In this document: one piece after another, positions 1 to 38,292 of the stretch
How the letters are laid out: each line of letters starts with the position of its first letter
Position numbering within the stretch: position 1 is the first letter of the stretch
Assembly (NCBI GenBank): GCA_013298715.1
Contig: JAAFIQ010000027.1
Location: 1-38,292 of the forward strand
DNA from: Bacteroidota bacterium
GTDB lineage: Bacteria > Bacteroidota > Bacteroidia > B-17B0 > Aurantibacillaceae
Reading direction: 5' to 3'
DNA: 38,292 nt
The notes under the pieces: generated by a model
The model's input: the letters and a program-made list of their open reading frames with translations, nothing else
The model's database searches: none
What the model was told of the DNA's origin: nothing
Position numbers and translations under genes: made by a program

Positions 1-1952
<1,952 letters not shown>

Positions 1953-1986
1953 TTAAGCCATTTAATTACCTTATTTTTACTAACAA

Positions 1987-2015
1987 TTTGTTGAAAATAA
2001 TTTTTACTAAATTTG
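1987..2015 (+). promoter_or_regulatory. Bacteroidota-type promoter of the acyltransferase gene
   Basis: TTTG (1987-1990), 17 nt, then TAAATTTG (2008-2015). This matches the established Bacteroidota housekeeping consensus TTTG-N17-23-TAnnTTTG. The -7 box ends only 7 nt before the ATG at 2023, so the transcript would have almost no leader. Confidence 0.6.
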
Positions 2016-2022
2016 ACATTAT

Positions 2023-3354
2023 ATGTTAGATATTGTTAACCGAATTTTGGGCTTTGGATTAAGTTTTGTTGTCCCTGTTTTTTACAAACGAATACAAGGG
2101 CGGAATATTGAAAATCTGCAGGTTAAAGGCCCAGTGGTTATTGCAATGAACCATCCTAATGCATTTACAGACCCCGTAGTAATTAATTTGCTTACACGCC
2201 CTAAACAAGGTTTACGTTATTTAGCTCGTGGCGACGCCTTTAAACCGGGTTTAATTACATGGTTTTTGGAGCAGGTAGGTATAATCCCAATTTTTAGAAT
2301 TCAAGACGCTGGAAGGGAAGGGTTGGCTAAAAATCAAGATACTTACAGAAGGGTGAATTATTATTTATCTAAAAATGCCAAAATTATAATTTTTGCCGAA
2401 GGGTTATGTATTCAAGAAAAAAGATTGCGCCCCTTAAAAAAAGGTGTACCACGCATGGTTTTTTTGGCACATAACGAGTTAAAAAATAAAAATTTAATTG
2501 TGGTACCTGTAGGTGTAAACTATAGCCAGCCTGATAAATTAAGGAGTACAATTTTTTATAATGTTGGTGAGCCAATTGCCATTAAAGATTACGATGAACA
2601 GTTTAAACAGAACGAAGCACGCACCTATAATAGCTTTTTACAGCTCTTAGAGCCAAAAATGAAGGAACTCATTATTCATATCAATAATAAAAAATACGAT
2701 AGAACGTTTGAGCACTTTGAAACACTTGTAAAACGCGATTGGTTAAAACAACAAAAAAAATGGCGTAAAGATTTGTACGAAGATTTTTTAATGTCGCAAA
2801 TAATAGTTGGTAAACTAAATACCGCTGAAATAAATAATTTGGAGTTGTTAAATGAGTTCCACGAAAAAAGCGAAATCTATTTTCAAAAATTAAATAAAAA
2901 CAAGCTAAAAGATTGGTTAATTAATCCTTTGCAAAATAATACAGTAAATGGCTTTGGTTTAGCTATAAGAGTGATTTTGCTATTAGTTGGGCTTCCTTTT
3001 CACGCCATAGGATTTATTGGCAATATTATACCTTTTAAGCTAGTTCATTTTTTAACTAAAAAATTGGTTAAAAAAAATAAAGAGTTTTATTCATCTATTG
3101 CAATTGCATTGGCCATGGTTTTATTTTTAATAAACTATTTACTATTGTTTTTTATAAGTTATGCATACTCGCCAAACGTTTGGTGGCCAGTTGCAATTTG
3201 CGTAAGTACCTTATTGTTTGGTAGATTTAGTATTAGTTATAGAGAGTTATTTGTTAAATCATTAGGAATTTTAAGGATATTAAAAAACAAAGCCTTGGCA
3301 AATAACCTTTCAAAGGAAAGAGAATATTTGCTATCTTTAATTAACAGATTTTAG
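2023..3354 (+). CDS. PlsC-like glycerolipid acyltransferase with C-terminal membrane segments
   Basis: Probably transfers an acyl chain to a glycerol-3-phosphate or lysophosphatidate-type acceptor in membrane lipid synthesis. The catalytic block is NHPNAFTDP (His44, Asp50), which has five residues between His and Asp instead of the usual four; the same spacing is familiar from other Bacteroidota acyltransferases and yeast Gpt2/Sct1-like enzymes. A second motif, FAEG, lies near residue 124, followed by a basic stretch and a proline-containing block (VVPVGVNY). The 443-residue length exceeds a minimal PlsC (about 250): a charged helical region (about 200-310) is followed by three hydrophobic segments (about 315-340, 358-383 and 388-404). 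The start is fixed by the nearby promoter and by the N-terminal helix preceding the gPVVIAMNHP block. The DUF3108 gene follows 47 nt downstream on the same strand. The exact acyl acceptor cannot be told from sequence. Confidence 0.85.
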   Translation: MLDIVNRILGFGLSFVVPVFYKRIQGRNIENLQVKGPVVIAMNHPNAFTDPVVINLLTRPKQGLRYLARGDAFKPGLITWFLEQVGIIPIFRIQDAGREGLAKNQDTYRRVNYYLSKNAKIIIFAEGLCIQEKRLRPLKKGVPRMVFLAHNELKNKNLIVVPVGVNYSQPDKLRSTIFYNVGEPIAIKDYDEQFKQNEARTYNSFLQLLEPKMKELIIHINNKKYDRTFEHFETLVKRDWLKQQKKWRKDLYEDFLMSQIIVGKLNTAEINNLELLNEFHEKSEIYFQKLNKNKLKDWLINPLQNNTVNGFGLAIRVILLLVGLPFHAIGFIGNIIPFKLVHFLTKKLVKKNKEFYSSIAIALAMVLFLINYLLLFFISYAYSPNVWWPVAICVSTLLFGRFSISYRELFVKSLGILRILKNKALANNLSKEREYLLSLINRF

Positions 3355-3401
3355 CAAAACATTGGCACAGGATTTGGATTATATTAGAAAAACAAATTAA
3401 A

Positions 3402-4250
3402 ATGAAAAATTCGGTAAAAACTTTAATACTTAAAACGGTTGCAGTATCTGGCGTTTTAGCATTATGTTCTGCCACTTATACTTCTGATGCTTATTACACA
3501 GTTAATTCAACAATTTCTAATAGCCCTACATACGATTTGCCAACCAAAACCAACACGGCTTTTAAAGAAGGCGAATTACTTACTTATAGAATGCACTACG
3601 GACTTATAAATGCTGGAGTAGCTATTTTAGAAGTAAAACCCGATGTGTTGGATATAAGCGGTAGAAAAGTTTACCACATTGTAGGTACGGGTTATACCAC
3701 TGGAACTACCGATTGGTTTTTTAAGGTAAGAGATAAGTATGAAACTTACATGGATAAAGATGCTTTATTGCCTTGGATGTTTGTAAGAAATGTGAATGAA
3801 GGTGGCTTTAAATTTTCTCAAAACTATGCATTCAATCATTACACACGTAAGGTAGATGTTGGTGGTGGAGAAAAATTTGATATCCCAAGCGGTGTGCAAG
3901 ACATGGTAAGTGCCTTTTATAGCGCCAGAAGCCTAGATTTAAGCAATGCCAAAGAGAACGATTTGTTTACCTTAAATTGCTTTTTAGATAAAGAAATTTG
4001 GCCTCTCAAAATAAAATTTATTGGTAGAGAAACTATTGAAACGGATTTAGGGAAATTTAAAGCTTTGCGTTTTAGACCAATTGTGCAAAAAGGACGTGTA
4101 TTTAAAAAAGAAGAAGATTTAAACGTGTGGATTAGTGATGATGATAATCACATTGTATTAAGATGCCAAGCCAATGTTTTGGTAGGAAGCATTAAAATGG
4201 ACATTACCTCAGCAAAAAATTTGGCTAATGCACCTGCTAAGATAGATTAG
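3402..4250 (+). CDS. DUF3108 family exported protein
   Basis: Secreted or periplasmic protein of unknown molecular function. Residues 1-25 form a signal peptide (two lysines, then a hydrophobic run ending before SATYTSDAY). From about residue 55 the DUF3108 pattern is clear: FKEGELLTYRMHYGLINAG, then a beta-rich body with VRDKYETYMD, a middle block on intermediate size conversion of the chain, and a C-terminal LNVWISDD segment. The family is widespread in Bacteroidota and Proteobacteria and looks like a lipocalin-like or LolA-like beta sheet, but no role is established. It lies 47 nt after the acyltransferase and is closed by the terminator at 4278, so the two are probably cotranscribed; a link to envelope lipids is inference only. 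Confidence 0.85.
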   Translation: MKNSVKTLILKTVAVSGVLALCSATYTSDAYYTVNSTISNSPTYDLPTKTNTAFKEGELLTYRMHYGLINAGVAILEVKPDVLDISGRKVYHIVGTGYTTGTTDWFFKVRDKYETYMDKDALLPWMFVRNVNEGGFKFSQNYAFNHYTRKVDVGGGEKFDIPSGVQDMVSAFYSARSLDLSNAKENDLFTLNCFLDKEIWPLKIKFIGRETIETDLGKFKALRFRPIVQKGRVFKKEEDLNVWISDDDNHIVLRCQANVLVGSIKMDITSAKNLANAPAKID

Positions 4251-4277
4251 AGGAAAATTTATACTTAAACTTGGTAT

Positions 4278-4314
4278 AAAAAGACTTTTCATCAAAAAAT
4301 GAAAAGTCTTTTTT
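4278..4314 (+). terminator. Rho-independent terminator after the DUF3108 gene
   Basis: Perfect 13-bp inverted repeat AAAAAGACTTTTC (4278-4290) and its complement (4301-4313), loop of 10 nt, ending in a T run. It is symmetrical enough to work in either direction, but only the plus-strand gene ends here. Confidence 0.85.
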
Positions 4315-4378
4315 GTGATTTGTAGTTGGTTTGTTTAGGCTGATTTTATTCGCTATGGAAATTGAATCTATCTCAAGT

Positions 4379-4470
4379 GAACATATTTTGGCAATATGTC
4401 CATTTTTTTTAATAAATTGAACATATTTCTTGTTTGTTTCGAAAAATGAACATATTTTTGCTATATGTCC
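4379..4470 (+). promoter_or_regulatory. Operator repeats and promoter of the fic gene
   Basis: Two 23-bp copies of a palindrome, GAACATAT-N8-ATATGTCC-like, lie at 4379-4401 and 4448-4470; the first has perfect 7-bp arms (ACATATT / AATATGT). A third half site, GAACATATT, is at 4419-4427. The downstream palindrome contains TATTTTTGC (4453-4461), a consensus -7 box, with TTG at 4430-4432, 20 nt upstream. A protein bound here would cover the promoter. The likely binder is the winged helix at the C-terminus of the Fic protein itself; that is inference. Confidence 0.6.
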
Positions 4471-4485
4471 AATAATTTTAAAAAA

Positions 4486-5607
4486 ATGAACAAATCTAAT
4501 AATGCAAAGTTCGATAGGAATATACCTTATAACGCTTTACCTGATTTGCCTCCATCTGAAATTATAATTGATAAAGAGATTTTAATAAAATGGGGCTTAG
4601 CGTCAAGATCCTTGGCTGAGTTGAGTAAAAACATAATGCGGATGCCAAACCCGTTAATATTGGTTAATACAATTTCGTTACAAGAAGCACAAAGCTCTAC
4701 AGCTATTGAAAATATCTTTACAACCGAAGATGAATTGTATAAAGCGGTATCAGACACTATAAAAGAAGAGTTAGCAAATCCTGCTACCAAAGAGGTGTTG
4801 AGATATAGAGAGGCTTTGTGGGGTGGTTACAATACGTGGATAAAAAAGAGAGTGTTTGACAAATCAGTTGCAATAAAAATATTTCAACAAATAAAAAATA
4901 CTAAACAAGGTATTCGGCCGCCGCAATCGCAAGTTGTTATTAAAAGAGGTCAAAGCGAATTTAAACCTGGAGAAATTATTTACACCCCACCAAGAGGGAA
5001 AGGAATTGTTGAAAATAAAATGGATAACCTTTTTGATTTTTTGAATGAAACCAATGGATTCGACCCACTTTTGAAAATGGCAATTGGGCATTATCAATTT
5101 GAAGCAATACATCCATTTACTGACGGAAATGGCAGAACAGGTAGGATTTTAAACCAATTATACCTAGTTGATCAAAAATTGTTATCACATCCTGTGCTAT
5201 ACTTAAGTAAGTATATAATTAATTATAAAGATGATTATTACCATCATTTAGCTGGCGTAACACAACGATGGGCTTGGAAACCTTGGTTGATGTTTATGCT
5301 GAATGCAGTTGAAAGTACAGCTCAATTAACTAATCAAAAAATTGACGAAATTTTAGCTCAGATGGAATCAACTTACCAATACGCTAATAAAACATTAAAA
5401 TGGTATTCTTACGAATTAAATCAAGCACTATTTTCACAGCCATACATGAAACAAAAATTAATTGGAGATATAACGGGTGTTAGAAGTAGAACAACGCTCA
5501 CCAAATATGTTCTGCAACTAATTGAATTAGGAGTGATTTCAGCACATGAAGATGGTAGAGAAGTTTTTTATATTAATAATGATTTGATAAGAATACTTCA
5601 ATCTTGA
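4486..5607 (+). CDS. Fic-family AMP transferase with C-terminal winged helix
   Basis: Predicted to transfer AMP from ATP to a protein target. The active-site loop HPFTDGNGRTGR (His209 when counted from 4486) matches the canonical HPFxxGNGRxxR. The N-terminal part carries SSTAIEN (residues 70-76), fitting the inhibitory (S/T)xxxE(G/N) helix of self-inhibited Fic proteins, here on the N-terminal side (class II). The C-terminal 60 residues resemble a winged helix-turn-helix (RTTLTKYVLQLIELGVI). The layout Fic_N, Fic, wHTH is like the Bacteroides and Shewanella Fic proteins of known structure. An in-frame ATG at 4465 lies inside the operator palindrome and roughly at the predicted transcription start. 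I prefer 4486, which leaves a leader of about 20 nt, but a leaderless start at 4465 is possible. No antitoxin partner gene is adjacent. Confidence 0.9.
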   Translation: MNKSNNAKFDRNIPYNALPDLPPSEIIIDKEILIKWGLASRSLAELSKNIMRMPNPLILVNTISLQEAQSSTAIENIFTTEDELYKAVSDTIKEELANPATKEVLRYREALWGGYNTWIKKRVFDKSVAIKIFQQIKNTKQGIRPPQSQVVIKRGQSEFKPGEIIYTPPRGKGIVENKMDNLFDFLNETNGFDPLLKMAIGHYQFEAIHPFTDGNGRTGRILNQLYLVDQKLLSHPVLYLSKYIINYKDDYYHHLAGVTQRWAWKPWLMFMLNAVESTAQLTNQKIDEILAQMESTYQYANKTLKWYSYELNQALFSQPYMKQKLIGDITGVRSRTTLTKYVLQLIELGVISAHEDGREVFYINNDLIRILQS

Positions 5608-5691
5608 GATTAACACGAAAGAAGTAAGAACTTTTTAAAGTTTAAATTCAGAATTATTAAACCAAATTAGAATACAAATTTCAACGCAAAA

Positions 5692-5721
5692 AAAAGCGAT
5701 ACAGGAATCTATATCGCTTTT
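5692..5721 (-). terminator. Terminator between convergent fic and the T9SS cargo gene
   Basis: AAAAGCGATA (5692-5701) pairs perfectly with TATCGCTTTT (5712-5721), loop of 10 nt, with A and T runs on the two sides. It can serve both convergent genes; the T run is longer for the minus-strand gene, whose stop codon is at 5748. Confidence 0.75.
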
Positions 5722-5747
5722 GTAATTTGGGGTTAATCATTCAAAAA

Positions 5748-8700
5748 TTATTCTTTTATAACTTTAAAGGTTTGTGTGGCTGATTCAGTAGTAATTAGTT
5801 TTAGAAAATAAATCCCGTTTGCAAAATTTTCCAAATTAATTTCGTTTTTATTTATTTTTTCAGAAAAATCTATAGATTTTTTAATTAATACTTTTCCTGA
5901 AATATCTAATACCTCAATCACTACATTAGCTGGTTGCAACGCGTTCATTTTTAATGATAAATTACCGCTTGTTGGATTTGGACTCAAAGAGAAATCAGAA
6001 TTGTGAGTTAAATTGTTTAAGCCAGTACAAACTAAAACGTTTACAGAAATGTTTGTGCTATTGTTACAACCATTGGCGTCTGTGCCTGTAACTGAATAAA
6101 CAGTTGTTGCAGCAGGAGTGTAAGTAACAGATGCTCCGTTTAAATTACTTGGCATCCAAGAATAGGTAGAAGCACCAGAAGCAATCAAGTTAACAGACTG
6201 TCCTTCGCAAATATTAGTACTACTAGGTGCAATATTAATGGTTGGCAATGGGAGCAATGTTGCTGTGGCAGTTTTTACACTAGAACATCCTGAAGTTGTT
6301 CCCGTAACACTATAAACTGTTGTTCCTGATGGGCTGTAAGAAGCGCTTGAAGCGGATCCTCCTCCATTACTCCATGAATAATTACTTGCTCCTGAGGCTA
6401 CAAAATTTACACTTGCTCCAGGACAAAACGATTGTATTGGATTAGTAATTGTAATGTTTGGAGATCCAGTAATTGTTACAGTTTGACTATAATTTGTTCC
6501 TGAGCCACTTGTATTAGAAGCTAATAAGGATACCACATAGTTTCCTCCATTAGGAAAGGTTATAATTGGATTTTGCGAAGTTGGAGCGTTAATAGTTACG
6601 CTTGCGATTGGTGTTACACTCCAAGCCCAACCGTTAGGAGCATTTGTAGAAAGATCTGAAAAAGGAATTGCAGTTCCTGAACACTTTATAGCAGAACTTA
6701 CACTAAAATTACTAATCGGCGTTGGAGCAGGTGGCGCCCCAACTACATCTACTATCCAAGTGCCTCTGCCGTAAGATGCTGCAACTAATTTTGTTGGATT
6801 TGCTGGAGAAATTTCTAAATCTGATAAAGGCATGTTAGGCAAACCTGTGTTGTATAAAGTCCAAGTTGAAGAAAGGTTATCTCTGTAATAAACACCTACG
6901 TCCATTCCAACATAAATTCTATCTGATGTGCCTGATTGATAAACACTACAATTTGCTGGTATGTTAGGTAAATTAGCGCTGAAATTTGTCCAAGTTGCTC
7001 CACCGTTCGTTGTCATAAATACTTTGTTGCCGGCTGAGTAACCACTTAAAACAACCCATGCATTATTAGGATCTAATGGGTCAATTGTAATAAATTCCGG
7101 AGCAGCAGAACCCACAGGTACTATTCCAGTAACTGTTGTCCAAGTAACACCACCATCGGTTGTTCTATAAATTCCAGAACTTTTTAAAACGTAAATTACT
7201 TGGTTGTTAGATGGTGCAATAGCAAATTCTCTAATTGTTCCTGTTCCTGGTAAAGCAGTTAATTGAGTCCAGGCTCCTGCAAGATTTGTTGACTTGAATA
7301 AATTAGTATAACCGCAATACAATGTGTTTGCCGATTGAGGATCTTGTTTCCAAGGGGTTACCCAAGCAGCAGTACCTGTTAAGCCTGATGTACAACTTGC
7401 CCAAGAAACACCACCATTTGTAGATTTTCTCAAAGCGCCGTTATAATATTCGCCAAACATATTATTATCATTAGTTCTATCAATAAAACAGTCCATTCCA
7501 TCACCTCCTAAGGCTGCATTGTAAGTAGTTCCATTCCAAATGCTAGTACCATTATCTTGGTGCCCTGTTATCCATTTATTTGGTGTTAAACTAGATAAAC
7601 CAATTTTATATATTTGCGAAATGTTGGTTGTGCCTGAAATTTCTTGCCAAGCCGTTGCCGTTCTTCTATAAACTGTTCCGTCATTGGTGTTGAATAAAGT
7701 ACCAGCTGCATCGTATTCTAAGTCATGATGATCAGCATGCGTAAAGGGTGCGCCAGAACCAGTCCAATGTCCGTATAAAGCCCAAGTTGTTCCTCCGTCT
7801 GTTGTTCTCCAAACATTTACACCTCCAGTTACCACTTCATTTGCATTTAAAGGAGATGCAGCAACACATAAATCATACCAACCTTGCCCACCACTATCAT
7901 TTCCTGCGCTGGCCCATCCTAATAAATTTGGACTTGTTGCCATTGAAGTAAACGCTGCCGAGCTATTGGTAGAACGATAAAATCCTTGAAATCCACTACC
8001 AGAGCTACTTGATGCTAAAACATAAACATAATTAGCATTTGCTGGGGTAACAGCAATTGCCATTCTATTTATTCCTGTTGTTGGAATTCCAGCAGAAACG
8101 GTTGTAAAAGTTGCTCCTCCATCATTAGAAACTCTAAACGTGGTGCCACCAGCATAAATAGTTGTTGGGGTGCCTGGTTTAAATTCTAAATCAAAGGTGC
8201 TTCCAGAGGCAACTAGTGTCCAGTTAGTTCCTCCATTTAAAGTTCTGTAAATGCCTGATGAAGTAGCTGCTAATAAAATTAATGGATTTGTTGGATGTAT
8301 AATTAATCTTCTAATGGTAAAGTTGGTAGTAACTGCATTGGTTAATCCTGTAGCATTCCAAGTGTTTCCTCCATCTGTAGATTTTAAAACGCCTATGCTT
8401 CGCGTGTCTCCAGCATCTCCATCACCTGTAGCTAAATACATAATAGATGTATTTGTTGGATCTATGGCTAAATCAGAACAACCAATTACTGCTAGATTAT
8501 CTGTATTGGTAGTCCATGAAGTGCCTCCATTTGTTGATTTCCATAAACCACCTGCAGGAGCACCAACCCATAAGTTATTAGAATTTGTTGGATCAATTGT
8601 AATAAAATTCATTCTTCCTGATTTTAAAAACTGACCCCCAGCGGTACCGTTAATTGGCCCCATTGGACCAACAGGCGACCAAGTAGTTGATGCAAGCATA

Positions 8701-9017
8701 CTGCTACTTGTAACTTTATTTGATAAATTATCAGCTTGATAGGTTTGTAAAAATTCTTGATAATTTTTAGCTGTTAACGAAAGTAATGACAAATCACCAC
8801 TTGGATAAACTCTACGTTCTACAAAGTTTTCCCAACGCTTAAAAGCCTTCCAGCCTTTACCTTTTTCGGTATTATCTCTTGATGCCCAATAGTTGTTGAA
8901 GTCGTTTTGGATTTCATAAAAATTGGCATTGGGATCATGAATTTTATTTGCCCAGTCTTGAGAAAATAAATTACTTAAACTAAGTGTTGACAAAACTAAA
9001 AACGTAATTTTCTTCAT
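5748..9017 (-). CDS. Large secreted BNR-repeat protein with PKD-like and T9SS sorting domains
   Basis: Exported protein of 1089 residues. A signal peptide (MKKITFLVLSTLSLSNLFSQ) is followed by an N-terminal region of about 100 residues, then a beta-propeller region (about 110-720) with many Asp-box/BNR motifs: KSTNGGTSW, KSTDGGNTW, WRTTDGGTTW, KSTNGGVSW, YRTTDGGVTW. Next are one PKD-like domain (FSDLSTNAPNGWAWSV) and two Ig-like repeats sharing ASGAS.YSW and TTVYSVTGT. The last 80 residues are a type A T9SS C-terminal domain (FSLSPNPTSGNLSLK, then FANGIYFLKL). The T9SS domain predicts passage through the outer membrane and cleavage or surface anchoring. The propeller resembles sialidase or VPS10-type folds, but I see no diagnostic sialidase active site, so adhesion or polymer binding is as likely as hydrolysis. 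It is a single-gene unit with its own terminator at 5692. Confidence 0.9.
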   Translation of the reverse strand: MKKITFLVLSTLSLSNLFSQDWANKIHDPNANFYEIQNDFNNYWASRDNTEKGKGWKAFKRWENFVERRVYPSGDLSLLSLTAKNYQEFLQTYQADNLSNKVTSSSMLASTTWSPVGPMGPINGTAGGQFLKSGRMNFITIDPTNSNNLWVGAPAGGLWKSTNGGTSWTTNTDNLAVIGCSDLAIDPTNTSIMYLATGDGDAGDTRSIGVLKSTDGGNTWNATGLTNAVTTNFTIRRLIIHPTNPLILLAATSSGIYRTLNGGTNWTLVASGSTFDLEFKPGTPTTIYAGGTTFRVSNDGGATFTTVSAGIPTTGINRMAIAVTPANANYVYVLASSSSGSGFQGFYRSTNSSAAFTSMATSPNLLGWASAGNDSGGQGWYDLCVAASPLNANEVVTGGVNVWRTTDGGTTWALYGHWTGSGAPFTHADHHDLEYDAAGTLFNTNDGTVYRRTATAWQEISGTTNISQIYKIGLSSLTPNKWITGHQDNGTSIWNGTTYNAALGGDGMDCFIDRTNDNNMFGEYYNGALRKSTNGGVSWASCTSGLTGTAAWVTPWKQDPQSANTLYCGYTNLFKSTNLAGAWTQLTALPGTGTIREFAIAPSNNQVIYVLKSSGIYRTTDGGVTWTTVTGIVPVGSAAPEFITIDPLDPNNAWVVLSGYSAGNKVFMTTNGGATWTNFSANLPNIPANCSVYQSGTSDRIYVGMDVGVYYRDNLSSTWTLYNTGLPNMPLSDLEISPANPTKLVAASYGRGTWIVDVVGAPPAPTPISNFSVSSAIKCSGTAIPFSDLSTNAPNGWAWSVTPIASVTINAPTSQNPIITFPNGGNYVVSLLASNTSGSGTNYSQTVTITGSPNITITNPIQSFCPGASVNFVASGASNYSWSNGGGSASSASYSPSGTTVYSVTGTTSGCSSVKTATATLLPLPTINIAPSSTNICEGQSVNLIASGASTYSWMPSNLNGASVTYTPAATTVYSVTGTDANGCNNSTNISVNVLVCTGLNNLTHNSDFSLSPNPTSGNLSLKMNALQPANVVIEVLDISGKVLIKKSIDFSEKINKNEINLENFANGIYFLKLITTESATQTFKVIKE

Positions 9018-9371
9018 AGCGTAAAAATTTAATCTTATGAAGTTAGTAAATGAAAAATGAAAATGAAAATGATTTTATCGAAAAGATATGCATACGGTGT
9101 TAAATTAACATTTTAAGGTTAAAATTTGGTGTAATTTAGAAAATGAACTTTTAAATAATTGATATAAGTTTATTTTATGAGATTTAAAAAAATAATTTGC
9201 CGCGGTTAACCATAATTAAAATTTTACGGCTTAATAGTGAAGTTAAGTTTGATATTAATAGTGTAACGAGTTTTTTGGAATAGGTTTAAATATCAACAAA
9301 ATGAGCACTTTTAAATCATTACATCATTCGTTTTTTAAGTAATTATTAATTGGCGAGTTATTTACTTAAAG
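9018..9371. other. Gene-free AT-rich stretch
   Basis: Intergenic space between the start of the T9SS cargo gene and the 3' end of tRNA-Leu. It must hold the promoter of the minus-strand cargo gene. A short tandem GAAAAT-type repeat (9051-9072) lies 34-55 nt before its start codon. I see no open frame, RNA structure or further repeat. Confidence 0.5.
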
Positions 9372-9453
9372 TACCCGGAAGGGGACTTGAACCCCTACGC
9401 CTTGCGGCACATGCACCTCAAACATGCTTGTATACCAATTCCAACATCCGGGC
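9372..9453 (-). tRNA. tRNA-Leu (GAG)
   Basis: Read on the minus strand from 9453. The acceptor stem is GCCCGGA with TCCGGGT (first pair G-U, as in E. coli tRNA-Leu) and the discriminator base is A at 9372. The D arm contains GGAATTGGTA. The anticodon stem CATGT/GCATG encloses the loop TTGAGGT, giving anticodon GAG (reads CUC/CUU). A class II variable arm (TGCCGCAAGGCGT) and a T arm with GGTTCAAGTCC follow. The CCA end is not encoded: the bases after the discriminator read CTT. Size is 82 nt. Confidence 0.93.
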
Positions 9454-9490
9454 AAAATTTCAAAGATTGAATAGCAAAATTAACCAATTA

Positions 9491-9523
9491 TTTGCTTTTT
9501 TAAACAAAAAAGTTGTATATTTG
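9491..9523 (+). promoter_or_regulatory. rplS promoter
   Basis: TTTG (9491-9494), 21 nt, TATATTTG (9516-9523) followed by C: a full match to the Bacteroidota consensus. It predicts a leader of about 68 nt before the rplS ATG. In that leader TTTGC-ACAAC-GCAAA (9545-9559) forms a small hairpin. Confidence 0.65.
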
Positions 9524-9595
9524 CCCTCCATTTCTAAGCCGCTGTTTGCACAACGCAAAGTATGCCTAAAATGTAAACATATAAAAACTAAAAAA

Positions 9596-9964
9596 ATGAG
9601 TTTATTATTAGATTTCGTAAAAAAGCAATTAAACCCTGGGCACAAACACCCTAAGTTTAAAGCAGGTGATACTGTTACAGTTTCATACAAAATTAAAGAG
9701 GGTGATAAAGAGCGTATCCAGCAATTTACTGGTGTAGTTATTCAATGTAAAAATGAAGCTGCTACTGCATCTTTTACTGTACGTAAAATGAGTAATGGTA
9801 TTGGTGTTGAGCGTATTTTCCCTATAGCTTCGCCATTTATTGATAAAATTGAGGTTAATAAAGTGGGTATTGTTCGTAGAGCAAAATTATTTTACTTACG
9901 CGAGCGTACTGGTAAATCTGCCAGAATCCGCGAAAAAGTCCAAAACAAAAAAGATAATAAATAA
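9596..9964 (+). CDS. rplS: 50S ribosomal protein L19
   Basis: Component of the large ribosomal subunit at the 30S-50S interface. The 122-residue product starts [12 protein letters not shown] and shows the L19 signatures [39 protein letters not shown] and [15 protein letters not shown]. The open frame extends upstream to 9350, but that part runs antisense through tRNA-Leu and through the promoter at 9491-9523, so the start is the ATG at 9596, preceded by an A-rich stretch. The usual rimM-trmD neighbours are absent; rpsP lies about 27 kb away. The gene is monocistronic and ends in the terminator at 9974. Confidence 0.96.
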
Positions 9965-9973
9965 TATAAAATT

Positions 9974-10001
9974 AAAAACTCCGAAAATTTTCGGAGTTTT
10001 T
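9974..10001 (+). terminator. rplS terminator
   Basis: Perfect inverted repeat: AAAAACTCCGAAAA (9974-9987) pairs with TTTTCGGAGTTTTT (9988-10001), a continuous palindrome whose central A/T bases can form the loop, ending in a T run. Confidence 0.88.
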
Positions 10002-10065
10002 TGTTTTAAACAATTTGTAAATATAAATTATAAACATAGTTTTCAATCAAAAAATTCTTATTTTT

Positions 10066-10785
10066 ATGCTTATGGAAACAGCAGAAGTTAACACACGCAA
10101 TTTTTTTATTTTATACAAGCCAAAAGATATTGTAAGTGGCGATTTTTATTACGCGCAAGCACACACAGCGCCTGGCAGTAATAATGAAATTTTTTACATG
10201 TGTACTGCAGATTGCACTGGGCATGGGGTACCAGGTGCATTAATGAGCATGGTGGGTATATCGCGCTTAAACGAATCTATTATTGAAAAAAATTTGGTGC
10301 ACCCAAATTTAATTTTAGATAATGTACGTAAAGGAATTATAGATTCTTTAAACCCTGAGGGAAGTGAGGAAGAGAGTAAAGATGGTATGGATTGCGTTTT
10401 GTGTGCTTATGATTTCCAAAATTATAAATTAGAGTTTGCAGCAGCCAATAATCCATTATGGTTGGTGCGCAATGGTACATTAACAGAATACAAACCTGAT
10501 AAAATGCCAGTTGGAAAATACAGCGAAGACATGAAACCTTTTACCCTTCATAAAATTGATTTACAAAAAGGAGATACTATCTATACGTTTACGGATGGTT
10601 ATGCTGACCAATTTGGTGGACCAAAAGGTAAAAAATTCAAATACAAACAGCTTGAAGAAATTTTATTAAGCTCAAGCCACTTACCATTAGAAGAACAAAA
10701 AGATAAATTAAATACTGCGTTTGAAAACTGGAAAGGCGATTTAGAGCAAATTGATGATGTGTGTGTAATTGGAATTAGAGTTTAA
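10066..10785 (+). CDS. Stand-alone SpoIIE/PP2C-type serine phosphatase
   Basis: Mn/Mg-dependent protein serine/threonine phosphatase of the SpoIIE (RsbU) class. All metal-binding blocks are present: KPKDIVSGDFYY at the N-terminus, CTADCTGHGVPGALMS, DGMDCVL, YTFTDGYADQFGG and IDDVCVIGI at the C-terminus. In Bacteroidota this domain is normally the C-terminal third of a larger TPR, 7TM or response-regulator protein with a coiled coil before the YKPKDIVSGDF block. Here only about 16 residues precede it, so there is no sensor or signalling helix. The start is either ATG 10066 or ATG 10072; a TATTTTTA box at 10059-10066 overlaps the first, which favours 10072 and a very short leader. No anti-sigma or anti-anti-sigma gene is adjacent. 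The substrate is unknown. Confidence 0.88.
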   Translation: MLMETAEVNTRNFFILYKPKDIVSGDFYYAQAHTAPGSNNEIFYMCTADCTGHGVPGALMSMVGISRLNESIIEKNLVHPNLILDNVRKGIIDSLNPEGSEEESKDGMDCVLCAYDFQNYKLEFAAANNPLWLVRNGTLTEYKPDKMPVGKYSEDMKPFTLHKIDLQKGDTIYTFTDGYADQFGGPKGKKFKYKQLEEILLSSSHLPLEEQKDKLNTAFENWKGDLEQIDDVCVIGIRV

Positions 10786-10820
10786 ATTGGTTTCAAATTT
10801 TCTACTTTTTTATTTTTTAG

Positions 10821-11095
10821 CGAGCAGTGCTTAAATGCATAAAGTTCTTTTTTAGGACTGGCTGTTTAGGGTTCAACAATAAAAAATTAAAAATTTCTTC
10901 ACAGGTTGAGCCACAACATTCTCCAACTTTTTATAACAAAGGGCTTCAACTTATTTACAACAACAATAAAAAATTTTAATCGGTACACAAAGTGCGGCTA
11001 AAATTGAAAAGGTATTAAAACAAATAAGACTAACTTATACTTCGACTTTAGAAAATTATGAAGGTTTAATTTATTCTACGTTTTTTGATAACTAA
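10821..11095 (+). pseudogene. Frameshifted relic of a small PH-domain-like membrane protein (tentative)
   Basis: No intact gene lies here, but two adjoining frames make one sensible sequence. Frame A (10821 to the stop at 10977) ends with FYNKGLQLIYNNNKK. Frame B (open from 10970 to the stop at 11093) continues ILIGTQSAAKIEKVLKQI. A single missing base in the A run at 10968-10973 would join them. The joined text resembles, from memory, the end of small Bacteroidota membrane proteins with NKGLQL..NGKKILIGTQ..EELEKVL. An ATG at 10835 would enter frame A only after a second shift in the T run at 10848-10853. The family link is inference. Two homopolymer errors in the assembly are an alternative. 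Confidence 0.4.
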
Positions 11096-11163
11096 TTAGT
11101 AAGATAATTTTTGATTAGCTAATTTTGAACTCGTAAATTTAATTAATCCGAATAAATTACGCT

Positions 11164-11784
11164 ATGAAATTCAAACTACTGATTAGCTCCCTTCTACTTA
11201 TTGCGCTTTGTAACTGCAATCAACATAAACAGCCAAACTTAGTTCTACCAATTTTGGGTGAAAAAAAATTAGGAAATACAGATACTATATACCATACCAT
11301 CGGCAATTTCTCGTTCAAAAATCAATTCAATGAAATTGTAAGTAACCAAACTGTAATAAATAAAATTTATGTGGCCGATTTTTTCTTTGCTACCTGCCAA
11401 AGTATTTGCCCACAAATGAGCACAAATTTAAAAGATGTTCAAGAAGCATTTAAAGCCGATAACGATGTATTACTGCTTTGCCATACTGTAAATCCAATGC
11501 ACGACAGTGTTGAAGTTTTAAACTCTTATAGTACAACTTACGGTGCAATAAAAAACAAATGGCATTTTTTAACAGGTAATAAAAAAGAAATATACGACTT
11601 AGCCAAAACAAGTTATTTAGTAAATGCCTTAGAAGAAGACGGCAGTAAAGAAGGTTTTTTACACAGCGAAATGCTTCTTCTAATTGATACCCAACAACGC
11701 ATTCGTGGTTTTTACGATGGCACCAATAAAAGCGACGTATTAAAACTAATTGCAGATATAAAACTATTAAAAACAGAGAAGTAG
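11164..11784 (+). CDS. SCO1/SenC-family lipoprotein
   Basis: Thioredoxin-fold protein of the SCO family, which delivers copper to the CuA site of cytochrome oxidase or acts as a thiol reductase. The N-terminus is a lipoprotein signal (LLLIALC at Cys16, or the next Cys two residues later). The metal/redox motif CQSIC (Cys78 and Cys82) sits in FFFATCQSICPQM, and the third copper ligand His167 is in GFLHSEMLLLID. So all three classical ligands are present. Length 206 fits the family. No oxidase genes are nearby. The SCO gene is 174 nt before dnaK, with the dnaK regulatory region in between. Confidence 0.9.
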   Translation: MKFKLLISSLLLIALCNCNQHKQPNLVLPILGEKKLGNTDTIYHTIGNFSFKNQFNEIVSNQTVINKIYVADFFFATCQSICPQMSTNLKDVQEAFKADNDVLLLCHTVNPMHDSVEVLNSYSTTYGAIKNKWHFLTGNKKEIYDLAKTSYLVNALEEDGSKEGFLHSEMLLLIDTQQRIRGFYDGTNKSDVLKLIADIKLLKTEK

Positions 11785-11874
11785 TTATTTCCATAAATTC
11801 CACCAAAAATTCTGCCATTCTGCCCTCTAAAAGCTTCATTTTCACACATTTTGTCCTTAAAAATTACTAAATTA

Positions 11875-11924
11875 TGCCATCGTGGCATTTTGGCGCAACC
11901 CCTTGCCGTTGGCACATAAATTGA
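11875..11924 (+). promoter_or_regulatory. Palindromes and sigma-54-like element upstream of dnaK
   Basis: TGCCA-TCG-TGGCA (11875-11887) is a perfect palindrome; TGCC-GTT-GGCA (11904-11914) is a second, smaller one. The latter overlaps TGGCACATAAATTGA (11910-11924), which matches the sigma-54 form TGGCAC-N5-TTGC except for the final C. It lies 34 nt before the dnaK ATG. No consensus TAnnTTTG box is visible here. Assignment as a heat-shock promoter is inference. Confidence 0.4.
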
Positions 11925-11958
11925 TAATCTTTTGTAAAATTTATTAAACTTAATAGTT

Positions 11959-13872
11959 ATGGGAAAAATAATTGGAATAGATTTAGGAACTACTAATAGC
12001 TGCGTGGCTGTTATGGAAGGAAACGAAGCGGTAGTTATTGAAAATAGTGAAGGTAAAAGAACCACACCTTCAGTAATTGCTTTTGTTGATGGTGGCGAAC
12101 GCAAAATTGGCGACCCAGCAAAACGCCAAGCAGTTACAAATCCTAAAAAAACCGTTTATTCAATTAAACGTTTTATGGGAAGTTCTTACGATGAGTGCCA
12201 AAGAGAAATTGGTCGTGTACCTTACTCAGTAGTAAAAGGCGATAACAACACACCGCGTGTACAAATCGATGATAGAAAATACACACCTCAAGAAATTTCG
12301 GCAATCATTTTACAAAAAATGAAAAAAACTGCCGAAGATTTTTTAGGAACTGAAGTAACAGAAGCTGTAATTACTGTGCCTGCATACTTTAATGATGCAC
12401 AACGCCAAGCTACTAAAGAAGCTGGAGAAATTGCTGGCTTAACAGTTAAACGTATCATCAACGAACCTACCGCAGCTGCGCTTGCCTACGGTATGGATAA
12501 AAAAGGTAAGGATATGAAAATTGTTGTGTTTGACTGCGGTGGCGGTACACACGACGTTTCGGTTCTTGAGTTAGGCGATGGTGTATTTGAAGTAAAAAGT
12601 ACAGATGGCGATACACACTTAGGTGGCGACGATTTTGACCAAGTTATTATTGATTGGTTAGCCGATGAATTTAAAAAAGAAGAAGGTATTGATTTACGTC
12701 AAGATCCAATGGCGTTACAACGTTTAAAAGAAGCTGCAGAAAAAGCCAAAATAGAATTAAGTAATACCACAAGTTCAGAAATTAACTTGCCTTACATCAT
12801 GCCGGTTAATGGCATTCCAAAACACTTGGTAAAAACCTTAAGCCGCGCTAAGTTTGAGCAATTGGCAGATAGTTTAGTTCAAAGAACGATTGAGCCTTGT
12901 CGCTCTGCCTTAAAAAACGCAGGCTTATCCACTTCAGAAATTGATGAAATTATTTTAGTTGGTGGATCAACTCGTATTCCTGCAATACAGGCCGCAGTAG
13001 AAAAGTTTTTTGGCAAAGCACCAAGTAAAGGTGTAAACCCTGATGAGGTGGTAGCTTTAGGAGCTGCTATTCAAGGTGGCGTATTAAGTGGTGATGTAAA
13101 AGATGTATTGTTGTTAGATGTTACACCTTTAAGCTTAGGTATTGAAACCATGGGTGGTGTATTTACTAAATTAATTGAAAGCAACACAACTATCCCAACA
13201 AAAAAATCGCAAGATTTTAGCACAGCTGCAGATAACCAACCAAGTGTACAAATTGTTGTATACCAAGGTGAGCGCCCAATGGCACGCGATAACCGTAAAT
13301 TAGGAGAATTTAATTTAGATGGATTGCCACCAGCACCGCGCGGTGTGCCTCAAATTGAAGTAACGTTTGATATTGATGCAAATGGTATTTTAAATGTAAG
13401 TGCAAAAGATAAAGCAACTGGTAAATCTCACAACATACGTATTGAAGCTAAAAGCGGATTAAGCCAAGAAGAAATTGATCGTATGAAGCGTGAAGCTGAA
13501 ATGAATGCTGATGCTGATAAAAAAGCCAAAGAAGAAATTGATAAGTTGAACGAGGCAGATGGCATGGTATTTCAAACAGAAAAACAATTAAAAGAATACG
13601 GCGATAAAATTCCGGCTGAGAAAAAAGGAGCAATTGAAGCAGCAGTTAAAGAATTAAAGTTAGCACACGCTGCAAAAGATTTAGCTAAAATTGATACTGA
13701 ACTAAAAGCCTTAAACGATGCATGGGCTGCTGCAAGTGAAGATATGTATAAAGCACAACAACAAGGTGGAGCTAATGCAAATCCTGAACAAAATGCAAAC
13801 AACAATGCTAATGCCAACAACCAACAAAATGGTGAAAACGTAACCGATGTTGATTTTGAAGAAGTGAAATAA
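11959..13872 (+). CDS. dnaK: Chaperone DnaK (Hsp70)
   Basis: ATP-driven chaperone that works with DnaJ and GrpE in folding and heat-shock recovery. The 637-residue protein has all Hsp70 signatures: [14 protein letters not shown] at residue 4, [20 protein letters not shown], the second phosphate block [16 protein letters not shown] (Cys and His where many species have Leu and Phe), and [13 protein letters not shown]. The substrate domain follows, with [14 protein letters not shown] at the linker, and a helical lid. The tail is rich in Asn and Gln and ends [12 protein letters not shown]. dnaJ and grpE are not in the window. The 38 bp covering the last codons are repeated at 14658-14695. Confidence 0.98.
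13835..13872 (+). repeat. dnaK tail repeat, copy 1
   Basis: The last 38 bp of dnaK, coding for the residues [12 protein letters not shown] and the stop. It matches 14658-14695 at 34 of 38 positions without gaps. Confidence 0.8.
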
Positions 13873-13894
13873 TTCTATTCCAGAATAAATTATA

Positions 13895-13927
13895 AAAACC
13901 TGAACAAATAATTGTTCAGGTTTTTTT
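13895..13927 (+). terminator. dnaK terminator
   Basis: AAAACCTGAACAA (13895-13907) pairs with TTGTTCAGGTTTT (13912-13924), loop of 4 nt, followed by a T run to 13927. It separates dnaK from the tyrosinase gene. Confidence 0.88.
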
Positions 13928-13934
13928 ATATTTG
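13927..13934 (+). promoter_or_regulatory. -7 box of the tyrosinase gene
   Basis: TATATTTG, a consensus TAnnTTTG box directly after the dnaK terminator and 24 nt before the GTG start. No good TTTG lies at the right distance upstream, where the terminator stem sits, so promoter strength is uncertain. Confidence 0.4.
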
Positions 13935-13958
13935 AATAACTAATATAGATATCAAGCT

Positions 13959-14645
13959 GTGAGAAAGAATCAATCAAATTTATCGAACAACGAATGGGAC
14001 GATATTATTGATGCAATGAAATGTTTGAAAAAGAGTAAAAAAGAAAAAAACTGGGATTATTTTGTAGACAAGCATGACAAGTATTCTACGCATCAGCATG
14101 ACGGCCCACATGTAAATGGAGAAGATTTACATATACACAGTAGTTATTACTGGTTAGCTTGGCATCGTAAATTCATTTTAGATTTTGAGGAAGCCTTGAA
14201 AAACGAAGGAATGACAAATGATTTGCCATACTGGAATTGGATAACTACCAGAGAAATACCAAAAGAATTAAAAAAACGCCTTTTCGGCTGGATGAATGTT
14301 TCAAGAGCGGTAAGCCACAATCCGGATAAATTACCAACGAGAAGTACTTTTGATGCTATCGTAAACAGCACTGTTTATGCTTCTTTCGACCTTGAATTGA
14401 ATAACCTCCATGGAATTGTTCACAACTGGGTTGGAGGGGCCATGTCAAACCCTAGAAAATCGCCTAAGGACCCTTTGTTCTTTTTACACCATGCATTTAT
14501 AGATAAAACTTGGGCCGACTGGCAAGCCAAAAACCCAACACGTAATTTTGAAAGTGATATGTTGGAAGCAGAACTTACTCCTTATGATACACTAAAGGTA
14601 AGAGATGTTATGAACATAAATAACCTAGGGTATTCATATATATAG
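13959..14645 (+). CDS. Compact tyrosinase-family type 3 copper protein
   Basis: Predicted binuclear copper monophenol/diphenol oxidase. The CuA site is His39, His60 and His69 (the last in WLAWHRKFILDFEE). The CuB site is His151 and His155 (LHGIVHNWVGG) and His178 (DPLFFLHHAFIDKTWADWQ). LPYWNW at 89-94 is the conserved tryptophan block. At 228 residues it is only the catalytic core, without a signal peptide or a C-terminal shielding domain, so it should stay in the cytoplasm unless a partner exports it. The start is GTG; the text MRKNQSNLSNNEW is the usual beginning of the core, and the next ATG (codon 20) would remove part of the first helix. It is bracketed by copies of the dnaK tail, which suggests it arrived by insertion. 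No caddie protein or melanin gene is adjacent. Confidence 0.87.
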   Translation: MRKNQSNLSNNEWDDIIDAMKCLKKSKKEKNWDYFVDKHDKYSTHQHDGPHVNGEDLHIHSSYYWLAWHRKFILDFEEALKNEGMTNDLPYWNWITTREIPKELKKRLFGWMNVSRAVSHNPDKLPTRSTFDAIVNSTVYASFDLELNNLHGIVHNWVGGAMSNPRKSPKDPLFFLHHAFIDKTWADWQAKNPTRNFESDMLEAELTPYDTLKVRDVMNINNLGYSYI

Positions 14646-14657
14646 TAGCTCGTACTT

Positions 14658-14695
14658 AAAATGTAACCGATATAGATTTTAAAGAAGTGAAATAA
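14658..14695 (+). repeat. dnaK tail repeat, copy 2 (diverged)
   Basis: Matches 13835-13872 at 34 of 38 positions, including the stop codon. If translated in the dnaK frame it would read NVTDIDFKEVK and stop (V to I and E to K against copy 1). It lies 13 nt after the tyrosinase stop and is not part of any gene there. Confidence 0.8.
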
Positions 14696-14714
14696 AAAAT
14701 CAATCCATAAATTT

Positions 14715-14746
14715 AAAAAGGCTATACTTATTGTATAGCCTTTTTT
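14715..14746 (+). terminator. Terminator between tyrosinase and convergent purC
   Basis: AAAAAGGCTATAC (14715-14727) pairs with GTATAGCCTTTTT (14733-14745), loop of 5 nt. The purC stop codon (14728-14730, minus) lies in the loop, so the T run for the plus direction is also the purC codons for its last lysines. Confidence 0.82.
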
Positions 14747-15666
14747 ATCAGTGTTTCCATCTCCTCCATCACATTATCGTATGCCATTTTTACAAATTTT
14801 TTGCCTGTTACTTTTTCGTAAAGCTCTATATAACGGTTGCTAATTTCAGTTGTCCATTCATCACTCATGTGCGGTACCGTTTGCCCCTCTTTGCCTTGAA
14901 ATCCATTTTCAATTAACCAACGGCGTACAAACTCTTTGCTTAATTGTTTTTGCTCTTCTCCCCGCTCTTGGCGTTCAGTGTATCCTTCTAAATAAAAATA
15001 GCGGCTACTATCTGGTGTGTGAATTTCGTCCATCAATGTAATTTCTCCATTATAAAGCCCAAACTCATATTTAGTATCCACCAAAATTAATCCCATTTTA
15101 TTTGCAATTTCTTGTCCGCGTGCATACAATGCCAAGGTGTATTTTTCAAGTTGTTCGTAATGCTCCTTGCTTACAATGCCTTGTTTAATAATTTCTTCTT
15201 TACTAATATCTTCATCATGTCCTTCACTTGCCTTGGTAGTTGGGGTAATTATGGGTGTTGGTAATTCATCATTTTCTTTTAATCCTTCAGGTAATGTTAC
15301 ACCGCACAAAGTACGCAAACCGCTTGCGTAGGTGCGTGCTGCGTGTCCAGCTAAGTATCCACGAACAACCATTTCTACCTTAAACGGCACACACATTCTA
15401 CCAATACTCACATTTGGATGCGGACTGGCAATTAGCCAATTAGGAACAATATCGCGTGTGGCATTTAAAAATTGCTCTGCAATTTGATTCAACACCTGCC
15501 CTTTATAAGGAATCCCTTTAGGCAACACTACATCAAACGCACTAATTCTATCACTAGCAATCATTATTAATTTATTATTAGCAATGGTGTATACATCTCT
15601 TACTTTACCTTTGTAGTAAGCAGTTTGTTCAGGAAAATTAAAATCGGTTTTAGTTATTGTGTTCAT
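14728..15666 (-). CDS. purC: Phosphoribosylaminoimidazole-succinocarboxamide synthase (SAICAR synthase)
   Basis: Joins CAIR and aspartate with ATP in purine synthesis. The 312-residue protein shows the family blocks [11 protein letters not shown] near the N-terminus, [60 protein letters not shown] and [14 protein letters not shown]. These are the nucleotide and CAIR binding parts of the ATP-grasp-like fold. Length agrees with the longer form of PurC found in yeast and Bacteroidota (about 300-315) rather than the 240-residue E. coli form. It is a single gene, divergent from the repeat element upstream and convergent with the tyrosinase. Confidence 0.96.
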
Positions 15667-15780
15667 TCACTATTTTTTTGAAATTATTTAAAGTGTTTTT
15701 AATACTTTTTTTTTGAGTGCAAATTGGTTAATTTTTTTGAAATAAGAACTAAAAATTCATTATTCATATAAAATAAGCTA

Positions 15781-15931
15781 CTTCTTTTCGCTCAGGATAG
15801 TGCGGTGGCAACTGGCGATTTGGTGCGAACCCGGACTTTTTTACGCCGAGCAGGGCGGATTGTGCGAAAAAAAAGTCAGGGTTGGCAAATCGCCTTGATT
15901 TTTTGTTTCTTTTTCATCAAGGAAAAAGAAA
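15781..15931 (+). repeat. Palindromic intergenic element, probably an interspersed repeat
   Basis: A GC-richer block in an AT-rich gap. The left arm 15814-15842 (GGCGATTTG ... AACCCGGACTTTTTT) pairs imperfectly with the right arm 15867-15894 (AAAAAAGTCAGGGTT..CAAATCGCC); the loop holds an inner CGCC/GGCG hairpin. A second hairpin follows: TTTCTTTTTC-ATCAAG-GAAAAAGAAA (15906-15931), whose loop can instead pair with CCTTGAT at 15893-15899. No protein is likely here; the reading frame across it is a by-product. It resembles REP or MITE-like elements, but only one copy is in the window. Confidence 0.55.
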
Positions 15932-15951
15932 TTAAAATGAAAAAAAATCTC

Positions 15952-18087
15952 CTACAAATTATCAATAAAATAATTACAAATTTTTTCCATTAGGTGCGCT
16001 CTATCTTTACCCAGCACATTGTGCGCATGACCTGGATATAAATAAAAATCTAACTGCACACCTTTATCCACTGCCTTTTTTTGATATAATAAATTATGTT
16101 GTAACACAACTACATCATCTTGCGCACCATGTATCATTAATAATTTTCCTTTAAGTTTATCCACGTGGTTTAATAAATTATTTGCTTTATAACCATCTGG
16201 ATTTTCTTGTGGTGTATCCATGTAACGCTCCCCGTACATGATTTCGTAATAATTCCAATCTATTACTGGTCCGCCAGCACAACCCACTTTAAATACGCCA
16301 GGGTTAAGTGTCATTAAACTTGTAGTCATAAATCCTCCATAACTCCAACCGTGCACACCAATTCTTGAACCATCTACATAAGGTAAACTTTTTAAGTAGT
16401 TAACGCCAATTAAATGATCTTCCATTTCACAAGTGCCAAGTTTGCGGTGTATAGCTTGTTCAAAGGTTTTGCCTCTAAAATCACTACCACGGCCATCCAA
16501 TGTAAACACAATAAATCCTTTTTGCGCCATGTATTGGTACCAAAGCTCTCCACCCGCCATCCATGTGTTAGTAACCAATTGTACATGGGGTCCATTATAT
16601 AAATAAACTAAAACAGGGTATTTTTTGGTGCTATCAAAATTTATTGGCTTAAACATACGAGCGTGTAACGTAGTTCCTTCATCATTTTTTAAAGTAAACA
16701 TATTCCATTTACCCAAAGCATAAGCCTCAATTGGGTTTGGTGCTTTATAAAAGTTTGATGTTTTGTTTGAAGCAATATTTATGAGCGAATAATCACGTGG
16801 CACATAGCAAGAAGTAAAAATATCAATCACATGTTTAAAATCTTTTGAAATTACACAAGCGTGGTAACCATTTCCTTGAGTAATTCTTTTGTTTACACCC
16901 GTTTTCAAATTAACAACGTACATATCTTGATTAGTAGGACTTTCAGCATTCGCATAATAAAACCCATTCTCACATTTTGCATCAAATCCAACAAATTCTT
17001 TTACTTCAAAATTTCCTTTGGTAAGTTGTTTAATAACTGTGCCTTTAATATCATACAAATACACATGATTAAAACCATCACGGTTACTTTGCCAAATAAA
17101 TTGATTCGGATTTGTGCCTAAAAATTCCATTGCGTGCAATGGCTCCACGTACTTTTCATCCTTTTCTTCAAAAAGTGTTCTCACAAAATTTCCTGTTGCA
17201 ACTTCGTATTCATTTACCTTAAAATGGTTTTGCTCACGGTTTAAAACAACAATGTAAATGTATTTTTCATCAGGACTATAGCTTATGTTAGTTAAGTATT
17301 GATCCTTCGGCCCTTCTGTTTTTACGTAGGTTGTAGTTTTTGTATTTACGTTATAAATACCCACAGTTACATAATGGCTTTTGCCTCCCGCCATAGGGTA
17401 TTTAATGTTTTTATTAGTTGCAGGGTTGGTGCTCCAATCTATGATAGGGTAATCGGTAACATCACTTTGGTCCATTCTGTAAAAGCCCAAAAAATTTCCT
17501 TTAGGGCTCCAGTAAGTTCCTTTATGAATACCAAACTCATCACGGTGAACTGTTTTACCATATACTAAATTATAGTTACCATCTTTTGTAATTTGAGTTT
17601 CAATGCCGTTAATTGAAGCATACAAATTGTTATCAATAGTATAGGCCACATCATCGTTTACAGGGCTTTTATCTGCATTTTCCTTTTCAAGAAAAGAATT
17701 AGCTTTGGTTGAAGAAAGAACATTCGTTAAATAGTTGTAAGCAAATTTTCCTTCACTAGTCGCAAATTCAAAACAATTATTCACATTCTCAATTAAAGGA
17801 AAATTACTCAAGGTATCTGAATTTTGTTTTTTTAATTCTTGATTCAAATTAGTTAAACTAATTGTTTTAAATGGCTTTAAGTCAGAACAATTAAAAAATA
17901 AAATAGCATTGTTTTTTTTGTAAAAGAAATATTTACTATCTGACGTAAATTGCAGGTATTGCAATCTTTCTGGCGCTAAGCTTGTTCTTCCCTTTAGCAC
18001 AGCATCTTGTATAGTAAGCAATTTGTTTTGTGATTGCAATAATCCAACGCTAAAAAAAACAAATAAAATTATTTTAATTTTCTTCAT
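15952..18087 (-). CDS. Dipeptidyl peptidase IV-like S9 peptidase
   Basis: Exported serine peptidase expected to remove Xaa-Pro or Xaa-Ala dipeptides from peptide N-termini. A signal peptide (MKKIKIILFVFFSVGLLQSQ) is followed by a DPPIV_N beta-propeller (about 60-430) with FGIHKGTYWSPKGNFLGFYRMD and FIWQSNRDGFNHVYLYD. The C-terminal alpha/beta hydrolase domain has the nucleophile in GVHGWSYGGFMT (Ser near 582), Asp in IHGAQDDVV (near 658) and His in YPGHAHNV (near 688). Length 711 is normal for Bacteroidota DPP4 (about 720). It probably acts in the periplasm on imported peptides. The gene stands alone, divergent from the DUF5819-like gene, whose 5' region nearly touches its start. Confidence 0.92.
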   Translation of the reverse strand: MKKIKIILFVFFSVGLLQSQNKLLTIQDAVLKGRTSLAPERLQYLQFTSDSKYFFYKKNNAILFFNCSDLKPFKTISLTNLNQELKKQNSDTLSNFPLIENVNNCFEFATSEGKFAYNYLTNVLSSTKANSFLEKENADKSPVNDDVAYTIDNNLYASINGIETQITKDGNYNLVYGKTVHRDEFGIHKGTYWSPKGNFLGFYRMDQSDVTDYPIIDWSTNPATNKNIKYPMAGGKSHYVTVGIYNVNTKTTTYVKTEGPKDQYLTNISYSPDEKYIYIVVLNREQNHFKVNEYEVATGNFVRTLFEEKDEKYVEPLHAMEFLGTNPNQFIWQSNRDGFNHVYLYDIKGTVIKQLTKGNFEVKEFVGFDAKCENGFYYANAESPTNQDMYVVNLKTGVNKRITQGNGYHACVISKDFKHVIDIFTSCYVPRDYSLINIASNKTSNFYKAPNPIEAYALGKWNMFTLKNDEGTTLHARMFKPINFDSTKKYPVLVYLYNGPHVQLVTNTWMAGGELWYQYMAQKGFIVFTLDGRGSDFRGKTFEQAIHRKLGTCEMEDHLIGVNYLKSLPYVDGSRIGVHGWSYGGFMTTSLMTLNPGVFKVGCAGGPVIDWNYYEIMYGERYMDTPQENPDGYKANNLLNHVDKLKGKLLMIHGAQDDVVVLQHNLLYQKKAVDKGVQLDFYLYPGHAHNVLGKDRAHLMEKICNYFIDNL

Positions 18088-18123
18088 AAAACATTAAATT
18101 TAAACATTAATAGAGGTGTAAAA

Positions 18124-18612
18124 ATACTTATTTTATTTGTTGGTGGAACACTATTATTCCTACACTATTTTTTGGTAGGAAGCTACAATTTTTCAATTCC
18201 TAAAAAAAACAAATTAGATTTTTATAGTAGTTTTTATTCGTATCCATACTTCCACCAAAACTGGAATCTATTTACACCCGTGCCAAAACAGAATTTTGAA
18301 TTGTTTGCCTTTACTAATGGTAAAACAATAAATGTATTAGGAGATATTCTAAACAACCACCAAAAAAACCGATTGGCAGGCGAGGAAGCGCTACTACTGG
18401 CTTTTACAAATTCAATACACTACTTTTTTGCGAATCGAAAAATTGAGTCAGGCTCGGTTTTAAATGATAAAAATTTTATAATAATTGAATTTAGCACACG
18501 TAATTACATAAAACAAAAATATTTGCTTAATAATCAAAACATTAAACTACTTTTAATGGTGAAAGATATAAGAACAAATCATACCCTATACTTTTATAAC
18601 AAATGGCAATAA
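18124..18612 (+). CDS. DUF5819-like small membrane protein with no standard start codon for its full frame
   Basis: Unknown function. The frame is open from before 18085 and, read from about 18100, gives a hydrophobic helix (VKILILFVGGTLLFLHYFLV) followed by the domain with YPYFHQNWNLFTPVP, which resembles the F.QNW.LFAP.P pattern I associate with DUF5819. The first standard start in frame is TTG at 18172, but that would cut off the membrane helix. Upstream there are only ATA (18124, 7 nt after AGAGG), ATT (18106, 18130) and other sense codons. I give 18124 as the best guess; a lost ATG is possible. The stop overlaps the patatin start by 10 nt (18603-18612), so the two are translationally coupled. 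Confidence 0.6.
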   Translation: MLILFVGGTLLFLHYFLVGSYNFSIPKKNKLDFYSSFYSYPYFHQNWNLFTPVPKQNFELFAFTNGKTINVLGDILNNHQKNRLAGEEALLLAFTNSIHYFFANRKIESGSVLNDKNFIIIEFSTRNYIKQKYLLNNQNIKLLLMVKDIRTNHTLYFYNKWQ

Positions 18613-19607
18613 TAAAAAAAATAGATTTAGCCCTGCAAGGTGGCGGAGCTCATGGCGCTTATACTTGGGGAGTAATAGATAGACTACTTGATGATGACCG
18701 CATTGAAATAGATGGCGTATGCGGTACCAGTGCTGGGGCAATGAACGGCGTTTGCGCTGTTTTTGGATTAAGCAAAGGTGGTAAAAATTTGGCAAAGCAC
18801 ATATTAGTGAAATTTTGGCACAAAGTATCTGAAGCAGGAAAATATTCTTTGCTTCAACCAACATGGTTAGATAAAATTATGAGTCCTGGAAATATGGACT
18901 ATTCGCCGCTTTACAAATTTTTTAGTTTTACAGCCGAAAATTTATCACCGCAACAATTTAATCCATTAGGTATTAATCCACTCGAAAAAATACTAAATGA
19001 ATTAATTGATTTTGAAGAATTACATAAAATATCGCCTCCTAAATTATTTGTGTGCGCTACCAATGTAAAAACGTGCGAACCAAGAATTTTTGGTCCAGCT
19101 GAAATAACCGCAAAAGCAATTATGGCAAGTGCTTGCCTACCTTATCTATTCAATGCTGTTGAGATTGACGGTGAGCATTATTGGGATGGCGGTTATATGG
19201 GAAATCCGCCACTTAGCCCATTAACAGTGAATACAGAGGGCACAGATGATATATTGTTGGTGAAAATAAATCCATACACAATAACCAAAGTACCCGATAA
19301 TGTTGAAGAAATAAAAGACAGAGTAAATGAAATAAGTTTTAACTCGTCTTTAGCTTTAGAAATTAAACATTTAGAATTCATAAATTCGCTCATCGATCAA
19401 GGAATTACTTTGGATGGAAAAATAAAAAAAATTCACCTGCACTGTTTAAGCGCTGATAAAACCTTAGCCGATTTAAATCTTTCTAGTAAATTAAATACTA
19501 CGTGGGACTTTTTAATGCATTTAAAAAACAAAGGCTACGAAGCCTGCAATACATGGTTAGATAAGAACTTTGATAACATTGGAAAAAAATCAACTTTTAC
19601 ATTATAA
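18603..19607 (+). CDS. Patatin-like phospholipase
   Basis: Predicted lipid acyl hydrolase with a Ser-Asp dyad. The oxyanion block is LALQGGGAHGAY (residues 10-20), the nucleophile is in CGTSAGAMNG (Ser43), and the catalytic Asp195 is in HYWDGGYMGNPP. The 334-residue length and the MASACLPYLFNAVEIDGEHY stretch match the single-domain bacterial patatins near PHB-depolymerase-like annotations. No signal peptide, so cytoplasmic or peripheral. It overlaps the upstream membrane gene by 10 nt and the M3 peptidase begins 3 nt after its stop, so the three genes form one operon. The substrate (membrane phospholipid or storage lipid) is not decided by sequence. Confidence 0.9.
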   Translation: MAIIKKIDLALQGGGAHGAYTWGVIDRLLDDDRIEIDGVCGTSAGAMNGVCAVFGLSKGGKNLAKHILVKFWHKVSEAGKYSLLQPTWLDKIMSPGNMDYSPLYKFFSFTAENLSPQQFNPLGINPLEKILNELIDFEELHKISPPKLFVCATNVKTCEPRIFGPAEITAKAIMASACLPYLFNAVEIDGEHYWDGGYMGNPPLSPLTVNTEGTDDILLVKINPYTITKVPDNVEEIKDRVNEISFNSSLALEIKHLEFINSLIDQGITLDGKIKKIHLHCLSADKTLADLNLSSKLNTTWDFLMHLKNKGYEACNTWLDKNFDNIGKKSTFTL

Positions 19608-19610
19608 TTT

Positions 19611-21305
19611 ATGAAACGACATTTTGTTAAACCCGATTTTAAAATCACCACTTGGGAAAACCTAAAAACATACTTTGATAATTTATTACAACGTCCTACT
19701 ACTAATATTGACGAACTAAAACAATTGTTGCTAGATGGCAGTGAACTAGGCGCGGTAATTAGCGAAGATATGGCTTGGCGTTATATTAAAATGACCTGCG
19801 ATACTGCGAATACGGAGCTGCGTGATAGGTTTAATGATTTTGTACAAAACATTGAGCCTAATTTGGCAAGTGTAACAAACGAACTAAATCTTAAAATAAA
19901 TAACTGCACATTCAAATCGCAACTTACACAAAACGGATACGACATTTATTTAAGGAATTTACAAAACAGCATTAATTTGTTTCGAGAAGAAAATATTCCA
20001 CTGAATACCCAATTGCAAGAACTAGAACAACAATACGGCGAAATAAGCGGCGCCCAAAGCATCACCTATAATGGAGAAAAACTTACCATGCAAAAAGCCA
20101 GCACCTATTTAAAAGATTTGAATAGAGCAGTGCGTGAAGAGGTTTACCACCTTACCCAAAATAGAAGAGAAGAAGACGAAGAAAAATTCAATACCTTATT
20201 CAATAAATTAATTGCATTAAGAAATAAAGTTGCTTTAAATGCTGGTTTTAAAGATTACAGAGATTTTAAACACCAAAGCCTTGCGCGCTTTGATTATAAA
20301 GTTAGTGATTGTTTAAGTTTTCATGAATCGGTAAAACAACACGCAGTGCCTTTGCTAAATAACTTACATGCCAAGCGAAAATCAAAATTAAAACTAGATG
20401 ATTATAAGCCTTGGGATACCAGTGTTGATGAAGAAGGGCTATTGCCATTAAAACCTTTTGCTAATGCACAAGAATTAATTTCAAAAACAATTGGGTGCTT
20501 TAATAAAATTGATACATACTTTGGTGATTGCATTTCTAAAATGAATGAAATGAAACGCCTAGACTTAGAAAGCAGACTAGGCAAGGCACCAGGAGGTTAC
20601 CAATACCCCTTGTACGAAACAGAAGTGCCATTTATTTTTATGAATTCGGTTGGATTGTTGAGAGATTTAACAACAATGGTACACGAAGGCGGGCATGCCA
20701 TCCATTCTTTTTTATACGAGGAGTTAGAACTTGTTGATTTTAAATCGCCACCAAGTGAAGTAGCAGAACTGGCAAGTATGAGCATGGAATTAATTAGCAT
20801 GGAACACTGGCAAGATTTTTTTAGCGATGCTTCAGAATTAAAACGCGCAAAAAAACAACAATTAGAGAGTGTAATTGATACCTTACCTTGGATTGCAGCT
20901 GTTGATAAATTTCAACATTGGATTTATACCAACCCTAATCATATTACCGATGAACGCAATGCAGAGTGGATAAAAATAATGAACGATTTTGGTTGTAATG
21001 TAATTAACCATAAAGGACTAGAAAAAAATTTACAACGCAAATGGCAAGTACAATTGCATTTGTTTGAAGTGCCATTTTATTACATTGAGTATGGTTTTGC
21101 ACAACTAGGTGCAATAGCCATGTGGCGCCAATACAAGCAAAACCCAAAACAAGCCATTGCCAATTATAAAAAAGCACTCAGCCTTGGTTACACCAAAACC
21201 ATACCACAAATTTTCGAAGCCGCCGGCATTAAATTTGACTTTAGCGCAAACTACATAAAAGAGTTAATGGATTTTGTAAGTGCTGAGTATAGTGCTTTGG
21301 AATAG
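19611..21305 (+). CDS. M3-family oligoendopeptidase
   Basis: Zinc metallopeptidase of the M3 (thimet/PepF) type that cleaves short cytoplasmic peptides. The zinc site is VHEGGHAIHSF (His358, Glu359, His362) with the third ligand in PPSEVAELASMSME about 25 residues on. Upstream the helical fold shows TYNGEKLTMQKAS and LIALRNKVALNAGFKDYRDF, and the C-terminus YIEYGFAQLGAIAMWRQY is the substrate-binding tail of the family. Length 564 is normal. No signal peptide. It follows the patatin gene by 3 nt. A long weak hairpin after it (21328-21335 with 21366-21374, then a T run) may end the operon. Confidence 0.94.
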   Translation: MKRHFVKPDFKITTWENLKTYFDNLLQRPTTNIDELKQLLLDGSELGAVISEDMAWRYIKMTCDTANTELRDRFNDFVQNIEPNLASVTNELNLKINNCTFKSQLTQNGYDIYLRNLQNSINLFREENIPLNTQLQELEQQYGEISGAQSITYNGEKLTMQKASTYLKDLNRAVREEVYHLTQNRREEDEEKFNTLFNKLIALRNKVALNAGFKDYRDFKHQSLARFDYKVSDCLSFHESVKQHAVPLLNNLHAKRKSKLKLDDYKPWDTSVDEEGLLPLKPFANAQELISKTIGCFNKIDTYFGDCISKMNEMKRLDLESRLGKAPGGYQYPLYETEVPFIFMNSVGLLRDLTTMVHEGGHAIHSFLYEELELVDFKSPPSEVAELASMSMELISMEHWQDFFSDASELKRAKKQQLESVIDTLPWIAAVDKFQHWIYTNPNHITDERNAEWIKIMNDFGCNVINHKGLEKNLQRKWQVQLHLFEVPFYYIEYGFAQLGAIAMWRQYKQNPKQAIANYKKALSLGYTKTIPQIFEAAGIKFDFSANYIKELMDFVSAEYSALE

Positions 21306-21400
21306 TTTATAAAAGAATTACTCCTTGAATCTTAAGAAAAAAATTATCCATTTCACAAGACTACATTTAAGATTTTTTATTCCTTAAACCTATTATTTTA

Positions 21401-21415
21401 ACGCAAATTATGCGT
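21401..21415 (+). promoter_or_regulatory. Palindrome in the gatB promoter region
   Basis: ACGCA-AATTA-TGCGT, a perfect 5-bp inverted repeat 19 nt before the gatB ATG. It could be an operator or chance; no regulator is known to me for it. Confidence 0.3.
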
Positions 21416-21434
21416 AAATTCACGTTCTTAATTT

Positions 21435-22886
21435 ATGAGTGTTTATAATAAATACGAAACAGTTATTGGTTTAGAATGCCACGTGCAATTACTTACAAAA
21501 ACTAAAATGTATAGTAGCGATCTTGCAGAATATGGCGCTATGCCCAATACCAATGTAAGTGTTGTTACCCTTGGTCATCCGGGCACTTTGCCTGTTGTAA
21601 ATAAATCTGCAATTGAGTATGCTGTAAAACTGGGCATAGCCACAAACTCTACCATTAGATACGAAAATCAATTTGCAAGAAAAAATTATTTTTATGCCGA
21701 TTTGCCAAAAGGCTATCAAATTACACAAGATAAAACCCCAATTTGTAATGGAGGATATATCAGCACAAAACTAAAGGATGGATCTGAATTACGTGTGAAT
21801 CTTACACGCATACACATGGAAGAAGATGCTGGAAAAAGCATGCACGATATTGATCCTTTTAACACCTTAATTGATTTGAACCGCGCTGGCACACCCTTGT
21901 TAGAGATTGTTACAGAACCCGATATTAGAAGTGGCGAAGAAGCTTATGCCTACCTTACAGAGGTCAGAAAATTAGTGCGCTACTTAGATATTTGCGATGG
22001 AAACATGGAAGAAGGGAGTTTACGTTGTGATGCAAATATTTCGGTAAGGTTAAAGGGTACTTCTACCTTTGGGAAAAAAGTTGAAGTTAAAAACATGAAC
22101 TCGTTTCGTAATGTACAACGTGCCATTGATTTTGAAATTAAACGCCAAATAGATTTAATTGAAGCTGGAGAGCCTATTGCAGTTGAAACCCGAAGTTTTA
22201 ACGCCGAAGAAGGTTACACCTTTTCCTTAAGAAGCAAAGAGAGCGCAAACGATTACCGCTATTTTCCTGAGCCAGATTTACAACCCGTTTTTATTACACA
22301 AGAATACATTGCTGATGTAAAAAGTAAAATGCCAATTTTACCAAATCAGTTATTTGAAAGATACACCAAAGAGTTTAAGTTAAGCGAGTACGATGCTAAC
22401 CAAATTATAGACCAAAAGGAGATTGCTTTTTATTACAACAAACTAATTACTCATACCTCAAATTATAAATCGGCAGCTAATTGGTTGTTGGTGAATATAA
22501 AATCATATTTAAACGAAAGAGCTTTAACCATTCAAGAATTAAATTTTGAACCAAAAAAAATTGCAGAAATTATTGCGTTGATAGATAGTGGGAAAGTAAG
22601 TAATAGCGCCGCTTCGCAAAAATTGTTTCCTGAAATGGTAAATCAACCAAACAGAATAGCAGAAGTTCTGGCAATTGAGTTAGATTTAATTCAAAATAGT
22701 AATAGCGATGAGTTGCAAAGCATCATAGATAATGTGCTTCTAAAAAACGCTGCAAAAGTTCAAGAATATAAAAACGGAAAAGTTGGCTTACTAGGTATGT
22801 TTGTTGGCGAAGTAATGAAAGAATCGAAAGGCAAGGCAGATCCTAAATTAGCAAATCAATTAGTAAAACAAAGTTTAGAAAAATAA
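21435..22886 (+). CDS. gatB: Aspartyl/glutamyl-tRNA amidotransferase subunit B
   Basis: Subunit of GatCAB, which converts Glu-tRNA(Gln) and Asp-tRNA(Asn) to the amidated forms; GatB holds the kinase/transamidase site and binds the tRNA. The N-terminus YETVIGLECHVQL and the blocks KNYFYADLPKGYQITQ, RIHMEEDAGK, DLNRAGTPLLEIVTEPD, EGSLRCDANIS and VEVKNMNSFR are classical. The C-terminal half (about 300-483) is the helical cradle and YqeY-like tail (NGKVGLLGMFVGEVMKES). Length 483 is usual. gatA and gatC are not adjacent, as often in Bacteroidota. It heads a nearly gapless series of genes to 28175. Confidence 0.97.
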   Translation: MSVYNKYETVIGLECHVQLLTKTKMYSSDLAEYGAMPNTNVSVVTLGHPGTLPVVNKSAIEYAVKLGIATNSTIRYENQFARKNYFYADLPKGYQITQDKTPICNGGYISTKLKDGSELRVNLTRIHMEEDAGKSMHDIDPFNTLIDLNRAGTPLLEIVTEPDIRSGEEAYAYLTEVRKLVRYLDICDGNMEEGSLRCDANISVRLKGTSTFGKKVEVKNMNSFRNVQRAIDFEIKRQIDLIEAGEPIAVETRSFNAEEGYTFSLRSKESANDYRYFPEPDLQPVFITQEYIADVKSKMPILPNQLFERYTKEFKLSEYDANQIIDQKEIAFYYNKLITHTSNYKSAANWLLVNIKSYLNERALTIQELNFEPKKIAEIIALIDSGKVSNSAASQKLFPEMVNQPNRIAEVLAIELDLIQNSNSDELQSIIDNVLLKNAAKVQEYKNGKVGLLGMFVGEVMKESKGKADPKLANQLVKQSLEK

Positions 22887-22888
22887 GT

Positions 22889-24016
22889 ATGATTAAAGTA
22901 ATAGGCGCAACTATCGTATTAGCCGCATTAGTGACAAGCTGTGGCGAAAATAAAAAAAGTGGTTTATTTGAACTGAAAGGGACACTCTCCGATTCAAAAG
23001 GTGAAACAATTTATTTAGAAAAATTAATTTCTCCAGATCCCATAATTGTTGATAGCACAACACTGAACGATAAAGGAGAGTTTGAATTTGAAAATTTTAC
23101 ACCAAGTATTGGTTTTTATCGTATAAAAATTACGCAATCTAATTTTGCAATGATGGTGCTTGATAGCACAGATAAAGTAAAAGTTACAGGAAGCGCAAAA
23201 GATTTAGGAAATACTTATAAAGTTGAAGGTTCTCCTGAAACAAAATTATTCTTAGAGTTTAATGAAATTGCAAAAAAGCGTCAATCGGACTTAGAAGTTT
23301 TGAACAATCAATTTCAAAGTTTAGCATCCGACCCAAAGTTAAAAGATGCTCAACGCGATTCAATAAGCAAAACCTTTGAAATGCCATATAACGAAGTGAT
23401 GGATAAATACAACGGCATCATGACAAAAAAAATAGCTGAAAATACAAGCATGTATTCATCTATGATTGCCATACAAGGTATGGAGCCAGATAAGTTTAAA
23501 AATGTGTACAAAGCCCTAGACGAAGGTCTTCAAAAAAAATATGCTAACGATAAAAATGTAGTACTATTTCACGAAGTAGTTCAAAAAATGTTGGCAGCAA
23601 GTGTTGGGCAAGAGGCGCCAGACATCAAAGCATTAACGCCAGACGGGAAAGAATTAAGTTTATCTCAATTTAAAGGAAAGTATGTATTAATAGATTTTTG
23701 GGCAAGTTGGTGCGGACCATGCAGAAAAGAAATGCCTAACGTTGTGCAGGCTTACGCTAAATACAAAAACAAAGGTTTTGAGATTTTTGGAGTGAGTTTG
23801 GATAAAGATAAAGGTGCTTGGGAAGAAGCAATTAAAAAAGATGGAATTACTTGGCCCCAAGTAAGCGACTTAAAATATTGGGATAGCGAAGCCGCAAAAA
23901 TGTATGGTGTACAAGGAATACCATACACCTTACTACTCGATAAAGAAGGAAAAATTATTGCAAAAAATTTAAGAGGCGAAGAGTTAGAAGCGAAATTGGC
24001 TGAGCTTTTTAAATAA
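22889..24016 (+). CDS. DUF4369-thioredoxin lipoprotein (TlpA/ResA-like)
   Basis: Membrane-anchored thiol-disulfide oxidoreductase of the periplasm. A lipoprotein signal ends at LAALVTSC (Cys18). Residues about 25-120 form a DUF4369 beta domain (LKGTLSDSKGETIYLEKL), then a helical linker, then an AhpC/TSA-like thioredoxin domain from about 240 with VLIDFWASWCGPCRKEMP (Cys275, Cys278) and the cis-Pro block GVQGIPYTLLLD. This layout is very common in Bacteroidota. It starts 2 nt after the gatB stop, so it is cotranscribed with it. Targets such as cytochrome c or envelope proteins are possible but not shown. Confidence 0.92.
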   Translation: MIKVIGATIVLAALVTSCGENKKSGLFELKGTLSDSKGETIYLEKLISPDPIIVDSTTLNDKGEFEFENFTPSIGFYRIKITQSNFAMMVLDSTDKVKVTGSAKDLGNTYKVEGSPETKLFLEFNEIAKKRQSDLEVLNNQFQSLASDPKLKDAQRDSISKTFEMPYNEVMDKYNGIMTKKIAENTSMYSSMIAIQGMEPDKFKNVYKALDEGLQKKYANDKNVVLFHEVVQKMLAASVGQEAPDIKALTPDGKELSLSQFKGKYVLIDFWASWCGPCRKEMPNVVQAYAKYKNKGFEIFGVSLDKDKGAWEEAIKKDGITWPQVSDLKYWDSEAAKMYGVQGIPYTLLLDKEGKIIAKNLRGEELEAKLAELFK

Positions 24017-24030
24017 AATATTTTTACTAA

Positions 24031-27000
24031 TTGGTTAATCAACTAAAAATAATAGTTCTTAGTTTAGTTATAACACTTTCTAGCTTTGGTCAAAATATAT
24101 ATTTTCAACAAGAAGTAAATTATAAAATTGATGTAACATTAAACGACTCGTTACACTTTTTATTTGCCAAGGAAAAAATTCAATATATCAATAACTCTAA
24201 CACTGAGTTAACCGAACTCTTTTTTCATCTTTGGCCCAATGCTTATAAAAATAACAAAACGGCCTTGGCAAAGCAGTTATTACAACAAGGCCGAACTGAG
24301 CTCTATTTTTCTAAACCTAAACAACGCGGATATATTGACAGTTTAGATTTTATTGTTAACGGAAAAAAAATAAAATGGCAATACGATAAAGAACACGAAG
24401 ACATTTGTAAACTAATTTTAAACGAACCGTTACCAGCGAATGATACACTTATCATTGAAACACCCTTCCGCGTAAAATTACCTGATGCTAAATTTTCAAG
24501 ATTAGGACATACCCAACAAGCTTACTTTATTACCCAATGGTACCCAAAACCAGCAGTTTTTGACAACACAGGCTGGCACCAAATGCCTTACCTCGACCAA
24601 GGTGAGTTTTATAGTGAGTTTGGGAGTTTTGATGTAAGTATCACGCTACCAAAAAATTATGTATTAGCAGCCACAGGCGATAGAATTGATGAAGATGCCG
24701 AGGACGATTTTTTGAATGAAAAAGTAAAATACACATTAGAGTGTTTGGTAGGTAAACCACGCAATGATAAAGCAATGGAATTCCCACCTTCAAGCAAAGA
24801 AACCAAAACCATTCAATTTAAACAATACCGCGTACACGATTTTGCTTGGTTTGCCGATAAACGTTTTTATGTATTACACGATCAAATTGACTTGCCAACT
24901 ACAAAACGTACCATTGACACTTGGGCTTTTTTCACCGATAAAAATTTTGAGTTATGGAAAGAATCAATCAATTATATCAACGAATCTACCTTATTTTATT
25001 CTTACCTAAATGGCGATTATCCCTACAACCATGTAACTGCGGTAGATGGTACTATAATGGCTGGTGGCGGTATGGAGTATCCAAACATTACAGTAATTGG
25101 TGATGTTAGTACTGCCTTCGATTTAGACATAACAATAGCGCACGAAGTAGGGCACAACTGGTTCTATGGAATTTTAGGAAGCAATGAACGTGATTTTCCT
25201 GGTTTGGATGAGGGTGTAAATTCGTTTTACGAAATGCGCTACATGCAAGCAAAATATCCCAATAGAAAATTAGTTGAAATTTTAGGCAGAGATTCTACAT
25301 CAAAATTATTTGGACTAAATAAAATACCTTATTGGCGCGAGAAGGAAATTGCTTACTACATGAGTTCCAAATATAATTTAGATCAACCAATAAATACAAA
25401 GTCGCAAGATTTTAGTGAACTTAATTATGGAAGTGTGGTATACAGCAAAACTCCTATAATTTTAGATTACCTAATGGAATACATGGGCCAAGAAAATTTT
25501 GATAAAGCCATGCAATTTTATTACGATAAGTTTAAGTTTAAACATCCATCGCCACAAGACTTATTTAAAACCTTGAGTTACTTTAGTGGCGTTGATATGA
25601 ATTGGTTTTCAGAAAATTTAATTTTAACGAATAAAAAAATTGATTACAAAATTAAATCTGTTAAACGGAACGAAGATGGTAGTTATGCACTACTCGTTAA
25701 AAATAAATCTAACGCTACAATACCTACAAATGTTACAGCTTTTAAAAACGGTAAAGCAATAGGGCAGGTATGGTACCAAGGGTTTAAAGGCAAAAAAGTT
25801 TTTGAATTTCCGGATAAAGATGTAGATTATTTTAAGATAGATGGATTTGATAGAATGCCAGATATTTGCAGAACTAACAACTACTGTAAAGCAAATGGTT
25901 TATTTAAAAAAGCAAAACCCATACAACTAAATTTCTTAACTAAATTTCAAAATCCCTATTATTTACAATTAAATTATTTACCACTAATTGCCGGGAATTA
26001 CTACAATGGCTTAATGCTAGGTATAGGTTTGCACAATTACGAATTATTTCAAAAAAAGTTTGAGTTTGCTATTGCTCCAATGTATGCTTTTAGGAGCAAA
26101 ACACTTGCGGGTAATGCCGATATTTGTTATAATCTGAGACCGAAACACAGGTTCGAGAAAATCACATTTGGAGCAAAAATAAAATCATATAACTACGATG
26201 AATTTAAGTTTGATGATATAAACAAACTCAACAACACAAATTATGAAGATTTTAAATTTGCTTATTACAAACTAGCACCATATTTAACTTTCAATTTTAA
26301 AAAGAAAAAATATAATAACAATATACAACAATCTATAAAAGCCACATTTAATTTTATTTATGTCGATTCTCTTCAAATAAATAGCATAGATGATGGAAAC
26401 ATTAATTCATTCAGTACAAAGCTAACCCAATCAAACATCAATCAAATAGAGTATAATTATGCCAACAAACATATTCTTCATAATCACAAGTTACAAGTAA
26501 TGTTGCTTCAAGCTAAAGCTGTATCAAGAGTTGGCGTAACCTTAAACTACAATCCAAGAATTACTCCTAAAAAAACAATTGAAATAAGAATGTTTGCAGG
26601 TGTATTTCTTTCAGGAAATGAATCTGATAAAGCCTTTTATAGATTTAGAATGCGGGGTCAAAACGGTGGGGATGATTATTTATTTGAAACAAATTCTGTT
26701 GCCAGAAACCTTAATTCTGGAATTGGATTTATGCAATTTAATGATGTAGAGGGAGCATTTAAAGTATACACTCCGCTAGGAAATAGCACAAAATGGATTG
26801 CGTCACTAAATATAAAAACACCAAATTTATTTATTTTTAAATTATATGCAGACTTAGGTATTGCCGATAAATCGAGTTTGCTGAACGACAAAATTTTATA
26901 TAATGCTGGAGTAAATATAACCTTGATAAGAGATATTGTAGATGTTTATATTCCTCTTTTATTTAATAAGGATATTAAAAATGTATTAGAACTAAATAAC

Positions 27001-27084
27001 ATTAATGGCTTAGATAGGATACGTTTTACCTTTAATTTACATAAATTAGAACCAAAAACCTTATTAAAAAATAATTTGTTTTAA
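24031..27084 (+). CDS. M1-family metallopeptidase with a beta-rich C-terminal region
   Basis: Zinc aminopeptidase-like enzyme, exported (signal peptide KIIVLSLVITLSSFGQN). Residues 20-230 are the M1 N-terminal beta domain. The catalytic domain has GGGMEYPNI, a form of the GAMEN exopeptidase motif, and HEVGHNWFYG (His371, Glu372, His375) with Glu394 exactly 18 residues later. After about residue 620 some 400 residues form alternating aromatic and polar strands (for example YYNGLMLGIGLHNYELF and LTFNFKKKKYNNN) that look like an outer-membrane beta barrel. If so, the peptidase domain would be tethered to the outer membrane. The start is TTG at 24031, as no other start precedes the signal peptide. 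The stop overlaps the lpxH ATG (TAATG). Confidence 0.88.
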   Translation: MVNQLKIIVLSLVITLSSFGQNIYFQQEVNYKIDVTLNDSLHFLFAKEKIQYINNSNTELTELFFHLWPNAYKNNKTALAKQLLQQGRTELYFSKPKQRGYIDSLDFIVNGKKIKWQYDKEHEDICKLILNEPLPANDTLIIETPFRVKLPDAKFSRLGHTQQAYFITQWYPKPAVFDNTGWHQMPYLDQGEFYSEFGSFDVSITLPKNYVLAATGDRIDEDAEDDFLNEKVKYTLECLVGKPRNDKAMEFPPSSKETKTIQFKQYRVHDFAWFADKRFYVLHDQIDLPTTKRTIDTWAFFTDKNFELWKESINYINESTLFYSYLNGDYPYNHVTAVDGTIMAGGGMEYPNITVIGDVSTAFDLDITIAHEVGHNWFYGILGSNERDFPGLDEGVNSFYEMRYMQAKYPNRKLVEILGRDSTSKLFGLNKIPYWREKEIAYYMSSKYNLDQPINTKSQDFSELNYGSVVYSKTPIILDYLMEYMGQENFDKAMQFYYDKFKFKHPSPQDLFKTLSYFSGVDMNWFSENLILTNKKIDYKIKSVKRNEDGSYALLVKNKSNATIPTNVTAFKNGKAIGQVWYQGFKGKKVFEFPDKDVDYFKIDGFDRMPDICRTNNYCKANGLFKKAKPIQLNFLTKFQNPYYLQLNYLPLIAGNYYNGLMLGIGLHNYELFQKKFEFAIAPMYAFRSKTLAGNADICYNLRPKHRFEKITFGAKIKSYNYDEFKFDDINKLNNTNYEDFKFAYYKLAPYLTFNFKKKKYNNNIQQSIKATFNFIYVDSLQINSIDDGNINSFSTKLTQSNINQIEYNYANKHILHNHKLQVMLLQAKAVSRVGVTLNYNPRITPKKTIEIRMFAGVFLSGNESDKAFYRFRMRGQNGGDDYLFETNSVARNLNSGIGFMQFNDVEGAFKVYTPLGNSTKWIASLNIKTPNLFIFKLYADLGIADKSSLLNDKILYNAGVNITLIRDIVDVYIPLLFNKDIKNVLELNNINGLDRIRFTFNLHKLEPKTLLKNNLF

Positions 27085-27836
27085 TGCTACAAGGCAAAAA
27101 AATATATTTCGCTTCCGATTTCCATTTAGGTGTGCCAACACTTGAAAGTAGCCACCTGCGTGAGAAAAAAATTTGTCGTTGGTTAACAGAAATTAGTAAT
27201 GATGCTGAAGAAATTTTTTTGGTGGGAGATATTTTTGATTTTTGGTACGAATACAAATACACTGTGCCAAAAGGAACAGTAAGGCTTCTAGGAAAAATAG
27301 CTGAGTTGGTAGATGCTGGAATTAAAGTCCATTTTTTTACTGGTAATCATGATTTGTGGATGCAAGATTATTTTGAAAAAGAAATTGGTGTAAGTGTAAA
27401 CCATCAACCAATAAAAAAAAGTTTTGCTAATAAAACATTTTATATTGGCCATGGCGATGGTTTAGGCCCTGGAGACAATGGCTACAAACTATTAAAAAAA
27501 ATTTTTACAAACCCAGTTGCAAAATTTTTATTCTCACGTTTACACCCAAATTTGGCGTTTTATATTGCGCGTAGCAGTAGCAACAGAAGCCGTATAAATA
27601 CAGGCACCAGCGACGAAAAATTTTTAGGAAAAGAAAATGAATGGTTGTATTTGTATTGTAAAGAATATTTAAAAAACGAGCACATTGATTATTTTATTTT
27701 TGGGCACAGGCATTTACCGCTAAATTTGGATATTGAAGGAAAAGCAAACTACATTAACCTTGGCGAATGGTTTAATTATTTTACTTATGCTGTTTTTGAT
27801 GGAGAAAAAATAGAATTAAAAAAGTTTGAAGAATAA
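27084..27836 (+). CDS. lpxH: UDP-2,3-diacylglucosamine diphosphatase
   Basis: Hydrolyses UDP-2,3-diacylglucosamine to lipid X in lipid A synthesis, at the inner membrane. It is a calcineurin-like phosphoesterase with all metal blocks: ASDFHLG (Asp12, His14), VGDIFDFWYEY, TGNHDLW, GHGDGLGPGD and FGHRHLPL. Length 250 and the insert after GHGDGLGPGDNGYKLLKK fit LpxH more than the shorter LpxH2/YfcE-type enzymes. It overlaps the M1 peptidase stop by 1 nt and the next gene starts directly after its stop, so it is inside the gatB operon-like series. Confidence 0.9.
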   Translation: MLQGKKIYFASDFHLGVPTLESSHLREKKICRWLTEISNDAEEIFLVGDIFDFWYEYKYTVPKGTVRLLGKIAELVDAGIKVHFFTGNHDLWMQDYFEKEIGVSVNHQPIKKSFANKTFYIGHGDGLGPGDNGYKLLKKIFTNPVAKFLFSRLHPNLAFYIARSSSNRSRINTGTSDEKFLGKENEWLYLYCKEYLKNEHIDYFIFGHRHLPLNLDIEGKANYINLGEWFNYFTYAVFDGEKIELKKFEE

Positions 27837-28175
27837 ATGCAGAGAAACAAATACATATCTGCTTTGTGTGTTATTGGCTATTTATCTGTGGTTATAAGTT
27901 TCCCACAAGTGTTTTCGCCTGCAATAAAAAAATTAGGAATCTTTGTACCTGCTATTTATGGTAGCATTATGGCGCTTCAGTTTATGGCATTTGTTGGCGT
28001 TTGGTACTTTAAGCAATGGGGTGTTTTACTCTTACTAGCAAGTTTTATTACAAAAATAATTTTTTGTTTACTAACCAATCAACTAGCATTTGGGTTTTAT
28101 TTTACAATTTCATTTTTTGTTTTGAGTTGCTTTCTACTGCTTAAAAAATTTAAGTTGATGGATAGAAACTTATGA
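27837..28175 (+). CDS. Small polytopic membrane protein, unknown
   Basis: 112 residues with four likely membrane helices: about 7-25, 37-57, 60-79 and 84-105, connected by very short loops (KKLGIF, KQWG, TNQLAF), and a basic C-terminus (KKFKLMDRNL). I do not recognise the family. The ATG follows the lpxH stop without a gap (TAAATG), so it is translated with lpxH. Nothing in the sequence shows a catalytic or binding site. Confidence 0.7.
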   Translation: MQRNKYISALCVIGYLSVVISFPQVFSPAIKKLGIFVPAIYGSIMALQFMAFVGVWYFKQWGVLLLLASFITKIIFCLLTNQLAFGFYFTISFFVLSCFLLLKKFKLMDRNL

Positions 28176-28209
28176 AGGTATTTTTCGATTAATTTTTAAT
28201 CTCATACAA

Positions 28210-29037
28210 ATGAAATATTTTATTCAAATACTTTTTATCAGTCTTGGTTACTCAACTTTTAGTGCAAGTAACCTTAAAATAAATTCTATAAAAAACCAAA
28301 ACGACTCTGTATCTATTTTCCGTCATTTTGATAAAATAAAATCGCTTGTTCAGATTTGGAATACATCCATCAATGAAAAAAAATTATCAACTTTAAACAA
28401 CCTTTACGCAGATACTGTTCAATACTATGTAAAAAAAATAAGCCCGCAAGCGTGTATTAAATCTAAAGAAACATGGCTCACATCAAACCCAAACTATAAA
28501 CAAAAAGTGCAAGATTTACTTATTTATTATAAAGAAGATGTTTCAAATATTATTACCGTTGAATTTGAAAAAATTTATACCGACAAATCTACCAAAACGG
28601 TTACTGCATTATTGGAATTTAAATTAGTAAACAATAGTTGGAAATTGTTTAAAGAAACAGATATACAAAGCGAGGTTGCAAGTGTAAAAAAAATAACGCC
28701 ATACTCGTTACAAAACAAAAAATATAAGTTTACAAGAGAATATTGGATGGATACGCGTAATACAGGCTTAGCGCATGATATGGTTCCGTATAAATTTTAT
28801 TTAGATTTTAAGATAAATAAAATAATTACTGGTACATTCTCAAGATACAGTGGTATGCTGCGCTCCTGGATGGATTATACAATTACAAAAGGCTCTATAC
28901 AAAACGGTATTCTTGAACTTAATTTAAACTACCAAGGAACCGCACCACAAAAAATGCGCTTCAAAATTATTAATGAAAAATCTATAATGTGTATTGATGG
29001 TGACGATGAGTTACTCGGAAAAATTTTAAGTCATTAA
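28210..29037 (+). CDS. Exported protein with an NTF2-like domain
   Basis: A signal peptide (MKYFIQILFISLGYSTFSAS) is followed by a region resembling an NTF2/SnoaL-like cone fold at about 40-150: IKSLVQIWNTSINEKKLSTL, then LYADTVQYYVKK, an ACIKSKETWL helix and strands ending in LEFKLVNNSWKLFKETD. The C-terminal 110 residues are beta-rich (YKFYLDFKINKIITGTFSRY) and unassigned. In other proteins such domains bind small ligands or assemble with partners. It lies 34 nt after the membrane protein and is the last gene on this strand before a convergent terminator region. Confidence 0.68.
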   Translation: MKYFIQILFISLGYSTFSASNLKINSIKNQNDSVSIFRHFDKIKSLVQIWNTSINEKKLSTLNNLYADTVQYYVKKISPQACIKSKETWLTSNPNYKQKVQDLLIYYKEDVSNIITVEFEKIYTDKSTKTVTALLEFKLVNNSWKLFKETDIQSEVASVKKITPYSLQNKKYKFTREYWMDTRNTGLAHDMVPYKFYLDFKINKIITGTFSRYSGMLRSWMDYTITKGSIQNGILELNLNYQGTAPQKMRFKIINEKSIMCIDGDDELLGKILSH

Positions 29038-29052
29038 AGGTAAAGGTGGTTG

Positions 29053-29081
29053 AAAAAAGCGCCATAAAATTACTTGGCGCT
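29053..29081 (-). terminator. Terminator of the carbonic anhydrase operon
   Basis: AGCGCCA (29058-29064) pairs with TGGCGCT (29075-29081), loop of 10 nt. Six A bases (29053-29058) become a T run for minus-strand transcripts, which end at the carbonic anhydrase stop (29096). Confidence 0.7.
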
Positions 29082-29095
29082 CATCTACTCATTAA

Positions 29096-29752
29096 CTAAA
29101 ACTCTTTGGTAAAATCGTAACGATAAATTTCCTCAATATCTTCGTTTTCCATGTGCATTACATTTAACTCGGTAATTAATCCGTTGTTAAGTCCGTAAAC
29201 CCAGCCATGAATTTCTACATGCTTTTTCTCAAACCACGCTTTTTGAATAATTTTTGTTTTTGCTAAATTTTTTACTTGTTCAATTACATTCAAATCGGTT
29301 AATCTATCAGCACGTTTATCCAGATCTGCTATTTGATCTAATTCAACTCTGTGTTTAAAATATACATCCTTTATATTTCTTAGCCATTTATCTACAATGC
29401 CATACGAACTATTGCCCATAGCGGCCCTAACACCCCCACAACCATAATGCCCGCAAACAATTACATGATGCACGCCTAATACATTTACTGCATACTCAAC
29501 CACACTCATTAAATTTAAATCGGTATGCACAACAACATTCGCAATATTACGATGCACAAAAATTTCACCGCTATGTGTTCCTGTAACCTCATTCGCGGGT
29601 ACTCGGCTGTCGCTACAACCTATCCATAAATATTCTGGTTTTTGCCCCAAACTTAATTTTTTAAAATATTCAGGATCCGAAAATTGTTTTGATTGCGAAT
29701 AAAGTTTATTGCCTTCAATTAGGCGTTTGTAGCTGTTTCTAACTGTTTCCAT
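29096..29752 (-). CDS. Beta-class carbonic anhydrase
   Basis: Interconverts CO2 and bicarbonate. Zinc ligands are visible: Cys46 with Asp48 and Arg50 in WIGCSDSRVPA, and His102 and Cys105 in CGHYGCGGVRA. GEIFVHRNIANVV lies between them. Length 218 is usual for the Can type. Its start overlaps the end of the SulP transporter gene by 14 nt, so the two are translationally coupled; together they probably take up and equilibrate bicarbonate in the cytoplasm. The C-terminal part (KHVEIHGWVYGLNNG) is also conserved in the family. Confidence 0.95.
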   Translation of the reverse strand: METVRNSYKRLIEGNKLYSQSKQFSDPEYFKKLSLGQKPEYLWIGCSDSRVPANEVTGTHSGEIFVHRNIANVVVHTDLNLMSVVEYAVNVLGVHHVIVCGHYGCGGVRAAMGNSSYGIVDKWLRNIKDVYFKHRVELDQIADLDKRADRLTDLNVIEQVKNLAKTKIIQKAWFEKKHVEIHGWVYGLNNGLITELNVMHMENEDIEEIYRYDFTKEF

Positions 29753-31202
29753 TTTTTAATACTAATTGGGTTAATTTATTTGAGTATTTAGCATCATCAT
29801 TGTATTTAATTGAAATTTCAGTTTTAGTTCTAACTTGCTTTTTAAGTTTAATGTAAAGGAAAACGGTTTCCTTTGCTGGAAGGTGAATTATCTTTTTTCC
29901 GTCTTTTTGTTCAATAACCAATTTATTTTTAGAGTAAACAAAATACTCAACCAAATAGCTTATTATTATTCCAGCAAATACACCTTTTAATAAATCGGTT
30001 AGAAGCATTACAATTACAGTAGCTAAAAACGGAAAAAAAAAAGCAACCCCTTGTTTATAGATTTCCTTTATTAACCTAGGGCTGGCAAGTTTATAACCTG
30101 TGTAAATTAAAATAGCTGCTAAACAAGCATTAGGTATTAGGTTTAACTTACTCGATAAAAACAGTAATGATAAAAGTAAGAGTAAAGCATGAACTATTGC
30201 AGATAACTTTGTAGTTCCTCCAGCGTTAACATTGGCTGCGCTTCTAACAATTACTGAGGTTACAGGTAAAGCGCCAATTAAACCACATAAAATATTACCA
30301 ATGCCTTGCGCCAATAACTCTTGGTTTGTACTAGAGGTTCTGCCTTGCGGATCAATACTATCTACTGCACTTAAACTTAACAACGATTCTATGCTAGCAA
30401 CTAAAGAAACAGTGGCTACCACAATCCAAAACGCACCTGTATTAATTTTGGTGAAAGATGGTATAGTAAACGACGCTATAAAATCACCGATATTTAAAAA
30501 CTCAGGCAAATTCACTCTATGTGATGCTTCTATTTGAAAATTACTTGCAGAGGAGTTATTAAAAATGAAACACAACAACAAGCCAAGTACTACAACAATT
30601 AATTGTATTGGAATATTTTTTAAACCATTTAAATTTTTGTAAAACTTACTTGCTCCAAAAAAGACAAGTATTAACGATAATAAACCTATAATCAAAGCGC
30701 CTTCTTTTACATAACTAAACATATTAAAAATTTCTGAAAAAGAATTATAACCATCTGATTGAAAAAACTCTTCATCACCCTCAGGATCTTTGTCATAACC
30801 AACCAAGTGTGGTAATTGCTTAATTATTAAAATAATTCCAATACCAGCAAGCATGCCTTTAATTACAGCGTCAGGAATAAAAGTTACGATGCTCCCAAAT
30901 TTTAAAAAACCAAAAATGAGTTGTAGAACACCGGCAAAAATAACTGCTGCTGCAAATGTTTGAATATCCCCTAAAGATGCCAAAGAAGCAACAACGATAG
31001 ATGTTAAACCTGCTGCTGGCCCGCTTACACTTAACGTTGAATTACTTAGTAAAGTAACAAAAACACCCGCAATTACTCCAGACAAAACACCAGATGCAGC
31101 TGGCATACCAGAGGCTAATGCAATTCCTAAACAAAGCGGTAAAGCAACAAGAAAGACAACAATACCACTTTTTAAATTTTTTAAAATATCTTTTTTAAAC
31201 AT
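29739..31202 (-). CDS. SulP-family anion transporter without STAS domain
   Basis: Multi-helix inner-membrane transporter of the SLC26/SulP family. The start is taken at MFKKDILKNLKSG (31202); the frame runs 20 codons further up, but that text is not family-like. The signatures are VALPLCLGIALASGMPAASG, SVSGPAAGLTSIV, FIPDAVIKGMLAGIGI and LCGLIGALPVTSVIVRSAAN. About 430 residues of membrane domain are followed by only some 55 residues, which do not form the usual STAS domain. Because a carbonic anhydrase is fused by overlap, bicarbonate is a likelier substrate than sulfate (as in BicA-like systems); this is inference. An acidic membrane protein gene precedes it. Confidence 0.9.
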   Translation of the reverse strand: MFKKDILKNLKSGIVVFLVALPLCLGIALASGMPAASGVLSGVIAGVFVTLLSNSTLSVSGPAAGLTSIVVASLASLGDIQTFAAAVIFAGVLQLIFGFLKFGSIVTFIPDAVIKGMLAGIGIILIIKQLPHLVGYDKDPEGDEEFFQSDGYNSFSEIFNMFSYVKEGALIIGLLSLILVFFGASKFYKNLNGLKNIPIQLIVVVLGLLLCFIFNNSSASNFQIEASHRVNLPEFLNIGDFIASFTIPSFTKINTGAFWIVVATVSLVASIESLLSLSAVDSIDPQGRTSSTNQELLAQGIGNILCGLIGALPVTSVIVRSAANVNAGGTTKLSAIVHALLLLLSLLFLSSKLNLIPNACLAAILIYTGYKLASPRLIKEIYKQGVAFFFPFLATVIVMLLTDLLKGVFAGIIISYLVEYFVYSKNKLVIEQKDGKKIIHLPAKETVFLYIKLKKQVRTKTEISIKYNDDAKYSNKLTQLVLKNGNS

Positions 31203-31285
31203 AAAGTAATTTATTAGAAAATTATTCGCTAAATAAAAGAGTAAAAAATACTCTTTGCGCAAAGACCCTGAAACAAAGCCTTAAT

Positions 31286-31621
31286 TTAGGCTTTAGGAGG
31301 AGGCACTAGTAATTGAAAATTAGAGCTTGGTAATTTTGTAAGATAGGGGAGATTAAAATTTGTAGAATAAATGCTGGGCGCACAAAGATTAATATAAATT
31401 TTGCTAAATAACTTTTCAGTTTCATCGTCTTCATCAAACTCATCTTCTTCAGAATTTTCTTCACTATCTGAATTGTTATCGGAATCAGCTTTATCAAAAT
31501 CAAAAGTTTTACAAAATTCAGTATCTAACGTACGTTTAAGGTAAGAAACACCCCAAACCAAAGTAAAAGAAATAGCACAGCAAAGCACTAATATGGGGGA
31601 TATTTTGAATATAACTTTCAT
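31286..31621 (-). CDS. Small membrane protein with an acidic stretch, upstream of sulP
   Basis: 111 residues: an N-terminal membrane helix (about 5-27, ISPILVLCCAISFTLVWGVS), a strongly acidic Ser/Asn-rich linker (about 45-70, with EENSEEDEFDEDDETEK) and a hydrophobic/Pro tail ending LLVPPPKA. I do not recognise a named family. It lies 83 nt upstream of the SulP start on the same strand and 51 nt after the DUF6427-like gene. The acidic linker would face the periplasm or the cytoplasm depending on helix orientation; the two lysines and one arginine after the helix suggest the tail is inside, but this is weak. Confidence 0.6.
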   Translation of the reverse strand: MKVIFKISPILVLCCAISFTLVWGVSYLKRTLDTEFCKTFDFDKADSDNNSDSEENSEEDEFDEDDETEKLFSKIYINLCAPSIYSTNFNLPYLTKLPSSNFQLLVPPPKA

Positions 31622-31672
31622 TAAAAGCGTGAGCTAAATTAACCATTTTTTTTAATTCTCAACTTAATCATC

Positions 31673-32659
31673 TCAAACTAAATTATACATGGCACCAGCT
31701 ATTATGCTCAAACAAAATAACAACAAGGTTATTATTGTATTTGTAATTTTTTGTTGTTTCATTAAAAACATAAATTCACCAACAAAAACAGAAATAGGAA
31801 AGCAATAAATTAAAATAATTTTAGAACTATTTGCACCACCAGAAAAGAAACCAAAAATTGAAAAGAAAATATACCAAAGCAAAAGTGAATTCATTTTTTG
31901 CTTTTTTATGGTGTTTCCAAAGCCAGAAAATAAGAACGCAACAATTGAAACTAGCAACAAAATAAGTAATAAAAATAAAAGTGGTAAATAATACTCGCTA
32001 AAAGATGGCACTGTTAAACTATTAAAATAAAGTTTAAACGCTTGAATAAAATACCATCTATTAAAATTAATTAAGTAGGCAATACATTCGTAAATAAAAA
32101 TTGGTGCCGCAAATCCTATTAAAGCAACAACCCATTCCTTCAAACTAAAATTTCGTAAAATAACCAATACAATAAAAAACAATGGAAATGCTACAATACT
32201 TGTCATTGTAAAAAAAGCCGATAAACTGAGCCAAAATGCCGCCAAAAAAATTTGATTTAACGCATGCTCTTTTCTATAACTGGCAACCAGCTGCTTTATT
32301 GTATATAGAATAAAAACATTGGTAATAAGTTGCGAATTAATTTGAGAAGCATTTAAACTTACCAGCGATAAAAAAGCGTATAAAAAAAAAGGAAAAAAGT
32401 TGTTCTTATCCACAATTTCCTCATCGGTACAAATTGAACTTACCAAAACCAAAGAAATAGTAAGCGAAATTAAATTAACTAGTAAAATAAGATATTTACT
32501 GTTTACAAACTTTAAAAAGTAGTTGTAAAACAAATCAGGGTAGCTACTGGTTTCTAAATTTTTTAAAGAAAATAACAAAATAACTGAGTAACAAGAAACT
32601 ATTAGCAACAACAAGCCAATTCCTCCTCTAATTCCTTTATTTAATACCCCTGCAAACAC
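31673..32659 (-). CDS. DUF6427-like polytopic membrane protein
   Basis: 328 residues with about ten hydrophobic helices and few charges; the N-terminus is MFAGVLNKGIRGGIG and the C-terminus IIAGAMYNLV. The pattern (NASQINSQLITNVFILYTIK in the middle, FSGGANSSKIILIYCFPIS near the end) fits the Bacteroidota DUF6427 group as I recall it; its role is unknown. It is divergent from a 70-residue DUF6341-like gene 61 nt away, and these two families are often neighbours, which supports both calls. Confidence 0.72.
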   Translation of the reverse strand: MFAGVLNKGIRGGIGLLLLIVSCYSVILLFSLKNLETSSYPDLFYNYFLKFVNSKYLILLVNLISLTISLVLVSSICTDEEIVDKNNFFPFFLYAFLSLVSLNASQINSQLITNVFILYTIKQLVASYRKEHALNQIFLAAFWLSLSAFFTMTSIVAFPLFFIVLVILRNFSLKEWVVALIGFAAPIFIYECIAYLINFNRWYFIQAFKLYFNSLTVPSFSEYYLPLLFLLLILLLVSIVAFLFSGFGNTIKKQKMNSLLLWYIFFSIFGFFSGGANSSKIILIYCFPISVFVGEFMFLMKQQKITNTIITLLLFCLSIIAGAMYNLV

Positions 32660-32684
32660 AATTTTTTTATTTGAAACAAATACT

Positions 32685-32692
32685 TATTTTTG
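32685..32692 (+). promoter_or_regulatory. -7 box of the DUF6341-like gene
   Basis: TATTTTTG, a TAnnTTTG match 28 nt before the ATG at 32721. The expected TTTG at about 19 nt upstream is not clear; only T-rich sequence is there. Confidence 0.4.
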
Positions 32693-32720
32693 TGGTGTAA
32701 ACTTACAAATTAATTTAACT

Positions 32721-32933
32721 ATGAATGCTTTATTTATAACCTTAATGATAACTTGGACAGATGTTTTTGAATCGATTGGTAGCTTTTTTCAATGGACATT
32801 TAAAGGAATGGAAAAGTTAGGTCACGGTCCTAATGTATTTATTTCAATTTTTGTAATTGGTATGCTTGTATATTGGACAGCTAAAATAGTGAAATACAAA
32901 AAAGAAGCTGCTCGTAACAGCACCACTGAGTAA
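32721..32933 (+). CDS. DUF6341-like small membrane protein
   Basis: 70 residues: a short amphipathic N-terminus (WTDVFESIGSFFQWTFKGME), one membrane helix (about 39-58, FISIFVIGMLVYWTAKIVKY) and a charged tail (KKEAARNSTTE). It resembles the Bacteroidota DUF6341 proteins found beside DUF6427 genes. Its function is not known. It is monocistronic and ends at the bidirectional terminator at 32949. It is short, but the promoter box, the clean ATG and the family resemblance support it as real. Confidence 0.7.
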   Translation: MNALFITLMITWTDVFESIGSFFQWTFKGMEKLGHGPNVFISIFVIGMLVYWTAKIVKYKKEAARNSTTE

Positions 32934-32948
32934 TAGCTTAATTTATTT

Positions 32949-32979
32949 AAAAAAAGCGAACTTGTTGTTCGCTTTTTTT
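32949..32979. terminator. Bidirectional terminator
   Basis: AAAAAAAGCGAAC (32949-32961) pairs with GTTCGCTTTTTTT (32967-32979), loop of 5 nt. It lies between two convergent genes; the stop codon of the DUF4296 gene starts at its edge. Confidence 0.85.
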
Positions 32980-33328
32980 ATTGTGTTTTTTTTCTATTTA
33001 AAATCTCCAACACTTCTTCATAAACCGCTCGGTATTCCTTTGGATATTTGCTGTAAACATTAATAGTGCTATCGTATCTAGTTTTACTCATATTGTTTTG
33101 TAGCCAAGGATTAAATTTATAGCCAGAATCGTATTTCTCAAATTTTAAATTTAAAATATTGAGGTTAAACGAATTTTCTGCTACCGCCATATCTGCCAAA
33201 AGAAGAGCAAAACTATCTGCTGGTAATATATACTTACTTTTTAGTTCAGGACTTGTGGTGTTACCATCGTTTCCACACCCAACTGTTACAAAAAGTAATA
33301 ATGAAATTAAACTAGTGCGTAAAAACAT
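32978..33328 (-). CDS. DUF4296 lipoprotein
   Basis: 116-residue lipoprotein: signal peptide MFLRTSLISLLLFVTVGC with the lipobox ending at Cys18. The mature part shows the DUF4296 pattern: a proline-containing start (KYILPADSFALLLADMAVAE), then a helix with tyrosines and MSKTRYDSTINVYSKYPKEY, which includes the conserved FxxSxxYY-like block in a looser form, and a C-terminal helix. The role is unknown. The start overlaps the end of the YafK-like gene by 17 nt, so the two are coupled. Length is usual for the family. Confidence 0.8.
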   Translation of the reverse strand: MFLRTSLISLLLFVTVGCGNDGNTTSPELKSKYILPADSFALLLADMAVAENSFNLNILNLKFEKYDSGYKFNPWLQNNMSKTRYDSTINVYSKYPKEYRAVYEEVLEILNRKKTQ

Positions 33329-34061
33329 AGGCTCCGCTTTTATTTATGGTAAAGGTATTGAGTTGTTTGTGTTTCTCAAAATAAGAATAAGCTGGTTGCA
33401 ATTCTTTCCAAAAAGTTTGTTTTTCGTTTGAATAATCAGCTAATACTTTTTTAAAATTTTCGGGCGTTAACTCGCAAGGAAAAATCTGAATAGCAATTTG
33501 ATTACCACTATTTTTTGCTTCGGTGGCTAATAAATAAACTTCTTCAATTGGCTCGTTTTGCAAAGGTATACAACCTATGGTTACACAATTGCCATGTACC
33601 ATAATATCACCACCAAGCTTCGCCCCTCCCCTAACCTTATCGCTTTTATTTGGGTAATTTACTTTTAAAGAAAGATGATAACTGCTTACAGGGTTAAAAT
33701 CACTTATTTGGTAACAACCCTCTGGCACTTGCCCATCGCCCTCAGCACGTTTTGGCCCTAACTCACCGCTTGATGCGCATATTGGTAATGTTTTTAATAA
33801 GATGTATGCTTGTTCATTTTTATTTTTCATCCACACTTCAAATTTTTTCTCGAACTTAAACACTCTAAAATAAAGTATTACATTACTTAAATTTAAATTT
33901 TTAGTCTCAATTTCTTTTTTTAATACCTCCCACTTGCTGTTGTAGGCCGATTTTACACGGGCGTATTTTTTTTGTTGTTCTTTAAAATTTTCTTTACCAA
34001 TAAAGCCAAAAACCAACACGCAGCTAACTATTAACACTATGTATTTAATAAATGGTTTCAA
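33312..34061 (-). CDS. YafK-like L,D-transpeptidase (YkuD fold)
   Basis: Periplasmic enzyme with a YkuD catalytic domain. A signal peptide or anchor (about 6-20) is followed by the YafK-type stretch LGPKRAEGDGQVPEGCYQI (101-119) and the catalytic block GGDIMVHGNCVTIGCIPL (His156, Cys164; Thr161 where many have Ser). The EGDGQVPEG text marks the YafK/DpaA branch, which in E. coli releases Braun lipoprotein from peptidoglycan. No Braun lipoprotein is expected in Bacteroidota, so the substrate here is open. Length 249 is normal. It is transcribed with the DUF4296 gene, and is divergent from the DivIC/FtsB gene 55 nt away. Confidence 0.87.
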   Translation of the reverse strand: MKPFIKYIVLIVSCVLVFGFIGKENFKEQQKKYARVKSAYNSKWEVLKKEIETKNLNLSNVILYFRVFKFEKKFEVWMKNKNEQAYILLKTLPICASSGELGPKRAEGDGQVPEGCYQISDFNPVSSYHLSLKVNYPNKSDKVRGGAKLGGDIMVHGNCVTIGCIPLQNEPIEEVYLLATEAKNSGNQIAIQIFPCELTPENFKKVLADYSNEKQTFWKELQPAYSYFEKHKQLNTFTINKSGAYVFTH

Positions 34062-34116
34062 TTATTAGGATTGCAGAATTAATTAGCCTTAAATTTAAGG
34101 TATCTTCAAAATTACA

Positions 34117-34401
34117 ATGATTATTTTAAAATTTTTAAAGAACAAATATTTTTTAACCATAATTGGCATCGTTGTATGGATTATTTTTTTCGATAAAAAC
34201 GATGTATTCTCTCAGTGGGAGCTGATTCAGAAATGCAAAGAGTTAAACAAAGAAAAAAGTTATTACTTAGCACAAATTGAAGATAACAAAAATCAACTCA
34301 CCGAAGTTACAACGAACATAAAAAGTCTTGAAAGATTGGCCAGAGAAAAATACCTTATGAAAGCCGATAACGAAGATGTGTTTGTTTTTGTGACGAAGTA
34401 A
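34117..34401 (+). CDS. DivIC/FtsB-family septum formation protein
   Basis: 94 residues with the bitopic design of DivIC/FtsB: short cytoplasmic start, one membrane helix (about 11-25, YFLTIIGIVVWIIFF), then a coiled coil (about 35-72, ELNKEKSYYLAQIEDNKNQ) and the short C-terminal tail LERLAREKYLMKADNEDVFV that fits the family's AReky.mk..ge.v.. pattern. Such proteins bridge FtsL and FtsQ and help start septal peptidoglycan synthesis. The neighbouring YafK-like gene is also an envelope enzyme, on the opposite strand. It is single and convergent with the FkbM gene. Confidence 0.85.
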   Translation: MIILKFLKNKYFLTIIGIVVWIIFFDKNDVFSQWELIQKCKELNKEKSYYLAQIEDNKNQLTEVTTNIKSLERLAREKYLMKADNEDVFVFVTK

Positions 34402-34453
34402 ATCAACTGCTACTGATTTTTTCCAGAAAAATTTTTCAATCCTGAACCTCATC

Positions 34454-35299
34454 CTAACCAACAACCGCAATCAAATCAGTACTCCCCTTGTTAGGAATAA
34501 TTGTTTTATAATTTTCTAGTGTTACCAATTTTCCGCTTTTGGTATCAATTAGTTTGTAGTTTAACTCTTTAAAATAGTTGTAATAAAAATCAAAGTTAAA
34601 GCCCTTCTCTTCCATTACGTATAAACCTATTTCAAAAATAATTTTTGGTTTGTATTTGGCAATTGTTTCTTTAGCGCCTTTAAATACCTCATACTCGTGG
34701 CCATCGGTATCTATTTTAATAAAATCTATTTTTTGTAATTGGCGTTGGTTTACAAAATCGTTTAACGATAAGGCTGGAACCCCGTCTGTTGCTTTTGGCG
34801 TGCCTAAATGCACTGGGTGGTTATTATCATCTTTCTCACCATTTACTTTCCAACTCGAAAAAGCAACGATATTAGGATTTACAGAACTTTTTTCTGAAAC
34901 AAACGAATTAATTACTTCAATTCTATTTTCTAAATCTGTGTTTAAAGAAATGTTTTTCTTTAACCTTTCTAATGCATAAAACGTGGGTTCAAAACTATAC
35001 ACTTTTCCCTGTGGCACAGCGTTTGCAAATGGTAAACTCATTAAACCCACATTGGCGCCAATATCAATAATGGTAAAATTTGGCTCTATTTTTAAAAAAT
35101 TATTTTTGAAAATGTGTTTTTGAAAATTACCAAATAAATAAAGCGAGAGTTCAATTCCTTCAGCCAGATCTACTTCGTAATTAATGCCATTCCGCTTAAT
35201 TATTCGTTTTTGTTTTCCAACAAAAACAGTTACAACTTTATAAAGTATATGCGCTCCAAAAATCTTAATCTTGGTAAGTGGTAGCCAGCTTTTAAGCAT
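34454..35299 (-). CDS. FkbM-family methyltransferase
   Basis: SAM-dependent O-methyltransferase-like protein of 281 residues. The SAM-binding motif I is FTIIDIGANVGLMSLPFANA (near 90) with VYSFEPTFYALERLKKNI following, and the FkbM signature FIKIDTDGHEYEVFKGAKE near 190, then PKIIFEIG. These proteins methylate sugars or polyketides; nothing nearby shows which. It lies 27 nt downstream of the UspA gene on the same strand. There is no signal peptide, although the N-terminus (LLKSW-like start, basic) could lie on the membrane. Confidence 0.88.
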   Translation of the reverse strand: MLKSWLPLTKIKIFGAHILYKVVTVFVGKQKRIIKRNGINYEVDLAEGIELSLYLFGNFQKHIFKNNFLKIEPNFTIIDIGANVGLMSLPFANAVPQGKVYSFEPTFYALERLKKNISLNTDLENRIEVINSFVSEKSSVNPNIVAFSSWKVNGEKDDNNHPVHLGTPKATDGVPALSLNDFVNQRQLQKIDFIKIDTDGHEYEVFKGAKETIAKYKPKIIFEIGLYVMEEKGFNFDFYYNYFKELNYKLIDTKSGKLVTLENYKTIIPNKGSTDLIAVVG

Positions 35300-35326
35300 T
35301 TAATTTTATTTTTAAAAAGAAAGAAA

Positions 35327-36154
35327 TTAGTAACCCATTCCAAAACTCATACCACCTTCACGTTTCATTGGTTGTATAGTCATAACAGGTACATTACTAA
35401 CATCAACTATGCGTTGCGCATCTGTACCTGCAAAAAATTCTGTAACACCTAAATTTGGTTTGTTCATTATCATTATTAGGTCGGTTTCAATTTTATTTGC
35501 GTATTCAACTACTGTTGCTGCAACATCTTCTGCGGCTATGCTTTTGTTGGTACACGAAATACCTTTACTTTTTATAAATTGCTTAACTTGATGGGTGTAT
35601 GCCAACAATTTATTTTCATAGTTCGCATCCGCTGGATCAAAAACTCCCAAAATACGCACACTTGCTCCAAAAAAATGTGCAAACTGAACCGCATAATCAA
35701 CCTTTTCACGGGTTTCAACTGATAAATCAAGCGGTAATAAAATATTTTCACAACCGTCGCGGTGTTCATTTCCGCGAATTGTAATTACCGGGCATGGCGC
35801 TTTACGAATTAGCTTACTGGCGCTAGAACCAATAATGTTTCTAAATTTCATGTGGCTTTCTAATCCAGCAATAATAAGTGTTGCTCCAATTTCCTCTGCT
35901 ACCTTATCTGTTTCATCATAAATATCACCCTTTACATTCATAAACTCACACGGAACGCCGCTTTCTTGCTCGGTTTGTTTGGTAAGTTTATTTAAGGCTT
36001 CATAACTTTCTTCACCGCTTTTTTCGTAAACATGCAATAAAACAAGTTTAGAATGCGTGTATTTAGCCAAATTATACGATTGTTTTATGGCTAATAAGGA
36101 TTGTTTTGTAAAATCTATAGGGATTAAAATAATTCCCCTCTCTTTTAACTGCAT
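35327..36154 (-). CDS. Tandem universal stress protein (UspA family)
   Basis: 275 residues made of two UspA domains, about 1-145 and 150-265. The first has ILIPIDFTKQSLLAIKQSY and the nucleotide-binding G-rich block NIIGSSASKLIRKAPCPVIT; the second has ILLPLDLSVETREKVDYAV and VTEFFAGTDAQRIVDVSNVP in the matching place, with a poorer G-2x-G-9x-G pattern, so ATP binding is clearer in the first. Acts in the cytoplasm in stress tolerance. The two-domain form is common in Bacteroidota. The FkbM gene follows in the same direction. Divergent from rpsP. Confidence 0.92.
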   Translation of the reverse strand: MQLKERGIILIPIDFTKQSLLAIKQSYNLAKYTHSKLVLLHVYEKSGEESYEALNKLTKQTEQESGVPCEFMNVKGDIYDETDKVAEEIGATLIIAGLESHMKFRNIIGSSASKLIRKAPCPVITIRGNEHRDGCENILLPLDLSVETREKVDYAVQFAHFFGASVRILGVFDPADANYENKLLAYTHQVKQFIKSKGISCTNKSIAAEDVAATVVEYANKIETDLIMIMNKPNLGVTEFFAGTDAQRIVDVSNVPVMTIQPMKREGGMSFGMGY

Positions 36155-36214
36155 ACTTGTAAGAATAGAAGAAACAAAGTTAAAAAAATTACTTTTATTA
36201 ATGAAAATTTAATG

Positions 36215-36246
36215 TTTGGAGTATTTAGTTATTTATAGTATATTTA
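36215..36246 (+). promoter_or_regulatory. rpsP promoter
   Basis: TTTG (36215-36218), 20 nt, TATATTTA (36239-36246): one base off the TAnnTTTG consensus. The ATG follows 26 nt later, giving a short leader. Confidence 0.55.
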
Positions 36247-36272
36247 CACCCTAAATTTTAAAAAACAATATT

Positions 36273-36800
36273 ATGGCAGTAAAGATTAGACTACAAAGAC
36301 ATGGTAAAAAAGACAACGCTTTTTTTCATGTAGTGGTTGCGGATGGTCGTGCACCTCGTGATGGTAAATTTATTGAAAAATTAGGTATTTACAATCCAAA
36401 CACCAACCCAGCTACAATTGACCTAGATTTTAACTCAGCGTTAAACTGGTTAGTAAAAGGTGCTCAGCCAACAGATACGGCTAGAGCAATTTTATCTTAC
36501 AAAGGTGTTTTAATGAAAAAACACTTAATTGACGGGATTAAAAAAGGAGCTTTAACAGAAGCGCAAGTTGAAGAAAAATTCAATAAATGGTTACAAGAAA
36601 AAGATGGAAAAATTTCTGGTAAAAAAGATAAATTATCAAACGAGAGCAAAAGCGCAACTGCTGCTAGGTTAAAAGCTGAAAAAGCTGCTAACGAGGCAAA
36701 AGCTGCTAAAATTGCTGCTAAAACTGCTACTGCTGTTGAAATACCAGCAACTGAAGAAACTACTACAGATGCTCCTGCTGAAGGAACAGATAACGCTTAG
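36273..36800 (+). CDS. rpsP: 30S ribosomal protein S16 with a long C-terminal tail
   Basis: Small-subunit assembly protein. The S16 core covers residues 1-85: MAVKIRLQRHGKKDNAFFHV, VVADGRAPRDGKFIEKLGIY, DFNSALNWLVKGAQPTDTAR and ILSYKGVLMKKHL. Beyond it, about 90 residues are rich in Lys, Ala, Glu and Thr (repeats of AAK and TAT/TEE), making the protein 175 residues against about 82 in E. coli. Such tails are normal in Bacteroidota S16 and are probably disordered. Start at ATG 36273, 26 nt after the promoter. It is not beside rimM or trmD here, and ends with the terminator at 36829. Confidence 0.96.
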   Translation: MAVKIRLQRHGKKDNAFFHVVVADGRAPRDGKFIEKLGIYNPNTNPATIDLDFNSALNWLVKGAQPTDTARAILSYKGVLMKKHLIDGIKKGALTEAQVEEKFNKWLQEKDGKISGKKDKLSNESKSATAARLKAEKAANEAKAAKIAAKTATAVEIPATEETTTDAPAEGTDNA

Positions 36801-36828
36801 TAACTTGTTGATTAAATAACATTATTTA

Positions 36829-36854
36829 AAACCGCCTAAAGGCGGTTTTTTTTT
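36829..36854 (+). terminator. rpsP terminator
   Basis: AAAACCGCC (36829-36837) pairs with GGCGGTTTT (36841-36849), loop TAA, then a run of T to 36854. Confidence 0.88.
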
Positions 36855-36869
36855 ATTTTGTAAAGCTTT

Positions 36870-37712
36870 ATGTATACAATAATTGCCGATAGCGGCTCCA
36901 CCAAAACAGATTGGGTAATTTTAAGAGAAGGAAAAATTTACCAACAAATAAAAACTATTGGATTTAATCCTTACTTCCAAAGTCAGGATCAAATTAGTTT
37001 AGAGATAATAAACAACCTTAAACCAAAAATTAGCGAAGTGCTAAGCAAAGTTACCGCCGTTTACTTTTATGGTGCTGGTTGCTCAACTTTTGAAAATTGT
37101 TATACAATTGAAAATGCAATTGTAAATACACTCAACGCTCCTAAAGTATCAGTTTCGCACGATTTATTGGCTGCTGCAAGGGCATTGTGCAAAAAAGAAA
37201 GCGGTATTGCTTGTATTTTAGGAACTGGTAGTAACAGTTGTTTGTATAATGGAAAAACGGTTATTGAAAATGTTCCTTCTGTTGGGTATTTGTGGGGCGA
37301 CCACGGCAGCGGAGCGCAAATAGGTAAATACTTTGTAACCGAATATTTTAATGAAACATTGCCAAACGATCTAAAAAAATTATTTGAGGTAGAAGGCTTT
37401 AACCGTGAAGAAATTTTAAACAACGTATATAAAAAATCTATGCCTAGTAAATACTTGGCATCTATAAGTAAGTTTGTTGGTAATCATAAAGAACATGTTT
37501 TTGTAAAAAATTTATTACACATTTGTTTCGATTCGTTTTTTAAACAACAAGTAAATAAATACACCAACTCAAAAAATTATGTAGTAAACACCGTTGGTTC
37601 CGTTGGTTATTTTTATAAAGATATTATTGCCGAAGTTGCCAAAAAAAATGGGTACACCATGGGCTTAGTAATTCAATCGCCAATTGAGGGTTTGATTGAT
37701 TTTCATAAGTAG
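36870..37712 (+). CDS. BadF/BadG-type kinase, N-acetylglucosamine kinase-like
   Basis: ASKHA-fold ATPase of 280 residues. The phosphate-1 motif is IIADSGSTKTDWVIL (Asp7), the second ACILGTGSNSCLYNG near 113, and GYLWGDHGSGAQIGKYF near 138 is the sugar/adenosine segment of the GlcNAc kinase branch of BadF/BadG. Thus it probably phosphorylates GlcNAc or a related amino sugar from cell-wall recycling. It lies 15 nt behind the rpsP terminator. The last C-terminal residues (SPIEGLIDFHK) are a regular end for this family in Bacteroidota. Another ASKHA substrate is possible. Confidence 0.85.
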   Translation: MYTIIADSGSTKTDWVILREGKIYQQIKTIGFNPYFQSQDQISLEIINNLKPKISEVLSKVTAVYFYGAGCSTFENCYTIENAIVNTLNAPKVSVSHDLLAAARALCKKESGIACILGTGSNSCLYNGKTVIENVPSVGYLWGDHGSGAQIGKYFVTEYFNETLPNDLKKLFEVEGFNREEILNNVYKKSMPSKYLASISKFVGNHKEHVFVKNLLHICFDSFFKQQVNKYTNSKNYVVNTVGSVGYFYKDIIAEVAKKNGYTMGLVIQSPIEGLIDFHK

Positions 37713-37853
37713 GATATTTGTTTTTATCAATTATTTTTTGTAATTTGCATTAAGATAAAGCTAGCAAAAACTCAAAAAAAACAGCAAACGTAATAACAAA
37801 AGGTAATTAATGTTTGTGTTGATTGAGTTGCGAACAGCGAGAAGTTAGTGCCA

Positions 37854-38198
37854 ATGTTAAGACGGACAATATTAATTTTGACAACCTTGCTTTTGTCGTG
37901 CGACAATAAGTCGGACTTTAAGGTAAAGTTTGGTTGTGACCCCCCTTGCAAAAAAACAAATTGGTTGACATTTTCCTATGACTGCGCTTATTTATTTCAC
38001 GATACGACAGGAGCAATAAAAAGTTCAATCGATAATGACTCATTGTTACATTACATTCGACATCACAATGGACCTCGATTAAAGTCTGAAGATATAAAAA
38101 GTATTGATCTGGCTTTATCATGTGGTATGTGGACTTGCGACAAAACGCCTACAAAAAAAGAATATTGTTCCGTTTCAAACCAAAGTGTACTGATTTAA
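37854..38198 (+). CDS. Small cysteine-rich lipoprotein, unknown
   Basis: 114 residues from the ATG at 37854 (GTG at 37848 is in frame but adds only two residues). The N-terminus MLRRTILILTTLLLSC is a lipoprotein signal with the lipobox at LLLSC. The mature part has six further Cys (GCDPPCK, DCAYLF, SCGMWTCDK, EYCSV), suggesting disulfide bonds in the periplasm. I do not recognise the family. Codon use (TCG, CGG, GGA mixtures) and higher GC differ from the neighbouring core genes, which hints at acquired DNA. It is followed by another start at 38254. Confidence 0.6.
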   Translation: MLRRTILILTTLLLSCDNKSDFKVKFGCDPPCKKTNWLTFSYDCAYLFHDTTGAIKSSIDNDSLLHYIRHHNGPRLKSEDIKSIDLALSCGMWTCDKTPTKKEYCSVSNQSVLI

Positions 38199-38253
38199 TA
38201 TAAAAGAATAGAGACATTTTCTTAAGTTTAACTAATGTAAAAACAGAAAGAAA

Positions 38254-38292
38254 ATGGAAACAAATCCAAAGAAAAAAACAGCCGAAAGTTTA
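38254..38292 (+). CDS. Start of a further gene, cut by the window edge
   Basis: ATG at 38254 with AGAAAG 5 nt upstream, open to the edge for 13 codons (METNPKKKTAESL). The start is plausible but too short to identify. It is on the same strand as the Cys-rich lipoprotein gene, 55 nt after it. Confidence 0.35.
   Translation, partial: METNPKKKTAESL

Follow-up and report, generated by a model that had tools for sequence, protein, structure and literature searches.

A probable mobile-type interspersed repeat in Bacteroidota with a conserved pseudoknot-like tail

The window (that is, the whole 38,292-nucleotide stretch of Bacteroidota DNA that was analysed) contains an element that we interpret as a non-coding, non-autonomous interspersed repeat of a mobile type, and as a member of a Bacteroidota-wide superfamily defined by its 3' tail. 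We give this reading a probability of roughly 0.7. As a single copy, the element in the window is ordinary, and it is the shared, conserved tail that suggests recognition in folded form by some machinery. The nearest known kinds of interspersed palindromic, mobile-type repeats are REPINs and MITEs, and the common pseudoknot-like tail is an unusual feature. Many intergenic regions of Bacteroidota would then hold one structured repeat class that matches no Rfam family in the loci searched, and the tail provides a specific, searchable handle on it.

The repeat unit extends from 15800 to 15931 on the + strand, as judged from its alignment with a second copy in the same genome (G000:C1:157806-157937; 93% over 132 nt), and its true ends are uncertain by some bases. 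It begins with a header motif, GTGCGGTGGC (15800-15809), which also occurs, sometimes altered, in the full copies found in the genus. The body is a long imperfect hairpin, recognised by sequence, folding and covariation. Its left arm (15814-15842) reads GGCGATTTG-GTGCG-AACCC-GG-ACTTTTTT, its right arm (15867-15894) has CAAATCGCC as its 3' end, and the apical region between them (15843-15866) varies among the copies compared and is the loop that holds an insertion sequence in one relative. By inspection, the arms pair as GGCGATTTG/CAAATCGCC, AACCC/GGGTT and ACTTTTTT/AAAAAAGT, separated by internal loops GTGCG/GG and GG/CA. Each arm measures ~28 nt, the body 80 nt and the unit ~132-137 nt.

The tail, also on the + strand, consists of two helices, S1 and S2. 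The upstream strand of S1, CTTGAT (15894-15899), covaries with 15916-15921 and is followed by a U-rich linker, L1 (TTTTTG, 15900-15905), a possible third strand against AAAAAG of S2. Covariation also delimits the 5' strand of S2, TTTCTTTTTC (15906-15915), its 6-nt hairpin loop ATCAAG (15916-15921), which is at the same time the downstream strand of S1, and its 3' strand, GAAAAAGAAA (15922-15931). With one neighbouring base, the complementarity of loop and upstream strand extends to CCTTGAT/ATCAAGG. Because C15894 is the last base of the big hairpin and the first of S1, the two structures compete at least there.

Folding energies and base composition set the element apart. The + strand folds at -49.3 kcal/mol (z -2.55), a value equalled by 3 of 200 shuffles, and the - strand at -44.7 (z -4.66), equalled by none of 200. 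The G+C fraction is 0.55 at 15800-15879, as compared with 0.175 at 15680-15759 and 0.225 at 15920-15999. An earlier, sequence-only reading of the window had described an imperfect inverted repeat, a second hairpin (15906-15931) whose loop pairs with sequence upstream, and a composition unlike that of the surroundings. All three descriptions hold, the second with the additional support of covariation in the tail. Because body and tail both covary in relatives, a chance origin of the hairpins is unlikely.

The same reading took the element for a mobile or interspersed repeat, and the copy counts show it to be interspersed. The genome of origin (4.0 Mb, 46 contigs) contains, besides the second near-full copy, a 30-nt tail fragment, and a 137-nt query gave full or partial matches in at least 39 of 60 genomes, the genome of origin among them. 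Those of the matches listed that cover most of the query, at ~71-78%, all belong to the same genus. An exact search of a public genome set for the junction of body and tail returned 18 stretches in 8 assemblies (titled Bacteroidota, Bacteroidetes, Bacteroidia, Sphingobacteriaceae or just bacterium), and with one mismatch allowed the junction occurred in a single genome among 247 sampled from the class, the genome of origin. On these results, the body found in the window looks genus-level. The header is similarly restricted: GTGCGNTGGC lies upstream of 15 of 170 tails, versus 2 of 170 on the opposite strand. The idea of a header common to all families was therefore dropped, since GTGCGNTGGC is mostly confined to the family of the window. 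Phage records searched for the element gave no match; a plasmid record of Persicobacter sp. JZB09 has 41 nt at 92.7% in two places, and one viral contig (L349) carries the tail pattern.

The tail is distributed far more widely than this body. Its consensus, ~40 nt in length, comprises CTTGAN, a U-rich linker and a hairpin with loop N'TCAAG, and it recurs 3' of quite different, unrelated hairpin bodies. A covariance model (R1) was made from 38 sequences; the tails used for the first model (38 of 39) had been picked for pairing in S1 and S2. At E 0.01 it matched at least 46 of the 60 genomes, with at least 15 matches in the genome of origin and at least 42 in one relative; at E 0.0001 it matched at least 58 of 247 genomes and at least 34 of 122 genera of Bacteroidota, own genome counted. 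Ten of the tails in the genome of origin sit in a second family with another body and longer units, which mostly end in GCGGCGACTTGAT and share pairwise similar stretches of mostly ~260-490 nt. An exact complement of at least 9 nt to the stretch before the tail was found upstream of 100 of 170 unique tails, versus 22 of 170 in a reversed control. Thus, the sequences differ, and the arrangement of hairpin plus tail is the same. The layout of the superfamily can be written as a header, a long imperfect hairpin body (often GGC...GCC) and the 40-nt tail.

Covariation indicates that the fold itself is conserved. In 95 distinct tails, 94.7% of cells were paired (83.0% when shuffled) and 168 cells were changed on both sides (40.1 when shuffled), a signal that was lost when the partners were slid. 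The variable pair of S1, the helix between loop and upstream strand, was U-A in 60 tails, A-U in 10, C-G in 9, U-G in 3 and other in 4. Because this set contained tails used in training, the count was repeated on loci outside the model. There, 40 distinct tails were 99.1% paired, with 72 changes on both sides versus 17.8 +/- 3.3 in shuffles. These tails came mostly from the phylum-wide draw and were found by a model that contains S2 and the letters, but not the pairing, of S1; some may equal training sequences, and identical rows were counted once. The body covaries as well: over 16 relatives (alignment A3, made from those 16 of 27 body copies that have a short body and an intact tail), both partners have changed in 7 of 23 pairs, in 18 cells as compared with 4.5 in shuffles. 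All of these statistics against shuffles ignore kinship among the sequences. Wobble pairs read on the + strand were G.T in 44 cells and A.C in 8 for the tail, and G.T in 5 and A.C in 2 for the body, and this excess of G.T points to the + strand, with the tail at its 3' end, as the folded molecule. It therefore seems, on comparative evidence, that a folded + strand, either RNA or single-stranded DNA, is under selection. Because the loop N'TCAAG pairs back to CTTGAN, the tail would fold either as a pseudoknot of the H type (kissing-loop-like) or as two hairpins that alternate.

Triple-helix pseudoknots are known from telomerase RNA and from SAM-II and preQ1-II riboswitches. The tail resembles them in its strand order and in having a U-rich first loop beside an A-rich 3' strand of S2, and compensatory pairs are present in both of its helices. 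It differs in that its loop is fully paired, with no L2 or L3 nucleotides. Since no nucleotides separate S2 from the loop helix, the fold would look like a kissing loop in which every base is paired. The position of the terminal G of the linker tracks the number of S2 pairs above a conserved C-G pair: the index of this G equals that of the C-G pair minus one in 47 of 55 tails, with r 0.71, although one length accounts for 34 of the 47. Also, a C in the linker tends to occur where the A-run of S2 has a G, with G opposite 5 of 16 C positions versus 4 of 283 others at offset 1 (Fisher p 2.5e-5), as compared with p 0.06 and 0.41 at offsets 0 and 2. These tests were restricted to tails whose loop reads exactly TCAAG and in which 8 or more of 9 S2 pairs form (60 and 59 tails kept); the C-G pair is absent in 2 of 60 kept tails and the linker G in 3 of 58. 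Both patterns are only suggestive, because the lineages are few and the cells are not independent. S2 and the U-rich linker may form a triple helix, with the linker in the major groove.

Known RNA families do not account for the element. No Rfam family matched the window above its gathering cut-off, and 10 hits around the element, none of which reached its gathering score, were treated as chance; the preQ1-II match is at chance level, with 18.7 bits against a cut-off of 47. When 11 loci with relatives were compared with Rfam, the single match was a Flavo-1 RNA (RF01705, 51.6 bits), which adjoins a tail copy (L067:382-472). A literature search that covered few subscription journals found no published description of the repeat. 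Pneumococcal BOX and RUP elements are modular intergenic repeats, and the present element shares that modular, intergenic layout; a pseudoknot-like tail is not, to our knowledge, a feature of BOX.

Evidence for insertion comes mainly from a second genus, g163, in which the tail is frequent (at least 22 in G415 and at least 18 in G306). The 20 copies compared there are similar over hundreds of bases, with a median pairwise identity of 88%, and by eye the consensus of the g163 inverted repeat is GTAGATGTYAGNTAATTCNTTGACAG. One of them (L379) is a 573-bp element with terminal inverted repeats GTAGATGTTACGTAATTC / GAATTAGCTGACATCTAC, flanked by a 6-bp duplication of the target AACGGT. The uninterrupted site is found in G306 (CAACGGTACTG) and G356 (CAGCGGTATTG); the site is also short in G297, G426 and G327, and G318 is uninformative, since a contig break separates the two flanks. 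The duplicated target and the uninterrupted sites together demonstrate insertion at this locus. Other sites were less uniform: at L387, G318 has a short site, and G306, which keeps a relic, and G297 have one of intermediate length; L381 gave a mixed result across relatives; L390 had no syntenic counterpart; and for L391 the right flank lay largely outside the query.

Turnover between species is indicated at a few further sites. Among close relatives, an orthologous gap measures ~656 nt in G006 and ~629 nt in G018, both with tail-bearing repeats; it is short in G007 and G025, and it is 151 nt without a tail in G020. At another orthologous site, the element lies in opposite orientations in G006 and G018, and the g163 unit does the same at an orthologous intergenic site in G415 and G306 (L388/L397), where the target of L397 looks palindromic (GGGTTATCC / GGATAACCC). 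In one case (L386/L394), judged by similar flanking ORFs, the element was apparently kept at an orthologous locus in two species. A host role could be an alternative source of such two-species retention, at L388/L397 as well as at L386/L394. By inspection, several of five islands examined have an inverted tail at the left and a forward tail at the right. In G001, a genome on one contig with dnaA near base 1, nine tails at E < 0.001 divide into 6 head-on and 3 co-directional; this split assumes a terminus opposite, and nine tails are too few for a claim on replication-strand bias.

As for mobility, which the sequence-only reading had offered as a possibility, what stands is the demonstrated insertion of a relative with the same tail module and the few turnovers between species. 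For the short family to which the window copy belongs, neither an empty site nor a duplicated target came to light, and the peptidase loci of relatives have other intergenic DNA. In g163 elements, moreover, the tail is internal and does not mark the element's end, so it need not be the recombination site.

MITEs are non-coding, non-autonomous elements with terminal inverted repeats, and the present element shares with them that it is non-coding, multi-copy, interspersed and non-autonomous. It could therefore be asked whether the repeats are classical MITEs, deletion derivatives of a DNA transposon in which the folded parts are cargo. The inverted repeats, duplication and uninterrupted sites of L379 agree with this, as does an orthologous site with the element in opposite orientations in two species. 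However, inspection by eye revealed no terminal inverted repeats bounding the window copy, what is conserved is a folded tail common to unrelated bodies, and one would not expect cargo to retain covarying helices in tails that many families have in common. We regard the MITE explanation as a credible but doubtful one.

Repeats of the REP/REPIN type, which RAYT (Y1 HUH) transposases would move, were also considered, and the search for a REP-associated transposase that the sequence-only reading had proposed was made. REP/REPIN palindromes with RAYT transposases include GTAG and CGTC families (PMC3733652, PMC6006769), and RAYTs of subclass 2.6, from Bacteroidetes, are reported to have atypical flanking structures with copies elsewhere (PMC6006769). 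Like the present element, REP/REPIN palindromes are short, form hairpins and are probably recognised as a folded single strand. The subclass 2.6 precedent is in favor of such a mobiliser, as are the palindromic, intergenic and multi-copy nature of the element and at least two tails near Y1 matches, one in the genome of origin (G000:C8, 1.7 kb) and one in a relative (G042:C86), at distances of 1.7-1.9 kb. Nevertheless, six genus members (G006, G013, G014, G015, G023 and G024) carry at least 12, 9, 13, 4, 14 and 3 tails, respectively, and have no Y1_Tnp match at E 0.001; G013 is 81% complete and the others 99% or more. Only 1 of 50 loci around Y1 matches (L208) contained a match to the tail model, and by inspection eight genes like subclass 2.6 have other palindromes alongside. 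The unit of ~130 nt, longer elsewhere, falls outside the 20-40 nt of REP/REPIN elements, and its additional tail with loop-upstream pairing sets it further apart. The hairpin foot of the window copy has no GTAG or CGTC tag and reads CTCAGGATAGTGCGGTGGCAACT before the left arm; some genus copies do have ACGTC, but ~21 nt before the foot. A RAYT is thus unlikely as mobiliser, and we judge the REP/REPIN explanation as a whole to be very improbable. As a separate observation, a RAYT-like gene with NHVH and YVHQNP motifs in the genome of origin (L207:2293-2847, on G000:C4) is flanked by its own inverted palindromes, in agreement with what is reported for subclass 2.6.

Another enzyme to be weighed is a reverse transcriptase that recognises the 3' tail of a SINE-like retroelement. 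One 3' tail common to different bodies, and a 5'-truncated copy (G000:C6), would be expected of such an element. RVT_1, however, was detected at E 0.001 in 18 of 60 genomes, and these do not include G000, G006, G018, G020, G025 or G042, which have at least 15, 12, 12, 16, 11 and 42 tails, respectively. A reverse transcriptase is not evidently needed for spread, although one may have been lost or have escaped detection, and the SINE-like explanation appears to us extremely improbable. Nor did gene neighborhoods reveal a mobiliser. Clustering of 519 ORFs near tails, evaluated by inspection, gave no recurrent gene family beside the tails, only repeat-internal, housekeeping-looking or sporadic families, and at 20 g163 loci the common ORFs lie within the repeat or recur at few loci, with no mobilising gene among them. 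Integron attC core sites have the form RYYYAAC/GTTRRRY, and none was seen in a comparison by eye.

The genes around the element in the window raise the remaining alternative, a cis-regulatory RNA or terminator acting locally. On the - strand, an S9 (prolyl oligopeptidase-like) peptidase gene (15952..18087, named by inspection) lies on one side, and a purC-like gene (14728..15666, named in the sequence-only reading and by inspection) lies on the other; both serve as context only. Relative to the peptidase gene the tail is reversed, and it ends 20 nt past the stop codon; the aligned unit begins 133 nt upstream of the purC-like start codon. The sequence-only reading had suggested an action on the 3' end of the peptidase mRNA or on purC. 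A position so close to the stop codon and the better-than-shuffled folding of both strands would suit a regulator of either gene. Yet the tail model found a tail at 1 of 30 peptidase loci, the locus in the window, and at none of the 29 others (one extends only 31 nt past the gene, and a few end soon after it), where by inspection the peptidase gene is followed by other intergenic sequence. The purC-like gene adjoins the peptidase gene only in the window among the peptidase loci compared, some of which end early, and a simple scan of 15600-16000 found no terminator-like site. The repeat is thus not a single copy conserved in place, the finding that would have pointed to a local regulatory RNA; the genome has several copies, and the position is not conserved.

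Gene contexts elsewhere also bear on a regulatory role. Among 109 unique tails, 108 lie outside ORFs of at least 110 aa and one lies inside; for the 85 with both neighbors known, these were convergent in 31 cases, tandem in 46 and divergent in 8. Loci retrieved for other reasons, and tails closer than 400 nt to an end, are not part of this survey, and 23 of its 109 tails have no called gene on one or both sides. The preference for convergent and tandem pairs could be claimed for a regulator, but between tandem genes the two tail orientations are almost balanced (26 and 20). This pattern is more readily explained by insertions tolerated at a distance from promoters than by an oriented regulator. 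With both orientations represented and no terminator-like site, the suggested action on either gene is unsupported, and we consider a local regulatory role quite improbable. Most likely, the copy in the window is an insertion that the 3' flank tolerates and that has no particular function for peptidase or purC. Elsewhere in the window, an ORF at 13959-14645 with a WHR stretch and histidines resembles, by inspection, a tyrosinase-like copper protein.

We therefore retain the interpretation of a mobile-type repeat, and propose how it may be propagated. A trans-acting recombinase or nucleic-acid-binding protein would recognise the tail in its folded state, be it RNA or single-stranded DNA, and so spread or maintain the repeats, although selection on the fold could serve the host rather than mobility. 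If, as the covariation suggests, something recognises a folded single strand, the identity of the recogniser is directly testable. A bolder hypothesis is that the repeats are mobile throughout the phylum and unified by a small triple-helix pseudoknot tail, and that one recombination or RNA-protection system reads this tail in folded form, as RNA or single-stranded DNA, attaches to many unrelated hairpin bodies and moves them in trans; as a whole, we think this rather unlikely.

The repeat class may add to fast intergenic turnover between close species, and also to breaks in assemblies, several copies being at contig ends. Tails within ~400 nt of contig ends occur in G023, G042, G056 and G297 (for example, G023:C10, C14, C53 and C81), as if repeat arrays had caused the assemblies to break there. 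The repeats also receive insertions themselves. In L061 (G001:C1:1264500-1268200), the loop of a body copy holds an insertion sequence at ~1265600-1267050 with ends TCCCGAAAGCTTTCGAATTGGCGTCAAG and an ORF of ~447 aa from stop to stop, apparently for a transposase of the IS4 type. This insertion sequence seems to favor these hairpins, since L068 has a short TCCCGATAACTATCGGGA footprint and L072 a nested case. A second repeat, of the GCACTTGTGCTGAGCCTGTCGAAGCA type, is inserted in tail-hairpin loops in L069, L070, L043, L202 and L154.
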